This document shows, piece after piece, positions 1 to 64,000 of a stretch of DNA of 64,000 nt. The stretch spans positions 1-64,000 of the forward strand of contig JAUIAB010000015.1 of the NCBI GenBank assembly GCA_030425505.1, in the 5' to 3' direction. The translations under genes and the position numbers were made by a program. Position 1 is the first letter of the stretch. Each line of letters opens with the position of its first letter. Origin of the DNA: Bacteroidia bacterium. GTDB taxonomy: Bacteria; Bacteroidota; Bacteroidia; Cytophagales; Flammeovirgaceae. The notes under the pieces were generated by a model, which had not been told where the DNA came from, did no database searches, and worked only from the letters and a program-made list of their open reading frames with translations.

Positions 1-71
1 GAACAGAGAAGTTAAGCCCTGTTACGCCGATGGTACTGCCTTAACCGGTGGGAGAGTAGGTAACTGCCACA
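1..71 (+). rRNA. rrf: 5S ribosomal RNA, 3' part
   Basis: The window opens inside a 5S rRNA. The conserved segments around GAAGTTAAGCCC, GCCGATGGTACTGC and GGGAGAGTAGG occur in order, followed by the closing stem strand ending near ACTGCCAC. The 5' part lies outside the window, so an rRNA operon should end here. The exact 3' end is estimated from the usual position of the terminal stem. Confidence 0.93.
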
Positions 72-88
72 TTTTATTATACAACTAT

Positions 89-130
89 AAAGGGATTGTT
101 AGTGCTCTACTATCAATCCCTTTTTTTTTA
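89..130 (+). terminator. Rho-independent terminator of the rRNA operon
   Basis: A ten-base stem (AAAGGGATTG at 89-98 pairing with CAATCCC plus the first Ts from 114) closes a loop of about 15 bases and runs into nine Ts. It lies about 20 bases past the 5S end, as expected for an rRNA operon terminator. Confidence 0.85.
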
Positions 131-176
131 TATCCTAATATAATAAAAGCTCAAACTCTTAGACTTGTAAGACTTT

Positions 177-584
177 CTAATTTGAATTGATATTAGTTGT
201 TAAATACCAAGCTGGATAATTAGTTATCTGACATTTTTTTCTAATTACTTTCCATAATAATCCTTTTTTTTCAAGCTTTCGTTTGTAACGGCAAATATTC
301 TTTTCAGGTATTCCTGTTGCAGCTGAGGTCATTGAAACTGTAGCAGTATGCTCTTTTAGATATCTGAATACACTTTTAAGTTGAGTTTCTGTATTAGATC
401 TTTTATGTTTTTTTCTGAGATACTCTAAAAACTTATCAGTTTCGTGAATGGTTAAGATTCTTCCAGGGTGTTCAGTGGATATTTGTACCTGATTTTCAAT
501 TAACAGACGTTTAAGTTCGCTAACTTCTTTTGTTAGCGTTGTAACCGTTTTGGGCAATTGGTTAAATGTGAAATTTTGTTCCAT
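177..584 (-). CDS. Small winged-helix-like DNA-binding protein, mobile-element type
   Basis: A 135-residue protein. The N-terminal 30 residues look helical (heptad-like spacing around TLTKEVSELKRLL). The C-terminal half reads as a compact helix-turn-helix or winged-helix unit: a helix SVFRYLKEHTATVS, a recognition-helix-like segment GIPEKNICRYKRKLEKKGLL, then a strand ending in AWYLTTN. Small Bacteroidota proteins of this layout accompany integrated elements; that link is from memory of the family, not a search. The start is the first ATG, about 90 bases downstream of the next minus-strand gene, so the two may be co-transcribed. It sits directly after the rRNA operon terminator. The role is probably transcriptional control or replication of an element; no catalytic motif is seen. 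Confidence 0.7.
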   Translation of the reverse strand: MEQNFTFNQLPKTVTTLTKEVSELKRLLIENQVQISTEHPGRILTIHETDKFLEYLRKKHKRSNTETQLKSVFRYLKEHTATVSMTSAATGIPEKNICRYKRKLEKKGLLWKVIRKKCQITNYPAWYLTTNINSN

Positions 585-674
585 TAGAATAATTTTTGAT
601 AAACAATGGACGCAATTACGTTTAAAGGAATTGGTTACTTAACAGTTACTTTTTGAAATAAATATTCTAAGTCC

Positions 675-1316
675 TTAATATTCAGATTTATTATCTTCCA
701 AAAAATTTATATCATTTTCGATGGTAGTAACTGCTTGTTTGTAGTATTCTCTAAGGAAAGGTTTAATTAGCTCAAGTTTGCTAATTGGATAGTTGTTATC
801 TTTATTGATTCGCTTTTTAGCTTCATAATATTTTGTTTTAAAGTTATTAAATGTGGTTTCAATGCAGTGTTGCTTCATAAATTGCTCAATTCGAGTTTTA
901 AGATGTTTGCTTCCAAGTAATAGTCTGCTTTCATAAGCATAATAAAAAATAGTAGTCCACTCCAATACACTAAACTGACTGCGTTGATTTGATATAAAAT
1001 TGTTATAGGCTTTAATCCGTTCTTTGTTAAAAATATAAACTTCGATTCTATTTTTTCTACATGAATCATTATGATTGTTTTTATTTTGCAACTCTTGTAA
1101 ATACATATCCTCCATTGCTTTTGATGCATTTTTAATTTGTTCATTGATATACTCCTCAAAATGCGTCTTTGTTAAGACCCCTTGTTTCTCTTTTGCTTGA
1201 AAAATAGTTTGATTTTCAATGCTTTCATTTATTATTTTAATCAAAGGGCAATGCTCACATAGTTCTTGAATATCTTTTTTGAATTTATCAGAAGTGCAAT
1301 AAGAATAAGTTTCCAT
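675..1316 (-). CDS. Conserved hypothetical protein, probably element-associated
   Basis: I do not recognise a named family. The 213-residue product is rich in Lys, Asn, Ile and Tyr and mostly helical. It has a CEHCPL segment near residue 20 and a basic helical C-terminus (KTKYYEAKKRIN, then a stretch ending in NDINFLEDN). There is no signal peptide or membrane segment, so it is probably cytoplasmic. It lies upstream of and in the same direction as the small winged-helix protein, about 90 bases away. Paired genes of this kind are common as cargo of Bacteroidota integrative elements, so I infer a remnant element beside the rRNA operon. No integrase is visible in the window. Confidence 0.65.
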   Translation of the reverse strand: METYSYCTSDKFKKDIQELCEHCPLIKIINESIENQTIFQAKEKQGVLTKTHFEEYINEQIKNASKAMEDMYLQELQNKNNHNDSCRKNRIEVYIFNKERIKAYNNFISNQRSQFSVLEWTTIFYYAYESRLLLGSKHLKTRIEQFMKQHCIETTFNNFKTKYYEAKKRINKDNNYPISKLELIKPFLREYYKQAVTTIENDINFLEDNKSEY

Positions 1317-1375
1317 TTTTAGTAATTTACGTATTCAATTTCATTTGCTACAGTTTAAGAAAAATTAGAACCTCT

Positions 1376-1936
1376 TTATTCTTTCCTTTCTTCAAAGTAT
1401 ATGGGAAGGCGGACAGCAGTTCTACTCCAAAGAATGAGCATATCTGCTCCATCACGTTCTGAACTACTGCTTTCTTCAAAGTAAATAGTAAAGCTGTGAA
1501 TTGGCTTAGGTGATTTATATATTGGTAACTCAATCCTAAATAAATCAGAAGATTTACGGTATTTATAAGTCCCCCAAAGACCTACATTTTTATTCAAAAT
1601 GATAGTCCAATGGGTTGAATCTGGTATGCAAAACACGGAATATGTGCCTGGAGATAATTCATGTTCACCAATAAAAACCTTTTTAGTTACAGTTAGCTCT
1701 GTTGCTTCATCATCACCAAGACGCCATATCTTTTTGTACTTGATTCTATTGCCAAAAGGATTATCATAAATTGATTTTAAATTAGGTCTGCCATAAGTTA
1801 CTTTTAAATAGTGTTCATCCTTTTTATAATTAGAGAGGCCAACTTTAGAGTGCCTTTTATTCTCTAAATGCGCTTGACAAATGGAGTTAAGACAGATGTG
1901 GTGAAGAATAAGTAAAATAAGGGTAAATCGAATCAT
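1376..1936 (-). CDS. DUF2911 family secreted protein
   Basis: The 186-residue product starts with a hydrophobic signal peptide (about residues 1-21, ending CQA). The body carries the typical DUF2911 run: a YGRPNLK segment, NPFGNR, then WRLGDDEATELTV, a VFIGEHELSPGTYSVFCIP segment and WTIILNKN. DUF2911 proteins are small beta-rich, exported Bacteroidota proteins of unknown function. The gene ends 59 bases from the upstream end of the next minus-strand gene and is divergent from the amylase. The usual family members are of similar length, so the gene appears intact. Confidence 0.85.
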   Translation of the reverse strand: MIRFTLILLILHHICLNSICQAHLENKRHSKVGLSNYKKDEHYLKVTYGRPNLKSIYDNPFGNRIKYKKIWRLGDDEATELTVTKKVFIGEHELSPGTYSVFCIPDSTHWTIILNKNVGLWGTYKYRKSSDLFRIELPIYKSPKPIHSFTIYFEESSSSERDGADMLILWSRTAVRLPIYFEERKE

Positions 1937-2058
1937 ATAAATTAGATCTTAAGTAAGTCTTTGGTAAGTTATATTAGAACGTGATGATTAATTTCACAGA
2001 GATTAACTTTAAACAATTCCTTAAAGAAACAATGATTCGAAGTAACATAAAAAAACAC

Positions 2059-3903
2059 ATGAAAATGAAATATACAATTGGGTTTTTTCTAGTTTTTTTC
2101 GCTTTTAATAGTTTCTCTCAAAAAAATAAACTAGAAGTTGAAAGAATAGATCCTCCTTTTTGGTGGGTAGGAATGAAAAACACTCAACTTCAGTTGATCG
2201 TAAAGGGAAAAAGTATTTCAACTACCCTGCCTTCAATTTCTTATCCTGGAGTTCATCTGAAGGAAGTTGTTAAACTTCAAAGTGAAAACTATCTATTTCT
2301 TTATTTAGAAATAGACCCAAATACTATTCCTGGAACTTTTGAAATAGATTTTCTGAAAAATGGAAAAACAAAGCTATCTCAAAAATACACTTTAAGAAAA
2401 AGGAACAGCAAGCGAAAAGCGCAGGGACTTTCGCAAGCGGATGTAATGTATTTAATTATGCCAGATAGATTTGCAAATGGAGATGAAAGCAATGACTCTA
2501 TGGGGTCAATGTTGGAAGCTGCTGATAGAAATAATCCTGATGGTAGGCATGGAGGAGATTTACAGGGAATAATTGATAATATCGATTACTTTAAGAAATT
2601 AGGAGTTACAACAATATGGTTAAATCCAGTTTTAGAGAATAATATGCCGGCATATTCATACCATGGTTATGCTATCACAGACCATTATAAAGTTGATGAT
2701 AGATTTGGAGGAAATGAGAAATACATAGAATTCATTGAAAAAGCTCATGAGGAAGACCTAAAAGTAATTATGGATATGGTATTTAATCATTGTGGATTAA
2801 ATCATTTTTGGTTAAAAGACCTTCCTTCTAAAGATTGGTTAAACCAGTGGGATGAATTTACAAGGACAAACTATCACAACCCAATTGCATCTGACCCTCA
2901 TGCATCTAACTATGATTTAAAAAAACTAAAAAAAGGATGGTTTGATACTTCAATGCCAGACCTGAATCAGAATAATGAGCACTTATCAAAGTACTTAATA
3001 CAAAACAGTATATGGTGGATTGAGAATGCAGGTATTGATGGGATAAGAATGGATACTTACCCATACCCTGCCCAAAAAATGATGAATAAATGGGTTGACG
3101 AGGTGCTAAATGAATATCCATATTTTTATATAGTTGGTGAAACCTGGGTAGAAGAAGTTAGCTATGAATCTTATTGGCAAAAAAACTCTAAAAACAGAGG
3201 GTCAGGTAATTATTCATCACTTCCAACCATTTCTGATTTTCCAATATATTTTGGGGTAAAAAATGCTCTTAAAGAGGATATAGACTTATACAAACTTCAC
3301 GATGTACTTGCTCAAGATTTTCTTTACGAAGATCCATATGAAAATAAAGTTTTTATTGATAACCACGATGTGAATAGGTGCTTTCATGAGCTAGGTGAAG
3401 ATTTGGATAAATTAAAAATAGCTTTAACATTCCTTTTAACAACAAGAGGGATACCGCAGTTTTTTTATGGAACAGAAATTTTAATGAAAGGGAGTGGCCC
3501 ACATGGAGAAATTAGAGAAGACTTTCCTGGGGGATGGAAAGGAGATGTAAAAAGTGTTTTTAATAAAGAGTTTGAGTCTGAGGACCAAGAAGAGATCTTT
3601 TACTTTGTACAAAAACTTTTGAATTGGAGAAAGTCATCAAAAGCAATAGAATCAAAAAACTTAGTTCATTTTCTTCCTAGAGAAGGTGTCTATGCCTACA
3701 AAAGAGAGGCTGAAGATGAGAAGCTGATAGTTTTTATTAATGGAAACGATAAAGAAGAAACAATTAATAAAGAAAAGTATAAAGAGCTTTTTGGAAAGCA
3801 AACAGAGTTTGAAGACATTCTTTCTCAGAAGAAAGTGATACTTGATAATGAGCTAACTATTAAACCAAAATCAGTATTACTTCTTGAAGTAAAAGGAAAA
3901 TGA
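2059..3903 (+). CDS. Secreted GH13 alpha-amylase / neopullulanase-like enzyme
   Basis: Hydrolyses alpha-1,4-glucans such as starch or cyclodextrins. From the chosen ATG at 2059 the protein has 614 residues: a signal peptide (MKMKYTIGFFLVFFAFNSFS), a beta-sandwich of about 100 residues resembling the cyclomaltodextrinase N-domain, the GH13 barrel, and a C-terminal beta domain. The four GH13 regions are visible: DMVFNHCG, GIRMDTYPYP with nucleophile D332, VGETW with acid/base E361, and FIDNHDVNR with D437. An in-frame ATG at 1981 would add 26 charged residues ahead of the signal peptide, so 2059 is preferred. The layout resembles SusA-type neopullulanases, but no SusC/SusD pair is adjacent; the one in this window lies about 36 kb away. 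Export to the periplasm or outer membrane is likely. Confidence 0.93.
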   Translation: MKMKYTIGFFLVFFAFNSFSQKNKLEVERIDPPFWWVGMKNTQLQLIVKGKSISTTLPSISYPGVHLKEVVKLQSENYLFLYLEIDPNTIPGTFEIDFLKNGKTKLSQKYTLRKRNSKRKAQGLSQADVMYLIMPDRFANGDESNDSMGSMLEAADRNNPDGRHGGDLQGIIDNIDYFKKLGVTTIWLNPVLENNMPAYSYHGYAITDHYKVDDRFGGNEKYIEFIEKAHEEDLKVIMDMVFNHCGLNHFWLKDLPSKDWLNQWDEFTRTNYHNPIASDPHASNYDLKKLKKGWFDTSMPDLNQNNEHLSKYLIQNSIWWIENAGIDGIRMDTYPYPAQKMMNKWVDEVLNEYPYFYIVGETWVEEVSYESYWQKNSKNRGSGNYSSLPTISDFPIYFGVKNALKEDIDLYKLHDVLAQDFLYEDPYENKVFIDNHDVNRCFHELGEDLDKLKIALTFLLTTRGIPQFFYGTEILMKGSGPHGEIREDFPGGWKGDVKSVFNKEFESEDQEEIFYFVQKLLNWRKSSKAIESKNLVHFLPREGVYAYKREAEDEKLIVFINGNDKEETINKEKYKELFGKQTEFEDILSQKKVILDNELTIKPKSVLLLEVKGK

Positions 3904-3920
3904 CCTTGGTCAATGAAGGG

Positions 3921-4115
3921 CTAATAAAAAGGAAAGCCTTTTAGACTTTCCTTGAGTAAATATTGCATCAAATATTGAAAGATTTCTGGTTGAAAGAAGT
4001 ACGCTACAATAAGTATAAAATTCATGCCTATTGCCCAGATGTAAAGTATGAGGGTTTTTGCACTGAGAGCCTTCCCAAATAAGATCAGTATTCCCAAAAT
4101 GGGAAAAAATAACAT
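3921..4115 (-). CDS. Small putative membrane protein
   Basis: A 64-residue reading frame with two strongly hydrophobic stretches (about residues 2-13 and 22-42) and an aromatic-rich C-terminus ending GFPFY. It lies convergent to the amylase, 17 bases past its stop. A hairpin followed by a T-rich stretch overlaps its last codons on the same strand, which supports transcription ending here. I do not recognise a family, and the frame is short enough to be chance. Confidence 0.45.
   Translation of the reverse strand: MLFFPILGILILFGKALSAKTLILYIWAIGMNFILIVAYFFQPEIFQYLMQYLLKESLKGFPFY
3926..3954 (-). terminator. Hairpin terminator overlapping the end of the small membrane gene
   Basis: AAGGAAAG (3929-3936) pairs perfectly with CTTTCCTT (3946-3953) around a nine-base loop. 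On the minus strand the stem is followed by TTTTTATTAG, which is also the last codons and stop of the small membrane gene. It could also serve weakly as the end of the amylase transcript. Confidence 0.6.
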
Positions 4116-4420
4116 ATGTAATAAAAGTGATTTATTTTAAAAATATAGTTGTACTTAAATAAGGTTTTTTGTTTTTAAAGAATAGATGGTGAAATATTTT
4201 TTTGATAAAAAGAAAAATGCTTAATCTATTTTTAAGCTATATAATGTAAGAAAAAAAAGCTGGATGAAAGAGGTTGTCTTGTAAGGGCTGGATGAAAGAA
4301 GTGACTTATTAATTAGTAATATATTTATTACTTACGGGTGTAAGTTAGATATAGTTTCTTGGTTTTTTAATAAAAAAATATTGTTTTGCTAAATAAAAGT
4401 AATGAGATGCAGGATAAGAT
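4116..4420. other. AT-rich gene-free stretch with a short direct repeat
   Basis: About 305 bases without a convincing gene. The only structure seen is a 13-base direct repeat, GCTGGATGAAAGA, at 4259-4271 and 4287-4299, 28 bases apart. The rest is very AT-rich with many A and T runs. It separates two minus-strand genes. Confidence 0.6.
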
Positions 4421-5113
4421 TTAAAAAGAGAATGAACTAAGTAAAACATTTGAGATCGATAGGTCTAAAGGGGTAGTTATTTTGATATTATAATCAGATC
4501 CTTGGAACAGACTCAAAGTCTCATTTTTAAAAAAGAATTCGTATACGCTAGCGTCATCTGTGAAATTTTTTTTGGCTAAATAGTTATGGGAATATTCATA
4601 AGCTGGTTTGATTTTTTTTGCTAAAAATGTTTGAGGGGTTTGCACTAGTCTTATTGTACTTCTATCAACAGAAGTATTCGCATTGTTTGAGATTTTTCTA
4701 ATGGAATCGCTTGGCGGAATTACTGGAATAGCATTTCCACTTTTGAGAGCTAATTGGAAGGCATCATGAATCGTTTTCTTTTTTACAAAAGGCCTTACTC
4801 CATCATGAATAGCTACAAGAGCATTATCTGGAACAGAACGGAGAGAGTTAAAAACAGAATGAAAGCGGGTAGCGCCACCCTCTACAAAGGTTATATTTTT
4901 TTCGGGAAAAAACTGTTTAGCAATTTCTTTCCCTTGTTTGAGTTCATTTGGCGGGAATGATATGATAAGCTTAATATCTGGTAAAGCATCAAAAAACCTT
5001 TTAGCTGAGTAAATAAATATTGGAATATTTTCTAGTAATAAAAATTGCTTTGGAGTTTTTGAGTTCATTCTTTTTCCTTGACCACTTGCAAGAATAACAG
5101 CGTATTTGTCCAT
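4421..5113 (-). CDS. ispD: 2-C-methyl-D-erythritol 4-phosphate cytidylyltransferase
   Basis: Third step of the non-mevalonate (MEP) isoprenoid pathway: couples CTP to methylerythritol 4-phosphate. The 230-residue product, the usual length, has the nucleotide-binding loop LASGQGKRM at the N-terminus with KTPKQF just after it, then GGATRFHSV, the AIHDGVRPFV segment, QTPQTF, DDASVYE and the closing GSDYNIKITTPLDL. All the conserved IspD blocks are present. The gene is divergent from pdhA with an 86-base spacer that must hold both promoters. No other MEP-pathway gene is in the window. Confidence 0.95.
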   Translation of the reverse strand: MDKYAVILASGQGKRMNSKTPKQFLLLENIPIFIYSAKRFFDALPDIKLIISFPPNELKQGKEIAKQFFPEKNITFVEGGATRFHSVFNSLRSVPDNALVAIHDGVRPFVKKKTIHDAFQLALKSGNAIPVIPPSDSIRKISNNANTSVDRSTIRLVQTPQTFLAKKIKPAYEYSHNYLAKKNFTDDASVYEFFFKNETLSLFQGSDYNIKITTPLDLSISNVLLSSFSF

Positions 5114-5172
5114 TATTTATTCCTTTATGAAATACTGTGTAACTTAAATTTTATAAGTAGAAGTCCTTTTAA

Positions 5173-5180
5173 TATTTTTG
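5173..5180 (+). promoter_or_regulatory. Candidate -7 promoter box for pdhA
   Basis: TATTTTTG fits the Bacteroidota -7 consensus TAnnTTTG and ends 19 bases before the pdhA ATG. No clear -33 TTTG element is seen at the usual spacing, so this rests on the -7 match and the position in the divergent spacer. Confidence 0.4.
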
Positions 5181-5199
5181 AAGTTGTAATAAAGTTAGT

Positions 5200-6219
5200 A
5201 TGGCATCAGGAAAAAGTAATAGTAAGACAGAAAAAACAACCGTTAGTAAAGAAAAATATCTTTTTTGGTTTGAAAATATGCTTTTAATTCGTCGTTTTGA
5301 AGAAAAAGCAGGGCAGCTATATGGAAAACAAAAGATTAGAGGTTTCTGTCATTTATACATAGGACAAGAAGCATGTGCCTCTGGAGCAGTTACTGCGATG
5401 AAAGAAGGGGATAAATGGATTACAGCATACAGAGACCATGGTCATCCCTTAGCATTAGGTACTGATCCTAAAGCTGTAATGGCGGAACTTTTTGCAAAAG
5501 AAAGTGGATGCTCAAAAGGAAAAGGAGGATCAATGCACCTTTTTGACAAAGAGAAAAACTTTATGGGAGGGCATGGAATAGTTGGAGGGCAGATTCCGCT
5601 TGGAGCTGGAATAGCATTTGCAGAAAAATATAAAGAAACAGATAACATCTGCATTTGCTACATGGGAGATGGAGCTGTGAGGCAGGGAGCACTGCATGAA
5701 GCTTTTAATATGGCAATGCTTTGGAAGTTGCCTGTAGTATTCGTAATTGAAAACAACGGTTATGCAATGGGAACTTCTGTTGAAAGGACATCTAATGTAA
5801 CAGAACTTTACAAGATTGGTCATGCATATGATATGCCTTCAGAGCCAGTAAGTGCTATGGATCCTGAAAACGTTCATTCAGCTGTATCGAAAGCTGCAGA
5901 TCATGCTAGGAAAAAAGGTCCATATCTACTTGAGTTTAGAACATATAGATACAAAGGACACTCAATGTCTGACCCAGCCAAATACAGATCGAAGGAAGAG
6001 TTAGAGGAATATAGACAGCAAGACCCTATAGAAATTGTTCGCAAGAAAATATTGGACAAGAAAATGGCAAAGCAGCAAGATTTAGATAAAATTGAAGAAA
6101 AAGTTAAAAATATAGTAGCAGAAAGTGTTGAGTTTGCGGAGTCTTCCAGCTTTCCAGAAGAAAATAATATATATAGTGATGTTTATGCAGAGGAGAACTA
6201 TCCTTTTTTAGAAGACTAG
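5200..6219 (+). CDS. pdhA: Pyruvate dehydrogenase E1 component, alpha subunit
   Basis: Thiamine-pyrophosphate-dependent decarboxylation of pyruvate in the pyruvate dehydrogenase complex, together with an E1 beta subunit. The 339-residue length is typical. Visible features: RRFEEKAGQLYG, the YRDHGHPLA and GCSKGKGGSMHLF segments, GGHGIVGGQIPLGAG, and the TPP/Mg2+ motif from GDG at 156-158 to NN at 185-186. The RYKGHSMSDPAKYR segment is the E1 alpha loop conserved in the family. The ATG at 5200 gives a short charged N-terminus. The E1 beta and E2 genes are not adjacent; the downstream genes are unrelated. The similar branched-chain 2-oxoacid dehydrogenase E1 alpha is less likely given the close match to pyruvate dehydrogenase blocks. 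Confidence 0.93.
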   Translation: MASGKSNSKTEKTTVSKEKYLFWFENMLLIRRFEEKAGQLYGKQKIRGFCHLYIGQEACASGAVTAMKEGDKWITAYRDHGHPLALGTDPKAVMAELFAKESGCSKGKGGSMHLFDKEKNFMGGHGIVGGQIPLGAGIAFAEKYKETDNICICYMGDGAVRQGALHEAFNMAMLWKLPVVFVIENNGYAMGTSVERTSNVTELYKIGHAYDMPSEPVSAMDPENVHSAVSKAADHARKKGPYLLEFRTYRYKGHSMSDPAKYRSKEELEEYRQQDPIEIVRKKILDKKMAKQQDLDKIEEKVKNIVAESVEFAESSSFPEENNIYSDVYAEENYPFLED

Positions 6220-6268
6220 AATAGTCAGCTATTTATAAATATTTAACTCTAAGTAGAAGCCAGAAGAA

Positions 6269-7186
6269 ATGCCTGAACAAAAGAAGAGAAATAGAAGAGA
6301 AATACTGCTTATTGTAATAATTGGAGTATTGGTTATAGCAAACTTAATAAAATGGTATGCTGACAATCAGAATAGAAAAGAGATGCAAGAGCAGATGGAC
6401 AAGAAAGAGTTGGAGCTTTTCGATACATACACAAAGCTGGATTCTATTTCTAATCAGGTTGAAATTAAAATTGAAAAAATAAGATCTTTAGGTGGTAGAA
6501 TTGACTCTCTGGTAACGCTAAAAGAGGAATTAGAACAAGATAAATACAATTTGAGGGTTGCCAAAAGCATAACTCAAAAGAGGTATAATGAGATTAAGGA
6601 AAAAGTGGAGGGGTATGAATCGTTACTTTTGCAGAAGGATGAAGAAATTGAAAAGCTGAAAGTAGCTAATACAGTTTTATTAGCTGAAAATCAGGATCTT
6701 AAGACGGATAAAAGTAGTTTGATAAGTAAAATATCAAATCTTGAGAGTGAAAAAGGAGTTCTACAGAAAAAAGTATCTACCGCAGCGACTTTAAGAGCAG
6801 AGGGGATTGAAGTATATGCAATTAGCAAATCTGGAAAAGAAATCAGTGGAGGTTCTTTTAGAATACGGCAGTTAGATAAGTTAAAGATAGCCTTTAAAGT
6901 AGCAGAAAATGACCTTGCAGAGTTAGGAACTAAAGAAGTTTTTATGCGATTAATAGATCCTAATCAATCTGTTCTTTATAATGTAACTTCTTCCAACTCT
7001 GGTACTTTTACTAAAGATGGGAAAGATCTTTTTTTTACACAGAAAAAGGATTTCCTTTTTGATAATTCTAATCAAACTGTTGAGATTGAATTTTATAAAG
7101 GTAGTGAGTTCCGAAAAGGTCTTTATAGGGTAGAGCTTTATAATAACGAAGAAGTAATCGGAGAAACAACATTTATTGTTAAGTAA
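6269..7186 (+). CDS. Membrane-anchored coiled-coil protein
   Basis: The 305-residue product has a short basic N-terminus, one transmembrane helix (about residues 11-29), then a long charged coiled coil to about residue 170 with clear heptads (for example LLQKDEEIEKLKVANTVLLA). A beta-rich globular domain fills the C-terminal 130 residues. This points to a single-pass inner-membrane protein with the body in the periplasm, or the reverse. Proteins of this form are widespread in Cytophagales and of unknown function. It starts 49 bases after pdhA in the same direction and may share its transcript, but I see no functional link. Confidence 0.8.
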   Translation: MPEQKKRNRREILLIVIIGVLVIANLIKWYADNQNRKEMQEQMDKKELELFDTYTKLDSISNQVEIKIEKIRSLGGRIDSLVTLKEELEQDKYNLRVAKSITQKRYNEIKEKVEGYESLLLQKDEEIEKLKVANTVLLAENQDLKTDKSSLISKISNLESEKGVLQKKVSTAATLRAEGIEVYAISKSGKEISGGSFRIRQLDKLKIAFKVAENDLAELGTKEVFMRLIDPNQSVLYNVTSSNSGTFTKDGKDLFFTQKKDFLFDNSNQTVEIEFYKGSEFRKGLYRVELYNNEEVIGETTFIVK

Positions 7187-7309
7187 TCATATTTATACTG
7201 CATCTTTTAATTAATTTCACAAAAGGATATGTTATGTGACATATCATCAAGTATTGATAAATGTTTCTCGCAAAATTATCTCAGAGAGTTTATAGTAAAT
7301 ATTTAACTG

Positions 7310-8608
7310 ATGAAAATAAAAAATACAAGTAGATCATCGGTTTGGCATCCCAGCGTAGGGGAGATTAGAAAAGCGTATGAGATCCTTCAGGATGTGGTAG
7401 TAAAAACACCACTTACATTAAGTAGAAGGCTTTCTGCTAAATATGGCGCAAATATTTTTTTGAAAAGAGAAGATTTGCAAGTTGTACGTTCGTACAAATT
7501 AAGAGGTGCATATTATAAAATCAGCACTATGAAGAAGGAAACGCTTACCAAAGGAGTGGTATGTGCAAGTGCTGGTAACCATGCTCAGGGAGTTGCTTAT
7601 GCATGTAATAAGTTAAAAATACATGGGAAAATATTTATGCCTAGTACGACTCCAAAGCAAAAGATAAAGCAGGTAGAAATGTTTGGAGGGGCTAGTGTTG
7701 ATATTGTTTTAAGTGGTGATACGTTTGATGATGCTTACTATGAAGCTCAGGAGTATTGCAAAAAAGAGAATATAACTTTAATACATCCATTTAATGACGA
7801 ACAGGTAATAACAGGTCAGGGAACAGTTGCTTTAGAAATTTTACAACAGACCAACTCACATATAGACTTTCTTTTTAGTCCTTTAGGAGGCGGAGGATTG
7901 ATCTCAGGAGTTAGTAGTTACTTCAAATATCTTTCTCCAGACACTAAAATAATAGGGGTTGAGCCTGAAGGGGCTCCTGCAATGAAAGTTTCTATTAAAG
8001 AAGACAAAGTAGTGACTTTAAAAGAGATAGATAAATTTGTTGACGGAGCTGCTGTTAAAACAGTTGGAGACAAGAACTTTAGAATATGTAAAGAGTTTGT
8101 AGATGACTTTGCAACTGTACCTGAAGGTAAAGTATGTTCTACCTTGCTTAATTTATATAATGAAGAAGCTATAGTGTCAGAGCCTTCTGGAGTGCTTTCA
8201 ATCGCTGTTCTGGATGATTACAAAGAAGAAATTAAAGGAAAAAATGTTGTTTGCATTTTGAGTGGAAGCAATAATGATATTTCAAGATTGGAAGAAATCA
8301 AAGAAAGAGCATTCTTGTATGAGGGTTTGAAAAATTATATGATCATTCACTTGCCTCAAAGAGCAGGAGCACTTAAAGAATTTATTGAGAATAATCTAGG
8401 GGAAAGAGATGATATTATTCTTTTTGAGTATATAAAAAAGAATAACCAGGAAATTGGCCCGGCTCTTATAGGTATTGAGGTACAGGAGAAAGAAGATTTT
8501 AGTGAAATATTAAAGCGAATACGAAAAAATAGTGTTGATGCAGAGCTACTCAATAATAATTCAGATTTGTTAAATCTATTGGTATATAAAAATAGCGGAG
8601 TAATTTAA
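7310..8608 (+). CDS. ilvA: Threonine dehydratase (threonine ammonia-lyase), biosynthetic
   Basis: PLP enzyme that deaminates threonine to 2-oxobutanoate, the first committed step to isoleucine. The PLP lysine is K63 in SYKLRGAYY. CASAGNHAQGVAYAC is the substrate/cofactor loop, and PLGGGGLISG binds the PLP phosphate. The C-terminal part after about residue 340 (YMIIHLPQRAGALKEF onward) is a single ACT-like regulatory domain, which fits the 432-residue short biosynthetic form rather than the longer two-domain E. coli type or the ACT-less catabolic type. Feedback inhibition by isoleucine is expected from the family. The other branched-chain amino-acid genes are absent nearby. The ATG at 7310 follows a 120-base spacer. 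Confidence 0.93.
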   Translation: MKIKNTSRSSVWHPSVGEIRKAYEILQDVVVKTPLTLSRRLSAKYGANIFLKREDLQVVRSYKLRGAYYKISTMKKETLTKGVVCASAGNHAQGVAYACNKLKIHGKIFMPSTTPKQKIKQVEMFGGASVDIVLSGDTFDDAYYEAQEYCKKENITLIHPFNDEQVITGQGTVALEILQQTNSHIDFLFSPLGGGGLISGVSSYFKYLSPDTKIIGVEPEGAPAMKVSIKEDKVVTLKEIDKFVDGAAVKTVGDKNFRICKEFVDDFATVPEGKVCSTLLNLYNEEAIVSEPSGVLSIAVLDDYKEEIKGKNVVCILSGSNNDISRLEEIKERAFLYEGLKNYMIIHLPQRAGALKEFIENNLGERDDIILFEYIKKNNQEIGPALIGIEVQEKEDFSEILKRIRKNSVDAELLNNNSDLLNLLVYKNSGVI

Positions 8609-8711
8609 TATGGGTATAGAGTTATATAGAAAAATTACTTCTTACTTTAGTTATAAATTGACTTAATAAATTTAAAACACAAAAGCTTATTTGGAATAGT
8701 GAATAAGTATA

Positions 8712-9911
8712 GTGGTTACGAATAAATTGTCTAGCTTTTATAAAAAAGAAAACTTCTTACGTGTATTAGCCTTATTAGCCTTACTAATAGCTACTTTTTC
8801 TATTTGGTATACTAATGAACTAGTAAAAAGATTAGAGTTTAGAGAAAAACAGCAAGTTGACCTCTATGCAAAAGTTTCAAAAGAAATTTATGCAGCCCCT
8901 ATGGATGAGGATGTTACTCTCTTAACAGAAATTTTGGGAACAAATAACTTTGTTCCAATGATTGTCTCTAATGAGGATGGGACTCCTACACAGCATAGAA
9001 ATGTTCAAATACCTGAGGGCTTGACAGAAAAGCAGGAGTTAGCTTTCTTGAAAGACAAAATGGAGGAAATGAAAGAGGAGTATGAACCCTTGGAAGTTTC
9101 TTTAGGTGATAATTGGCATCAATACATCTATTATACCAACTCTCTGATATTAAAGCAGATAAGATACTATCCTTACGTCCAAATTAGTACTATCGCTGTA
9201 TTAGCAATCTTAGCATATTTGGTATTTGTATCCGTTAAAAAAGCAGAACAAAATAAACTTTGGGCTGGTTTGGCAAAAGAGACTGCACATCAATTGGGTA
9301 CGCCAATCTCTTCGCTTTTAGCATGGAATGAATTACTAAGATCAAATGAGGATACTCCTCAAGAAATTATTGAAGAGATAGATAAAGATATAGTTAGACT
9401 CCAAGTAGTAACTTCTAGATTTTCAAATATTGGATCTGCTTCTAAGCTTACAGCAAATAATATTTTTGAAATAGTAAAAGAAGTGGTAGAATACTTAGAA
9501 AAGAGGGTGTCATCAAAAGTGATATTTAATATTACAGCTAAGTCAGGTCAAAACTTTGAAACTCAATCTAATGCAGCACTTTTTAGTTGGGTAATAGAAA
9601 ATGTTTGCAAAAATGCAGTCGATGCAATGGAAGGAAAAGGTAAAATTGATATCTACTTACGTTGTTCAACGCATAAGAAGCAAAATGTTATATTGATAGA
9701 TATTAAAGATACTGGTAAAGGAATATCTAAATCAAAGATTAAAGAGATTTTTAAGCCTGGTTTCACTACAAAGAAAAGAGGATGGGGGATAGGTTTATCT
9801 TTAGCCAAAAGGATAATTGAGGAGTTTCATCAAGGAAAAATTTTCGTTCTAAAATCAGAAATTAACCAAGGAACTACATTTAGAGTAATTTTGCCTCAGT
9901 TAATGGTTTGA
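8712..9911 (+). CDS. Sensor histidine kinase, two transmembrane helices
   Basis: The 399-residue product has transmembrane helices near residues 13-31 and 157-173 enclosing an extracytoplasmic domain of about 125 residues. The kinase core follows: H-box AKETAHQLGTPISS with phospho-acceptor H193, N-box ENVCKNAVDAM with N301, G1 box DTGKGI, and F/G2 boxes FKPGFTTKKRGWGIGLSLAK. The Q-L-G-T-P variant of the H-box (instead of E-L-R-T-P) is typical of a Bacteroidota subgroup. The start is a GTG; no upstream ATG fits. No response regulator is adjacent, so it is an orphan kinase and its signal is unknown. It precedes glgB by 25 bases and is probably co-transcribed with it. Confidence 0.9.
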   Translation: MVTNKLSSFYKKENFLRVLALLALLIATFSIWYTNELVKRLEFREKQQVDLYAKVSKEIYAAPMDEDVTLLTEILGTNNFVPMIVSNEDGTPTQHRNVQIPEGLTEKQELAFLKDKMEEMKEEYEPLEVSLGDNWHQYIYYTNSLILKQIRYYPYVQISTIAVLAILAYLVFVSVKKAEQNKLWAGLAKETAHQLGTPISSLLAWNELLRSNEDTPQEIIEEIDKDIVRLQVVTSRFSNIGSASKLTANNIFEIVKEVVEYLEKRVSSKVIFNITAKSGQNFETQSNAALFSWVIENVCKNAVDAMEGKGKIDIYLRCSTHKKQNVILIDIKDTGKGISKSKIKEIFKPGFTTKKRGWGIGLSLAKRIIEEFHQGKIFVLKSEINQGTTFRVILPQLMV

Positions 9912-9936
9912 GAATTTAAGGCAACCCCATTAGGTA

Positions 9937-11979
9937 ATGATAGTTGATAATAAAAAAGAAGTAGTAAAATCTGCTAAGAGAGTAGCTACAAAAATGAAGT
10001 TGGTAAAAGATGACCCTTGGCTTGATCCTTATGCGAATACCATAAAGGAAAGATATCAAAGGTTTAGGGAATGGAAAGAGCAAATTACCGAAAAGCAAAA
10101 TAGCTTGTATGATTTTGCAGGGTTACATAAAAAACTAGGCTTTCATTTTGATATTAAGGATAGTTCTTGGACATATAGAGAGTGGGCTCCAAAGGCTAAA
10201 GCTTTATATTTATTTGGAGATTTCAATAACTGGGATAGAAAAAGTCATCCATTAAAGAGAACAAAGGATGGGTACTGGGAAGTAACAATTAATAGCTCTT
10301 TAAAGCATAAAGATTTAATTAAAGTTGTTATTGAAACAGAGAGTGCTACTACTGATAGGATACCATTATTAATAAATCGAGTTGTGCAAAACCAGGAAAC
10401 TAAAGATTTTTCTGGTCAGCTATGGTATCCCGATAAAGAATATAAATGGCAGAGTAAAAGATTAAAAAAGAGTGCTAAAGAAAAACCACTTTTGATTTAC
10501 GAAGCGCATACTGGAATGGCATTGGAGGAGGAAAGAGTAGGAACTTATGTAGAATTTAGAGATCAGGTTTTACCTAGAATAAAGCAGCAAGGGTACAATG
10601 CAATCCAACTAATGGCTATTCAGGAGCATCCATACTATGGGTCATTTGGATACCATGTTTCTAACTTTTTTGCGCCTTCTTCCCGATTTGGAACTCCTGA
10701 CGATTTGAAGTCTTTGATCGATAAAGCCCACAAAATGGGGATAAGGGTAATTATGGATCTTGTTCATTCCCATGCTGTTAAGAATATTAATGAAGGAATA
10801 AACAAATTTGATGGAACGCAGCATCAATTTTTTCATGAAGGAGAAAAGGGAGTTCACCCTGCTTGGGATTCTATGCTTTTCAACTATGGCAAAGAAGAAG
10901 TAATACAGTTTTTGCTATCTAATATTCGGTATTGGATGGAAGAGTATCAACTAGATGGTTTTAGGTTTGATGGAGTGTCTTCTATGCTTTATTGGCATCA
11001 TGGAAATGTTAGCTTTGATAATTACTCTAAGTACTTTGATGAAGGAGTTGATATTCAAGCAGTAACCTATCTTCAGTTAGCTAATGAGCTTATTCATACG
11101 ATCAACCCAGATGCTGTTTCAATTGCAGAAGATGTGAGCGGAATGCCTGGCTTATGTAGACCTATAGAAGAAGGAGGATTAGGTTTTGACTACAGGCTAG
11201 CGATGGGAATTCCCGATAACTGGATCAAGCATTTAAAAGAAAAAAGAGATGAAGAATGGTCACCAAGTTTTATTTGGGGTTTCTTAACAAATAGAAGAAA
11301 CAATGAAAAAACTATTGCTTATTGTGAGTCACATGACCAGGCTCTAGTGGGAGATAAGACCATTGCTTTTTGGTTGATGGATCAGGAGATGTACTGGCAT
11401 ATGAGCGAGAGCGATGAGAATGATATAATTCATAGAGGGATATCACTTCATAAAATGATTCGATTGGCTACTATAGCACTGGGAGGGGAGGCATATCTCA
11501 ACTTTATGGGCAATGAGTTTGGGCATCCAGAATGGGTAGATTTTCCAAGAGAAGAGAATGGTTGGAGCTATAAATATTGCAGACGGCAATGGAGCTTGGT
11601 TGATAATCAAAATTTGAAATACAAATACCTAAATAATTTTGATAAGATTCTTATTGCTCTTGCAGTGAAGGAAGGTTATCTAAATAAAAAGTTAGTGCAA
11701 TTGAATGTAGATGAAAAAAACCAAACACTAGTATTTTCTAAAGGCAAGCTAATCTTTGTCTTCAATTTTCATCCACAAAATTCTATTCCTGATTATCGCT
11801 TTTTTACGGGTATCAAAAAAGAGAAAAAATATAAAATAGTACTTAACTCTGATAGTAAAGAATTTGGAGGTCACCACAGGGTGGATGATACAATGGTTTA
11901 CCAAAGCGATGAGAATGGTATTTTAAGTATATACAATACAAATAGAACCGCATTAGTATTTCGACAAGTTGGGAGGTAG
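9937..11979 (+). CDS. glgB: 1,4-alpha-glucan branching enzyme, GH13
   Basis: Introduces alpha-1,6 branches into glycogen. The 680-residue protein has an N-terminal CBM48-type module (YREWAPKAKALYLFGDFNNW), the GH13 barrel and a C-terminal beta domain. Motifs: DLVHSHAV, GFRFDGVSSM with nucleophile D345, SIAEDVSG with acid/base E398, and CESHDQALVGDKT with D467. The spacing and the YGSFGYHVSNFFAPSSRFG block match the eukaryote-like branching-enzyme subfamily, which is usual in Bacteroidota, rather than the E. coli type. The gene follows the histidine kinase by 25 bases. No glycogen synthase or glgC is nearby. Confidence 0.94.
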   Translation: MIVDNKKEVVKSAKRVATKMKLVKDDPWLDPYANTIKERYQRFREWKEQITEKQNSLYDFAGLHKKLGFHFDIKDSSWTYREWAPKAKALYLFGDFNNWDRKSHPLKRTKDGYWEVTINSSLKHKDLIKVVIETESATTDRIPLLINRVVQNQETKDFSGQLWYPDKEYKWQSKRLKKSAKEKPLLIYEAHTGMALEEERVGTYVEFRDQVLPRIKQQGYNAIQLMAIQEHPYYGSFGYHVSNFFAPSSRFGTPDDLKSLIDKAHKMGIRVIMDLVHSHAVKNINEGINKFDGTQHQFFHEGEKGVHPAWDSMLFNYGKEEVIQFLLSNIRYWMEEYQLDGFRFDGVSSMLYWHHGNVSFDNYSKYFDEGVDIQAVTYLQLANELIHTINPDAVSIAEDVSGMPGLCRPIEEGGLGFDYRLAMGIPDNWIKHLKEKRDEEWSPSFIWGFLTNRRNNEKTIAYCESHDQALVGDKTIAFWLMDQEMYWHMSESDENDIIHRGISLHKMIRLATIALGGEAYLNFMGNEFGHPEWVDFPREENGWSYKYCRRQWSLVDNQNLKYKYLNNFDKILIALAVKEGYLNKKLVQLNVDEKNQTLVFSKGKLIFVFNFHPQNSIPDYRFFTGIKKEKKYKIVLNSDSKEFGGHHRVDDTMVYQSDENGILSIYNTNRTALVFRQVGR

Positions 11980-12085
11980 GCTATTTCCTGCGCTACATGG
12001 TTATTTATTTGATTATCAATAAAATATATCGTTTTTCATTGAAGTTAATTAAGGGGTTTTATATAAAAAATTAAATTTCAGTTTA

Positions 12086-12093
12086 TAGTTTTG
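12086..12093 (+). promoter_or_regulatory. Candidate -7 promoter box upstream of gltX
   Basis: TAGTTTTG fits TAnnTTTG and lies in the 200-base spacer before gltX, leaving a leader of roughly 90-130 bases. A -33 TTTG is not obvious, so this is tentative. Confidence 0.3.
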
Positions 12094-12222
12094 CACTCTT
12101 TACAAAATAGGATAAACTAAAGGAGATGAAATAGACCCTGTCTGATTTAAAATAGAGGTACACACAAAGCAATAATTGAGATGAGTACTAAACAAACTAG
12201 GCAGGTCATAAAATATAAACAC

Positions 12223-13749
12223 ATGGAAAAGTCAGTAAGGGTACGATTTGCACCAAGTCCTACAGGGCCATTGCATATTGGAGGAGTCAGAACGGCATTA
12301 TTTAACTATCTTTTTGCGAAGAAAAATGATGGGACATTCATCGTTCGAATAGAGGACACGGATCAAACGAGATGGGTAGCAGGAGCAGAGGAATATATAA
12401 TGGAAGCTTTGGAATGGTGTGGGCTGAATCCTGATGAAAGCCCAGTTCATGGAGGTGAGTACGGGGCTTATCGGCAGTCAGAAAGAAAGGATGTTTATCA
12501 AAAATATGTACTGCAGCTATTAGAAAGTGGTCATGCATATTATGCATTTGATACAGCAGAGGAGTTGGAAAAGATGAGGGAAGATTATAAAAGTGAAAAG
12601 CTACCCAGCCCTCAATATAATGCTATTTTGAGAACTCGAATGCGAAATTCTCTTACTTTATCGAAAGATGAAGTAGATAAGTTGCTATCAGAAAAGGTGT
12701 CTTATACCATTAGGCTAAAGGTAGATCCTCAAGATACTATTTCGTTTCAGGATCTGATTAGGGGTAGGGTGAAAACACATGCCAGCACATTGGATGATAA
12801 AGTTTTGATGAAGTCAGATGGTCTTCCAACCTATCATTTGGCTAATGTAGTAGATGATTATTTGATGAAAATTTCGCATGTAATTAGGGGAGAGGAGTGG
12901 ATTCCTTCTACCCCAACACATGTTTTATTATATAAATACCTAGGCTTGGAAGATGAAATGCCTCAGTTTGTGCATTTGCCTTTGATTTTAAAGCCTTCAG
13001 GAAATGGGAAGTTGAGTAAAAGGGATGGAGAAAAATTTGGTTTCCCGGTATATCCAATGTCATGGAAAGACGAGCAAGAAGGTAGTTTGAGTAAAGGTTT
13101 TAGAGAAGAGGGGTTTATTGCTGAGGCCTTTGTGAATTTTTTGGCTTTGATTGGCTGGAATCCGAAAGATGAGCAGGAAATCTTTTCACTACAAGAACTG
13201 ATAAAGAAATTTAGTATTGAAGCTGTTCATAAAGCAGGTGCAAAGTTTGACTATGAAAAAGCAAAGTGGTTTAATCAGCAGTATTTGAAAAAACAATCAA
13301 ATGCAGTATTGCTTAAAGAACTAAAGAAAGTTTTAGAGGAGAGTAAGGTAGAGTACAGCCACCTTGACTTAGAAGGAATCCTTGACTTAATGAAAGAAAG
13401 AGTTACTTTTTTATCAGAGATTCCGACTAAAGGAAATTATTTTTTCAATAGACCGTCGGAATATGATTCAAAAACTCTTAAAAAGAAGTGGAAGGAAGAT
13501 TCAGCTACCATACTAGAGCAGATTTTTGATTTACTTGCTCAGGAAAAGGTTTGGAAAGCAGAGCCTTTAAAAGAAAAGGTGATGAAGTTTATAGAGAGTC
13601 ATGAAACTTCTATGGGAGGAGTTTTTCCAATTTTAAGACTTTCTTTAACTGGAGAAGGGGGAGGCCCAGATCTTTTTAAGATCATAGAAATACTTGGGAA
13701 GCAAGAAGTTGAAGATCGTATTAAATATGCTGTAGAAAAACTTCCTTAA
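12223..13749 (+). CDS. gltX: Glutamyl-tRNA synthetase
   Basis: Charges tRNA(Glu) with glutamate; class I aminoacyl-tRNA synthetase. The HIGH-type motif HIGG is at residues 18-21 within FAPSPTGPLHIGGVRTALF, and the KMSKS-type motif is KLSKR at 263-267. The family normally starts MEK-VRVRFAPSPTGP, so the ATG at 12223 (508 residues) is preferred over the in-frame ATG at 12181, which would add 14 residues. The C-terminal helical anticodon-binding domain is complete. It is the only tRNA synthetase in the window and is flanked by long spacers, so probably monocistronic. Confidence 0.95.
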   Translation: MEKSVRVRFAPSPTGPLHIGGVRTALFNYLFAKKNDGTFIVRIEDTDQTRWVAGAEEYIMEALEWCGLNPDESPVHGGEYGAYRQSERKDVYQKYVLQLLESGHAYYAFDTAEELEKMREDYKSEKLPSPQYNAILRTRMRNSLTLSKDEVDKLLSEKVSYTIRLKVDPQDTISFQDLIRGRVKTHASTLDDKVLMKSDGLPTYHLANVVDDYLMKISHVIRGEEWIPSTPTHVLLYKYLGLEDEMPQFVHLPLILKPSGNGKLSKRDGEKFGFPVYPMSWKDEQEGSLSKGFREEGFIAEAFVNFLALIGWNPKDEQEIFSLQELIKKFSIEAVHKAGAKFDYEKAKWFNQQYLKKQSNAVLLKELKKVLEESKVEYSHLDLEGILDLMKERVTFLSEIPTKGNYFFNRPSEYDSKTLKKKWKEDSATILEQIFDLLAQEKVWKAEPLKEKVMKFIESHETSMGGVFPILRLSLTGEGGGPDLFKIIEILGKQEVEDRIKYAVEKLP

Positions 13750-13874
13750 GTGAGTTTAACTTCAGGTAGCTTTAGTAAATAGAATTATAATAGTTAGCGT
13801 AGTCTTCAAACAGTTTCAATCTGTATAAGAATAGAATAGTTATTTTCGTTAGCTAGAAAAACAATTAAGTTAAT

Positions 13875-15947
13875 ATGTTAAAAAAATACTTTTTTTTAAT
13901 CCTTTCTTTTTCGCTAATTCTGGATTTAAATAATGTTTTTTCCCAGAGTAATACTGTTCAATGGGCAGATAAAGTTTTAGAGGTCTCTTCTGAGTTTGAT
14001 AGTAAAGAAGGAGAAAAGAGATTTAAAGCTATTCAGGCACTTGGTAAGCCAAATGCTATGCCTCAGGGAGGAAAGAGTGGCTGTGCTTGGGGTTCTCTAT
14101 ATAATAATTCTAAGAATGGGGATTGGATAAAAGTAGGATTTAATACGCCAATATCAATTCAACAAATTGGAATTGCTGAAAACTTTAATCCAGGTTCCAT
14201 ACAGAAAATTTATGTGTATGATATATATGGAACTGAATATTTAATATATAATAACCCGAATTTAATTGCTCCTACAGAAAAGTGGAGAATGTTCAATGTA
14301 TATTTTCAGCTAACTCCCTACAAAGTATCTGCTGTAAAGCTTGAACTAAATACTAGGGCTATTGAAGGGTGGAATTTGATTGATGCTATTGGAATTTCAG
14401 ATAGTAGAAACCCTATTGTAGCAGAAATAAATGAAGAGGGAGCAAATGGGATGGGGTACATATCTCAAAAAGAGAACCTTGGGAGAGAAATAAATTCTGA
14501 ATATGGCGATATACTTCCTGTAATTTCTCCTGATTCTAAGGTTTTATATTTTGCCAGAAAAGAACACCCTGAAAATATGCATAAGTCTGGGACTACTAAA
14601 ATAAAAGATGATATCTGGTATTCTTATTTTAGTAATAATAGATGGTCACGAGCAATTCGGATGCCTTCACCTCTCAACAATGTATCTAACAATTTTGTAT
14701 GTTCGGTAACTCCTGATGGTAATACACTTCTTTTAGGAAATAAATACAATCAAGATGGTACGTGTTCTTCTGGTGTTTCTATGTCGCATAGAACTTCTAA
14801 TGGATGGAGCTTTCCTGAAAATTTGAATATTGCTAATTATTATAATATGAGTGATTACTCTGAGTTTTGTTTAGCTCCTAATAATAAAGTCCTAATTCTT
14901 GCGATTAGAAGAAAAGATAGTGAAGGAGATAGAGACCTATATGTAAGTTTTTTGCAACCTAATAATAATACCTGGACAGAGCCCAAAAATATGGGTAGCC
15001 TGATCAATACTCCAGAAAAAGAAATTACGCCTTTTGTAGCAGCTGATAATAAAACCCTTTATTTTTCTTCTTCAGGAAGAAGTGGTTATGGAAGCACGGA
15101 TATGTATATTACTAAAAGGTTAGATGATACCTGGCTTAATTGGTCAGAGCCAGTAAATCTTGGTAAAGACTTAAATTCTGATAAATGGGATGCTTCTTAC
15201 ACCATCGATGCTTTTGGTGAATACGCCTACTTTGTATCCAGAGATAATTCTTACAATGAAAGTACGGATATTTTTAGAGTAAGACTTCCTGAAAAAGTAA
15301 GACCAAACCCTGTAGTAATAGTAACGGGGACTGTTTATAACGCAAAAACAAAAGAACCAATAGCTGCTGAAATAGTATACGAAAATCTAAAAAATGGCGA
15401 AGAGATAGGTAAAGCAATCTCAAGCCCTATGGATGGACGTTATAGCATTACATTACCTTTGGAAGAGTTTTTTGGTTTTAGAGCTCAGTCTCGAGGGTTT
15501 GTTTCTACCAACGATAATATAGACTTACACAGATCTTCTTACCAATATAGTACTAACTCCAGAGTAATCACTAAAGACTTACATTTAACACCTGTTGAAG
15601 CGGGTCAAAGGGGGCGTTTGAACAACGTATTCTTTGCTCAGGGAGAAGATAGACTATTGCCTGAGTCTTATTATGAGTTGAATAGGTTGGTCAATATTCT
15701 TAAGGAAAACCCTAGAATGGAAGTAGTTTTAGAAGGACATACAGATATTCAGGGAGATCCTAATGCTAATATGAAGTTATCCGAAGATAGGGTTAAAGTG
15801 ATTAAAGAATATGTAGTTACCAGAGGGATAGAACCAAATAGGATAGGCACTGCAGCTTATGGGGCTACTCAGCCTCTTACAAGAAATAGAGATGCTGAGA
15901 GCAAGAAAAAGAATAGAAGGGTAGAGTTTAGAATAACAAAAATGTAA
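13875..15947 (+). CDS. OmpA-family envelope protein with discoidin-like, PD40 and OmpA domains
   Basis: The 690-residue product has a signal peptide (about residues 1-23, ending VFSQ). Next is a beta-rich domain of about 150 residues that reads like a discoidin/F5-8 fold (WIKVGFNTPISIQQIGIAEN). PD40/WD40-like repeats follow (ITPFVAADNKTLYFSS and the preceding VTPDGNTLLLG repeats), then a carboxypeptidase-regulatory-like beta sandwich (VTGTVYNAKTKEPIAAEIV). It ends in an OmpA C-terminal peptidoglycan-binding domain (VVLEGHTDIQGDPNANMKLS with the AAYGATQP tail). It should be an outer-membrane or periplasmic protein attached to peptidoglycan. The PD40-CRD-OmpA order recalls T9SS component PorE, but without its N-terminal TPRs. 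It is 20 bases upstream of the glycosyltransferase. Confidence 0.88.
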   Translation: MLKKYFFLILSFSLILDLNNVFSQSNTVQWADKVLEVSSEFDSKEGEKRFKAIQALGKPNAMPQGGKSGCAWGSLYNNSKNGDWIKVGFNTPISIQQIGIAENFNPGSIQKIYVYDIYGTEYLIYNNPNLIAPTEKWRMFNVYFQLTPYKVSAVKLELNTRAIEGWNLIDAIGISDSRNPIVAEINEEGANGMGYISQKENLGREINSEYGDILPVISPDSKVLYFARKEHPENMHKSGTTKIKDDIWYSYFSNNRWSRAIRMPSPLNNVSNNFVCSVTPDGNTLLLGNKYNQDGTCSSGVSMSHRTSNGWSFPENLNIANYYNMSDYSEFCLAPNNKVLILAIRRKDSEGDRDLYVSFLQPNNNTWTEPKNMGSLINTPEKEITPFVAADNKTLYFSSSGRSGYGSTDMYITKRLDDTWLNWSEPVNLGKDLNSDKWDASYTIDAFGEYAYFVSRDNSYNESTDIFRVRLPEKVRPNPVVIVTGTVYNAKTKEPIAAEIVYENLKNGEEIGKAISSPMDGRYSITLPLEEFFGFRAQSRGFVSTNDNIDLHRSSYQYSTNSRVITKDLHLTPVEAGQRGRLNNVFFAQGEDRLLPESYYELNRLVNILKENPRMEVVLEGHTDIQGDPNANMKLSEDRVKVIKEYVVTRGIEPNRIGTAAYGATQPLTRNRDAESKKKNRRVEFRITKM

Positions 15948-15966
15948 CAAATAGCTTCAAAAGAGC

Positions 15967-17091
15967 TTGGGTATATTCCATACTGTTCTCGTAGTATTTA
16001 TTGTCTCTTATGCTATTCAGCTAATAGTAATAACTCTTGCGTATGGTAATACTAGCTTTTGGGAGGTAAACGATAATGTAGTTGCTAAAAAGAGTATTGA
16101 AAAAGCTTCTGTAATTATTGCGGCTAGAAATGAATTGGAGAATTTAAAAAAGCTCCTTAATAGTTTGTCAAAGCAAAAAGGCGTTTCGTTTGAAGTTATT
16201 GTTGCTTTAGACAGATGTGAAGATGAAAGCCAAAAGTATTTAGAAGAATTTACACAAAAAGATGCAAGGTTTAAATATTTAGTCATCAAAGAGATTCCTA
16301 AAGAGATTATTTCTGGAAAAAAGTGGGCAATAACTAAAGCTATAGAAACTGCTGAAAGCGATATTTTAATATTAACAGATGCAGATTGCTGGCCGGCTTC
16401 TGATTTTTGGCTTAAAGCAATAGTAGAAAAATATAGTGATCCAAACATCCAGATAGTATTAGGCTATGGAGGCTACGAAAAAAGAAGTACCTGGATTAAT
16501 AAAGTAATTCAGTACGATACTTTAATTACTGGAGGTTTGTATTTGTCTATGGCTAATTTAGGGATGCCATTTATGGGTGTAGGTAGAAACATCTCTTACA
16601 GAAAGTCTTTTTTCAATAGGGTAGGAGGTTTTAAAAATCACTATTCCATTATAAGTGGAGATGATGACTTGTTTGTTAACGCAAATGCTACTAAATCAAA
16701 TACTTCGATTATTTTTGATAAAAACAGTCAAACTTACTCAAGACCTAAAAAAACTTTTTCATCATGGTATCATCAAAAGATAAGACACTTATCTGTAGGG
16801 AAATATTATAAATTAAAAGATAAACTTATATTATCCCTAGTCAATGGCTCTCAGATACTATTCTATAGTAGTTTTTTTATTCTTCTAACCTTTAGCAAAG
16901 GTACAGCTTACCTCACAGCACTATATGCTATAAGACAAATGCTACTTTTTATGACTTTAAGTAAGTTGCAAGAAAACATAGGTGAAAAAACTGATCTTAA
17001 ACTTACATTTGCTTTAGATCTTTTTCATACGTTATATTTGACTATAGTAGGCTTTATTGCTACTTTAACAAAAAAAGTAAGATGGAAATAA
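15967..17091 (+). CDS. Family 2 glycosyltransferase, membrane-bound
   Basis: The 374-residue product has an N-terminal membrane helix, a GT-A catalytic domain and two or three C-terminal membrane helices (about residues 295-370). Catalytic signs: SVIIAARNELENLKKLL, VIVALDRCEDES, the DXD-type ILTDADCWP, and SGDDDLFVNANA followed by the HQKIRHLSVGKYYKL (Q/RXXRW-like) segment. This resembles processive or lipid-linked GT2 enzymes of the cell envelope. The substrate is unknown. The start used is TTG at 15967; no ATG gives a complete N-terminal helix. Its last 10 bases overlap the start of the sigma factor, so translation is probably coupled. Confidence 0.88.
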   Translation: MGIFHTVLVVFIVSYAIQLIVITLAYGNTSFWEVNDNVVAKKSIEKASVIIAARNELENLKKLLNSLSKQKGVSFEVIVALDRCEDESQKYLEEFTQKDARFKYLVIKEIPKEIISGKKWAITKAIETAESDILILTDADCWPASDFWLKAIVEKYSDPNIQIVLGYGGYEKRSTWINKVIQYDTLITGGLYLSMANLGMPFMGVGRNISYRKSFFNRVGGFKNHYSIISGDDDLFVNANATKSNTSIIFDKNSQTYSRPKKTFSSWYHQKIRHLSVGKYYKLKDKLILSLVNGSQILFYSSFFILLTFSKGTAYLTALYAIRQMLLFMTLSKLQENIGEKTDLKLTFALDLFHTLYLTIVGFIATLTKKVRWK

Positions 17092-17687
17092 AAAGACGCT
17101 TTTCGCAAAAAGCGCTAGAGGATTTTGAGCTTATTGATAAAGCTGTGGCAGGAGAAGAACAGGCTTATGCAAGGCTAATGGAAAAGCATAGAAAGTCTGT
17201 CTACTATACCATGCTAAAGCTTATACGAAATGTTGATGATGCTGAGGACTTAACAATAGAAGCCTTTACTAAGGCTTTCAAAAAACTTGCTGATTTTAAA
17301 AAAAACTATTCATTCTCTACTTGGCTTCATAAAATTGCATCCAATAACTGTATTGATTTTTTAAGGAAAAAGCGGTTAGATACTACTAGCATTGACTCTC
17401 AGGTAAAAAATGATGATGGGGATACCATTACTATAGATATAAGAGATAAAAGCTTAGACCCTCAGGAAAAAGCAATTAAGTCTCAGAAAATTGAAATTAT
17501 TAGAGAATTTGTTAACCTACTTCCATCTAAATATCAAAAGCTAGTGAAGCTAAGATATTTTAAAGAATACTCTTATGATGAGATTGCGCAGGAATTAGAA
17601 GCACCTCTTGGAACAATAAAAGCTCAACTCCATAGGGCTAGAGAGTTATTAACAGATTTGGTTAAAAAACAAAAGCACTTTTTTTAA
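17082..17687 (+). CDS. RNA polymerase sigma-70 factor, ECF type
   Basis: The 201-residue protein has sigma region 2 (about residues 30-95: DAEDLTIEAFTKAFKKL, FSTWLHKIASNNCIDFLRKKR) and sigma region 4 (about 140-190: LPSKYQKLVKLRYFKEYSY, then LGTIKAQLHRAREL as the recognition helix). Between them is an acidic linker. No anti-sigma gene is adjacent; instead it overlaps the upstream glycosyltransferase by 10 bases and precedes rsmG by 21 bases. It may be constitutively expressed with these genes. Target promoters cannot be told from the sequence. Confidence 0.93.
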   Translation: MEIKRRFSQKALEDFELIDKAVAGEEQAYARLMEKHRKSVYYTMLKLIRNVDDAEDLTIEAFTKAFKKLADFKKNYSFSTWLHKIASNNCIDFLRKKRLDTTSIDSQVKNDDGDTITIDIRDKSLDPQEKAIKSQKIEIIREFVNLLPSKYQKLVKLRYFKEYSYDEIAQELEAPLGTIKAQLHRARELLTDLVKKQKHFF

Positions 17688-17708
17688 GCTAAAATTACTT
17701 TAAATAAG

Positions 17709-18338
17709 TTGGAAAGATTGAAAGAAGTATTGCGATACTTTCCAGATATTACTGAATTGCAAAAGAAGCAATTAGAGCAGCTACTAGAAATTTTTCCTAA
17801 ATACAATCAAAAGGTAAATCTTATTTCTAGAAATGATGTCCAAAACCTGGAAGTAAGACACATATTACATTCTTTGAGTATAGCTAAAATTTTTAATCTC
17901 CCTGATAAGATATCTGTTTTAGATGTTGGAACTGGTGGAGGATTTCCAGGCATACCTCTAGCTATACTGTATCCTAGTGCAAAATTTTACCTTGTAGACT
18001 CTATACAAAAAAAAATAAATGTAGTGTCTTCTATAGTAAAAGATCTTGAGTTGAAAAATGTGCATCCAATCCGGTCTAGAGCAGAAGAGTTAGATATAAA
18101 GGTTGATTTAATAATTTCTAGAGCAGTAGCTCCAATGAAAAAAATATGGAGCTGGACTAACTCTTGTCTAATCAAAAATAAAGAAAAGAACCACATTTTC
18201 GGCTATTTATTTCTTAAAGGGGGAGATTTAGATGAGGAACTGAAAGAGCTTGGTAAGAAGTATACAAGCTACTTATTGAATAATTACTTTGATAATAATT
18301 TCTTTCAGGGGAAAGCTCTAATTTCAATAAAAATATAA
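17709..18338 (+). CDS. rsmG: 16S rRNA (guanine-N7)-methyltransferase RsmG
   Basis: Methylates N7 of G527 of 16S rRNA using S-adenosylmethionine. The 209-residue length is typical. The SAM-binding loop LDVGTGGGFPGIPLAI is followed by DSIQKKINVV, then RSRAEEL and the ISRAVAPM segment characteristic of RsmG. The start is a TTG; there is no ATG in a sensible place. It lies 21 bases after the sigma factor and is the last gene of this plus-strand block. Loss of rsmG gives low-level streptomycin resistance in other bacteria. Confidence 0.94.
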   Translation: MERLKEVLRYFPDITELQKKQLEQLLEIFPKYNQKVNLISRNDVQNLEVRHILHSLSIAKIFNLPDKISVLDVGTGGGFPGIPLAILYPSAKFYLVDSIQKKINVVSSIVKDLELKNVHPIRSRAEELDIKVDLIISRAVAPMKKIWSWTNSCLIKNKEKNHIFGYLFLKGGDLDEELKELGKKYTSYLLNNYFDNNFFQGKALISIKI

Positions 18339-18477
18339 AGAAGAGACAGCTAGTCGTAATACTTTTTTTTTAGTTAGGGATATTCAGGAGAGGTTGTAAC
18401 TCGACTATAAGAGTAAATCTTTTCAAGAAAAAGGGAGGAAGTTAAAGCTTTTCTAATTTGGTATTAGAGGAAACCTA

Positions 18478-20181
18478 CTAGTACCCACTAGCTTTAGAGT
18501 TGCCAGTTCGAGTGATATCTGCTGCACCTAGGTAGGGATATTCTGTATTTGGGAAGTGAAGAATAGCTTGCATTCTTCCAATTTGCTCTATGGTATTTAT
18601 TTTATGACCAAGTGTGCGGAGTTCCTGAATAGTTTTTTCAGGGAATTCTCTCTCTAAAATTATTTCATCAGGCAGCCATTGAGCATGTATTTTTTGAGTA
18701 TCAACTGCTTGAGTCATGCTCATTTTATAATCTATTACATTCACTATTGTTTGATAAACATTAGTGATTATAGTAGAGCCACCTGGAGTTCCAAGCACCA
18801 TATAAAGCTGATTATCTTTCTCAATAATAGTTGGGGTCATACTACTGAGCATCCTTTTCCCAGGCTCGATAGCATTTGCCTCTCCGCCAACTAACCCAAA
18901 CTGATTTGGTTCTCCTGGCTTTATACTAAAATCATCCATTTCATTATTCAAAAAGAACCCAGCACCTTTAACCATTACCTTGCATCCAAAAAAGCTATTT
19001 AGCGTAGTAGTAATTGCTACTGCATTTCCTTCCTTATCTACAATTGAAAAGTGGGTAGTTTCGAAGCTTTCTATCTTATCGACCTTTCCTTCTTTGATTT
19101 CCTCAGAAGGAGTGGCCTTATCAAGTTTAATATCAGCTATTCGGTTAGCGATATAGGAAGAATCCAATAGCTCATTTATTGGTGCATCATAATAATCCAT
19201 ATCACCCAAATGTGTAGCTCTATCAGCAAAAACTCTCCTCATAAGCTCAGTCATAATGTGGATAGAATTTGCTGAGTTATGACCATAGTTTTTAAAGTCA
19301 AACTTCTCACTTCCTTTGAGTAGTTGAAGAAGAGCTATACCTCCGCTAGAAGGAGGTGGCATAGAAATGATTTTATGACCTCTATAACTTCCAGTCAAAG
19401 GCTCTCTCCAAACTGCCTTATAATTCTCTAAATCATTTTTTGAGATAATTCCACCACCTCTTTCCATCTCTTTTACTATTAGGTCAGCAGTAACACCTTT
19501 ATAAAACCCATCTCTTCCATTATCCCGTATCCTTTTAAGCGTTTCTCCCAAGTCTTTAAACTTAATTTTTTCACCAGCTTCAAATTCTTTTTCTCTAAAT
19601 AGAAATGGGGTGTCAATATTATGTTTTATAAAATCTTCCTGAAAGCGGTTGATAATATCAGCATCGTATTTAGTTAGTTCAAACCCATTAATTGCTAGAT
19701 CAATAGATGGCTGTACTAAATCTTTAAAAGGAAGAGAACCAAACTTTTTATGAATCGCATCCATGCCAGCTACACTTCCAGGAACTCCAGCAGCTAAATG
19801 CCCACTAAGGCTTTTATTTTCAATAACCTCTTTGCTTTCATCGAGGTACATATCTCTTTTCGACCCCGAAGGAGCCATCTCTCTAAAGTCCAATGTACCA
19901 GTTTCGCCTGATGCTGTTCGGTATATCATAAACCCGCCTCCTCCAATATTGCCAGCTTTTGGTAGTACAACAGCCAAAGAGTACATAGTAGCAATAGCAG
20001 CATCAAAAGAATTTCCTCCTTTTTTTAAAGTAGCTAAGCCTACCTCAGAAGCTAAAGGATGCGCTGAGACTACCATCCCGTTTTTAGCTGCTAAGCCTAC
20101 TCTCTCTTCTTTTGTATTATTGTTTGAGCTGCAACCATATAATATTGCAGCAATACTAAATAAAATGGATAGTTTTCTCAT
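18478..20181 (-). CDS. ggt: Gamma-glutamyltransferase, lipoprotein
   Basis: Cleaves gamma-glutamyl bonds, for example of glutathione, outside the cytoplasm. The 567-residue precursor starts with a lipoprotein signal: a hydrophobic stretch then YGC with C17 as the lipidated cysteine. The family blocks are present: GLAAKNGMVVSAHPLAS, GGNSFDAAIA, GNIGGGGFMIY, FREMAPSG, and the autoprocessing site ETTHFSIVD with nucleophile T375, followed by MPPPSSGG earlier and MLSSMTPTI/GTPGGSTI later. It should self-cleave before T375 into large and small subunits. The gene converges on rsmG and is not in an obvious operon. Confidence 0.95.
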   Translation of the reverse strand: MRKLSILFSIAAILYGCSSNNNTKEERVGLAAKNGMVVSAHPLASEVGLATLKKGGNSFDAAIATMYSLAVVLPKAGNIGGGGFMIYRTASGETGTLDFREMAPSGSKRDMYLDESKEVIENKSLSGHLAAGVPGSVAGMDAIHKKFGSLPFKDLVQPSIDLAINGFELTKYDADIINRFQEDFIKHNIDTPFLFREKEFEAGEKIKFKDLGETLKRIRDNGRDGFYKGVTADLIVKEMERGGGIISKNDLENYKAVWREPLTGSYRGHKIISMPPPSSGGIALLQLLKGSEKFDFKNYGHNSANSIHIMTELMRRVFADRATHLGDMDYYDAPINELLDSSYIANRIADIKLDKATPSEEIKEGKVDKIESFETTHFSIVDKEGNAVAITTTLNSFFGCKVMVKGAGFFLNNEMDDFSIKPGEPNQFGLVGGEANAIEPGKRMLSSMTPTIIEKDNQLYMVLGTPGGSTIITNVYQTIVNVIDYKMSMTQAVDTQKIHAQWLPDEIILEREFPEKTIQELRTLGHKINTIEQIGRMQAILHFPNTEYPYLGAADITRTGNSKASGY

Positions 20182-20388
20182 TTTCTAAATATAGAAGTTA
20201 TTTAAATTTACTTTCTTAGACTGTAAATACTGATCATTGGGGCTTTATTTTGTGTTTTGTACTACTATAGGGGCGAAAAATTACTTTCTCAAAATCCAAT
20301 ACTTAACATTTATTTATATTTTCTAAACTCACATGGAATTTAGGATACTATTTTACGATACTTTTTTTTTAAAGCTAATTAGCAGATT

Positions 20389-23300
20389 TTATCTTGCTTT
20401 AAGCAACTTCATAGTTACAAAAATCATTAGCGTTATTATTAAACCTAATACTATAATTAATGTATAGCTTTTTTTGCTTAACTCAACTGGATACATATTT
20501 CCCATTGGTATAAAAGCAGACCAAAAATAGGGGTGTGCTGCGTATTTATCTGCGCTCTCAATATATTTTAGCTTGGCTACCCTCAAAGCTTCATCTTTGC
20601 TTATGCCATCAGCTAAAGCTCTATAAAAATTTTCCATGATTGGAGCTGTATTGCGATCACTGATATTCCATAGGCTCATCACTAAACTAGGGCTTCCTGC
20701 ATATATAAATGCCCGTGCCAAACTAATCATACCTTCTCCTTGTTCCAGTTTACCTAAACCAGTTTCACAAGCACTTAAGACAATCAAATCAGAAGGGATA
20801 TGCATATTATAAAGCTCATATACATGTAGAGAATTATCTTGGATGGAGTCTTTAGAAGAAGCAAATAGAAGTTTTGAGTTGTCAGGGTTGTCGTCATCAA
20901 CAATACCATGCATGGATAAGTGAATAACCTGATATTTATCTGCATGCTTTTTAAAATTAGCTTCTGTAGCATCCTTGCCATAGAAAAAATTTCCTTCAGC
21001 TAAGCCTGCAATAGTTTTTACTTCCTTTAGAGCACCTGGCAAATTAGATAATTGGATAGTCCTCAACTTATCGAGCTTTCCTTTATTAGCTATGGAAGAA
21101 GTGCTACTTTCATAAGTAGGAGCAAAAGCAAGACACTGAGCTTCACGTTGTGCTTCATGTTTTAAGTTGCTAGCCCAAAGATTAGCAGATAAACTATAAG
21201 AAATAGTGAATTTTTTAATGAGATAAGGGAGCTCTTTATAATCAGTTTCAGAGTGTACGCTTTTTTCTAGATGTTTTTCTTCTTCAATTAGAACTTCAAA
21301 TGGTAAATAATGCAATTGACCATCAGGAATAATAATGAGCTTAGGTATAACACGATCTTTACTAGTGTTAATAACATTTTCTATTGGTTGAATTAGTTGC
21401 TTCCAGAGTTGGTTAGCATAAATACTAAACTCTGTATTACGGGATTCTCTATATTCAGAGATGGCATGCCTTAGTGAGGCAATATTCTTATTTAACAATG
21501 GGTTTTTATCAATTCTGAAAAAATGAAAATGATTTTTTTTAATCACGAAAATAAAAACAGCTTTATTACCGACAAAGTACTCTATTAGCGAGGTACTTTT
21601 ATCGTGCAAATCCCTTTGTAATTTGTTAACAGAAGGAATAGAAATTTTATATTTGAGTTCATAGTATTGTGGATACTTACTTTCAAGATGAATAATCAGT
21701 GAGTCGATTTGCTGGTTTTTTAAAAAAAAATAATCTTGAAATAGAGCTGTTTTTGAAGAATCTTTTTGGGTATTAGCTAGCATAAGTTTTTTATGATAAA
21801 AAGACCTTTCTACTTTCAATTTTTTTTCTAGTTGGATGAGTGAATCTGGAATATTAGCAAAATACTTAGCCTCGTTTTCTCTTAGCGCTTTTTGAAGAAA
21901 GAAAGTTTTACTTTTTTCAGCAAAAGCAAAGGCCAAATAAAGATAGCTAGAGTCATTTGTGTTTTGAAAAAGTTTATGAGCGGTATCAATACTACCTTCA
22001 TAGACTTCTAAATAAACATCATTTAGCTGTTGAATATTGTTCCTTCCTATGTCAAAACGAAGGGTATCCATAAGTTGGGTTGCTAGCTGATGAGTTTTGA
22101 AAGAAGCAATAAGATACCTTTCACTTTTTTTATTATACAAAGACTTAAGAAAAGTAGCTTTAAAGTTTAATGCTATCAAAAGATTAATCTTTGAGTTTAT
22201 GTTTTCAAGTTTTGGGTTTGAAAAAATATCTTCATTCTTAAAATGATTTACAGTGCTAATAATTGCTTTTTGTGCGAAAAATACTGAATTATCAACTTTG
22301 TCAAGCTGATGACTAACAGCTGCTATATTACAATAACTTTCTGCTGTTTCTGGATGATAGCTACCTAGGCTTTTGATTCTAACCTTTAACGCTTTAGTAT
22401 GATAAATTAAAGCGGTATCATACTTTTCTTGATTACTATAGCAAGTTGCTATATTGTTTAGCGTAATTGCTATTTTAGGATGATATTGACCAAAAATTGA
22501 ATAGTCGTAGGTTACAACTTTTTTAAAATAGCTGAGGGCTTGATCAAAATATTTTTGATTTAGTAGAGCGTTACCTATATTACTCAATACTGTATTTGTT
22601 TTCGGGTGGTTTCTTCCATAGACTTCATAGTCTATTTTTAAAGCAAGATGGAAATAATCAAGTGCAATTTCAGGCTTATTCATTTCCATAAAGCAAGTCC
22701 CAATGTTATTATAGCTTACAGCAACTTTTGGATGCTTTTTCCCTAAACCCTTTAAAGCCATTTGTAAGGATTTTTGATAATAACTCAGTGCTTCATTACT
22801 TTTTCCTTTGTATAAGAGGCAAGATCCAATATTATTATAATTAGAAGATATATCTGGGTGATCTTTTGCAAATATTTTCAAATCTATTTCTAAGCTCTTT
22901 GTATAATTATTTATAGCCTCATCATAGTTCCCAGTTTCTTTCCAATAATCACCAATATTTGAGTAACAAGTTGCCACTTCTCTACTCAGAATACCAAATG
23001 CTTCCAAATAGATACTCAATGCTTTTTCATGATAGATAAATGCTTTATTGTAGGCCCCTAAATTCATCAAACAAGCGCCCATAGAGCTGTAGCTTGAGGC
23101 TAAGTTTGGATGATTTTCACCTAAAGTATTTAGATCAATTTTTATTGCTTTCTTGTAATTTTCTAATGCTAAATAATACTTGCCAAGCCGAACTAAACAA
23201 AGACCAATATTACTGTATGTCATAGCAGTATGTGGGTGATTTTCGCCAAGTGTTTTGAGCTCAATTTCTAATGCTTTTTTAAGCTTTTTCAAAGCTTGAT

Positions 23301-23949
23301 TATACTTTCCAAGATCTATTAAACATAGACCTATATTATTATAAGCATAAGCTGTGTATTGGTGGTTTTCTCCTAGAGCTACAAGCTCGATTTTTAAAGC
23401 TTTTGTATAATAGTGTATTGCAGTATCATAAAGAGCTAAGCTTTCATAATGATGACCAAGGTTATTATAAGAATAAGCTGTATTAAGATGGTTTTCTCCA
23501 AAAGCTATGATAGTTATGTTAAGATCTTTTTTCTGAAATTCAATAGCTTTCTCATATTCATCATTCATTTCATAGTAAAACCCAAAATTGTTGTAAGTTC
23601 TTGCTAATTCTTCATAATTAGCAGGTGATTTTGACTGTATTATTTTTAAAACGTTTTCTAGTATTTGTAAAACCGAGTCATTATTTGCTAAATTTAAGTG
23701 AGCTTCACTTATAGAATTAAGTGCTTTTATCTGTCCTTCCCAGTTATCAATTCCTACAAAGAAATCATAGGCGTTTTTCGAATAATTTAAAAGACTATCG
23801 TATTTAGCTTGTTGATATAATTCTTCAGATTTTTTGTAGAAAGTATTTACAACTGACGTATCTGCCTTAAGCTTTTGCTGGAATGAAAGTGCTAAAGTTT
23901 TGTTTAAAAAAACAAGTATAAAAACAAAAATAGCTTTAAATAGGTGCAT
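20389..23949 (-). CDS. Tetratricopeptide-repeat CHAT-domain protein (caspase-like peptidase fold)
   Basis: The 1186-residue product starts with a signal peptide (about residues 1-22). Then come roughly ten TPRs of the kinesin-light-chain type, 42 residues apart, with the recurring pattern HP-x5-YNNIG-x-C (about residues 90-580). A helical linker follows (to about 800), then a CHAT domain (about 880-1150). The catalytic pair is visible: H1014 in HLSMHG and C1061 in SACETGLGKLEQGEG. A transmembrane helix (about 1159-1178) closes the chain, leaving a short basic tail. CHAT proteins are cysteine proteases of the separase/caspase clan, and in bacteria some act in programmed cell death or defence. 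No candidate substrate gene or gasdermin is adjacent. The signal peptide plus C-terminal anchor suggest a periplasmic location. Confidence 0.92.
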   Translation of the reverse strand: MHLFKAIFVFILVFLNKTLALSFQQKLKADTSVVNTFYKKSEELYQQAKYDSLLNYSKNAYDFFVGIDNWEGQIKALNSISEAHLNLANNDSVLQILENVLKIIQSKSPANYEELARTYNNFGFYYEMNDEYEKAIEFQKKDLNITIIAFGENHLNTAYSYNNLGHHYESLALYDTAIHYYTKALKIELVALGENHQYTAYAYNNIGLCLIDLGKYNQALKKLKKALEIELKTLGENHPHTAMTYSNIGLCLVRLGKYYLALENYKKAIKIDLNTLGENHPNLASSYSSMGACLMNLGAYNKAFIYHEKALSIYLEAFGILSREVATCYSNIGDYWKETGNYDEAINNYTKSLEIDLKIFAKDHPDISSNYNNIGSCLLYKGKSNEALSYYQKSLQMALKGLGKKHPKVAVSYNNIGTCFMEMNKPEIALDYFHLALKIDYEVYGRNHPKTNTVLSNIGNALLNQKYFDQALSYFKKVVTYDYSIFGQYHPKIAITLNNIATCYSNQEKYDTALIYHTKALKVRIKSLGSYHPETAESYCNIAAVSHQLDKVDNSVFFAQKAIISTVNHFKNEDIFSNPKLENINSKINLLIALNFKATFLKSLYNKKSERYLIASFKTHQLATQLMDTLRFDIGRNNIQQLNDVYLEVYEGSIDTAHKLFQNTNDSSYLYLAFAFAEKSKTFFLQKALRENEAKYFANIPDSLIQLEKKLKVERSFYHKKLMLANTQKDSSKTALFQDYFFLKNQQIDSLIIHLESKYPQYYELKYKISIPSVNKLQRDLHDKSTSLIEYFVGNKAVFIFVIKKNHFHFFRIDKNPLLNKNIASLRHAISEYRESRNTEFSIYANQLWKQLIQPIENVINTSKDRVIPKLIIIPDGQLHYLPFEVLIEEEKHLEKSVHSETDYKELPYLIKKFTISYSLSANLWASNLKHEAQREAQCLAFAPTYESSTSSIANKGKLDKLRTIQLSNLPGALKEVKTIAGLAEGNFFYGKDATEANFKKHADKYQVIHLSMHGIVDDDNPDNSKLLFASSKDSIQDNSLHVYELYNMHIPSDLIVLSACETGLGKLEQGEGMISLARAFIYAGSPSLVMSLWNISDRNTAPIMENFYRALADGISKDEALRVAKLKYIESADKYAAHPYFWSAFIPMGNMYPVELSKKSYTLIIVLGLIITLMIFVTMKLLKAR

Positions 23950-23980
23950 TTTTGTAGAGTTGTATATAGAGCACTATGGG

Positions 23981-24008
23981 CTATATTGATTATAAATATT
24001 CAATATAG
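23981..24008. promoter_or_regulatory. Nine-base inverted repeat upstream of the CHAT gene
   Basis: CTATATTGA (23981-23989) and TCAATATAG (24000-24008) form a perfect inverted repeat with a ten-base centre, 32 bases before the start codon of the TPR-CHAT gene. The position suits an operator for that gene, but the AT-rich context makes chance likely enough to keep confidence low. Confidence 0.3.
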
Positions 24009-24092
24009 TATAATATTATATATAAAAACACTCTATTAAGTAACCGCAAAAGCTAAATGAATAGCAAACTAATGCAATACATCAATATAGAC

Positions 24093-25031
24093 TTAATGAA
24101 CTAACCGCCCTTCTCCCATACTTATTGGATGATCTTGCATGCCCTTTCTTATATGGAGAATTTCATATATATTTTCTCTAATGGTATCGGATAGTTGCCC
24201 TGTAGGTAAATCATTAGCATCCATTCCAAATGGATTTTCTATTTCTTCAGATATCATTTCAATACCAACCATTGCATAAGCCATTATCATGGCTGCAGGA
24301 ATAGCTAAATACTGAAAGGCTTCTATTAACCCAAAAGGTAAAACAAGTATATATATTAAAATAAAGTTTTTAATAAAAGTACTGTGAGAGAAAGGGATTG
24401 GAGTGTTTTTAATCCTTTCACAACCTCCTAAAACATCTATAAGACCTTGAATTTGAGTTTTTAAATTTAGTTTGTCAATTTCTTTAATAAGCCCTTCTTG
24501 AAACATTCTTTCCATTTCCTCAAATAACATCGATGCTATTAAGTTTGGAACATGTTTAGCGCTTTTTAAAAGCTCCGAGTATTCCTTATTGATATAAATC
24601 ATTTCATCTAATTGAACATTATTTCTCAAGTGACCTTTAAGAGCGATTGTAAAATTAGATATATTGGCAGCAAAAAATTTTCTTCTTTTTATATCAGGTT
24701 CGGGCAATAATGAGTTTAAATTAATAGTAAGTGTTCTACAATCATTTACTAGTTTTCCCCAAAGTTTCCTTCCTTCCCACCAGCGATCATAAGAAGAGTT
24801 AAGTCGAAATACTAAAAATAAGGAGAGAACAATTCCTAATAAAGAAAAGAAAAATGTATCGATTGTGTACTTTGCTTCTAAGTAGCGAACACTGATTATT
24901 GTTACAGAAATATCATAAATTAAAATTATTACTAAAGCGTTTATAAGTTGCTTTAGATTATAACTATGCTTAAAAGTACGAATAATATTAGGTATTAGGT
25001 ACTTCCACTTTTTAGAATCGTAGATGATCAT
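24093..25031 (-). CDS. Bestrophin-family anion channel
   Basis: Homolog of the bestrophin/UPF0187 channels. The 312-residue protein has four main hydrophobic stretches (about residues 28-46, 54-74, 213-250), the family block FRLNSSYDRWWEGRKLWGKLVND after the second helix, and the IENPFGMDANDLP segment near the C-terminus that in bestrophins is the Ca-clasp-like IENPFG block. Bacterial members form pentameric ion channels, some cation-selective. The stop of the upstream RelA/SpoT gene is only 15 bases before its ATG, so it is probably co-transcribed with it. Confidence 0.93.
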   Translation of the reverse strand: MIIYDSKKWKYLIPNIIRTFKHSYNLKQLINALVIILIYDISVTIISVRYLEAKYTIDTFFFSLLGIVLSLFLVFRLNSSYDRWWEGRKLWGKLVNDCRTLTINLNSLLPEPDIKRRKFFAANISNFTIALKGHLRNNVQLDEMIYINKEYSELLKSAKHVPNLIASMLFEEMERMFQEGLIKEIDKLNLKTQIQGLIDVLGGCERIKNTPIPFSHSTFIKNFILIYILVLPFGLIEAFQYLAIPAAMIMAYAMVGIEMISEEIENPFGMDANDLPTGQLSDTIRENIYEILHIRKGMQDHPISMGEGRLVH

Positions 25032-25046
25032 AGTTATACTTAATCT

Positions 25047-27296
25047 TTATGTTAACTCTTCAAAGTTATTATTTTCACTGATTAACTTCTCTTTTCTAGT
25101 AATTTTTAATATTCCATCAATAGAATTGAGGTTGTCAATTAGGTTTTTAATTTCATCTCTATCTTTTACAATAAGCGAAATTTCACCATGAAAAATAGAA
25201 TTATTAGCATTAATAGAAATAGATTTAATATTGACCTGTAGTTGGTTTGAAATAACCTTAGTAATATCATTTACCAAACCAACTCTATCTGTTCCTTCAA
25301 TGCTCAGAGAAACTTCATACTCTTTATCTTTTTGGTGTGCCCATCTTGCTCGTATAATTCTATACCCAAAGCTAGCCATAAGTGCTACAGCATTAGGACA
25401 GCTAGTTCTATGAATTTTAATGCCACTATTAATAGTTATAAACCCAAAAATATCATCTCCAGGTACGGGAGAGCAGCAGCTGGCAATGCTGTAGTCAACA
25501 TTACTGATTTTATCTCCAATGATAAGCTCATTTTCCCCTTTTTTGATACTTTTAATATGTGTTCTGCCTGCAGAAGGAGTTTCTTTACCTTCTTTAGTAC
25601 TTTTAGGCTCTTTATTTTCTGCTAGTGCTGCTTCTGTAAACTTCTTAATCTCATTGTGAGGGATCATTTCAGAGCCAATATTATAGTAGAGCTCCGTTTC
25701 AGAAGATAGGTTAAAATACTGAACTAGTTTTCTGGAAGTGATATCGTCTAAAGGGACTTTAATTTGCTTTAATTTTCTTTGCAAGATCTCTTTTCCGAGA
25801 GCTGCTATTTTCTTCTTGTCTTCTTTTAGATAATCTCGGATTTTGGATTTAGCTTTTGAGGTAGCGACAAACTTTAGCCATCCATCATTAGCTTTTGGTT
25901 TATTAGAAGTTAATATTTCAACTTGGTCACCACTTTGTAATTCATAGTTTAAGGGAACTAACTTCCCATTTATTTTAGCGCCTAAACAGGCAACTCCAAC
26001 TTCAGTATGTATGTCAAAAGCAAAATCTAGAACAGTAGCACCTCTAGCATATCTTTTTAAATCTCCCTTGGGAGTGAAAATAAACACCTCTTCATCAAAA
26101 AAGTTAGATCTAAAATCATCAATAAAATCAATAGCATTTACATCATTATTTTCCAGCAGCTCTCTTACCTGAGTGAGCCAAACATCAACGCCTTTTTCTT
26201 TTTTTACAGATTTGTTTTCCTTATACATCCAGTGGGCAGCATATCCTTTTTCTGCTACCTCATCCATTCTTTTACTCCTAATTTGTACTTCAACCCACTT
26301 ACCTTTAGGTCCCATTACCGTAGTGTGTAAAGACTCATAGCCATTGGATTTAGGAACACTAACCCAATCCCTAAGGCGATTTACGTTAGGTGTATAGAAA
26401 TCAGTAACAATAGAATAAATTTTCCAGCAATTGGCTTTTTCTTCCTCTTTTGGACTGTCAAATATTATTCGGATAGCAAATAAGTCGTATATCTCCTCAA
26501 ATGGGATTTTCTGCTTTTTCATTTTATTGTAAATCGATTTAATTGACTTAGTCCTAGCCTTTATATTAAAATCCAGAGATAGGCTTTTCAGAGAGCTATC
26601 TATTGGTTTTATAAAGCTTTTAGTAAAAAGTTTTCGAGCAGATTCAGACAGTTGGAGCTTTTTAGTAATAAAGCTATACATCTCACTATCAGAATACTTA
26701 AGGCTTAGATCTTCCAGTTCTGATTTAATATTGTACAATCCTAACCGATGGGCGAGGGGAGCATAAACATATTCCGTTTCAGATTTGATCTTTAATTGTT
26801 TATCCTTAGGCATACTCTTTAGAGTACGCATATTGTGTAAACGGTCAGCAATTTTTATTAATACTACTCGGATATCTTTAGAGATAGTAAGCAGCATTTT
26901 TCTGAAATTTTCTGCCTGATTTGAAGAACTTTTAGAGCTATTAGCAGATATTTTGGTCAATCCATCTACAATGTTGGCAACTTTTTGCCCAAACCTTCTT
27001 TTGATGTCAGAGACTTCATATTCTGTATCTTCTACTACATCATGGAGCAATGCTGAAATAATAGATGTAGCTCCTAACCCAATCTCTTCTACTACTATTC
27101 TTGCAACTTCTATCGGGTGATAGATATAAGGTTCACCAGATTTCCTCCTCATATCTTTATGTGCATCCAAAGAAAAGTTGAAAGCCTCTCTGATCTTTTT
27201 TACATCTTCTTTTGTGATGAATGGGCGTGCTTTTCTCAATAATGCACGATATTTATTTAAGATGTCTTTTTTTTCCTTAACTGGGTCTATATTCAT
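25047..27296 (-). CDS. Bifunctional (p)ppGpp synthetase/hydrolase, RelA/SpoT family
   Basis: Makes and degrades the stringent-response alarmones ppGpp and pppGpp. Domain order in the 749 residues: HD hydrolase (about 40-190; YIYHPIEVARIV, LLHDVVEDTEY), synthetase (about 240-350; FAIRIIFD, KSNGYESLHTTVMGP), TGS (about 395-455), a zinc-finger-like region with CCSPVPGDDIFG, and a C-terminal ACT domain (about 665-740). The HD residues are intact, so hydrolase activity is expected; bifunctional enzymes are the Bacteroidota norm. Upstream is a divergent ABC ATPase gene. The bestrophin gene follows 15 bases downstream. Confidence 0.95.
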   Translation of the reverse strand: MNIDPVKEKKDILNKYRALLRKARPFITKEDVKKIREAFNFSLDAHKDMRRKSGEPYIYHPIEVARIVVEEIGLGATSIISALLHDVVEDTEYEVSDIKRRFGQKVANIVDGLTKISANSSKSSSNQAENFRKMLLTISKDIRVVLIKIADRLHNMRTLKSMPKDKQLKIKSETEYVYAPLAHRLGLYNIKSELEDLSLKYSDSEMYSFITKKLQLSESARKLFTKSFIKPIDSSLKSLSLDFNIKARTKSIKSIYNKMKKQKIPFEEIYDLFAIRIIFDSPKEEEKANCWKIYSIVTDFYTPNVNRLRDWVSVPKSNGYESLHTTVMGPKGKWVEVQIRSKRMDEVAEKGYAAHWMYKENKSVKKEKGVDVWLTQVRELLENNDVNAIDFIDDFRSNFFDEEVFIFTPKGDLKRYARGATVLDFAFDIHTEVGVACLGAKINGKLVPLNYELQSGDQVEILTSNKPKANDGWLKFVATSKAKSKIRDYLKEDKKKIAALGKEILQRKLKQIKVPLDDITSRKLVQYFNLSSETELYYNIGSEMIPHNEIKKFTEAALAENKEPKSTKEGKETPSAGRTHIKSIKKGENELIIGDKISNVDYSIASCCSPVPGDDIFGFITINSGIKIHRTSCPNAVALMASFGYRIIRARWAHQKDKEYEVSLSIEGTDRVGLVNDITKVISNQLQVNIKSISINANNSIFHGEISLIVKDRDEIKNLIDNLNSIDGILKITRKEKLISENNNFEELT

Positions 27297-27510
27297 AGAT
27301 TTTTCTAAAAATCGTAGTTTGAAGAGAATACCTCAAAGTGAAAATAATAATTAGTTTTACAAAAAAGAACGATATATTCTGGTTTTCAAATAGTTGCACT
27401 ATATTTTAAAATAAATTAAGTGTGGATTTGTTCCGAGTATACGATTATGAGCTTATGCATCAAAGTATAATCCTTAGCTAAAGCTCACTTTATTCTTAAA
27501 TACTGCTAAA

Positions 27511-28182
27511 GTGATAGAACTAGTTTCGGTATCAAAAAATGATGAGCTCTCTAATAAAAGGGTAATTAAGTCAACAAACTTAAGACTGAAATCTGGAGCT
27601 AGTATTTCTATAGTAGGCAAAAAGGGTAGTGGAAAGTCTACGCTTTTAAGCTTAATTTCTCTGTTAGAGAAACCTACTGATGGGGAGGTTTACTTTTTAG
27701 GAGAGGCTACCTCGAATATCAGTGATTTCAAAAGAAAAGAATTGCGAAGAAAATATGTAGGACATTTGTTTTCTGATCCTATGTTGGTGCGCGAATACAC
27801 TATCTTTGAGAATATAGAGCTGCCTCTTCTTTATCTAAGAGTTTCGAAGAAAAATAGAAAGGCAATGGTAGAAGAAATACTAGAAGAATTCTGCATTAGT
27901 GAACTCAGATCTTTGCACCCAGAAGAAATAAAGGTAAGAGATCAAATACTAGTCTCTCTCGCAAGGGCATTTATTGTAAAGCCAGTAATAATTGTTGCTG
28001 ATGAAATCACTAATGATTTAAATATAATAGACCAAATACCTGTATTGAATGCCTTAATAAAAATAAATGAAGGAGGAACAACAGTTGTTTTAGCAACGCA
28101 AGATAAAAGTGTTTCCAATTTTACTATTTCCAGAGCAGTATTAGAAAACGGTAAACTATCATTTTCTAAGTTAGAAAGCTAG
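27511..28182 (+). CDS. ABC-transporter-like ATPase with degenerate signature motif
   Basis: The 223-residue product has the ABC ATPase frame: Walker A GKKGSGKSTLL (about residues 38-48), Q-loop region FSDPMLVREYTIFENIELP like the LolD/MacB group, and Walker B VIIVADEITND. The usual LSGGQ/E signature is replaced by LHPEEIKVRDQILVSLARAF, so the C-loop lacks the SGG core. This may make it a weak or regulatory ATPase. The start is a GTG. No permease gene is next to it: the neighbours are RelA/SpoT (divergent) and a peptidase. Its partner is unknown. Confidence 0.85.
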   Translation: MIELVSVSKNDELSNKRVIKSTNLRLKSGASISIVGKKGSGKSTLLSLISLLEKPTDGEVYFLGEATSNISDFKRKELRRKYVGHLFSDPMLVREYTIFENIELPLLYLRVSKKNRKAMVEEILEEFCISELRSLHPEEIKVRDQILVSLARAFIVKPVIIVADEITNDLNIIDQIPVLNALIKINEGGTTVVLATQDKSVSNFTISRAVLENGKLSFSKLES

Positions 28183-28319
28183 TATTATCAGTTGTTAGTT
28201 ATACAAAGCCTTTTAATTGATTATACAAAAAAACACATTGTTTGTTGTTGATAATCATGTTTTACTTCTGTTTGTCTGAAATCATCTCACGGATTTCATG
28301 TAAAATGTAAACAAAACTT

Positions 28320-28327
28320 TATTTTTG
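28320..28327 (+). promoter_or_regulatory. Candidate -7 promoter box for the DPP-IV-like peptidase
   Basis: TATTTTTG matches TAnnTTTG and ends 32 bases before the preferred start codon at 28360. It would give a leader of about 25 bases. No strong -33 element is seen. Confidence 0.4.
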
Positions 28328-28359
28328 GGTATCTGAAAAAAATGATAATAAATAACTCT

Positions 28360-30543
28360 ATGAAAAAAAGACTTTTACTTGCGATTTTAATTACTATTCT
28401 AATGAACAGCATATCTACTCTAGCTCAAACAAAGCTTTCATTCGAAGATGTATTTGATAAAGGCGTTTTTAGGCAAGAGAGAGTAGCTGGCTTTAACTGG
28501 ATGAGAGATGGTAATTTCTACACATCATTAGAAGGTAATAAGGTCATAAAATTCGACATCAATAATGGGGAAGTAGCAGAGGTATTATTAGATGCAAATA
28601 ATTTAAATAAGAAGATTAAAATTATAGATTATACGTTTTCAAAAGATGAAACCAAACTATTAATAGAGACAGATCGAAATTACATCTATAGAAGGTCTTA
28701 TGTTTCAACATATTACATATACAACCTTGCCACAAAAAAGCTCGCCTCTCTTTCTGATAATGGAAAGCAAGCCTATGCTACCTTTTCGCCTGATGGAACT
28801 AAGATAGGTTTTACTAGGTCTAACAATCTATTTTATGTTGACTTGGAGAATAATAAAGAAGTTCAAGTAACCTTTGATGGAAAATTTAATGAGATAATAA
28901 ATGGTAGTTCTGATTGGGTTTATGAAGAAGAACTTTATTTAACTAAAGCGTTCTTTTGGTCACCTGAGGGGGATAATATAGCTTTCTATCGGTTCGATGA
29001 AAGCGAAGTGCGAAAGTATAATATGCAGAAATGGAATGATGGAGACCTATACCCTGAAGATTATACTTTCAAGTATCCTAAAGCTGGTGAAAAGAACTCA
29101 AAAGTAGATATTAAGGTATATAGCTTAGATTCAAAAGAGATACAAACAATTGATCTGGGAAGCGAAACAGACATATACATACCATCCATCCAATGGACGA
29201 ACAATAATGATATTCTTGCAATCAGAAAACTCAACCGATTGCAAAATGAATTAATACTTTTTCATGCAGATGTAGAAACAGGGAAAGTGCAAAAAATACT
29301 CTCAGAAAAGCTGGAAACCTACATAGATATAAACTACTATGATAAGATGGTATACCTGAAAGATGGTAAGCATTTTATCAGAACAAGCGAAAAAGATGGG
29401 TATAAGCATATCTACCTCTATGATATGCAGGGAAATGAAGTTCGACAAATCACTAAAGGAGACTGGGAAGCTACTGAACTTCTGGGTGTAGACGAAAGAA
29501 AAAGAAAAGTTAAAGTATACTTTAAGTCTACAGAAAAATCTCCATTACAAAGGCACTTCTACAGCATCACTTGGGATGGAAAAAACAAAAAACAATTAAC
29601 TACAGATAGGGGATACCATTCCATTGATTTAAGCCCAGACTTTAAGTACTATGTGGATAGCTATAGTAACTCTAATCAGCCTACTAAAGCAAGCTTGTAT
29701 GAGACTAAGAAGAACAGCTTGGTAAAGGTTTTAAAGCACAATGAAAAACTGGAGGAAGTAGTAGAAGGATACAACCTAGGTAAGGTAGACTTTATAACTT
29801 TTCAGACTACAGATAATACCGAATTAAATGGTTTTATGATTAAACCAGCGGACTTTAGTGAAACTAGAAAATACCCTGTCCTTATATTCCAGTACAGTGG
29901 GCCTGGGTCACAATCCGTTTTAGATGTATATTCGGGAAGCCACTATTATTGGCATCAGTTGCTAGCTCAAGAAGGCTATATAATAGCTTGTATTGATAAT
30001 AGAGGAACAGGTGGGAGAGGAGCTGATTTTAAAAAAATGACCTATGCACAACTAGGTAAAATAGAAGCTGAAGATCACATAGCATTTGCTAAATACTTAC
30101 AAGGACTGCCCTACATCAACTCTGAGCGTATTGGGATTTGGGGATGGAGCTATGGAGGGTACATGTCATCTCTTTGTATGATGCTTGCCCCTGAGCTATT
30201 CAAAGCGGGCATTGCAGTCGCACCAGTAACAAGCTGGAGGTATTATGATACCATTTATACAGAAAGATACTTAAAAACACCTCAGCAAAATGCTTCAGGG
30301 TATGATGACTATTCTCCCATTACCCATGCAAGTAAACTAGAAGGCAAGTTTCTTCTGATCCATGGTACAGGAGATGATAATGTGCACTTTCAAAACACTG
30401 TTGCCTTACAAAGTGAGCTGATCAAATATGGAAAAATGTTTGATACTTTTATCTACCCTGATAGAGCACACAGTCTCAGAGCTGGAGGGGCAAGAAAGCA
30501 TGTCTATCGCTTAATGTTTGATTATATCGTAAGAAACCTATAG
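28360..30543 (+). CDS. S9 family dipeptidyl-peptidase IV
   Basis: Serine exopeptidase releasing X-Pro dipeptides. From the ATG at 28360 the protein has 727 residues: a signal peptide (MKKRLLLAILITILMNS... ending LAQ), a DPP-IV N-terminal beta-propeller domain with the substrate-binding EE pair in YEEELYLTKAFFWSPEG, and a C-terminal alpha/beta-hydrolase. The triad is clear: S597 in GWGWSYGGY-type GIWGWSYGGYMSS, D672 in GTGDDNVHF, H704 in DRAHSLR. An in-frame ATG at 28342 would put six residues ahead of the signal and is less likely. The protein should be periplasmic or surface-exposed and serve peptide use. Confidence 0.94.
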   Translation: MKKRLLLAILITILMNSISTLAQTKLSFEDVFDKGVFRQERVAGFNWMRDGNFYTSLEGNKVIKFDINNGEVAEVLLDANNLNKKIKIIDYTFSKDETKLLIETDRNYIYRRSYVSTYYIYNLATKKLASLSDNGKQAYATFSPDGTKIGFTRSNNLFYVDLENNKEVQVTFDGKFNEIINGSSDWVYEEELYLTKAFFWSPEGDNIAFYRFDESEVRKYNMQKWNDGDLYPEDYTFKYPKAGEKNSKVDIKVYSLDSKEIQTIDLGSETDIYIPSIQWTNNNDILAIRKLNRLQNELILFHADVETGKVQKILSEKLETYIDINYYDKMVYLKDGKHFIRTSEKDGYKHIYLYDMQGNEVRQITKGDWEATELLGVDERKRKVKVYFKSTEKSPLQRHFYSITWDGKNKKQLTTDRGYHSIDLSPDFKYYVDSYSNSNQPTKASLYETKKNSLVKVLKHNEKLEEVVEGYNLGKVDFITFQTTDNTELNGFMIKPADFSETRKYPVLIFQYSGPGSQSVLDVYSGSHYYWHQLLAQEGYIIACIDNRGTGGRGADFKKMTYAQLGKIEAEDHIAFAKYLQGLPYINSERIGIWGWSYGGYMSSLCMMLAPELFKAGIAVAPVTSWRYYDTIYTERYLKTPQQNASGYDDYSPITHASKLEGKFLLIHGTGDDNVHFQNTVALQSELIKYGKMFDTFIYPDRAHSLRAGGARKHVYRLMFDYIVRNL

Positions 30544-30566
30544 ATCTAAAGAGGAAAAAATAAAGC

Positions 30567-31967
30567 CTATACAGTATACTCCGTATCCTTCGAAGGTATA
30601 CTAATATTGTTAAAGCCTTTTTCTTTCATACGTTTCTTAAAAGCTTGTTGTGCTTCTGGATCACCATGGACAATAAAAGTATTACGTACTTTTTTGGAAT
30701 CTTGGCAAGAAAGGTATTGCAACATTTCCTGATAATCTCCGTGGGCACTCAGCGAATCAATAACCTTTACTTGAGCTTTAACATCGAACTCCATTCCAAA
30801 TATTTTTACATTTTTTTCTCCACTTCTCAATTTTCCTGCAAGAGACAGCGGCTCAGCGTATCCAACAATTAGAATAGTATTATTTTCGTTACTTATGTTA
30901 TGCATGATATGGTGCTTTACCCTTCCTGCTTCTGCCATTCCAGCAGCTGAAATGATCACCATCGGGGAATCTTTCACATTAAGCTCTTGCGACTCTCTCT
31001 TATCAGTAACATAAGTTAATAAGTCAAAACCAAAAGGATCAGGTCTGGATTCGATAAACGACTGCACTTTGTGATTAAGCGAATGAGCATATTTTCGCAT
31101 AATATTAGTAGCATTTACTGCAAGAGGGCTATCCACATAAACCTTTACTTCGGGAAGCAAGCCATGTAGGTTTAGTTTGTTCAATGCATAAACAATCTCT
31201 TGAGTTCGCCCAAGGCTAAATGCAGGAATGATCACTTTTCCTTTTCGCATCTTACAGGTCTCTATAACGGCATTAAGTATTTCCTGATCAGCATCTTCAC
31301 CACTGCTGTGTAAGCGATCTCCGTAAGTACTTTCACAGATAAGTACATCAGCTTGAGGAAACGGCACTGGATCTTTCAAAAGAGCTGTTTTGTACCTACC
31401 AATATCTCCAGTAAATGCAACTTGAGTAGTCTCATCAACTTCTTTAATGGTTAGGTTAACTGTAGCACTTCCAAGAATATGACCATTGCCAGTAAACAAT
31501 AACTTGATATGATTATTAATTTCATACGGTTCATTAAAATTAACTGTAACAAACCTTTCTAAGCATTTCTCAACATCTTCTTTAGTATACAACGGTTCAA
31601 CCAACTCTTTCCCAAGCTTTTTCTTCCTTTTATTTACAAATCGGACATCTGCTTCTTGAATAAAAGCACTGTCTGCCAGCATAATTTTGCACAAATCATA
31701 GGTTGCAGGAGTACAATAGATTTTACCATTATAACCATCTTTTACAAGCTTTGGAATTAGCCCTGAGTGATCAATATGAGCATGGGATAATATCAGGTGA
31801 TTGATTGATTTAGGCTCAAAACCATACTCTCTATTAAGAGCGTGTGTCTCTTTACCCATACCCTGAAACATACCACAGTCAAGTAAAATTTTTTCATTAT
31901 CCCACAGGGTAATTACATGCTTACTCCCTGTAACTGTTTGAGCTGCACCATGAAAGCTAATCTTCAT
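30567..31967 (-). CDS. MBL-fold beta-CASP ribonuclease-like protein
   Basis: The 466-residue product carries all metallo-beta-lactamase motifs: SHAHIDHSG (motif 2), NGHILGSA (motif 3) and FTGDIGRY (motif 4). The beta-CASP insert follows (CESTYGDR, motif A; SAAGMAEAGRVKHH, motif B; SAHGDYQE, motif C), with the RMMBL tail FIVHGDPEAQQAF. This is the YSH1/RNase-J-like single-protein form found in many bacteria, here probably an RNA exonuclease or endonuclease. Its ATG overlaps the stop of the 64-aa gene upstream as ATGA, so translation is coupled. It is the last gene of the TonB-DUF4249 operon. Confidence 0.92.
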   Translation of the reverse strand: MKISFHGAAQTVTGSKHVITLWDNEKILLDCGMFQGMGKETHALNREYGFEPKSINHLILSHAHIDHSGLIPKLVKDGYNGKIYCTPATYDLCKIMLADSAFIQEADVRFVNKRKKKLGKELVEPLYTKEDVEKCLERFVTVNFNEPYEINNHIKLLFTGNGHILGSATVNLTIKEVDETTQVAFTGDIGRYKTALLKDPVPFPQADVLICESTYGDRLHSSGEDADQEILNAVIETCKMRKGKVIIPAFSLGRTQEIVYALNKLNLHGLLPEVKVYVDSPLAVNATNIMRKYAHSLNHKVQSFIESRPDPFGFDLLTYVTDKRESQELNVKDSPMVIISAAGMAEAGRVKHHIMHNISNENNTILIVGYAEPLSLAGKLRSGEKNVKIFGMEFDVKAQVKVIDSLSAHGDYQEMLQYLSCQDSKKVRNTFIVHGDPEAQQAFKKRMKEKGFNNISIPSKDTEYTV

Positions 31968-32158
31968 TTGTTAAGGTTATCTAAGGTTAAAATTCCCACT
32001 AATAATATTATACTAATTAAAGGTATAAAAGGCGTAGGAGAGTTGCAATGTAAACCTACCCAGGAATGTTCTCTAAAAGTTGTAAGGTAGAGATCCAGGA
32101 TATCAATTCCTCTGATAAAGTACGTTTTTAAATCGTTCTCAAACCTTTTGATTAACAT
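31964..32158 (-). CDS. 64-residue protein overlapping both neighbours, single hydrophobic C-terminal helix
   Basis: This frame starts with an ATG sharing two bases with the stop of the DUF4249 gene (TAATG, 32156-32160). It ends with a TGA overlapping the ATG of the beta-CASP gene (ATGA, 31964-31967). The 64-residue product has an amphipathic charged N-terminal half (MLIKRFENDLKTYFIRG) and a hydrophobic helix near residues 44-57 (PLISIILLVGILTL). I do not recognise a family. The double overlap, which leaves no spacer in a compact operon, is the main support. A longer frame opening at 32206 inside the DUF4249 gene is possible but unlikely. A small membrane protein or leader linked to the nuclease is a guess. 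Confidence 0.62.
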   Translation of the reverse strand: MLIKRFENDLKTYFIRGIDILDLYLTTFREHSWVGLHCNSPTPFIPLISIILLVGILTLDNLNK

Positions 32159-33105
32159 TACTGCTCCCTTATAACAGTACCCGTAGTAGCAACAGTAGAA
32201 ACACAAAAAAAGCCAACAGGATTTAGTCCCTGATCCTCGTTTTCTCTGTGAATATTAGTAGCGACATTAGCTATGGGCTGAGCAAATAACTCCTGAACAC
32301 CGCCATCTCTATCCATTTGAATGATAATTTCATTCAAAAAGTCAAAAGCATCATCCGTAATCGTATAAATCTCAACAAAAATAGAATCTCCCAGAGCATA
32401 AGGAGCAACATTCTCATCATCTACAGCTCCAGCCCCATCATCAGGAAATCGGTTGATCCGCTCTCTGATCGGACTGATAAAATACAGACCATCAGCATTT
32501 CCATTAGGGCTAAAAGAACCGTCATAGCAGAGGTTTATTTCTTGAGGCTTGTTAAGAAACTTGCCATTCTTGTATGTTCTAATCCAATAAGCATCTCCTT
32601 TCCCAGGAGGGTCTCTTGCAATCAGCTGAGCATAATAGCCAGCAGGTTCTCCAAGAGACTCTTCTCTATATTCATAAAAGATAGAATCCACTAATGGAAC
32701 TCTTCCAGTACCAGAAAGAGAGGTATACGTACCAACTTCATAATCAATAGATAAGACATAATCTCTTCCTACTGTGAATAGCTGAGAATTTTCATCTGGA
32801 GTCCAAATGTAATCTCCAGAGTTGCCGTCTTCAATAAAGATATATTTAATGCGTAAACTATCAACGTTATGAAAAGTATCTGTTATAGTAACTGTTGCCC
32901 CTGTTGCAGCAGGAGAAGCACTGGCATCAAAATAAGAAGACGTTAATCTCAACTTAATAACTTGAGGTCTTCTCTCATTCGTTATCCATGCATCTACAAC
33001 TAATTCAGATTCAGACGTATCAGTGTCTACAACTATCCTTTCTTCACACGCAGAGAAGACAACGAATAAAACAGAAAACCCAAATATAACTTTCAATAAA
33101 TGCAT
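32158..33105 (-). CDS. DUF4249 family outer-membrane lipoprotein
   Basis: The 315-residue product has a lipoprotein signal with C20 in VVFSAC. The DUF4249 body follows, with ELVVDAWITNERRPQVIKLRLTSSYFD at its start, ATVTITD, the YVLSIDYEVGTYTSLSGTGRVPLVDSI block and a C-terminal FFCVST region. DUF4249 lipoproteins are usually encoded beside a TonB-dependent receptor, as here, where the receptor stop is two bases before this ATG. Together they probably form a surface uptake unit for an unknown nutrient. It overlaps the next gene by two bases. Confidence 0.9.
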   Translation of the reverse strand: MHLLKVIFGFSVLFVVFSACEERIVVDTDTSESELVVDAWITNERRPQVIKLRLTSSYFDASASPAATGATVTITDTFHNVDSLRIKYIFIEDGNSGDYIWTPDENSQLFTVGRDYVLSIDYEVGTYTSLSGTGRVPLVDSIFYEYREESLGEPAGYYAQLIARDPPGKGDAYWIRTYKNGKFLNKPQEINLCYDGSFSPNGNADGLYFISPIRERINRFPDDGAGAVDDENVAPYALGDSIFVEIYTITDDAFDFLNEIIIQMDRDGGVQELFAQPIANVATNIHRENEDQGLNPVGFFCVSTVATTGTVIREQ

Positions 33106-33107
33106 GA

Positions 33108-35489
33108 TTAAAACTTAAAATTATAGGCAATAGACGGAACAATAGAACCTATTATCGAAAACTTAACCGCTTGAGTATCTATAGGTTCACCATTCAAAGG
33201 TCTTATTTCCTGTTGTTGGAAAAAAACAGAGAATGGATTCTTGTTATTATACACATTATATATAGAGAAAACCCAATAATCTTGATTCTTTCTATTTGCT
33301 TTACGTTTTCCCTGCATAGTCGCTGAAATATCAAGGCGGTGATAAGTAGGTATCCTATAATTATTCCTTCGATAATTAGAATTATGAGGGATAATATACC
33401 CTTGAAACTCAATCCTATCGGTTGGTAGAGTAGTAGGAGTACCAGATATAAGAGCAAAATTGGCAGAAAAAGACCACTTCTTATTCAAATCATAATTAGC
33501 TACAACCGACAAATTATGTGTCTGATCAAATCGGGTAGGAAACCACTCATCCTGATTCACATTTTCTACCAAACGTTCCGACCTAGAAATAGTATACGAA
33601 GTCCATCCAGAAAACTTCCCCTTCTTCTTTTTTGCCATCAGCTCAACCCCATAAGCCCTACCTTTCCCTTGCAGTAACTCACCCTCCAAAGCTGGGTTGA
33701 TAAGTAAATCAGCACCGTTTACATAGTCCAACTGATTTTCCAAATCCTTATAATAACCTTCAATAGATAGCTCATACGTATTATCTGATAGATTCTTAAA
33801 AAAGCCTAGCACATACTGCATTCCAATTTGCGGATCAATATTATTAGTACTTGGCGTCCAGACATCAAGAGGAGTAGCAGCAGCAGTGTTAGAAACCAGG
33901 TGAATATACTGAGCCATCCTATTAAAACTTGCTTTCAAAGAAGAAGAGGAACTAAGCTGGTAAGCTAAAGCCAATCGTGGCTCAAGATTATTATAACTCT
34001 CAATAGACTCTCCTCTGGAAGCTTGAGTGATAGACTGAATACTTTTCCTTCCTCCAGGGGTTTCTGGTTCATTAAACTCATACACCTTTCCTGAGCCTAT
34101 GTAATTAAAATAAGACCACCGCAAACCGTAAGACAGAGAGAGTTTTTGCCCAATCTTTTGCTCGCTTTGCACAAAAAACCCAGCCTCAATAGCATACTTA
34201 TTGTCCAGGCTAATATTGGTAACCTCGCCAGCAGACACAGCTACTGCCTTTGCAGGTTTGAAATCATAAAAAATCCCTTGACCTCCAAAAGAAATCTCGA
34301 AGTCGGGATTTACAAAATACGAAAAGTCAGACTTCAAACTATAATTGACAATAGCAGACTCCCAGTCAAACTTGTCCAAATCTTCTCCGAAGCCTAGCTT
34401 ATAATCATAATTACTGTAGTAAGCAGTAAAATTGGAGAAAAGCCGATCATTAAATAAATGATTCCAACGAAGAGTAGCAGTAGAGTTCCCCCAGCCAAAC
34501 TTAGTTTCAGAGCCAAACTGAAACTGATCTCTTCCAAAATACCCCGATGCAAACAGACGATTATTTTTATTTAGCTTATAATTTGTTTTAAGAGTCAGGT
34601 CATAAAAGAAAAACTTACTATCCTTAAAATCATCACTCAGAAAAGGCTTAGCCAAAATATCTACATAAGACCTCCTTCCAGCAAGAATAAAAGAAGCCTT
34701 ATCCTTCACAATAGGACCTTCGAGCGTCAAGCGACTAAATATCGTCCCAACACCTCCCGACACCGAAAACTTTCTCTCATTTCCCTCCTTCATTCGCACA
34801 TCAAAAATTGAAGACAAGCGCCCACCATACTGAGCTGGAATTCCGCCTTTCACCAGCTTTACATCCTTAACCGCATCGGGATTAAACACAGAGAAAAAGC
34901 CAAAAAGATGCGACGAATTATACACCGGAGCCTCATCTAGCAAAACCAAATTTTGATCTATCCCACCACCTCTCACATTGAACCCAGTAGCACCTTCTCC
35001 CACCGTAGAAACGCCAGGCAAAAGCTGAATTGCCCTAATAATATCTACCTCTCCCAAAAAAGCAGGAATCTTCTCGATAGTCTTAATATCTAGCTTTTCC
35101 ACACTCATTTCTACACTTTTAATATTGATATCTTCCTCCTCATCACTTACCACCACCTCATCCAACAATTGCGAAAGAGCTGGTAAATCAACATCCAGAG
35201 TTTTGTTTTCATTTAATTCAAGCTCAACCTTGACCGATTCATACCCAACATAGCTAAACGAAACTTCATACACCCCTTTGGGAATAGACAAAGAGTAGAA
35301 GCCGTAAAAATTAGTAGAAGCACCCGTTTTTAAACTGTCGACATAAACCGTGGCACCAATCAACGTTTCACCGCTTGCTTTATCCTTGATATACCCGCTC
35401 AACGTCACGAAACCTTTCTCTTGCGCCCTGCCGTTCAAACACATGCCCAAAACGAATCCCAGAAAAAAAACTACAGACTTAACTCTCAT
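33108..35489 (-). CDS. TonB-dependent receptor with carboxypeptidase-like N-terminal domain
   Basis: An outer-membrane active transporter of 793 residues. A signal peptide (to about residue 22, ending GRAQ) is followed by a carboxypeptidase-regulatory-like beta sandwich (LSGYIKDKASGETLIGATVYV), the plug domain (about 125-225; GFNVRGGGIDQNLVLLDEAPVYN) and a beta-barrel ending in the aromatic YNFKF. It is the FecA/DUF4249-partner type rather than SusC, being shorter and with no SusD nearby. It is the first gene of a four-gene operon with DUF4249, the 64-aa gene and the beta-CASP nuclease. A TAGTTTTG -7 box lies just upstream. Confidence 0.93.
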   Translation of the reverse strand: MRVKSVVFFLGFVLGMCLNGRAQEKGFVTLSGYIKDKASGETLIGATVYVDSLKTGASTNFYGFYSLSIPKGVYEVSFSYVGYESVKVELELNENKTLDVDLPALSQLLDEVVVSDEEEDINIKSVEMSVEKLDIKTIEKIPAFLGEVDIIRAIQLLPGVSTVGEGATGFNVRGGGIDQNLVLLDEAPVYNSSHLFGFFSVFNPDAVKDVKLVKGGIPAQYGGRLSSIFDVRMKEGNERKFSVSGGVGTIFSRLTLEGPIVKDKASFILAGRRSYVDILAKPFLSDDFKDSKFFFYDLTLKTNYKLNKNNRLFASGYFGRDQFQFGSETKFGWGNSTATLRWNHLFNDRLFSNFTAYYSNYDYKLGFGEDLDKFDWESAIVNYSLKSDFSYFVNPDFEISFGGQGIFYDFKPAKAVAVSAGEVTNISLDNKYAIEAGFFVQSEQKIGQKLSLSYGLRWSYFNYIGSGKVYEFNEPETPGGRKSIQSITQASRGESIESYNNLEPRLALAYQLSSSSSLKASFNRMAQYIHLVSNTAAATPLDVWTPSTNNIDPQIGMQYVLGFFKNLSDNTYELSIEGYYKDLENQLDYVNGADLLINPALEGELLQGKGRAYGVELMAKKKKGKFSGWTSYTISRSERLVENVNQDEWFPTRFDQTHNLSVVANYDLNKKWSFSANFALISGTPTTLPTDRIEFQGYIIPHNSNYRRNNYRIPTYHRLDISATMQGKRKANRKNQDYWVFSIYNVYNNKNPFSVFFQQQEIRPLNGEPIDTQAVKFSIIGSIVPSIAYNFKF

Positions 35490-35508
35490 TACTTTATATC
35501 AGACTGTG

Positions 35509-35541
35509 CAAAACTACAGAAAGACAAAAACTTTACTCAAA
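35509..35541 (-). promoter_or_regulatory. Promoter of the TonB-DUF4249 operon
   Basis: On the minus strand TTTG (35538-35541) and TAGTTTTG (35509-35516) are 21 bases apart, matching the -33 and -7 consensus of the primary sigma factor in Bacteroidota. The -7 box is 20 bases before the TonB receptor ATG. This is one of the best promoter matches in the window. Confidence 0.55.
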
Positions 35542-35550
35542 AAAAAATCG

Positions 35551-35663
35551 GACACCCTTCGCGAAGCTCGTCCCGGGTGCCAAAGCCAGAGCCAACCTAC
35601 AGATCCCCTCGGTCTTTGGCTTACCCTCTTTCCCCAGGGTGCAGTCATGCCCAACGGGCATGA
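35551..35663 (+). repeat. Interspersed repeat family 1, copy A
   Basis: A GC-richer block unlike its surroundings, matched by copies B (58134-58220) and C (63154-63262, opposite orientation). A 19-base stretch, CCTCTTTCCCCAGGGTGCA (35625-35643), is identical to copy C. Two inverted repeats suggest a fold: CACCCT (35553-35558) with AGGGTG (35636-35641), and GCCAAAG (35579-35585) with CTTTGGC (35614-35620). An extra eight-base palindrome TCATGCCC/GGGCATGA sits at 35645-35663. It abuts the -33 box of the TonB operon. Reading frames through it look like chance. Confidence 0.75.
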
Positions 35664-35729
35664 AATAATTTGCTAATATGCTAATACGATAGTCTAGTTA
35701 ATGAAATACTATTTTAAAAAGTAGGGTGG

Positions 35730-35820
35730 CTAGGCAAAATCGCGATGGATGCGAGGATTTGTGCGGCTGGAATTATTTTGCCTAGATTTTTTGCATACTT
35801 TTTTATCAATGAAAAAAGAA
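35730..35820 (+). repeat. Interspersed repeat family 2, diverged third copy
   Basis: CTAGGCAAAAT (35730-35740) pairs perfectly with ATTTTGCCTAG (35775-35785). A GATTTTTT linker follows, then CTTTTTT (35798-35804) pairs with AAAAAAG (35812-35818) around a seven-base loop. The order helix, GATTTTTT-like linker, second helix with a small loop, then an AAGAA-type tail matches the copies at 36001 and 38433 although the bases differ. This is a relationship by architecture and partial sequence, so weaker than the link between the other two copies. Confidence 0.55.
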
Positions 35821-36000
35821 TGAGCCTAGCGGCTTGAGCTAAACAAACATAAGCTCCATTAATAGTTTGCATTTCATTGGGTTAAATCGATTGCCATCTT
35901 GGTGAAAACCAAGATCTAAAAGATAACGGATCAATTTTGTTATGGCACTTCTTTGTACTAGGATAGCGCTCGTTTGAAACGAGTGTTTACATTAAAAAGC
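35821..36000. other. Gene-free stretch with two small palindromes
   Basis: No gene is seen. ATCTTGGT-GAAA-ACCAAGAT (35896-35915) is a perfect eight-base hairpin closed by a GAAA tetraloop on the plus strand. CTCGTTT-G-AAACGAG (35969-35983) is a near-perfect palindrome. Both lie between family-2 repeat copies in the 750-base spacer between the TonB receptor and dprA, and may be parts of further repeat elements. Confidence 0.5.
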
Positions 36001-36108
36001 AGGTTGGACGAATGTCCCGCAGGGTGTGGGAAGGCATGTAGGGTGGAAGCTTAGGACATTCTTGAATTTTCTATCCTTTTGACTTGAATCAAAAGGATAG
36101 AAAGAAAA
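36001..36108 (+). repeat. Interspersed repeat family 2, copy 1
   Basis: Aligns along its whole length with the copy at 38433-38541. Helix 1: GAATGTCC (36010-36017) with GGACATTC (36054-36061). Helix 2: CTATCCTTTTGA (36071-36082) with TCAAAAGGATAG (36089-36100), 12 perfect pairs around a six-base loop. The span from start to end of helix 1 is 52 bases in both copies. Sequence differences in helix 2 between copies are compensatory. The remaining bases to dprA (36109-36243) hold nothing recognisable. Confidence 0.8.
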
Positions 36109-36243
36109 GCTAACTTATATGGAACAATAATTGATCTATAAAGTAGTGCATTTCATTCTGATAGAGGCTTTCGTAGAGAACGTTTTTAGCGTATTCTTTT
36201 ATGATTTAATTTCTTTCAAAAGCTAAATTGGTATAACTGTGTA

Positions 36244-37347
36244 CTACAAAGAACAAAACCTTTTACCCGGTAAAGGCTTAATAAACCCTTTAAACTCTAA
36301 CTGCAGCAAAATACTAGCTAGCTGATTTAATGGAACATTAGCTTGGAAACTAATTTTATCAATCTGAACAGGTTCATCTTTAACAATAGCATAAACAATA
36401 GCTTCGGCTTTGCTAAGAGAGCTTACATCTTTTGGAGCTTTTTTAGTAGTAGATTCAAGATCCCAGTTCAAAAGCTTTTCCAAATCAGATATTTCAGTAA
36501 ACAAATGAGCCTTATGGCTTTTGATCAAATAGTGACAGCCCTTCGCATTTTCATCGTGAATATCTCCGCAAACAGCTAAAACCTCTCTATCGTAGGCATT
36601 AGCCAATTCAGCAGTAATCAAAGCACCACCTTTCTTTTTCGCTTGTACTACAACCACTGCATCAGATAAACCAGCAATAATTCTATTTCTAGCAGGAAAC
36701 TTTGGGGCATCAGGCTTAGACCCAAACTTATTCTCCGTTACCAAAGCGCCATTACTTTCAATCTTTTTTGCTATATCCTTATGAAGAGCAGGATAGACGG
36801 TGCCAATTCCATTTGCCATAACAGCAATAGTTGGGATCTTATACTTTAAAGCAGCTTTGTGCGCTTCTACGTCAATACCATATGCCAAACCACTTACAAT
36901 AGCTACATCTTTCCGGTTTTGTAAGCTCTCAACAATCTCTTCCGTTATTCTTTTTCCGTATTCTGTAGCATCTCGCGTGCCTACAATTGCAATTGGCTTT
37001 TTCCACTCCAAAGAAGCATGTCCTTTCTTGTACAAAATAGGAGGTGAGTCATAAATCTGTTTGAGCCTATGAGGGTAGTCCTTATGATTTTGATGAAGAA
37101 TAGTAACATTATTTTTCTTTGCTAAAGCGATTTCACTATCAACAGCATTAAAAATTTTTGCATTTACAATTTCCTCGACAACATACTCTCCAATGCCTGG
37201 TACTTTTAATAACTTTCCCTTAGGAGTTGAAAAAACAGCTTCAATAGAACCACAATAGCTTAACAAATTTTTGAATAAAACACTGCCAACACGAGGAATT
37301 AAACTAACAGCGAGGTGGTAATACAGCTCTTTCTCTTCATCTATCAT
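36244..37347 (-). CDS. dprA: DNA-processing protein DprA
   Basis: Binds incoming single-stranded DNA in natural transformation and loads RecA. From the preferred ATG at 37347 the protein has 367 residues; 17 poorly fitting residues (MTSRKLILHFLTSIHQN) would be added from 37398. A SAM-like helical N-terminus contains a helix-hairpin-helix (LLKVPGIGEYVVEEI). The Rossmann-like DprA core follows with IVGTRDATEYGKR, SGLAYGIDVEAHKAAL, FPARNRIIAGLSDAVVVVQA and GGALITAELA. A C-terminal winged-helix domain ends the chain. The gene is divergent from the DUF4349 gene. No other competence genes are near, apart from the RadC-type gene 1.2 kb away. Confidence 0.93.
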   Translation of the reverse strand: MIDEEKELYYHLAVSLIPRVGSVLFKNLLSYCGSIEAVFSTPKGKLLKVPGIGEYVVEEIVNAKIFNAVDSEIALAKKNNVTILHQNHKDYPHRLKQIYDSPPILYKKGHASLEWKKPIAIVGTRDATEYGKRITEEIVESLQNRKDVAIVSGLAYGIDVEAHKAALKYKIPTIAVMANGIGTVYPALHKDIAKKIESNGALVTENKFGSKPDAPKFPARNRIIAGLSDAVVVVQAKKKGGALITAELANAYDREVLAVCGDIHDENAKGCHYLIKSHKAHLFTEISDLEKLLNWDLESTTKKAPKDVSSLSKAEAIVYAIVKDEPVQIDKISFQANVPLNQLASILLQLEFKGFIKPLPGKRFCSL

Positions 37348-37479
37348 ATTTTGGTGAATAGAAGTTAAAAAATGTAAAATTAGCTTTCTTGAAGTCAAAA
37401 ATACATCGTGAAACTTTCACTTTTACATAAAGTGTAGTACTTTGATGGTGTATAGTGTTACGTTTTATGGTTATTCACG

Positions 37480-38367
37480 ATGAAAAAATTTAAAAAAGGA
37501 ATTTTATATGCGCTAATAGGGTTTGTAGTGCTATTTATCATTAGGCTGATTTATGGATACATTCAATACCCGGAAGGAAAAGAAAAGAATCAATACACAA
37601 CCCCGAACAATCACCTTTTAAATAGTGAGCAAATCTCATCCTCGGAAGGTTTTACAGGTTATGCGAGAAATAACTATGCAAGCAAGAAATATAAAAAGTC
37701 TTCCATGCAGGCAAGTGGCTCGAGAATGGTTTTAGACCAGAAATACGAGAAAGTATGTTCAATGTCTACCAGAACTACAGATTTTGAAGAAGATAAAAAA
37801 CAAATAAAAAAGAATATCAAAGACTTTAAAGCGCTCATTCAGTATGAGCAACAGTCAGGATTAAAAGGGTACAGAGATTTGAGGCTTGCAATTGGAGTTC
37901 CCCCAGAAAGCTTTGACAGTATGATTGTAGAACTTAAGAAAATAGGGAAAGTAGAGTCAATACAAATCAACAAAATTGATAAAACAAATGAATATAAAGA
38001 GTTGCAAGCGAAGCAACTATCTCTCACAAAAACACTAAACTCACTTCAGGAGCTTAAAAGAAGACAAGGAAAAATAGGGGAACTAATAGACCTTGAAAAT
38101 AGAATACTAGACATACAACAGTCTATCCAAAACCTAGGAGTTAGCTTAGGCGATTTTGATGCTGAAAACGAGTTTTGCACCGTAAAAGTGACATTACAAG
38201 AAAGAAAAGTTATTTTAGCACACATACCCATTGTAAAAAGAGTTATAGTAGCCTTCGAGTGGACCGTTCAGTACTATGGAATATTTATAGTAATTCTTCT
38301 TTTTGGCTCCTTAGCAATACTTGCCATAATCAAAATAGTAGAAAAGTTAGGGTTGTTTAAAAGCTAA
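37480..38367 (+). CDS. DUF4349 domain membrane protein
   Basis: The 295-residue product has an N-terminal transmembrane helix (about residues 8-25) and a C-terminal one (about 263-286). The long extracytoplasmic segment between them contains a coiled coil (LQAKQLSLTKTLNSLQELKRR to about residue 225). The central FEEDKKQIKKNIKDFKALIQYEQ and LRLAIGVPPESFDSMIVELKKIGKVESIQI segments are the DUF4349 core, a ferredoxin-like fold in the family. Function unknown; some members sit beside anti-sigma factors, but not here. The gene is divergent from dprA and convergent with the RadC-type gene. Confidence 0.87.
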   Translation: MKKFKKGILYALIGFVVLFIIRLIYGYIQYPEGKEKNQYTTPNNHLLNSEQISSSEGFTGYARNNYASKKYKKSSMQASGSRMVLDQKYEKVCSMSTRTTDFEEDKKQIKKNIKDFKALIQYEQQSGLKGYRDLRLAIGVPPESFDSMIVELKKIGKVESIQINKIDKTNEYKELQAKQLSLTKTLNSLQELKRRQGKIGELIDLENRILDIQQSIQNLGVSLGDFDAENEFCTVKVTLQERKVILAHIPIVKRVIVAFEWTVQYYGIFIVILLFGSLAILAIIKIVEKLGLFKS

Positions 38368-38432
38368 TTACTTCCTTTCATTTGAAATTTCACACTTTAA
38401 GTTATAGGTTACTTGTTAAGTATATATTGAGT

Positions 38433-38541
38433 GGGCTGGGTGAATGTCCAGCGGGGTGAGGGTAAGCTAGTAGGGAGGAAGCTTTGGGCATTCTTGATTT
38501 TTTAGGGCTTTTGGATCAAGCCAAAAGCACAGAAAGAAAAA
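38433..38541 (+). repeat. Interspersed repeat family 2, copy 2
   Basis: Second full copy, between the convergent DUF4349 and radC-type genes. Helix 1: GAATGTCC (38442-38449) with GGGCATTC (38486-38493), the one mismatch being a G-U wobble. Helix 2: GCTTTTGG (38507-38514) with CCAAAAGC (38521-38528) and a six-base loop. Relative to copy 1 two pairs of helix 2 change on both sides (A-T to G-C, C-G to G-C), so pairing is kept. The tail AGAAAGAAAA is shared. Confidence 0.8.
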
Positions 38542-38608
38542 ACTTTTGTAAAACACCAAATTACCCTTCAAGTAAATGATTCACTGGTTCAATAATCCAA
38601 CTCTAGAA

Positions 38609-39340
38609 CTACATCAACCCTTTATCTAAAAAACTATAATATCCATTATCAGTAAAAATGACGTGATCTAAGACAGGAATATCCAATAACTTCCCTGCAC
38701 TAATAAGCTGTTGTGTTAAACTAATATCATCACTGCTGGGCTTAATATTACCTGAAGGATGGTTGTGAACCAAAATGATTGCGCTTGCTAGTTCTTCTAA
38801 AGCCCTTTTAAAAATAAGCTTGGCATCCACTAAAGTACCAGAAACGCCACCTCTGCTAATTACCTCTTTTCGGAGCACCTGATTAGATCTACTCAAATGC
38901 AAAACCCAAAACTCTTCATGTTTTAAGTCTAGTAGCTCAGGTTTCATTACCTCATGCACATTTTCCGAAGATTTTATAACAACCTTTTTCTCAAACTTTT
39001 CTTCCTTTCTTCTTCTGCCTAGTTCCAAAGCGCTAACTATAGATATAGCCTTAGCGAGACCAATACCTTTGATTTTAATAAAATCTTGCACGGAAAACTT
39101 GGCAAGTTCGTTTAGGTTATTACTTGCTTTGTTCAAAATGAACTTACCCATATCAAGTGCATTAATAGACTGAGTGCCGCTTCGTAGTAAAATAGCTATT
39201 AGCTCAGCATTAGAGAGAGCTGATTTCCCTTTGTGCAATAATTTTTCCCTTGGTTGATCTTCCTTAGACCAATCTTTTATGCTGATCCCTTTAATTTCAG
39301 GTATTTCCAGAGCTTCTTTTTTCTTAACTTTTTTTTCCAA
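38609..39340 (-). CDS. radC: RadC-family JAB-domain protein
   Basis: The 243-residue protein has a helix-hairpin-helix region (about residues 75-105; IKIKGIGLAKAISIV) and a C-terminal JAB/MPN metal-site domain with VHNHPSGNIKPSSDD (HxHPSGxxxPSxxD). The VISRGGVSGTLVDAKLIFKRALEE block is typical of RadC. The name comes from an E. coli locus whose role in repair was later questioned; JAB metalloproteases cut isopeptide bonds elsewhere, but no substrate is known for this family. The gene is chromosomal full length, not the short mobile-element form, and converges on repeat copy 2. Confidence 0.93.
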   Translation of the reverse strand: MEKKVKKKEALEIPEIKGISIKDWSKEDQPREKLLHKGKSALSNAELIAILLRSGTQSINALDMGKFILNKASNNLNELAKFSVQDFIKIKGIGLAKAISIVSALELGRRRKEEKFEKKVVIKSSENVHEVMKPELLDLKHEEFWVLHLSRSNQVLRKEVISRGGVSGTLVDAKLIFKRALEELASAIILVHNHPSGNIKPSSDDISLTQQLISAGKLLDIPVLDHVIFTDNGYYSFLDKGLM

Positions 39341-39530
39341 AGTGAATAAGAGTTTTTGGCAAATTAATGCTTTAGTAAAGAATAAATAAAATGAGGATTA
39401 AAGTTAAAATTAGTTAGCATGCTAAGCTAATCTTACTGGTATTTCGTTACACTTTATTGTTTCTTTTTTGTCATTTTAATAAAAATTAACTTTTTTTACT
39501 GATTAATTAACCAAATTAAATTAAAAAAGT

Positions 39531-42500
39531 ATGAGGCGTATCTTACTATTACTGCTATTTGCGCAGTTTACATTTCTTAGTGCGTTCGCACAAGACAGAT
39601 TACTTTCGGGTAACGTAAAAGACGAAACTGGAGCACCGCTACCAGGTGTAACAGTACTAGTTAAAGGAACAACTACAGGTACAATTACCGATGTAGATGG
39701 TAACTTTAAGCTCAATGCACCAGAAGATGCACAAACGCTAGTCTTCCAATACATAGGCTACGAAAACAAAGAAGTAGCTGTTGGAACACAGACTAGTTTT
39801 AATGTATCGTTGACAACAGATACTAAGCAATTAGAGGAAGTAGTTGTGACAGCGATAGGGGTTGAACAGAAAAAAAGGACATTAGGATATGCTTTACAAA
39901 CAGTAAATAGTGATGAGCTTGTAAAAGCAACAGAGAGTAATATTGTAAATTCACTAGCAGGTAAAGTAGCTGGTGTACAAATTAACTCTTCAGGAGGTCA
40001 GGCAGGTTCTTCTTCAAGAATTGTGATCAGAGGTAATACTTCACTATCAGGTACTAATGCACCTCTTTTTGTAATTGATGGTATTCCAATTGATAACTCA
40101 CAAAATACTGCAAACTCAGGTGTTGAGTCTACTCTTTTTGGTGGTACACAGTCCAATAGAGCTATAGATTTAGATCCTAATGTAATAGAGGATGTAACTG
40201 TACTAAAAGGAGCTGCTGCCACTGTTCTATATGGTTCAAGAGGAGCAAATGGGGTGATAATGATTACAACGAAGCGAGGTAAAGACACTGGAGGAAAACC
40301 AAGAGTTGAAATCAGCTCACGATATGGTATTGATAGACCAATCGTTAGAGGATTTCAAGATGAGTTTTTACAAGGAATAGGGGGGAACTATAGAAATGGT
40401 CTTCCTGCTGGTGAAGGAGGGTTTAGAAGCTTGGATCCTGAAACAAACCCAACTGGTGCTACTGCAAGTCAGGGTTCGACATCATGGGGACCAAGTATAA
40501 ATAATATAGATCAATTTACGCTAGACTCAATTGGAGTACCTCAAATTTTTGATCCAAGAAGAGAGTTTTATCGTAATGCTAAGGTGTGGGAAAACAATGT
40601 GAGAGTATTAGGGGGAAGTGATAAATTAAACTACTTACTTTCGTTTTCTAATCTGGAGCAAGAGGGTATTGCACCGGGAAATAGGTTTGATCGAAAGAAT
40701 TTGACAGCAACTATAAACGCTAAACTATCTGAAAAGCTTAGATATACGGGAACCACCAGGTATACCAATAGTTATAACTCTAGGTTGACAGAGGGCAATG
40801 GACAAAGAAGCTATTTGTATGCATTAAACTATTGGCCAATAAGTCATGATATTAATAAGTATTATACTGAAAGTGGGGAATATTATTCTTTTGTTAATAA
40901 TGCGTTTAATAACCCATTTTGGTTAGCTGAGAATAATGGAAGATTTAGTAGAGTGAATCGATTTACGATTAATCAACAATTAGACTATGATGTATTGCCA
41001 TGGTTAAAAGTAACAAATAGATTTGGATTAGATGCATATCACGATGCTAATGAAGACCATGTAAATGTAGGGACAAGAGGAACGCCGAATGGAAGGCTAT
41101 ATACTGCTGATATTACCAATTATGAAATCAATAACGATTTAATGCTAACTGTGGATAAGCAAATTAATGATGATTTTGCCATAACAGGTCTTTTAGGTAA
41201 TAATATAAACTCTCGAAAGTATAAAAACTCGTTAATGGTTGGTACAAATCTTAATATACCTTCCTTTTTTGATATATCAAATGTAAGTACTGTTCAAGCA
41301 TATGAGTTTGATCAGGAGATTAGATCTTTTAGTTTATATGCTAAAGTTGGTTTCGAATTTAGGAATATGTTATTTTTAAATCTTCAAGGAAGGAATGATT
41401 GGTCTTCAACACTTCCTGTAGAGGATAGAAGTTATTTATATGGATCTGCTGACGTAAGTTTTGTGTTTACAGAACTATTGCAAATTGATCAAAATATACT
41501 TCCATATGGAAAGCTTCGTCTTTCTTATTCTCAAGCTGGTAATACAGCACCTGCGTATAGTACTATCCAGACTTTTAACCAATCTGACACTGGTGATGGA
41601 ACTAGGGGAGTAATTAATATTCCTACTCAAGGACAAAACGCATTTGAATTAGATAACGTGCAAACAAATAATCAGCTTCAGCATGAGCTAATATCTGAAT
41701 TTGAAGTTGGAGCAGACTTAAAGTTTTGGAACAATAGAGTTGGTTTAGATTTTGCATATTATAACAGAGAAAGTGATAACCAAATTGTTACGGCGAGTGT
41801 CACTCCTACCACTGGTTTTACAAATAGAATAGTGAATGCAGGGCAAATTAAAAATGAAGGGGTAGAGTTAACTTTAACTGGTACGCCAGTTGACTTACAA
41901 AATGGATTTAGATGGGATGTTCAGGTTAATTATGCTAGGAACAGAACTACAGTTGGTAAATTGGCTGATGGAATTGAATCTATATTTCTTTATGGATTTA
42001 CTTCACCACAAATCAGAGCAGATGTTAATAATGGTTATGGAGTTATTTGGGGAGAGAGATTCTTAAGAAATGATAAAGGCAGATTAGTTATTGGAAATAA
42101 TGGATTGCCAATTCAAGATTCATCTCTTGGATCTATTGGAAATGTACAGCCAGATTGGACTGGTGGTATTAGAAATACTTTTTCATATAAAGGGCTAACC
42201 TTATCTGCACTTTTTGATGCTCGTATAGGAGGAGATATACTTAATTTTGACCTTTTTTACATGACTTATTACGGAACAGCTGAACTTACAGAAGATAGAG
42301 GTTCGGTAATTGTATGGGATGGAGTTATTGATAATGGTGATGGTACGTATAGAGAAAATGATATTCCTGTTGTAAAAGACGGCGCATACTACAGAAATTT
42401 TTATAGTAATTCTACGGAGTTATTTGTTGAGGATGCAAGTTTTATAAAGTTGAGAGAGTTAAGTTTGTCTTATAACTTACCATCTTCTTTATTAGATAGA

Positions 42501-42677
42501 TTGCCAGTAGAAAATGTGTCATTTTCTGTTATAGCCAGAAATTTATTTATTGCTAGTAATTTCAGTTTTTGGGATCCTGAAGGAAGTTTAGGAGGCAATG
42601 GTAATGGACAAGGCTTCTATCATTCAGTTACCCCTGGTACAAGAGGTATATCTTTTGGAATTAATGTGTCTTTATAA
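39531..42677 (+). CDS. SusC/RagA-family TonB-linked outer-membrane transporter
   Basis: The 1048-residue protein has a signal peptide (to about residue 20, ending AFA). A carboxypeptidase-like domain follows (LLSGNVKDETGAPLPGVTVLVKG, then YIGYENKEV), with the TonB-box-like LEEVVVTAIG. The plug domain contains RIVIRGNTSLSGTNAPLFVIDG and LKGAAATVLYGSRGANGVIMITTK, and a beta-barrel of about 800 residues ends the chain. This is the classic SusC form. It is followed by SusD and a lipoprotein with 41- and 20-base gaps, so the three are one operon for uptake of an oligosaccharide or peptide. No glycoside hydrolase or regulator is adjacent. The AT-rich 190-base upstream region shows no clear -7 box. 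Confidence 0.95.
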   Translation: MRRILLLLLFAQFTFLSAFAQDRLLSGNVKDETGAPLPGVTVLVKGTTTGTITDVDGNFKLNAPEDAQTLVFQYIGYENKEVAVGTQTSFNVSLTTDTKQLEEVVVTAIGVEQKKRTLGYALQTVNSDELVKATESNIVNSLAGKVAGVQINSSGGQAGSSSRIVIRGNTSLSGTNAPLFVIDGIPIDNSQNTANSGVESTLFGGTQSNRAIDLDPNVIEDVTVLKGAAATVLYGSRGANGVIMITTKRGKDTGGKPRVEISSRYGIDRPIVRGFQDEFLQGIGGNYRNGLPAGEGGFRSLDPETNPTGATASQGSTSWGPSINNIDQFTLDSIGVPQIFDPRREFYRNAKVWENNVRVLGGSDKLNYLLSFSNLEQEGIAPGNRFDRKNLTATINAKLSEKLRYTGTTRYTNSYNSRLTEGNGQRSYLYALNYWPISHDINKYYTESGEYYSFVNNAFNNPFWLAENNGRFSRVNRFTINQQLDYDVLPWLKVTNRFGLDAYHDANEDHVNVGTRGTPNGRLYTADITNYEINNDLMLTVDKQINDDFAITGLLGNNINSRKYKNSLMVGTNLNIPSFFDISNVSTVQAYEFDQEIRSFSLYAKVGFEFRNMLFLNLQGRNDWSSTLPVEDRSYLYGSADVSFVFTELLQIDQNILPYGKLRLSYSQAGNTAPAYSTIQTFNQSDTGDGTRGVINIPTQGQNAFELDNVQTNNQLQHELISEFEVGADLKFWNNRVGLDFAYYNRESDNQIVTASVTPTTGFTNRIVNAGQIKNEGVELTLTGTPVDLQNGFRWDVQVNYARNRTTVGKLADGIESIFLYGFTSPQIRADVNNGYGVIWGERFLRNDKGRLVIGNNGLPIQDSSLGSIGNVQPDWTGGIRNTFSYKGLTLSALFDARIGGDILNFDLFYMTYYGTAELTEDRGSVIVWDGVIDNGDGTYRENDIPVVKDGAYYRNFYSNSTELFVEDASFIKLRELSLSYNLPSSLLDRLPVENVSFSVIARNLFIASNFSFWDPEGSLGGNGNGQGFYHSVTPGTRGISFGINVSL

Positions 42678-42718
42678 AGCCTGAGAAAGCTTTTTAACTT
42701 TTAGAAATTAATTTAATT

Positions 42719-44200
42719 ATGAGAAATTTAAGAATAATAAAAGTATTTGTATTAGCAATTTCATTGCTTTATACAACATCTTGCGATGATTTTTTAGACG
42801 TTAACAGTGACCCAAACAATCCGACTCAGGTTTCTGAACCATTATTATTGACAGGAATAATTGCAAACTTTTCCTATGAAGTATTGGGAGGTTTTCCTGT
42901 AAGGGTTACTAATACATGGATACAGCAAACTGGTTATAACGCAGCATTTCCGAGCTACGATAATTATGATGTAGATGAGAATGATGTAAATAACACATGG
43001 ACATTTTTTTCATATACAGATGTAATGCATAATTGTAAAATACTTAGCGAGCAAGCATCAGCAAATAGGCTATATGATTATTCGGGTATTGCTAAAATAA
43101 TATGGGCATGGAATATGAGTATAGTAACAGATTTATACGGAAATGCTCCATTTAGTCAGGCTTGGCAACCAGAAGCTTTTCCTTTTCCCGAGTATGATAC
43201 ACAAGAAGAAATTTATACTTATATTCAAAGTTTATTAGATCAAGCAATAGTAGATTTTGGAAGAGAGGATAAATTAACAAACCCAGCTGTTGGTGCAGAT
43301 GATTTTATATACGGTGGTGATATAGAAAAATGGGAAAAATTGGCGTATAGTTTAAAAGCAAGATTTTATTTGCGTTTAAGTTATGCTCCTGGTTATAATA
43401 CTGAAACGCAAGCACAACTTGCGTTAGATGCAGCAGCAGGTGGTTTATCAGGAAATGCAGATAATGCAATGTATTTCTATCTTAGTGATCCAGGTCAGGA
43501 AAACCCTTGGTTTCAGTATGCTATAGATGGAAAGTGGAATACTAACACTCAACTGAGTGCAAATATTGTGGATCTAATGTCAGCTAATAATGATCCTAGA
43601 TTAGCAGCTTTTGCTAGAGGTGAAGTTGCAGGATATGTCAATGGGTCAGAAGGAAATGCAGGTTCTTTATTAGGAGAGTTTTATGCAGATGCAGATGCAC
43701 CATTAATATGGTTTACCTATTCAGAATTAAAGCTAATTGAAGCTGAAGCATCTCTCATAGTAGGAAACAAAGGAAATGCACAAGCATCTTATCAAGAGGG
43801 TTTAGAGTCATCTTTCGCAATGCTTTCTGGAGCAATAGGGGCAAAGCTTGGTGATAATGCTGCTGGTGCTATTAGTACTTATATTGATGACAATGATGAG
43901 TTAAATGCATCTGATCAAGTAGCATATCAACAAATAATGACGCAGAAATATATTGCAAACTTTTTGACTTTTGAGGCTTATAATGATTGGAGAAGAACAG
44001 GAATCCCATCAATAGGCTTAGCTCAAAATCCAGTTAGAGGTGATTTAGAAATGCCTGGTTTACGTTTCCCTTATCCTTCTGCAGAACTAAACTATAATGC
44101 TGCAAATGTTAACGCTCAAGGAGTTCCAGTTGGAAATGCAGCTGTTAAAGAAAGAGTTTGGTGGAATAGTACTCCGGAGCAATGTACTTTATGCAATTAA
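42719..44200 (+). CDS. SusD/RagB-family nutrient-binding lipoprotein
   Basis: Partner lid of the SusC transporter. The 493-residue precursor has a lipoprotein signal with cysteine in TTSCDDFLDVNSDPNNPT. The helical TPR-like body is typical, for example IAKIIWAWNMSIVTDLYGNAPFSQAW, WEKLAYSLKARFYLRLSY, LIWFTYSELKLIEAEASLI and FLTFEAYNDWRRTGIPSI. This matches the SusD-like subgroup often paired with peptide- or polymer-uptake SusC proteins. The ligand is unknown. It lies 41 bases after SusC. Confidence 0.94.
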   Translation: MRNLRIIKVFVLAISLLYTTSCDDFLDVNSDPNNPTQVSEPLLLTGIIANFSYEVLGGFPVRVTNTWIQQTGYNAAFPSYDNYDVDENDVNNTWTFFSYTDVMHNCKILSEQASANRLYDYSGIAKIIWAWNMSIVTDLYGNAPFSQAWQPEAFPFPEYDTQEEIYTYIQSLLDQAIVDFGREDKLTNPAVGADDFIYGGDIEKWEKLAYSLKARFYLRLSYAPGYNTETQAQLALDAAAGGLSGNADNAMYFYLSDPGQENPWFQYAIDGKWNTNTQLSANIVDLMSANNDPRLAAFARGEVAGYVNGSEGNAGSLLGEFYADADAPLIWFTYSELKLIEAEASLIVGNKGNAQASYQEGLESSFAMLSGAIGAKLGDNAAGAISTYIDDNDELNASDQVAYQQIMTQKYIANFLTFEAYNDWRRTGIPSIGLAQNPVRGDLEMPGLRFPYPSAELNYNAANVNAQGVPVGNAAVKERVWWNSTPEQCTLCN

Positions 44201-44220
44201 AACTTTAAAAAGCTACTAAA

Positions 44221-45024
44221 ATGAAAAATAGAATAATTTATATAGGTTTTTTATTAATTACACTAGGCTTAAGCTCTTGTTTCTTAGATGAGAGTGGCGA
44301 ACTAGCAGAAGAAGCTCAAATTTCAGCAGCAAGTATTGAAGTTCCTGCCGATCAAGTCTTTATATTAGGGCTAACTGAAAATTTGAGTATGAATTTTGAA
44401 CTAGCTGGCTTATCAAAAGCAGAAGAAATAGCATCGGTAGATGTTATGAAAAGTTTTAATGGTGAAATTGGAACATCATCAGAAACATTATTTAAAACTG
44501 TTTCTACCATTCCAGATAGTATTTCATTTACACTTGATGAATTATTGGCTAATACTGGTTATGAGCAGGATCAACTTAACGGGGGAGATAGATGGACTTT
44601 AACCTATAAGGTTATGTTAGCTGATGGTAGAACTCTTACAGCAGGATCTAGTGATGTTGTATTTTCATGTTTATCGGATATTCCAGAAGTTACATATACT
44701 GGAGTTGCAGAAGGGTTTGACGCAGTATTAGAGAAATCAGGAATACAGATAGCTAACCTAGGAGAAGGGAACTATAGTATCTCAGACATTTCTGCAGGTT
44801 TATTGGGAGCATTGATAGAAGATCCAACTTATGAGGGAGGAGGCAGTTTTACTGACGTTTGTAATACATTGACTGTTAATACCTATAACCCACCAGGGTT
44901 AGTTGAGGTTACTCAATCAGCAGCTTTAGGACCAGGTAGTTATGACCCTTCAACAGGAGTATTTATACTTAACTGGACTATAGTTGGTACAGATGTTAAA
45001 GTAACATTTACACCAGAAAACTAA
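44221..45024 (+). CDS. SusE/F-position surface lipoprotein
   Basis: The 267-residue precursor has a lipoprotein signal with cysteine in GLSSCFLDES. The body looks beta-rich (WTLTYKVMLADGRTLTAG; ending VFILNWTIVGTDVKVTFTPEN), with an Ig-like region around residues 40-130. I do not recognise a named domain. Its place directly after SusD, 20 bases on, and its lipobox make it a SusE/F-like accessory binding lipoprotein on the cell surface. A strong hairpin just after the stop closes the operon. Confidence 0.82.
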   Translation: MKNRIIYIGFLLITLGLSSCFLDESGELAEEAQISAASIEVPADQVFILGLTENLSMNFELAGLSKAEEIASVDVMKSFNGEIGTSSETLFKTVSTIPDSISFTLDELLANTGYEQDQLNGGDRWTLTYKVMLADGRTLTAGSSDVVFSCLSDIPEVTYTGVAEGFDAVLEKSGIQIANLGEGNYSISDISAGLLGALIEDPTYEGGGSFTDVCNTLTVNTYNPPGLVEVTQSAALGPGSYDPSTGVFILNWTIVGTDVKVTFTPEN

Positions 45025-45046
45025 AATTTAAAGTAAATTGATTTTT

Positions 45047-45083
45047 AAAAAGGTTAACTCATATTATATGAGTTAACCTTTTT
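45047..45083 (+). terminator. Long hairpin terminator of the SusCD operon
   Basis: AAAAAGGTTAACTCATAT (45047-45064) and ATATGAGTTAACCTTTTT (45066-45083) form a perfect 18-base inverted repeat with a single central base; the real loop would be a few bases wider. It starts 23 bases after the lipoprotein stop and ends in Ts. It is symmetric and would work on both strands. Confidence 0.8.
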
Positions 45084-45129
45084 CTTTATTATAAGGAAAG
45101 GAATTTATTATCTTTAGAAAAAAAATGCA

Positions 45130-48100
45130 ATGAAAAAATCCATATTAGGCTTTTTAATAGCTACTTTAGGTTTAGTGATGGTAATATTTATTTACTATCT
45201 AAAAAAGAGATCAACAGTTTCTATTTTAGATAAGCCCTATGATGCTATTGTAGAGAGAGATAAAAAAGGAGAAGAATTTGACGAGCCAGCAAAATTCTTA
45301 GAGTTATATGAAAAGTTAAGAAGCGGAGAGTCTAATGAAAAGTATCCAGCGGGATATAGTTTTAAAGAATTGCGAAGTGCTAAAAGTAGAAAAGCATCTT
45401 TGAGGATATCAGAAGATACATTGGATTGGGTTGAAAGGGGGCCAGGAAATGTGAGTGGAAGAACAACGGCAATATTTATAGATCCTACTGATTTTGCTAA
45501 GAGGAGATGGTATGCTGCTAGTGAAGGTGGTGGGATTTGGAAAACGATTGATAGAGGGGAAACATGGGAGCATTTAACTGGCGATTTGCCTAATCTTTCA
45601 ACATCTGCAATTGGGATGTCTGCTTCAGATATTGATGTAATTTATGCAGGCACTGGAAATGGTTGGTTTGGCACACATAGTATTAATGGATCAGGAATAT
45701 GGAAAACAATAGATGGGGGTACAAGTTGGGAATCTTTAGAGTCGACTTTAGAAAGTGAGGACTTTAGAAATGTGAATTCAATCTTGGTTGATCCTGAAAA
45801 TACAGATTTAGTTTTCGCAGCAACAAATATGTCTGCTTTTTATAAATATGATGTAGAAGAAGAAAGGGTCTCTTTTTTATGGCGTTCTGATAATGGAGGA
45901 AATACATGGAACAATGTATTAACAAGAGAGATAGAAAACAATGGAGCTGGTAGGATACAGCAAATTATTGCAAATACAAATAACTTTGATACGTTGTATA
46001 CTACAATAAATGGTGATGGTATATATAGATCGATTGATAGAGGACTGACATGGGAAAAATCATCAAATTCAATACCTTCAAATAAAATTCAGCGTGTTGA
46101 GCTAGCTATTTCACAAAAGAACCCTAGAACGATATATGCCTCTGCAGAAACAGATAGAGATCTGTCAGCTCTTTATGTAACATATGATGCAGGAGATAAT
46201 TGGATTCAACTAGTTGAAGAGGATATAGTTGAACCTGATTGGCTTAATGGTCAGGGTTGGTTTGCAAATGCTATTGGGGTAGATCCTTATAATGAAGATA
46301 CAGTATTTATAGGAGGTTTAGATATTTATAAAGTTGCTGTTGTTCCGAATAGTGAAGCTAATACTAAGAGTATTACTTCAATTGATACAGTAGGACTGGA
46401 TAATTATTTAGAATTTATTTCTTTTTCGAGCGCTAACTTAATAGATAAGGGAGTAACTGTACTAGTTGGTGACAGAGATGGAGACGGTAATATAAATGAT
46501 ATTCAAAGAGATGATTTTGTCTCTACTGAAATACGATTTGGATCTAACCTTAGGCAAATGGCTCATCGCTTTACTGTACCAGAAGGAAGATCTTCGGGTG
46601 TTGCTCCAGAAGATTACTCATATGCTGATTATGTAGAAGTGCCATTTCAAGTTTGGGATTTAGAGAACGACAGACAATTAATGGTTTCCTTTAGAGATCA
46701 AGAGAATAATGGAGAGTTTAACCTTAATGATGGTACTGAAGATGAGGCTCTATCTAGGTCTAGAGAATATTTATTTATCCATGCATTGCCATATTCGGAT
46801 ACCCCAAATGAAGAAATAACGAAAGATGCTGGTTATACTTATCAGCAAATGTTTTTTATGTGGCCAGTAATGGCCGAGGGAATTTCTTTTAACCCAGATA
46901 GAGAAGCAAAAATTACTATTAATGCAGAGCTTGTTGCTTCAAAATTAAAATCAACGGAAAAACTTTCTGACTGGCGAGGAAGTGATGATGGATTTCCTTA
47001 TGTACATGCAGATCATCACTCTCTTGCAATAATTCCAGAAAACGAAGCTACGCATAGTTATTCTATTGTAAACTCAAGCGATGGAGGAGTTGCAATATCT
47101 AGAGATAAAGGAAAAACTTGGCAAACTAAGTATATAGGTATGCAAAATACTCAGTTTTATGGTATAGCGAAGAGACCTAAAAAGAATGAATACATAGGAG
47201 GAATGCAAGATAATGGTACTTGGAGATCACCAGAGAATCAAGAAAGCACTGCTAGTTCACTTTACTCTCCAGAAGTAGGAGGGGATGGTTTTGAAGCTAT
47301 TTGGAACTATAGAGATGATAGAAAAATTTTAGCTACAACTCAATTTAATGGTATTTATCGGTCGATAAATACAGGGCAAAGTTACTCTCTTATATCAGAT
47401 GTATCTGATGGTGGAGGCGGAATATTTTTTACAAAGTTAGATAATGTTCCATCGCACTCAGATTTGGTCTTTGCAGTATCTAGAACTGGTATATGGAAAT
47501 CAGAAGATTTTGGCGCCAGCTGGAATGAAACTAAAATCACTAATAATATGTGGCCTGGATTTTTTGTTTATCCTGATGTTACAATTTCTTTACAAGATCC
47601 ATCCATAGTATGGGCTGGTGCTGGTTTATCAAATACTACTGGAACATTTATTTCTAAAAATCAAGGTGAAAATTTTGTATTAGTAAATGAGTTTGACAAA
47701 GATAACTCTTTAGCTCCTAGTACTTCTATTCAAACTCATCCGTATTTACCTGAGACAGCATTTTTAACATTTGGAATTTTTGGAAAATCAAAAATTCTTC
47801 GTACGGATAATTCTGGTGAAAGTTGGTACGATATAACAGGCTTTGCTGATAGTCCTACAGGAACTAGTAGTAATGGATTTCCTGATGTAGCAGTTTTTAG
47901 TATGCTAGTAATGCCTAATGATACTAGTACAATTTGGGCTGGAACTGAAATAGGTTTATTTGAGTCTAAAGACTCTGGAAGAAGTTGGTATTATGCAGAT
48001 AATGGTTTAGAGGCAGTCTCAATTTGGCAAATGAAAATATTTGAAGATCAAGTTGTATTAGGAACTCATGGAAGAGGAATTTGGTCTGTGACCTTACCAG

Positions 48101-48651
48101 AATTAAATAATGTTCCATTTGTTAGCCATGCAGAATATAATTCTGGTAATATAATTAATGTATCAATTGAAAATAGGAGCAGATATGATAAATTAGAACT
48201 CTATGTACAAGGAGAATTAGTTTCAACCATAGATTCTCCACAAGAAGGTGTGCAAGTATATCCTGTTAGTTTTAGAGATGCTGGTAATCAAAATATTTAT
48301 GCGGTTTCAACAGTTGTTGATAAAGAATATAAATCCAATTCTTTCAACGTATTAGTTGATCAGCAGATAACTGGCTTATTTGATCAATTGTTCTCATCTA
48401 CAAATGCAGAAAAGTTCAAAATATATCCAAATCCTTCAGAAGGAGTATCTAAGTTTCAATTACCTCAGAGCTTTTTAGGTAAAGACTATGAATTAACAGT
48501 TCATGACCTATCGGGTAAGCTGGTTTTGAGTGACCAAAACAAAGTATTGAGGGAAAACTCAATATCGTTTGGCAATTTGAACAGAGGTTTATATGTAGTT
48601 AGAGTTAATATTGATGGTAAAGTATTTGCTAGTAAACTAAGTGTCAAATAA
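45130..48651 (+). CDS. Large secreted Asp-box (VPS10/sialidase-like) protein with T9SS sorting domain
   Basis: The 1173-residue product starts with a hydrophobic helix (about residues 4-24) that may be a signal peptide or anchor. Two beta-propeller regions carry at least ten Asp-box repeats of the form S/T-x-D-x-G-x-T/S-W, such as TIDRGETWEHL, TIDGGTSWESL, SDNGGNTWNNV, SRDKGKTWQTK and SKDSGRSWYYA. An unusual insert of about 220 residues (about 420-640) interrupts them. The C-terminal 80 residues (FKIYPNPSEGVSKFQLP to the end VFASKLSVK) are a type A sorting domain, directing export by the type IX secretion system. No catalytic residues are evident, so ligand binding is as likely as hydrolysis. 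It follows the SusCD operon but has its own transcript start after the terminator. Confidence 0.9.
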   Translation: MKKSILGFLIATLGLVMVIFIYYLKKRSTVSILDKPYDAIVERDKKGEEFDEPAKFLELYEKLRSGESNEKYPAGYSFKELRSAKSRKASLRISEDTLDWVERGPGNVSGRTTAIFIDPTDFAKRRWYAASEGGGIWKTIDRGETWEHLTGDLPNLSTSAIGMSASDIDVIYAGTGNGWFGTHSINGSGIWKTIDGGTSWESLESTLESEDFRNVNSILVDPENTDLVFAATNMSAFYKYDVEEERVSFLWRSDNGGNTWNNVLTREIENNGAGRIQQIIANTNNFDTLYTTINGDGIYRSIDRGLTWEKSSNSIPSNKIQRVELAISQKNPRTIYASAETDRDLSALYVTYDAGDNWIQLVEEDIVEPDWLNGQGWFANAIGVDPYNEDTVFIGGLDIYKVAVVPNSEANTKSITSIDTVGLDNYLEFISFSSANLIDKGVTVLVGDRDGDGNINDIQRDDFVSTEIRFGSNLRQMAHRFTVPEGRSSGVAPEDYSYADYVEVPFQVWDLENDRQLMVSFRDQENNGEFNLNDGTEDEALSRSREYLFIHALPYSDTPNEEITKDAGYTYQQMFFMWPVMAEGISFNPDREAKITINAELVASKLKSTEKLSDWRGSDDGFPYVHADHHSLAIIPENEATHSYSIVNSSDGGVAISRDKGKTWQTKYIGMQNTQFYGIAKRPKKNEYIGGMQDNGTWRSPENQESTASSLYSPEVGGDGFEAIWNYRDDRKILATTQFNGIYRSINTGQSYSLISDVSDGGGGIFFTKLDNVPSHSDLVFAVSRTGIWKSEDFGASWNETKITNNMWPGFFVYPDVTISLQDPSIVWAGAGLSNTTGTFISKNQGENFVLVNEFDKDNSLAPSTSIQTHPYLPETAFLTFGIFGKSKILRTDNSGESWYDITGFADSPTGTSSNGFPDVAVFSMLVMPNDTSTIWAGTEIGLFESKDSGRSWYYADNGLEAVSIWQMKIFEDQVVLGTHGRGIWSVTLPELNNVPFVSHAEYNSGNIINVSIENRSRYDKLELYVQGELVSTIDSPQEGVQVYPVSFRDAGNQNIYAVSTVVDKEYKSNSFNVLVDQQITGLFDQLFSSTNAEKFKIYPNPSEGVSKFQLPQSFLGKDYELTVHDLSGKLVLSDQNKVLRENSISFGNLNRGLYVVRVNIDGKVFASKLSVK

Positions 48652-48683
48652 AAATAGAAACTGGTTACTATTAATCTTATATG

Positions 48684-48708
48684 AAAGGAGGCTAAGCCTC
48701 CTTTTTTT
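48684..48708 (+). terminator. Rho-independent terminator of the T9SS protein gene
   Basis: AAAGGAGGC (48684-48692) pairs with GCCTCCTTT (48696-48704) around TAA, followed by a run of Ts to 48708. The T tract touches the last codon of the convergent antiporter gene. Confidence 0.88.
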
Positions 48709-50524
48709 ATTCTCTTTGAATAAATATCAACTGATCACCTTCAGTAATTTCTAAATCTTGCTTAGTAGTAGCAGGAGTGATTTTTTTACTTTCAGCTAGA
48801 TAAAGAAATAAAGGGAGAATAGAATTATCTTTCTCAATGAAAGCATCTAATTGCTTTTTAGAGAGTAGTTTTTTTATCTTAACCTTAGGATTTTGCCTAA
48901 AAAATTGGACAGAACTTATATAATCAAGCTTACCTTGGAAGAGTAAATTTTCAGGTAAACTTAAGCCTTTTATATGAACCTCTTTGTTTGATCCAATTCT
49001 GTAAACATTACTATCTCCAACTTCTTGACCCAAAAGGCGATTGCCAAGAATATTAATTTCAGTATTGGAAGTAAGAGCATAAAGCTGTCCAAATCGAGAA
49101 AAGTCAATTTCATCGATAACTTCTTCATTTAACAAGCTACCTTCCTTAACTGGAAGCCAATTGGACTTTGCTTCTTGAATGTTTACTTGAGAAGTATCAG
49201 CTAAAAGCACAGGAATCCCTTGAGACCGCAAATACTTAGCAAGAAATCTTGCAATTTCATTAGCTCCAAGAAAAAGTACACCATCAGGAGCTTTTCTGTT
49301 TACACCTAAAAGTTTAGCGACAGGCTTTGCTGTTGCTCCTTGAATAACAACAGTCCCGACAATAATCATAAAAGTGAGAGGTAATAGAAGAGTTGCTTCG
49401 CTTCTTAAATAAGAATCAACATCGGTAAAAGAAGCATCTACAAGCCGTACAGTAAAAATTGAAGCTACACCAGCTGCTACAATACCTCTGGGGCATATAT
49501 AAGAGAGAAAAACCTTTTCTCTTATATTCAAGCCTGAGCCAATAGTACTCAAAAAAATAGCGATAGGTCTCAGAACGAAAACAATAATAGCAAAAAGAAG
49601 AATACTTTTTAACTCAAGTAGCATCATCAAGCTTTTCATCTCCATTCTGGAAGAAAGCATTACAAACAAAAATGAAATGAGAATCAACGTTACATCCTCT
49701 TTAAAAGAGAGGATTTGCTTTAAATTATCTAATTTAAGATTTGCTAAAATCATACCCAGAAGAGTAACTGCTAACAGCCCAGATTCTTGATGAATTAGAT
49801 CAGAAACAGCAAATGTCATAATAACTAATCCTAGAATGACCACATTTCTCAAATAATCTGGAATTAACTTTTTCTTTAAAATCTGATAAATAAAAAAGGA
49901 AAAAATAATACCAATACTTCCGCCAGATAGAATAGTGAATAAAAACTCTTTCAAAGCAAAAAGAGTAAACTGTTCATTAGGCTTGCCTGATACAACAAAC
50001 TCATAAATTAAAATGGCAATAAGAGCACCAATAGGATCAATGAGAATACCTTCCCACTTAAGAAGAGTACTTACATTATGATTGGCTCTAACATTTCTAA
50101 GAATAGGTCCAATTACTGTAGGACCAGTAACAATTACTAAGGCACCAAACAAAAAAGCTGTCCGGTAGCTTATACCCATAATTGTATGAGCAGCAAAAGC
50201 TCCTCCAAAAAGAGTAATAACAGTAGTAGCTATAAGAAGATTGCGAATAGTTCTTCCTAAAGTACTTATTTCCTTAAGCTTTAGCGTAAGTCCTCCTTCA
50301 AAAAGTATAAGACCAACTGCAATATTGATTGCATCAAAAAGCAGGTCTCCATGAAATATTTTATCACCATCGATAAACTTACTACCATCACTAGTTAGAA
50401 GAGAAGATATAGGACCAACTAAAAGACCAATCAAAATAAGAGGAAGAATGGCGGGAACTTTAATTCTCCAGGCAAACCATTGAGCCAAAAAGCCTAAAAC
50501 TAATATGCCAGCTAACTCAATCAT
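48707..50524 (-). CDS. Cation:proton antiporter (CPA1/NhaP type) with TrkA-N and TrkA-C domains
   Basis: Exchanges Na+ or K+ for H+ across the inner membrane. The first 400 of 605 residues hold about 12 hydrophobic helices with the family blocks ILFEGGLTLKLKEI, VIVTGPTVIGPILR, GILIDPIGALIAILIYE and SYICPRGIVAAGVASIF. A cytoplasmic TrkA-N Rossmann domain follows (about 408-520; GVLFLGANEIARFLAKYLRSQG), and a TrkA-C-like domain ends the chain. The nucleotide-binding part suggests regulation by NAD(H) or a similar ligand. It converges with the T9SS gene. Confidence 0.92.
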   Translation of the reverse strand: MIELAGILVLGFLAQWFAWRIKVPAILPLILIGLLVGPISSLLTSDGSKFIDGDKIFHGDLLFDAINIAVGLILFEGGLTLKLKEISTLGRTIRNLLIATTVITLFGGAFAAHTIMGISYRTAFLFGALVIVTGPTVIGPILRNVRANHNVSTLLKWEGILIDPIGALIAILIYEFVVSGKPNEQFTLFALKEFLFTILSGGSIGIIFSFFIYQILKKKLIPDYLRNVVILGLVIMTFAVSDLIHQESGLLAVTLLGMILANLKLDNLKQILSFKEDVTLILISFLFVMLSSRMEMKSLMMLLELKSILLFAIIVFVLRPIAIFLSTIGSGLNIREKVFLSYICPRGIVAAGVASIFTVRLVDASFTDVDSYLRSEATLLLPLTFMIIVGTVVIQGATAKPVAKLLGVNRKAPDGVLFLGANEIARFLAKYLRSQGIPVLLADTSQVNIQEAKSNWLPVKEGSLLNEEVIDEIDFSRFGQLYALTSNTEINILGNRLLGQEVGDSNVYRIGSNKEVHIKGLSLPENLLFQGKLDYISSVQFFRQNPKVKIKKLLSKKQLDAFIEKDNSILPLFLYLAESKKITPATTKQDLEITEGDQLIFIQRE

Positions 50525-50709
50525 TTATAAAGAAGCTACTATTTTAACAGCAAAGGAAACTAAAATAGGGTATCTACAATCAGATAGTTGCAATGGTTTT
50601 TTGTGCAATATGTTCATCGGTTATAGATAATTCAATTAAAGGCTAAAAATAGGCAATCTGATTAATAGTAACTAGGAATAATATAAATACAATCTTAAAA
50701 AAATACTGG

Positions 50710-51975
50710 TTAAGTAGTCTTTTTTAACGTCAAAAGAGTAATCTCTGGGAGAATTCCAATTCTTCCAGGGAAACCAATAAAGCCAAAACCTCTATTTACA
50801 TAAAGGTATTGATTCCCTTTTTTATAAAGGTCAGCCCACTGATCATACATATATTGGATAGGACTCCATCTGAAATCACCAATTTCAACTCCAAATTGCA
50901 TACCATGCGTATGCCCAGAAAGAGTTATATCAATATCAGTAAACTTTGAAATCACTTCGGCTTCCCAGTGACTGGGGTCATGAGATAATAAAACTTTAAA
51001 CGGAATATCTTCCGTGCCTTCATATGCCTTTATTAAACTTCCATATTTGGGAAATCTTGCCTTAGCACTCCAGTTTTCAACACCCAAAATGGCAATTTCC
51101 TCATTATTGACAGAAATTTTCTTATGCGAATTATTTAATAAATTCCACTCCATAGCAGAATGAGTAGCTTTTAAATCCATAAGATTTTTTTCCTTCTTAC
51201 TACTACTCTTCCACATTACATAATCGCCATAGTCATGATTTCCTAAAGTTGAGTAAACACCTAGCGGGGCTTTTACTTTTGCAAAAACATCCACCCAGTT
51301 GATCATTTCATCTGCTTTGTTATTAACTAGGTCACCAGTAAAAAAGATAATATCAGGCTTTTCGTTTAGAAGCATATCAATGCCACCTTGAACGGCAGTT
51401 TTATTGTAAAAGCTTCCAGAGTGAATATCAGATAATTGAGCTAATTTAATGCCGTCAAAACTAGAGGGTAGATTAGGGAAAAAAAGAGTTTTTTTCCTTA
51501 CCCTATAGTCATGAGCACCTGATAGTATACCATAACTAGTAGTAGCTATTGGTAAAGAGGCAACAACTAACCCGCTTTTCAACAAAAAACCAGACCTAGA
51601 AATAGTATTTTGAGAAGTACTATTATTATTCTCCGCTGAAGAGTCAATATTAACCTTTTTAATGGATCTAAAACCCCACTTTATACCCCTTCTGATGTCA
51701 TCAATCAAAAGAAAAATAAGTAAAAAGGTCTTGCTTAGAGTAATTATAAAAAAGATAGTAATAGTAATATTTCTAGAGTGAGGACTCAGCTCACTAAAAA
51801 AACCAGCTCGCACTAATCCTATAAGTGTAAAAAAAATTGGCGTAACAATCCAAAAAGTGATTTTTGAAGTAAGCCTTAAAAGATTATTTTTCGATTTTAG
51901 TACAAACTTATACCCATAAAACAAATACAGGTCGGCAGCTAAAAACAAAAGGAAGAAGAGTAAAAACAAAAGCAT
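50710..51975 (-). CDS. Membrane-anchored metallophosphoesterase
   Basis: The 421-residue protein has about three hydrophobic helices in the first 95 residues and a further hydrophobic segment near 130-150. The calcineurin-like catalytic domain follows: AQLSDIHSGSF, FFTGDLVNN, STLGNHDYGDY, LLSHDPSHW and LSGHTHGMQFG, so all metal ligands are present. This matches the YkuE/YaeI type, some of which act on lipid-linked phosphoesters. The domain probably lies outside the cytoplasmic membrane, given the preceding helices. The gene is alone, divergent from the carboxyltransferase. Confidence 0.92.
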   Translation of the reverse strand: MLLFLLFFLLFLAADLYLFYGYKFVLKSKNNLLRLTSKITFWIVTPIFFTLIGLVRAGFFSELSPHSRNITITIFFIITLSKTFLLIFLLIDDIRRGIKWGFRSIKKVNIDSSAENNNSTSQNTISRSGFLLKSGLVVASLPIATTSYGILSGAHDYRVRKKTLFFPNLPSSFDGIKLAQLSDIHSGSFYNKTAVQGGIDMLLNEKPDIIFFTGDLVNNKADEMINWVDVFAKVKAPLGVYSTLGNHDYGDYVMWKSSSKKEKNLMDLKATHSAMEWNLLNNSHKKISVNNEEIAILGVENWSAKARFPKYGSLIKAYEGTEDIPFKVLLSHDPSHWEAEVISKFTDIDITLSGHTHGMQFGVEIGDFRWSPIQYMYDQWADLYKKGNQYLYVNRGFGFIGFPGRIGILPEITLLTLKKTT

Positions 51976-52148
51976 TATTTGTAAAAAATGTAAGATCTTA
52001 TAAGCTTAAACCGTCATTAAACACTCTTGGATTAAACCATAATTACTCTTAAATGTTATTGAAACAAAATATTTTTTGAAAACAAAAAAAGCTAAATAGG
52101 CTGCTTACTAACAATATTTATAAATTCGCCTGATAAATAGCTCCAAAA

Positions 52149-53777
52149 ATGAATATTGAACACAACATAAACGAAGATACGCACAAACAAGAAGTGTTTA
52201 AGCTAAAAGAAAGGTTAAAAAAAGTAAAACTAGGGGGAGGAGAAAAAAAGATAGAATCACACCATAAAAAAGGAAAGTGGACTGCCAGAGAAAGAATAAA
52301 CTATCTCATAGATGATAAAAGTGAGTTTTTAGAAATAGGGGCATTTGTAGGTCATGGAATGTATGAAGAATATGGGGGGTGTCCATCTGGTGGAGTTGTG
52401 GCTGGAATAGGTTACATACAAAAAAGGCAAGCAGTAATAGTAGCAAATGATGCAACAGTAAAAGCAGGTGCCTGGTTTCCAATTACAGCAAAAAAGAATC
52501 TTAGGGCTCAAGAAATATCTATAGAAAACAAACTGCCAATAGTCTACCTGGTGGATAGTGCCGGAGTATTTCTTCCCCTTCAGGACGAAATCTTCCCTGA
52601 TAAAGAGCACTTTGGTAGAATATTTAGAAACAATGCAAAAATGTCTGCCGCTGGCATACCACAAATAGCAGCAATAATGGGAAGTTGTGTAGCTGGAGGC
52701 GCATACTTGCCGATCATGTCAGATGAAGCATTAATAGTAGAAAAAACAGGATCTGTATTCCTAGCTGGATCCTATCTCGTAAAATCGGCAATAGGAGAGG
52801 ACATAGACAATGAATCTTTGGGAGGAGCAACAATGCACTGTGAAATTTCTGGAGTTACGGATTATAAGTGCGAAAACGACCAGGTCTGCCTGGATAAAAT
52901 AAGAGAAATAATAGATAAGCAAGGAGAAATACAAAAAGCAGGATTTGACAGAAAGAAATCAAAACCACCAGTACATTCAGAGAAGGAGCTATATCAATTG
53001 CTTCCAGCCGATAGGGTAAAGCCTTACGACATGCTGGATATTTTAAAAAGAATAGTAGACGATTCTGAAATACTAGAATACAAAAAAGACTATGGCAAAT
53101 CCTTGATTTGTGCATATGCCAGAATAGATGGGTGGGCAGTTGGAATAATAGCCAACCAGAGAAAAATGATAAAATCTGGTAAAGGAGAAATGCAGATGGG
53201 AGGCGTGATATACTCAGATTCAGCGGATAAAGCAGCAAGGTTTATCATGAACTGTAGCCAGAAAAAAGTACCAATCATTTTTTTTCAAGATGTATCGGGC
53301 TTTATGATAGGGAGTAGGGCAGAGCAGGGGGGAATTATAAAGGATGGCGCAAAAATGGTGAATGCCATGTCCAATGCAACCGTTCCAAAATTCACCTTCC
53401 TGATTGGTAACTCCTATGGGGCAGGTAACTATGCCATGTGTGGGAAAGCCTACGACCCAAGGTTGATTTTTGCATGGCCTTCTGCAAAAATGGGAGTGAT
53501 GAGTGGAGCAGCCGCGGCAAATACTTTATTGCAAATTAAATTAGCATCATTGAAGGCGAAGGGCAAAGAAATCTCAGAAGAGGAGAAGAAAAAAATGTTG
53601 GATGAAGTTAAAGAAAAATACGATGCTCAGCTTTCCCCGTACTATGCTGCATCCCGGCTGTGGGTGGATGGCATAATAGACCCTCTTGATACCCGAAAAA
53701 TAATATCCTCTGGAATAGAAATGGCAAACAATAACCCAGAAATAGCGTCACTAAAGCTAGGAGTAATTCAGACATAA
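52149..53777 (+). CDS. Acyl-CoA carboxylase carboxyltransferase subunit (methylcrotonyl-CoA carboxylase beta type)
   Basis: Biotin-dependent carboxyltransferase moving CO2 from carboxybiotin to an acyl-CoA. The 542 residues hold the two crotonase-like halves: KGKWTARERINYLIDD, GCPSGGVVAGIGYI, NDATVKAGAWFP, VYLVDSAGVFLP and GSCVAGGAYLP in the first; FFQDVSGFMIGSRAEQGGI, NSYGAGNYAMCGKAYDPRL and AWPSAKMGVMSG in the second. These fit the methylcrotonyl-CoA carboxylase beta subunit of leucine breakdown more than the propionyl-CoA form. The biotin carboxylase/carrier partner is not in the window. The M28 peptidase gene starts seven bases after it. Confidence 0.9.
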   Translation: MNIEHNINEDTHKQEVFKLKERLKKVKLGGGEKKIESHHKKGKWTARERINYLIDDKSEFLEIGAFVGHGMYEEYGGCPSGGVVAGIGYIQKRQAVIVANDATVKAGAWFPITAKKNLRAQEISIENKLPIVYLVDSAGVFLPLQDEIFPDKEHFGRIFRNNAKMSAAGIPQIAAIMGSCVAGGAYLPIMSDEALIVEKTGSVFLAGSYLVKSAIGEDIDNESLGGATMHCEISGVTDYKCENDQVCLDKIREIIDKQGEIQKAGFDRKKSKPPVHSEKELYQLLPADRVKPYDMLDILKRIVDDSEILEYKKDYGKSLICAYARIDGWAVGIIANQRKMIKSGKGEMQMGGVIYSDSADKAARFIMNCSQKKVPIIFFQDVSGFMIGSRAEQGGIIKDGAKMVNAMSNATVPKFTFLIGNSYGAGNYAMCGKAYDPRLIFAWPSAKMGVMSGAAAANTLLQIKLASLKAKGKEISEEEKKKMLDEVKEKYDAQLSPYYAASRLWVDGIIDPLDTRKIISSGIEMANNNPEIASLKLGVIQT

Positions 53778-53784
53778 GCTTTTT

Positions 53785-54741
53785 ATGCATAATTGTCTAC
53801 TAATTGTACTAGTGTTATTTATAGTTTTCTTAAACTGTTGCTCAACAAGAAAAATAACACTGAAAACAATTCAAAGAGAGCAAAAGATTGAGGATACTCA
53901 CGAAATAATTAAAAGATTGGCATCTGATAGTTTTCTTGGTAGAGAGCCAGGAACAAAAGCGTATGAATTAACAGTATCTTATGTTGATTCAGTACTAAAA
54001 ACACATAATATAAAGCCGTATTTTGAAAATAGTTATAGGGATACATTAACTGTTGAAGGTAAAGAGTCTTATAATATTGTTGCCCTTATTGGTGCTAAAG
54101 ATAAGGATAAGAAACATATATTGATTGGAGCTCATTTAGATGATATTGGAAAGTCAAAAAATGATATAGACTCCATATATAATGGTGCAAATGATAATGC
54201 AAGTGGGTCTACGGCTGTTTTGCAAATAGCTAAAGAATTAAATAAATATAATTTCAAGCAAAATATAATAATAGCTTTATTTACAGGAGAAGAAAGTGGT
54301 TTAATTGGCTCTTCACATTTGGCTAAAAGGTTGAAAAGCGAAGGTATAAATTTATCTTATATGTTGAATTTTGAAATGCTTGGAAAAACTTTGTCACTTG
54401 GAAAAAATAAAGTATACATAACAGGTTTTAACAAATCTAATTGTGCAGAAAAAATAAATGATATAATGAATAAATCATTTATTACTTTTTCTCAGGCTGA
54501 AATAATGTATAGTCTATTTTATCGTTCTGATAATGCGCCTTTTTATTATGGGTTTAATGTGCCTTGTCATACTATATCTTCATTTGACTTTAAGAACTAT
54601 GAGCACTATCATAAAGAGTCAGATGAGTTTGAACAATTAGACCTAGAAAATATGCATGCCCTAATCAACTCTTCAACTTTTTTTATTAGTCAATTGCTTT
54701 TAGAAGAAACTGAAATAAAACTTTATAAGGTTGATAAATAA
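53785..54741 (+). CDS. M28-family zinc aminopeptidase, lipoprotein
   Basis: The 318-residue product has a lipoprotein-like signal (hydrophobic residues 5-16, then LNCC). The M28 zinc-site motifs follow: GAHLDDIG (first His), NGANDNASGST (bridging Asp), FTGEESGLIGS (general base Glu and zinc-binding Glu) and a later His in YEHYHKESDEF. It should remove N-terminal amino acids from peptides outside the cytoplasm. It starts seven bases after the carboxyltransferase. The sequence is more AT-rich than its upstream neighbour. An IS630-type transposase scrap follows on the opposite strand. Confidence 0.9.
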   Translation: MHNCLLIVLVLFIVFLNCCSTRKITLKTIQREQKIEDTHEIIKRLASDSFLGREPGTKAYELTVSYVDSVLKTHNIKPYFENSYRDTLTVEGKESYNIVALIGAKDKDKKHILIGAHLDDIGKSKNDIDSIYNGANDNASGSTAVLQIAKELNKYNFKQNIIIALFTGEESGLIGSSHLAKRLKSEGINLSYMLNFEMLGKTLSLGKNKVYITGFNKSNCAEKINDIMNKSFITFSQAEIMYSLFYRSDNAPFYYGFNVPCHTISSFDFKNYEHYHKESDEFEQLDLENMHALINSSTFFISQLLLEETEIKLYKVDK

Positions 54742-54746
54742 TTATT

Positions 54747-54893
54747 TCAATACTTTGCAAGATCAGATCTTAAATAACCTTGATGGCTTAGTAGTAAAGC
54801 TTTAGCCCATTCTAGTACTCGATACTTGTCACTACTGCGCTCTAACTTTTGCAAACTAAACTCTTCTTTGGGAGTTAATTTTACAAATAGCAT
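54747..54893 (-). pseudogene. N-terminal scrap of an IS630-family transposase
   Basis: A 48-residue frame beginning MLFVKLTPKEEFSLQKLERS, with RVLEWAKALLLSHQGYLRSDLA, reads like the N-terminal helix-turn-helix of IS630-type transposases (typical blocks are RVRERA and LLLSHQGYS). It stops at TGA after residue 48; the catalytic DDE part is absent. TAACAC/GTGTTA (54917-54922 and 54932-54937) just upstream may be a leftover terminal repeat. It sits in the spacer between the M28 peptidase and the TPR membrane gene. The remaining bases to 55010 hold nothing else. Confidence 0.6.
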
Positions 54894-55010
54894 AGGTAAA
54901 TCTATGCAAAAATCAATAACACGGTTAAGTTGTGTTACCTACTTAATATCTTATTGCAGTTTTAGCAAGATCTGGTTTCAAGACTACTAAAACCTTGCTT
55001 AATCATTTTT

Positions 55011-58000
55011 TTACCACTTTTCCAAAAGCTGTAGTTGCTGATCTAGTTTTTTTTCATACTGTTTATTGAAAGCTTTAAATTCCTTTGCAGAAAGAAGTTT
55101 AGTCAAATCATCCAACGCATATTTAGCATAGTTAAAATAATTTAGCTCGAGGCAAAGCAGAATATATTCTTTCAAAATTTTACTTGAGTAAGGGATAAAA
55201 TCCACTCCTTTTTGCAAAACACTGTAAGCCTGCTCCAAATTATCATATTCACTGTAAAACTTAGAAAAATGAAGGTAAACCCTTTCCTTAAAAGGAGCTT
55301 TTGACAAAGCAACTTGGAACATGCCTTCAGCAGAAGTGCTATCCTTAATACTTGCAAAATAGCCAGCCTTAAGAAGAGGCTTAATCCCCAACTGATTCAC
55401 AGGAAAATTAATATGCTCTATCTCATTTAAAAAATCATCGCTGAATTTACCAGCCAAACCATTCAGGATAGTATTAGATACCAGGTAAGCCTTACTTTCT
55501 TTAGGTAAAAACTGCAAATACTTTTCTGCTTCAGAATAACTACTTTCTTGAAAGTAATAATCAAAATATCGCTTAACAATACGGCCTTTTTGAGATGGAT
55601 CTTCTATCCTTTCATATAATGCACTAAAAGTACCATAATCAACTTCTTTAATCCTATAATAGAGAAATAAAAACGCTTCATCTGGGCTAAAATCAGTAGC
55701 CTTACTTTTCTTAACAGAATAAAAGCCTATAGCAACATTAGCTTTCTGCTGGATAGTAGAGTCCAATCCGTTAGTAGCTATATTTCTCCACAAGCCAATA
55801 GCACTTTCAAGTTTACCTTGCTCTGTTAAAGTTACTGCCTTTAGATACTTAGCCTGATAATCATTTTGTCGTACTGCGAGATCAAAGTAAGAGATAGCTT
55901 TATCATAATTACCCAATTGCAAATGCCTCAAACCAGCAGCAGTATGATAAAACGATTCATACGGCGGCGACCTTCTGGAGCACTCATGAAAAAGACGTAG
56001 TGACGTATTAATTTCCTCCTTTTGGAAATACGAATTAGCAATGGCAACATCCAGAAATATCTTAAAATCAGCATTCTCTTCTTTATTAGAAACTTTTTCG
56101 AGCAAAGTCAATAAAGAGTCAGAAGCAGTACTTGTAGGGTTTAGAAGATAATTATAAACATAAGCAAACTGTGGAGTATTTAGAGATTTAGTTTTGATGA
56201 AATTTTCATCAAAACTATTTTCAACGGGTAGACCCTTTTGATTCAAATAAGCAAATAAATTTCCAAGAGAGCTTACATAGCTACTATTCTTCACCTCTTC
56301 AAGCCAATAACTAAGTTTATCTTCGTAATCCAACTTACTTAAAATGGCAAAAGTATTACTTTCTATAACCTCTTCATTCAGATCATTACGTTTAGCAAGC
56401 TCAAAATAATAGAAAGAGCTATCCAAAAGGTTAAGCTTATTATAAATTAGAGCAGTATTATTATAAAGCTCTGCCTTATCATTACACTTTTCAAGCCCAT
56501 CTTTAAGATCGAACATAGCATCAAAATACTTATTCTGATCTAGCCTGATATTCGATGCATTAATATAGGCATAAGGAAACTGCTTCTTTTTTACTGCATC
56601 TTTATACAAATAATAAGCAGAAGTCTTATTTCCGCTTACTTCATCTAGGTATGCCAACCCCATATAAGAGTGATGATTAGTAGGATTGTAACCTCTGGCT
56701 ACATTATAATTCTCTCTTGCTTCATCTAGCTTTGCTTCATTAAGAAAAATATCACCAATAGTATTATAATACCCTGCAAATGCCTGATCATAGCTGATAA
56801 AACTAGACTTAGCTAGTAAACCAAAACAAATTAACAAACCTAAAAACCAGGCACTCATAAAATCCATGGGCTTGCCTTTGTAAAAGTTAGCTAACCCTTT
56901 TCGTATAGGATTGTGATGGCTTTTAAAGTTGTAAAGAATATAAACACTAATAGACACACCAAACCCAATATGCGAAAACACAATAACATCTTCAAAAACC
57001 TCAATAAGAGGGTCATTAGAAGTCATTAAAGCAAAAGAGATCATAGAAAAAGTGATAATACCCAAACCGAGATATAAAAAACTACCAGCAGATTGAAAGG
57101 AAATAATACTTTTATACTGATACTCCCTGGCTTTAAACCCCCAAATTCCAATCACTAGCGAAATAATCAGAACGATAAAAGGATGTAGATAAACAATACC
57201 CCAGTCTAACTGTTTTGTCTGGAAAAAATATAAATAAACTAGGTTTAACAGGTAAACAGTGGTAAAAACTAAAAAATGAACAGTATTAACTTTCTCATTG
57301 CTAGTTGTTGATTTAGAAAGAGTTATGCTAAATATTGCCTTTACTATTTCATGAGCGTTCAGGGCAATAAAAGTAATAGAAAGAAATAGTGGAACTAAAT
57401 AGCCATTTGCAAGAAAATGGATTCCAGAGATACCTCGGGTAGTGCTTTCAGATACTAAAAAAAATACTCCAGCAAAGACCAACCCATTTACTGTAAAAAC
57501 CCTTAAAAAGGGAATAGATCTATTTGATCTAAAAAAACTAAAATTGACAATAAAAAAAACAGCTACGACAATATACGATGGTTGAATAGGAGAGATGTCT
57601 TTAGCAAAAGAAAGATCATTCAGTGGGAGAGTTAAAACATAGCCATAGACCAACAAAGAAGAGACCCAAAACCAAAGCTTTCCAAAATAAGAAGTTGCAC
57701 TTGTAATCAACAAAAATCCAAGAGCTACAAAGCCAAAAATAGCATTCATCAGCCAGAGATGAATAGTGATCCCTTGGATAGAAAAAGCTTCCGTAATCAA
57801 ATAACTTTTTGCCTTAATTTCCAGATCATAAATGCCAACCTTAAATTGATCTAAAAGTGTATCTAGCTCTTCAATCTCACCTTTCTTTTCCCAAGGAAAG
57901 GTCAAGTCATTTCCATAAATTAGACCAGCCAACATTATAAAGCCGATAGAAATAAACAAAAGAAAACTAAGCCAATAAGGAAACGAATTCTCTAGCTTCC

Positions 58001-58040
58001 AATTTTGCCAAAATAGAAAAGAATCTTTGTTATAGATCAA
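55011..58040 (-). CDS. Large membrane protein with C-terminal tetratricopeptide repeats
   Basis: The 1009-residue product has about ten or more hydrophobic helices in the first 425 residues, with a 45-residue charged loop (about 50-95) after the first. The rest (about 430-1009) is helical and TPR-like: ETYARENYNVARGYNPTN-type units, the ITYFD-like KAISYFDLAVRQNDYQAKY, and FYFELAKRNDLNE. There is no catalytic motif. I know no named family; similar multi-pass TPR proteins occur in Cytophagales and may scaffold envelope complexes. The TPR part is predicted to be on one side of the inner membrane. It is a single gene bordering the decayed island. Confidence 0.82.
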   Translation of the reverse strand: MIYNKDSFLFWQNWKLENSFPYWLSFLLFISIGFIMLAGLIYGNDLTFPWEKKGEIEELDTLLDQFKVGIYDLEIKAKSYLITEAFSIQGITIHLWLMNAIFGFVALGFLLITSATSYFGKLWFWVSSLLVYGYVLTLPLNDLSFAKDISPIQPSYIVVAVFFIVNFSFFRSNRSIPFLRVFTVNGLVFAGVFFLVSESTTRGISGIHFLANGYLVPLFLSITFIALNAHEIVKAIFSITLSKSTTSNEKVNTVHFLVFTTVYLLNLVYLYFFQTKQLDWGIVYLHPFIVLIISLVIGIWGFKAREYQYKSIISFQSAGSFLYLGLGIITFSMISFALMTSNDPLIEVFEDVIVFSHIGFGVSISVYILYNFKSHHNPIRKGLANFYKGKPMDFMSAWFLGLLICFGLLAKSSFISYDQAFAGYYNTIGDIFLNEAKLDEARENYNVARGYNPTNHHSYMGLAYLDEVSGNKTSAYYLYKDAVKKKQFPYAYINASNIRLDQNKYFDAMFDLKDGLEKCNDKAELYNNTALIYNKLNLLDSSFYYFELAKRNDLNEEVIESNTFAILSKLDYEDKLSYWLEEVKNSSYVSSLGNLFAYLNQKGLPVENSFDENFIKTKSLNTPQFAYVYNYLLNPTSTASDSLLTLLEKVSNKEENADFKIFLDVAIANSYFQKEEINTSLRLFHECSRRSPPYESFYHTAAGLRHLQLGNYDKAISYFDLAVRQNDYQAKYLKAVTLTEQGKLESAIGLWRNIATNGLDSTIQQKANVAIGFYSVKKSKATDFSPDEAFLFLYYRIKEVDYGTFSALYERIEDPSQKGRIVKRYFDYYFQESSYSEAEKYLQFLPKESKAYLVSNTILNGLAGKFSDDFLNEIEHINFPVNQLGIKPLLKAGYFASIKDSTSAEGMFQVALSKAPFKERVYLHFSKFYSEYDNLEQAYSVLQKGVDFIPYSSKILKEYILLCLELNYFNYAKYALDDLTKLLSAKEFKAFNKQYEKKLDQQLQLLEKW

Positions 58041-58133
58041 TGGTTTGATTTTAATTTAATGAGCGAAACTAACTACTAATTACGATATCTTATATGATAA
58101 AATAATTCCATAGAGCATTTGTGAAATAAAGCA

Positions 58134-58220
58134 GGTCACCCTTGCTCAATGCCCATCTTGGCACACCCACACGGCTCTATTGGTCTTGCCATTCGCTTCT
58201 TTCCCTAGGGTTCGATGGCA
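58134..58220 (+). repeat. Interspersed repeat family 1, copy B (diverged)
   Basis: Same order of blocks as copies A and C: CACCC at the start, a GG-TCTTG-CC part in the middle, and CTTCTTTCCCTAGGGTTC near the end. The outer inverted repeat is kept as ACCCT (58138-58142) with AGGGT (58207-58211). The rest is the most diverged of the three. It sits just past the TPR membrane gene, at the left edge of the decayed island. Confidence 0.6.
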
Positions 58221-58401
58221 ACTTTGTACCTTTAATAAGGAGTTTATCGCCCCTTTTAACTTTTCATATCTACATAAAATCAGTGATTAATATAATAATG
58301 TAAACTTGATCATTTTCGTCGAAAAATTGCTAGTTTTATATGTATTTAAGGTGGATATTAGGAGGGTTTCTTATATCTAGTAGTTAACGTCAATAAATTG
58401 A
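58221..58401. other. AT-rich spacer, nothing recognised
   Basis: Between repeat copy B and the PIN-domain scrap no gene, hairpin or repeat stands out. Confidence 0.5.
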
Positions 58402-58518
58402 ATGAATATTTTTATAGATACATCAGTTCTTTACCCTAATCCATTTTGGAGAGGAAATTTCAGTCAACGACTCTTAGAAGTTATAAGAAACGGGAGAGCA
58501 AAATTGTACTTAATGTAA
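58402..58518 (+). pseudogene. N-terminal scrap of a PIN-domain protein
   Basis: A 38-residue frame starting MNIFIDTSVLYPNPFWRGNF reads like the first strand and helix of a PIN-type nuclease, with the first acidic residue of the site in FIDTS. A stop follows at 58516-58518 and no continuation is seen in the other frames. PIN proteins are common toxins or RNA nucleases; this one cannot work. No partner antitoxin gene is seen. The 160 bases that follow hold nothing recognisable. Confidence 0.5.
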
Positions 58519-58678
58519 AAAAGCTCACCAGTAATAGGCACATTTAGTTTTTCTTCCAACATTTTCACTCCCAAAACCAAAAGAACCTATTTTTATACCC
58601 ATGCTTACCCATTAACAGAAATAGTTGAGTGCAAATAGATTATGTTTTACTAATTTATACTTGTAAAAAACACAGATT

Positions 58679-58837
58679 ATGGCAAGTAGAGATAGTCTAA
58701 TACAATCCGATAAGGTTAAATCTTTTGTAGAATTGGTTCAAACCAAATTGCTACCACATTTTAGTATTATGTCCTCGATGGCAATGGCTTCTTATGCCGC
58801 TACAAAATCTAATTATGCAAGCCTTTCTCTTTCGTAG
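58679..58837 (+). CDS. Short hypothetical frame of unknown status
   Basis: A 52-residue frame (starts MASRDSLIQSDKVKSFVELV) with a helical, partly amphipathic sequence. It overlaps the start of the DUF2971 gene by 44 bases in another frame. I recognise no family and no ribosome-binding signal. It may be a small gene, the remains of one, or chance; it lies in a region of decayed genes. Confidence 0.22.
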   Translation: MASRDSLIQSDKVKSFVELVQTKLLPHFSIMSSMAMASYAATKSNYASLSLS

Positions 58838-59650
58838 TTATTACGACTCAAATTATTATTACAAAGGACAAAACCAATTCATTCATTTCACCAAATACGA
58901 TAGTTGTAAGGCCATTTTAAAATCTAAAGAATTTAGGCTTAACTCTCTTGATATTATGGATGATAAATTAGAAGTAAGCTACCTACACAATATTTTCAAG
59001 TATTTGGGTTTAAGCGAATATCCTTCATCATATTTAAAAAGAAATCTTTATGCTTTGTCTTTATGTAATTATGACGTAGAAGAAAAAGAAGAAAGTTTAA
59101 ATATGTGGCGTGATTATGGTGACAATAATAAAGGTGCTGGATTAGTTCTTGAAATGGATTTGGATTATTCACATCATTGGGTTTCCCATATGTTATCGAG
59201 AGTTTATTACGGAAATGATTATTTAGAAGAACTTAAAAAATTTTCAGAAGCTTATAAAGTTTTCGAATTACTAATGGTGATTTTAAAATTTCAGGAGTTG
59301 ATAAACTTTTCAGAAATATTCTTGCGTACCATAAAGCTCACATCTATGATGTAGAAAAAGAAATTCGATTACTTTATTCAGCAAATCCATATGAAACTGA
59401 CGTTGAATTGCATAAGTTTATACCTATTGAATTTAAAACAACACTAAAACCTGAACATTGCTCAATATTTACCCCAACTCAAGAACAACTAGACCACATA
59501 TTCCCTAACATCTATGTGAAAAAAATTTTAATTGGTTCAAAAGTTACAAAAGCAGAATTCAACAACAGAAAAAAAGAAATAGGGATGTTAACGAACAATT
59601 ATAAAGTAAAACCTGTCATTGAATTTTCTACATTAAAGAAGTATTTCTAA
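58794..59650 (+). pseudogene. Frameshifted DUF2971 protein
   Basis: Two frames join into one DUF2971-like protein. The first (58794 to about 59270) has FIHFTKYDSCKAILKSKEFR, MDDKLEVSY and MWRDYGDNNKGAGLVLEMD. At 59271-59273 the reading shifts: continuing in the frame of 59273 gives NGDFKISGVDKLFRNILAY, SANPYETDV and then HKFIPIEF, KKILIGSKV and VIEFSTLKKYF to the stop at 59650. One lost base after the CT at 59271-59272 restores the whole gene, roughly 280 residues. In-frame starts at 58794 and 58815 are both possible. DUF2971 is an uncharacterised family often found in accessory and defence-rich regions. Confidence 0.75.
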
Positions 59651-59699
59651 GTAAAGAAGAATTACACAAGGAGAAAAAGCAATATAAATACCGTATTTT

Positions 59700-59743
59700 T
59701 TTGCGGAGAAAATACTTGTATTTAATGCATATTTTGCGGAGAA
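59700..59743 (+). repeat. Direct repeat TTTGCGGAGAA between GTATT/AATAC arms
   Basis: TTTGCGGAGAA occurs at 59700-59710 and 59733-59743. The first unit lies inside an inverted repeat GTATTTT (59693-59699) with AAAATAC (59709-59715); the second is followed by TAC too. The unit resembles a protein-binding site. It lies 240 bases upstream of the AAA ATPase gene, in the 330-base spacer 59651-59980 that has no gene. Confidence 0.5.
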
Positions 59744-59770
59744 TACTGGATCAAGAGAAATAAATCACTA

Positions 59771-59778
59771 TATATTTG
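59771..59778 (+). promoter_or_regulatory. Second copy of the ATPase promoter sequence, without its gene
   Basis: TATATTTG at 59771-59778 fits TAnnTTTG. With its surroundings (TATATATTTGAGA, then GAAAGTAGCGT) it matches the sequence before the AAA ATPase start at 59961-59983. No gene follows it directly, which suggests a lost duplicate. Confidence 0.35.
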
Positions 59779-59907
59779 AGAGAAAGTAGCGTCAAAAATG
59801 CTATTTATTTAATTGAGAAAAATGAAAAATCAGTACATTTTTTAGCATAGCAATCTTATTATCAGCAATTTACTTAAAAATATATAGTTTTCTTGCAGGT
59901 ACTATTT

Positions 59908-59974
59908 AGGATTGTAATCTAAAATAGTTATAACCAAAAAGGATTATAATCTCAAAAAGTTATATATTTGAGAT
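59908..59974 (+). promoter_or_regulatory. Promoter and operator-like repeats before the AAA ATPase
   Basis: A 25-base unit starting AGGATTGTAATCT occurs at 59908-59932 and, with a few changes, at 59940-59964. The second runs into a perfect inverted repeat ATCTCAAA (59949-59956) / TTTGAGAT (59967-59974). This covers a -7 box TATATTTG (59963-59970) only ten bases before the GTG start. The leader would be very short. The arrangement suggests autoregulation, though the ATPase has no obvious DNA-binding domain apart from a possible winged helix. Confidence 0.5.
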
Positions 59975-59980
59975 AAAAAA

Positions 59981-61099
59981 GTGTATCAAAGATATTTAAA
60001 AGAGAAAATTCTTAAAAAGATTAATTCAGGTAAAGCAATTGTTTTGATCGGTCCGAGGCAAGTCGGAAAAACCACTTTAATAAAGGAGATTCTCAATACT
60101 AGGGACTACCTGTTCTTTGATGGAGATGACCCAAAGACAAGAGCATTACTTAACCAGCCCAATACCCAAGAAATTAGGCAACTGCTTGGAAAACATGAAT
60201 TCATCTTCATTGATGAAGCGCAAAGAATTGAAGGAATTGGATTAACAATGAAGATTATAACAGATCAATTTAAAGATGTGCAGCTATTAACAAGTGGATC
60301 TTCTTCTTTTGATTTATCTAACAAAATAAATGAGCCCTTAACAGGGCGAAAATGGGAATATCAATTGTTTCCGATATCATGGGAGGAGTTTGAGAATCAT
60401 CATGGGTACTTGTATGGAGAACAACAACTAGAGAATAGGTTGCTTTACGGATTCTACCCTGATGTACTAAATAATCCGGGAGAAGAAGTAAGTATATTGA
60501 GAAATCTTTTAAATAGCTATTTATACCGAGACATTTTAGCGCATTCAGAGCTACGAAAACCAGAGATTCTGGATAAATTAGTACAAGCTTTAGCTTTACA
60601 AGTAGGAAGTGAGGTTAACTACTCTGAATTAGGACAAATTCTATCAATAGACCGAAACACTGTTGAGAGGTACGTAGAGATACTAGAGAAAGGGTATGTA
60701 ATATTCAAATTAGGTAGTTTTAGCAAAAATGTACGCAATGAGATTAAGAAAAATAAAAAAATATACTTCTACGACAATGGGGTAAGAAATATGATTATTG
60801 GAAACTTTGATCCGCTTAATCTTAGAACAGATAAAGGTGCATTATGGGAAAACTTTCTAATCTCAGAAAGGGTAAAACAAAATGAATATAAAGAAAGCTT
60901 GGCAAGGAAGTATTTTTGGAGGACTAAGCAGCAGCAGGAAGTAGATTTTGTAGAAGATATTGGAGGGCGTATTTATGGCTATGAATTTAAATGGTCGGAA
61001 ACAAAAACAAAAAAGTTACCAAAAACATTTACTGAAGCATATAAATCCGAAGATAAAATAATAACAAGGGGTAATTTTAGAGAGTTTGTAATAGCTTGA
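59981..61099 (+). CDS. AAA ATPase with DUF4143-type C-terminal domain
   Basis: The 372-residue protein has Walker A GPRQVGKTT (residues 24-32) and Walker B FIFIDEAQRI, then LLTSGSSSFDLSNKINEPLTGR (sensor region). A winged-helix part follows (NYSELGQILSIDRNTVERYVEILEKGYVIFKL), with a restriction-endonuclease-like C-terminal domain (GALWENFLISERVKQNE; FWRTKQQQEVDFVEDIGGRIYGYEFKW, an E/D-x-K-type site). The start is GTG at 59981, with the promoter directly before it. Proteins of this family are abundant in Bacteroidota and their role is not settled. It is the only intact gene in the decayed island. Confidence 0.9.
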   Translation: MYQRYLKEKILKKINSGKAIVLIGPRQVGKTTLIKEILNTRDYLFFDGDDPKTRALLNQPNTQEIRQLLGKHEFIFIDEAQRIEGIGLTMKIITDQFKDVQLLTSGSSSFDLSNKINEPLTGRKWEYQLFPISWEEFENHHGYLYGEQQLENRLLYGFYPDVLNNPGEEVSILRNLLNSYLYRDILAHSELRKPEILDKLVQALALQVGSEVNYSELGQILSIDRNTVERYVEILEKGYVIFKLGSFSKNVRNEIKKNKKIYFYDNGVRNMIIGNFDPLNLRTDKGALWENFLISERVKQNEYKESLARKYFWRTKQQQEVDFVEDIGGRIYGYEFKWSETKTKKLPKTFTEAYKSEDKIITRGNFREFVIA

Positions 61100-61215
61100 A
61101 AAGCGATATATGAAATTCGGTTTTTTTTGGATAGTATTCCCTTCAGCTTCAATACTATACTCAGTATCTTTGCTTCAGAAAACTTAACTTTATCATTGAT
61201 CGTAAGGTTAAACTA

Positions 61216-61772
61216 ATGATTAATTTTATTTCAATATCATTTCTAGTGCTTACATGTATCCTAGCACCGATCACAGAGGATAATCCAGACATTCTGAAGA
61301 TAAAGGAATTGTATAAGGAAGCTAAGACTAAAATTAAAAGTGCCAAGAATCTGAAGACCCTTATAGTGAGTGTGAGTGGTATTCTAATACACATGTGGTC
61401 AATTCGGGAAATTTATCCTGGCGAGCAGTTGGTGGCTACCAAAAAACAACTACATTTTGGTATACAGATGAGCCTTACCTTGCAGATGGAGCAGGAAAAT
61501 CTGTTCTTAAGTTTATCAGCGTAAAATCTGAAGCAACCTATAATGAAAATCAAGAATACTTATTTGAAGATGGAAAACTGATTTTCTACTTTTATCATTT
61601 TGATTATGGTGAAGAGGATATACAGGAATACCGCTTCTACTTCAAAGATGAAAAACTGATAAGGTATCTACAGAAAGGCTCTGAGGAAAATCCAAGATAT
61701 ACCAGAGGTGATGCTCATAAAGTATACGATAATGCAGAACAACTAAGCAAATCATTTATGGAAAGTTTTTAG
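61216..61772 (+). pseudogene. Frameshifted secreted protein of unknown family
   Basis: The first frame (from 61216) begins with a signal-peptide-like helix (MINFISISFLVLTCILAP) and a charged helix (ILKIKELYKEAKTKIKSAKN). Near 61354-61360 the reading shifts: the frame of 61359 reads PYSECEWYSNTHVVNSGNL and continues through YQKTTTFWYTDEPYL, KFISVKSEATYNENQEYLFE and YRFYFKDEKLIRYLQKG to the stop at 61772. The join gives one protein of about 185 residues, with a single lost base explaining the shift. The beta-rich body is of a kind common among exported Bacteroidota proteins, but I know no name for it. Confidence 0.65.
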
Positions 61773-61891
61773 ATGATTCTAGGGGCGCTTCCAACATAAT
61801 CTCAATCGAAATTTATAATTCTTTGTTTCGGTGATATTGTTATTTTATTAATAAAATCTACCTTAAACATTGAGTAAATTTTTAGTATACC

Positions 61892-63044
61892 ATGCCATTT
61901 ATTGAGCACTCTATTTATTTCGCTGCGAATGATAAACTAAAAGTAGAGCTAGAAAAGGATTCCGTTCTTAACTATAATTTGTACTGGATAAAACCTGGTA
62001 CACTAAAAGGAGTAACACTTCCAGAAGAGGGGTTATTGGTTGTCAGAAATATTTTTAACCCTGAGTTTTTTTGTGACTCATACAGTATTCCTTGGGATGC
62101 AATATGGAGCAAAAAAAGATATAAGCCTCCGTTTTCTATAGAAACATTGTGCGATGAACATCCACCAAGATGGATGTTTGAAAGAATATTTGAGCTTGTG
62201 TCAAAATGCAACACCAAAGCATTTTTCTATTCAATAGAGATGAACGGAGGAACTATTGATTATGAACATTCTTGGATTTTTGGTGATAACTATATTTTAA
62301 TCTTAGATGATAAAAATGAAGACTTTGAAATAGAAAGAAAAGCATATGTCAACGCAGAGAAAGTCTCATTATCTGGAAATGCACTTTACAAATCACTAAA
62401 GGAAATTGGCGTAGAGGCAGAAGAATCAGGATGGTTCGAGCCACATACCAGTTCATTTGTCTGGTGCACAATACGACTTTCTCCAAAAATAGAAAGGGAG
62501 CCTGAATTACCAGCATTCCCTACAAGCCTATACAGATCATCTTCTTTGGGTGATTTGGAATCGGTAAATAAATGCATAGAAGCAGGCATTTCTCCTTTAG
62601 AATATCACGACATTCTGGAAGTTGCTGTGGCATCTGGAAATGCACTTTTAGTACAAAGACTAATCGAGGAAAATGGAAAGGTTAAAAATATTGACAAGAA
62701 GTATTTTTGGGCAAGCTCATTAAATTGAGACAGTAAACTATTTGCTAGATAAAGGGGCTGATCCTAATCAACAATATGGTTACTATGGTTTTTCTGCTAT
62801 ACATACCGCTTGCATATCAGGAAATCTACCAATTATTAAAAGGTTACTTCTGGCTGGAGCATCTGTTAATTCTATTGCTACAGATAAAAGAACGCCTATA
62901 TTCATAGTAGTTGATAAAACAAATCAAGAATTAGTCAATTTCCTATTAAGAAAAGGAGCAATAATACCTGATTGGAAAATAGGATATTCTGGAACAATAC
63001 AAGAAAGGGCTAGAAAAAAGAAAATCTCAATAGTGAAAACCTAA
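61892..63044 (+). pseudogene. Frameshifted ankyrin-repeat protein with unknown N-terminal domain
   Basis: The first frame (61892-62728) has 278 residues. An N-terminal domain of about 200 residues contains WKP-like YWIKPGTLKGVTLPEEGLL and EHPPRWMFERIFELV, and an ankyrin-like start follows (SSSLGDLESVNKCIEAGISP; VASGNALLVQRLIEENG). The TGA at 62726-62728 interrupts it. Shifting by one base there gives ETVNYLLDKGADPNQQYGYYG, GNLPIIKRLLLAGASVN and FIVVDKTNQELVNFLLRKGA, clear ankyrin repeats, to 63044. One inserted T at about 62726 explains the break. The full protein would have about 384 residues. Such proteins are often immunity or effector proteins, but I see no toxin partner. Confidence 0.7.
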
Positions 63045-63118
63045 ACTGCAATGAACTTAACTCAAAAACAAATACAATATGGGTTTAACCCAAACTAAAA
63101 TAGGGGTGGAAAGAGTGA

Positions 63119-63146
63119 ACCTAACAGGTTTTCAAACCTGTTAGGT
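63119..63146. repeat. Perfect 13-base palindrome AACAGG type
   Basis: ACCTAACAGGTTT (63119-63131) and AAACCTGTTAGGT (63134-63146) are perfect arms around two bases. It lies directly before repeat copy C. Palindromes of this form are frequent extragenic repeats in this phylum. It may also terminate transcription weakly, but no T tract follows. Confidence 0.6.
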
Positions 63147-63153
63147 CTGGTTA

Positions 63154-63262
63154 CATGACCTTGCACCCTGGGGAAAGAGGCTAGGCCAAAGATCGAAGAG
63201 CCTAGTGCGTTGGTTTTAGCTTTGGCAGCCGGGATGAGCATTGTGGAGGGTGTCATTTCGTT
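63154..63262 (-). repeat. Interspersed repeat family 1, copy C (inverted)
   Basis: The reverse complement aligns with copy A throughout: the 19-base stretch TGCACCCTGGGGAAAGAGG (63162-63180) is exactly the complement of 35625-35643. Both inner and outer inverted repeats are kept: CACCCT (63164-63169) with AGGGTG (63247-63252), and GCCAAAG (63185-63191) with CTTTGGC (63220-63226). It lies at the right edge of the decayed island, in opposite orientation to copy B. The bases to guaB hold nothing further. Confidence 0.75.
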
Positions 63263-63338
63263 TTAAGAAATTCCTTTTTAAGGAGTGATGGAATTTGTAT
63301 TTTCACAAAAAGATTCCAGAACTTAAAACTCCGCAAAA

Positions 63339-64000
63339 TTGAAAACTATCAAAGTTGGTCTTAGCTACGACGATGTTCTCCTGATTCCAAAAAGGTCGCC
63401 AATAAAAACAAGAAAGGATGTATCTACAGAAACTCATTTGACAAAGAAGATTAAGCTAAAATTACCTGTGGTAAGTGCCAATATGGACACAGTTACAGAA
63501 TCAGAAATGGCAATTAACATGGCTAAGTTGGGTGGTATTGGTATTATTCATCGTTTCAATACGATTGAGCAACAGGTAGAAGAGGTAAGAAAAGTGAAAC
63601 GGTTTAGAAATGCGATTATCGAATCTCCTTTTACGATTGATAAGGATAGTACTCTTGAAGTCGCTAAAGAGTACATGAAGATGAATGGGGTGACTAGTCT
63701 TTTGGTAGTAGATGATGGCAATAAGCTAGTTGGTATTTTAACGTCACGGGACTATAGGTTTAAGCCAGCCCTTAACACTTTAGTCTCTGATTTGATGACC
63801 CCAAAGGAAAAGCTGATTGTAGGAAAGGAAGGGATCTCTTTAGGCGAGGCAAGGAAGGTATTGCTTGAGAATAAAATTGAAAAATTACCGCTTATTCACG
63901 AGGATTGGTCTATTGCAGGATTGATAACAGGGAAAGATATTCATAGAACTACTAAGTACCCCGACTCCACTTTAGATGATAAAAAGCGGCTAGTGGTAGG
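63339..64000 (+). CDS. guaB: IMP dehydrogenase-like protein, 5' part
   Basis: The frame runs off the window with no stop; 220 codons are visible. The start is a TTG giving MKTIKVGLSYDDVLLIPKRS, the expected IMPDH N-terminus. Then VVSANMDTVTESEMAINMA and GGIGIIHRF follow, with two CBS repeats inside the region around residues 95-200 (for example MKMNGVTSLLVVDDGNKLVGILTSRDYRF and LPLIHEDWSIAGLITGKDI). CBS domains favour IMP dehydrogenase (IMP to XMP, guanine nucleotide synthesis) over GMP reductase. The SANMD form differs from the commoner SAAMD or SAPMD. The catalytic cysteine lies beyond the window. Confidence 0.9.
   Translation, partial: MKTIKVGLSYDDVLLIPKRSPIKTRKDVSTETHLTKKIKLKLPVVSANMDTVTESEMAINMAKLGGIGIIHRFNTIEQQVEEVRKVKRFRNAIIESPFTIDKDSTLEVAKEYMKMNGVTSLLVVDDGNKLVGILTSRDYRFKPALNTLVSDLMTPKEKLIVGKEGISLGEARKVLLENKIEKLPLIHEDWSIAGLITGKDIHRTTKYPDSTLDDKKRLVV

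Follow-up and report, generated by a model that had tools for sequence, protein, structure and literature searches.

A multi-copy intergenic repeat family of Cytophagales with a conserved, covarying fold that includes a pseudoknot

Two copies of an intergenic repeat in a Flammeovirgaceae genome differ on both sides of a helix and still pair, which raises the question of whether selection acts on a folded molecule and, if so, whether that molecule is RNA or DNA. A sequence-only reading of the window (the whole 64,000-nucleotide stretch analysed here) had proposed such selection. We followed the repeat through the window, the 2.95-Mb draft genome to which it belongs and other genomes, using covariance model R1, built on ten local copies, and R2, built on 104 copies across many genomes.

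Copies in the window

The window holds two full-length copies, A and B, and a divergent third member, with helices P1 and P2 and a pseudoknot placed as follows.

36000..36108, + strand: copy A, full-length repeat (R1 122.6 bits, E 1.1e-28 in own genome; R2 99.1 bits)
36010..36017, + strand: copy A, P1 5' arm GAAUGUCC, from the sequence
36018..36053, + strand: copy A, G-rich conserved P1 loop, 36 nt
36054..36061, + strand: copy A, P1 3' arm GGACAUUC
36061..36066, + strand: copy A, pseudoknot 5' strand CUUGAA; partner inverted, pseudoknot broken
36071..36100, + strand: copy A, hairpin P2 (arms 36071-36082 / 36089-36100), inverted tip, loop CUUGAA at 36083-36088
38432..38540, + strand: copy B, full-length repeat between converging genes (R1 123.2 bits)
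38442..38449, + strand: copy B, P1 5' arm GAAUGUCC
38486..38493, + strand: copy B, P1 3' arm GGGCAUUC, one G-U pair
38493..38498, + strand: copy B, pseudoknot 5' strand CUUGAU, partner AUCAAG at 38515-38520
38505..38530, + strand: copy B, hairpin P2 (arms 38505-38514 / 38521-38530), one broken pair, loop AUCAAG at 38515-38520
35723..35828, + strand: divergent third member (R1 E 0.02; R2 48.4 bits, E 1.2e-8; L020:1224-1331)
35730-35740/35775-35785, + strand: third member, P1 CUAGGCAAAAU/AUUUUGCCUAG
35794-35804/35812-35822, + strand: third member, P2, with UAGAU and an AUCAAUG loop (second pseudoknot class)

Both copies noted in the earlier reading are present, and its description of helix 1 holds: the span is exactly 52 bases in each (36010-36017/36054-36061 and 38442-38449/38486-38493), and the helices differ by a single change, U-A to U-G. 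The six-base loop said to be the same in the two copies is the same in length but not in sequence (CUUGAA at 36083-36088, AUCAAG at 38515-38520). Two-sided changes do occur in helix 2, but in three pairs (alignment 74-99, 76-97 and 83-90) rather than two, and the helix is not paired throughout, since copy B has a broken G.A pair at alignment pair 75-98. Converging genes flank copy B as described (37480-38367, + strand, and 38609-39340, - strand). Copy A does lie downstream of dprA, 135 nt past the end of a dprA-like ORF (36244-37398, - strand), but on the opposite strand, and is antisense to both of its neighbour genes. The observation is thus confirmed in part.

A third helix, the pseudoknot, was absent from that description. 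In copy A the tip of P2 is the reverse complement of the tip in the nearest sister copy, L002 (GATTCAAGTC against GACTTGAATC), so that the pseudoknot cannot form; the same inversion is found in L076 and L190.

We further note a second, unrelated repeat with inverted repeats of the form CACCC...GCCAAAG...CTTTGGC...GGGTG, present in the window at 35551-35643 and, in opposite orientation and 78% alike, at 63162-63254. It also occurs downstream of an IS200-like gene in L014, and its GGGTG end precedes the family member at L023:625.

A fold conserved through helix turnover

The element is roughly 110 bases long, lies between genes and has a fixed order of parts: a G-rich 5' lead, the P1 5' arm, a loop, the P1 3' arm, UUGAY, a U-rich linker, the P2 5' arm, RUCAAG and the P2 3' arm. 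The P1 loop is conserved, G-rich and 34-37 nt long, with a consensus near CAGCGGGGUGnGCGnnGGCnUGnrGCGgGGAAGCAUU. The P1 arms around it are of many types (GAAUGUCC, GAUUUGGC, GACGCAGC, GAAAAUUC, AAAUGAAA and more), with 39 different 5' arm strings in 104 copies, a few of which are alignment artefacts. Some copies carry extra G+C-rich inserts at the junction of P1 and the pseudoknot or in the linker (CGGCAGCCG-like hairpins in L053, L156, L157, L152, L160, L207 and L175), which are perhaps nested repeats.

The covariance-model search that the sequence-only reading had proposed recovers 12 full copies in the own genome (R1, E < 1e-24), that is, ten beyond A and B, together with diverged ones, and finds members in relatives as well. 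Across 103 distinct copies, 96.2% of helix cells are paired against 65.7% in shuffled controls, two-sided changes number 636 against 194, and the covariation score is 0.730 against 0.198 when shuffled and at most 0.181 when slid; these counts lean towards structure, as the alignments were fitted to it, and a model-free segmentation that seeks the best paired arms gives the same arms. A second set of 109 copies, gathered with R2 and in part overlapping the first, agrees with it (score 0.767) and adds the independent third helix. All eight P1 pairs show two-sided changes in the multi-genome alignment, with 97.5% of cells paired; uncompensated copies, which the earlier reading had named as evidence against itself, form a small minority (2.5% of P1 cells). 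As the copies share ancestry, p-values are not strict. These observations show that the fold is conserved while the sequence of its helices is not, and they support selection on a folded molecule.

Inside the own genome the evidence is modest and confined to P2: 15 two-sided cells are found against 5.5 in shuffled controls, every one in P2, and P1, whose support comes from other genomes, has no two-sided change at all. The earlier inference was thus right but rested on little.

The pseudoknot covaries in its own right. UUGAY pairs with the P2 loop over at least 4 bp in 82 of 109 copies, against a mean of 37 and a maximum of 49 in 1000 shuffles, and the two strands covary at three positions. 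The pair types are UUGAU/AUCAA (29 copies), UUGAC/GUCAA (20), UUGCC/GGCAA (8), UUGAA/UUCAA (5), UUGGC/GCCAA (3) and UUGUC/GACAA (3). A minority class, which includes the window's member at 35723, combines CUAGAY or CUGGAY with the loop sequence CAAUG, a non-Watson-Crick variant in which the two strands change together. These results, with those for P1 and P2, establish that the repeat forms a multi-copy family whose fold, the pseudoknot included, is conserved and covaries.

Copies with a longer P2 have a longer linker (Spearman 0.62, n = 70; 0.74, p 2e-4 over 20 sequence clusters). A linker that has to span P2 would show this, although the same correlation could arise if the linker simply duplicated part of the P2 5' arm. 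The linker mirrors or repeats P2 sequence, as where linker CUUUUGUUUUG accompanies P2 3' arm CAAAAUAAAAG. A parallel Hoogsteen match of the linker to the P2 3' arm is overall no better than the antiparallel match of a strand exchange; the asymmetric cases L056 and L369 favour a triplex, and the terminal G favours strand exchange. H-type pseudoknots with a U-rich loop 1 occur in telomerase RNA and some riboswitches, and the present family resembles them in strand order, in a U-rich linker facing a U-A rich stem and in purines in the 3' strand; unlike them, it is a dispersed bacterial repeat, and its triple helix is only a candidate. One doubtful extension is that these are Bacteroidota-wide mobile repeats whose pseudoknotted RNA would either lay the linker in the P2 major groove as a triple helix or exchange it with the P2 5' arm as a two-state switch, with P1 serving as a family-specific address for an enzyme or RNA-binding protein.

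Distribution, mobility and transposase genes

Members are found by R1 in 31 of 97 relatives. In Algoriphagus, the genus of G050, 39 of 59 genomes carry the repeat, and G040 and G055 hold it at 40 or more places each; two genomes of the genus to which G055 belongs each gave 54 stretches matching a 3-kb query, and most of these are the repeat. Hosts named through pattern matches that the model also recovered include Algoriphagus, Dyadobacter and Cyclobacteriaceae, Flammeovirgaceae and Cytophagales MAGs. A phylum sample gave matches at 1e-4 in 53 of 296 genomes, and outside Cytophagales many retain only the module of pseudoknot and P2, joined to another 5' part. A 36-nt match lies beside an HU gene in Parabacteroides distasonis records; at L376:2501-2536 and L377:2201-2236 the pseudoknot-P2 module stands alone just past the end of the HU gene, at polysaccharide loci, in P. 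distasonis records labelled plasmids. Phage records gave no match to the repeat.

The family is uncatalogued, being absent from Rfam 15: at the gathering cut-off, the window and 11 many-copy loci gave no match, and 20 further loci gave only one unrelated TPP riboswitch. No description of the repeat was found in the open literature searched. Flavo-1 RNA (RF01705), also a Bacteroidetes structured RNA, has a sub-threshold match to P2 of copy A, but this scores 16.8 bits, where the gathering cut-off is 42, and covers P2 alone.

The repeat is probably mobile, being gained and lost between species and occurring in head-to-head doublets. A. limi, A. kandeliae and G416 have the element at one Algoriphagus intergenic site where G426, G428 and G411 have other repeats; an orthologous site in G055 and G040 carries one copy or a head-to-head pair. 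A hand tally of doublets gave about 14 head-to-head and 2 tail-to-tail.

Searches for Y1/REP transposases and TnpB yielded no mobilising enzyme. The link to a REP-type transposase that the sequence-only reading had suggested checking did not hold up: among 50 Y1-transposase loci plus L014, a single locus has a copy within about 1.5 kb, and R1 and R2 together gave one match at E 4e-6 (L105), the others being 0.5 or worse. The sole further instance is in G397, where a truncated RAYT stands between two copies. PF01797 has no match in the copy-bearing genomes G040, G055 and G090, and scanning around Y1 genes for the 3' module with a regex of about 50% sensitivity gave one implausible match. The own genome's single Y1 transposase (L014:1501-1845; G000:C32:30880-31224) is of IS200 type, with a YIKKQ motif near subclass 1.2, and the element is not beside it. 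A 5' GT[AG]G foot (GTAG or GTGG) is not a feature of the family at P1 or P2 in the alignments; RAYT subclass 2.6 of Bacteroidetes also lacks this foot (PMC6006769), so that its absence is not decisive alone.

Bacteroidota-type RAYT genes are flanked by other palindromes, such as CCTCGTTTGCAACGAGG, unrelated to this repeat. At L284, L285, L098, L289, L291 and L302, RAYT genes (NHxH...YIHxNP) have flanking palindromes with TTTGCAA or TTTGAAA at the centre and arms that vary. These are apparently the cognate REPs of the genes; a 2018 survey called the REPs of Bacteroidota RAYT atypical. The type is present in the window at 35968-35985, immediately upstream of copy A, as palindrome GCTCGTTTGAAACGAGTG, which also lies upstream of L028, L031 and L033; given its resemblance to the RAYT-flanking palindromes of related genomes, it may be a true local REP.

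The reading of the repeat itself as the REP of local RAYTs was ruled out, as it has no RAYT association and the RAYT genes carry palindromes of their own. It shares with REP, BIME and REPIN sequences a dispersed, intergenic, palindromic nature, inverted doublets and a scarcity between diverging genes, but differs in its length of about 110 nt, two helices, conserved 36-nt loop, pseudoknot and free helix sequence, and from the xxxTTTGCAAxxx-type palindromes of the RAYT 2.6-like genes here. MITEs derived from IS200/IS605 (PATEs) are likewise small and non-autonomous with structured ends; the present repeat has neither TnpB nor an adjacent Y1 gene.

In Algoriphagus, at L073:12900-15730, L277:6400-10600 and L276:7890-10170, the element recurs on one strand in arrays whose units measure about 300-900 bp; a truncated RAYT, duplicated GNAT-like genes and CCCGGGTTAAAACCCGGG-type palindromes are present there too. 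An integron attC site, which same-strand arrays in G064, G050, G397 and G403 had suggested, was ruled out on gene content: the Algoriphagus arrays contain tandem repeats or ordinary genes, not promoterless single-gene cassettes.

RNA or DNA, and what the repeat may do

Among copies with otherwise clean helices, G-U exceeds A-C on the modelled strand by 21:7 in P1 and 19:1 in P2, with the reservation that the covariance model slightly favours G-U during copy collection; an earlier strand test on alignment A6 alone was noisier. Folded DNA predicts no such preference, and the excess thus favours RNA. In 108 of 109 copies the + strand gives the more stable fold; in single-copy thermodynamic folding, the + strand did better than shuffled sequence in some cases only (z -3.4, -1.3 and -0.5), and z was more negative (-6.9, -2.9 and -2.1) for the - strand. 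With genes called by a simple ORF rule, the upstream gene is co-directional in 83 of 118 copies (++ 49, -- 20, converging 34, diverging 15), a bias that is absent in the own genome (4 ++, 7 --) and also compatible with a replication-strand effect; 9 of the 118 copies overlap an ORF call. Neither window copy has an intrinsic terminator (a G+C-rich hairpin followed by a T run). The G-U excess and the orientation bias suggest that the repeat is probably an RNA, with selection at the RNA level in sense-oriented transcripts.

The same structure might instead be selected as single-stranded DNA, as the terminus by which an HUH (Y1) transposase recognises and moves a non-autonomous element, in the manner of REP or IS200/IS605 ends, with transcription irrelevant. 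Its dispersed, intergenic, gained-and-lost distribution, its REPIN-like head-to-head doublets and the P2 tip inversions in copy A, L076 and L190, which an extruding DNA palindrome would be expected to show, all speak for this. We nevertheless regard it as possible but on the unlikely side, given that Y1 genes lack nearby copies, one weak case excepted, that G040 and G055 with their many copies have no Y1 match, that RAYT genes have their own palindromes, and that neither the G-U excess nor the sense-strand bias is accounted for. Tip flips and a long, near-perfect palindrome in P2, together with the restriction of own-genome two-sided changes to that helix, would also fit arm-to-arm copying by template switching at quasi-palindromes, which produces two-sided changes without structural selection. 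This is very unlikely for the family: the P1 arms lie about 36 nt apart around a conserved loop and covary fully, the pseudoknot covaries independently, and such copying would not leave G-U over A-C.

Two further readings take the product to be an RNA acting in other ways. The constant architecture, conserved loop bases and free helices are typical of sensing or catalytic RNAs, yet a trans-acting small RNA or riboswitch-like sensor in many copies appears improbable, since many near-equal copies lie beside apparently varied genes, converging contexts outnumber diverging ones, which argues against 5' leaders, and no promoter-like site was found at the window copies. A pseudoknotted RNA of about 110 nt beside variable flanks recalls the guide RNA (omega/reRNA) of a TnpB/IscB-type nuclease left by IS605-type elements. 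This reading is largely refuted and keeps hardly any probability: the search covered TnpB, whose zinc-ribbon domain was found in 0 of 15 element-bearing genomes, on which ground the TnpB guide RNA was ruled out, and Rfam gave no match.

To a dispersed intergenic repeat that encodes a folded RNA within the transcript of the upstream gene, acts as a cis barrier at mRNA 3' ends and spreads non-autonomously, we give about an even chance on the strength of the sequence comparisons. Each copy would encode, on the reported strand, an RNA in which P1 closes the conserved G-rich loop and is followed by an H-type pseudoknot, with UUGAY predicted to pair with the P2 hairpin loop over a U-rich linker whose length rises with that of P2. 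Orientation and the G-U bias suggest that this RNA is made as a 3'-UTR or inter-cistronic structure of the upstream gene's transcript. The knotted structure may then affect decay, processing or read-through in the manner of REP/BIME, and gain, loss and doublets are consistent with copies that would spread through a separate enzyme. Against this account count the missing sense bias in the own genome, the antisense position of copy A, the z-scores of single-copy folding, the finding of no intrinsic terminator at a copy and the failure to find a mobilising enzyme.

Most comparable repeats are short, simple palindromes linked to a known transposase. Here a full pseudoknotted fold is kept through complete helix turnover in scores of genomes, without an obvious mobilising enzyme. 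The family lends itself to testing whether what their RNA does is the reason that interspersed repeats of bacteria spread or persist. It would also account for many unannotated intergenic stretches in Cytophagales.
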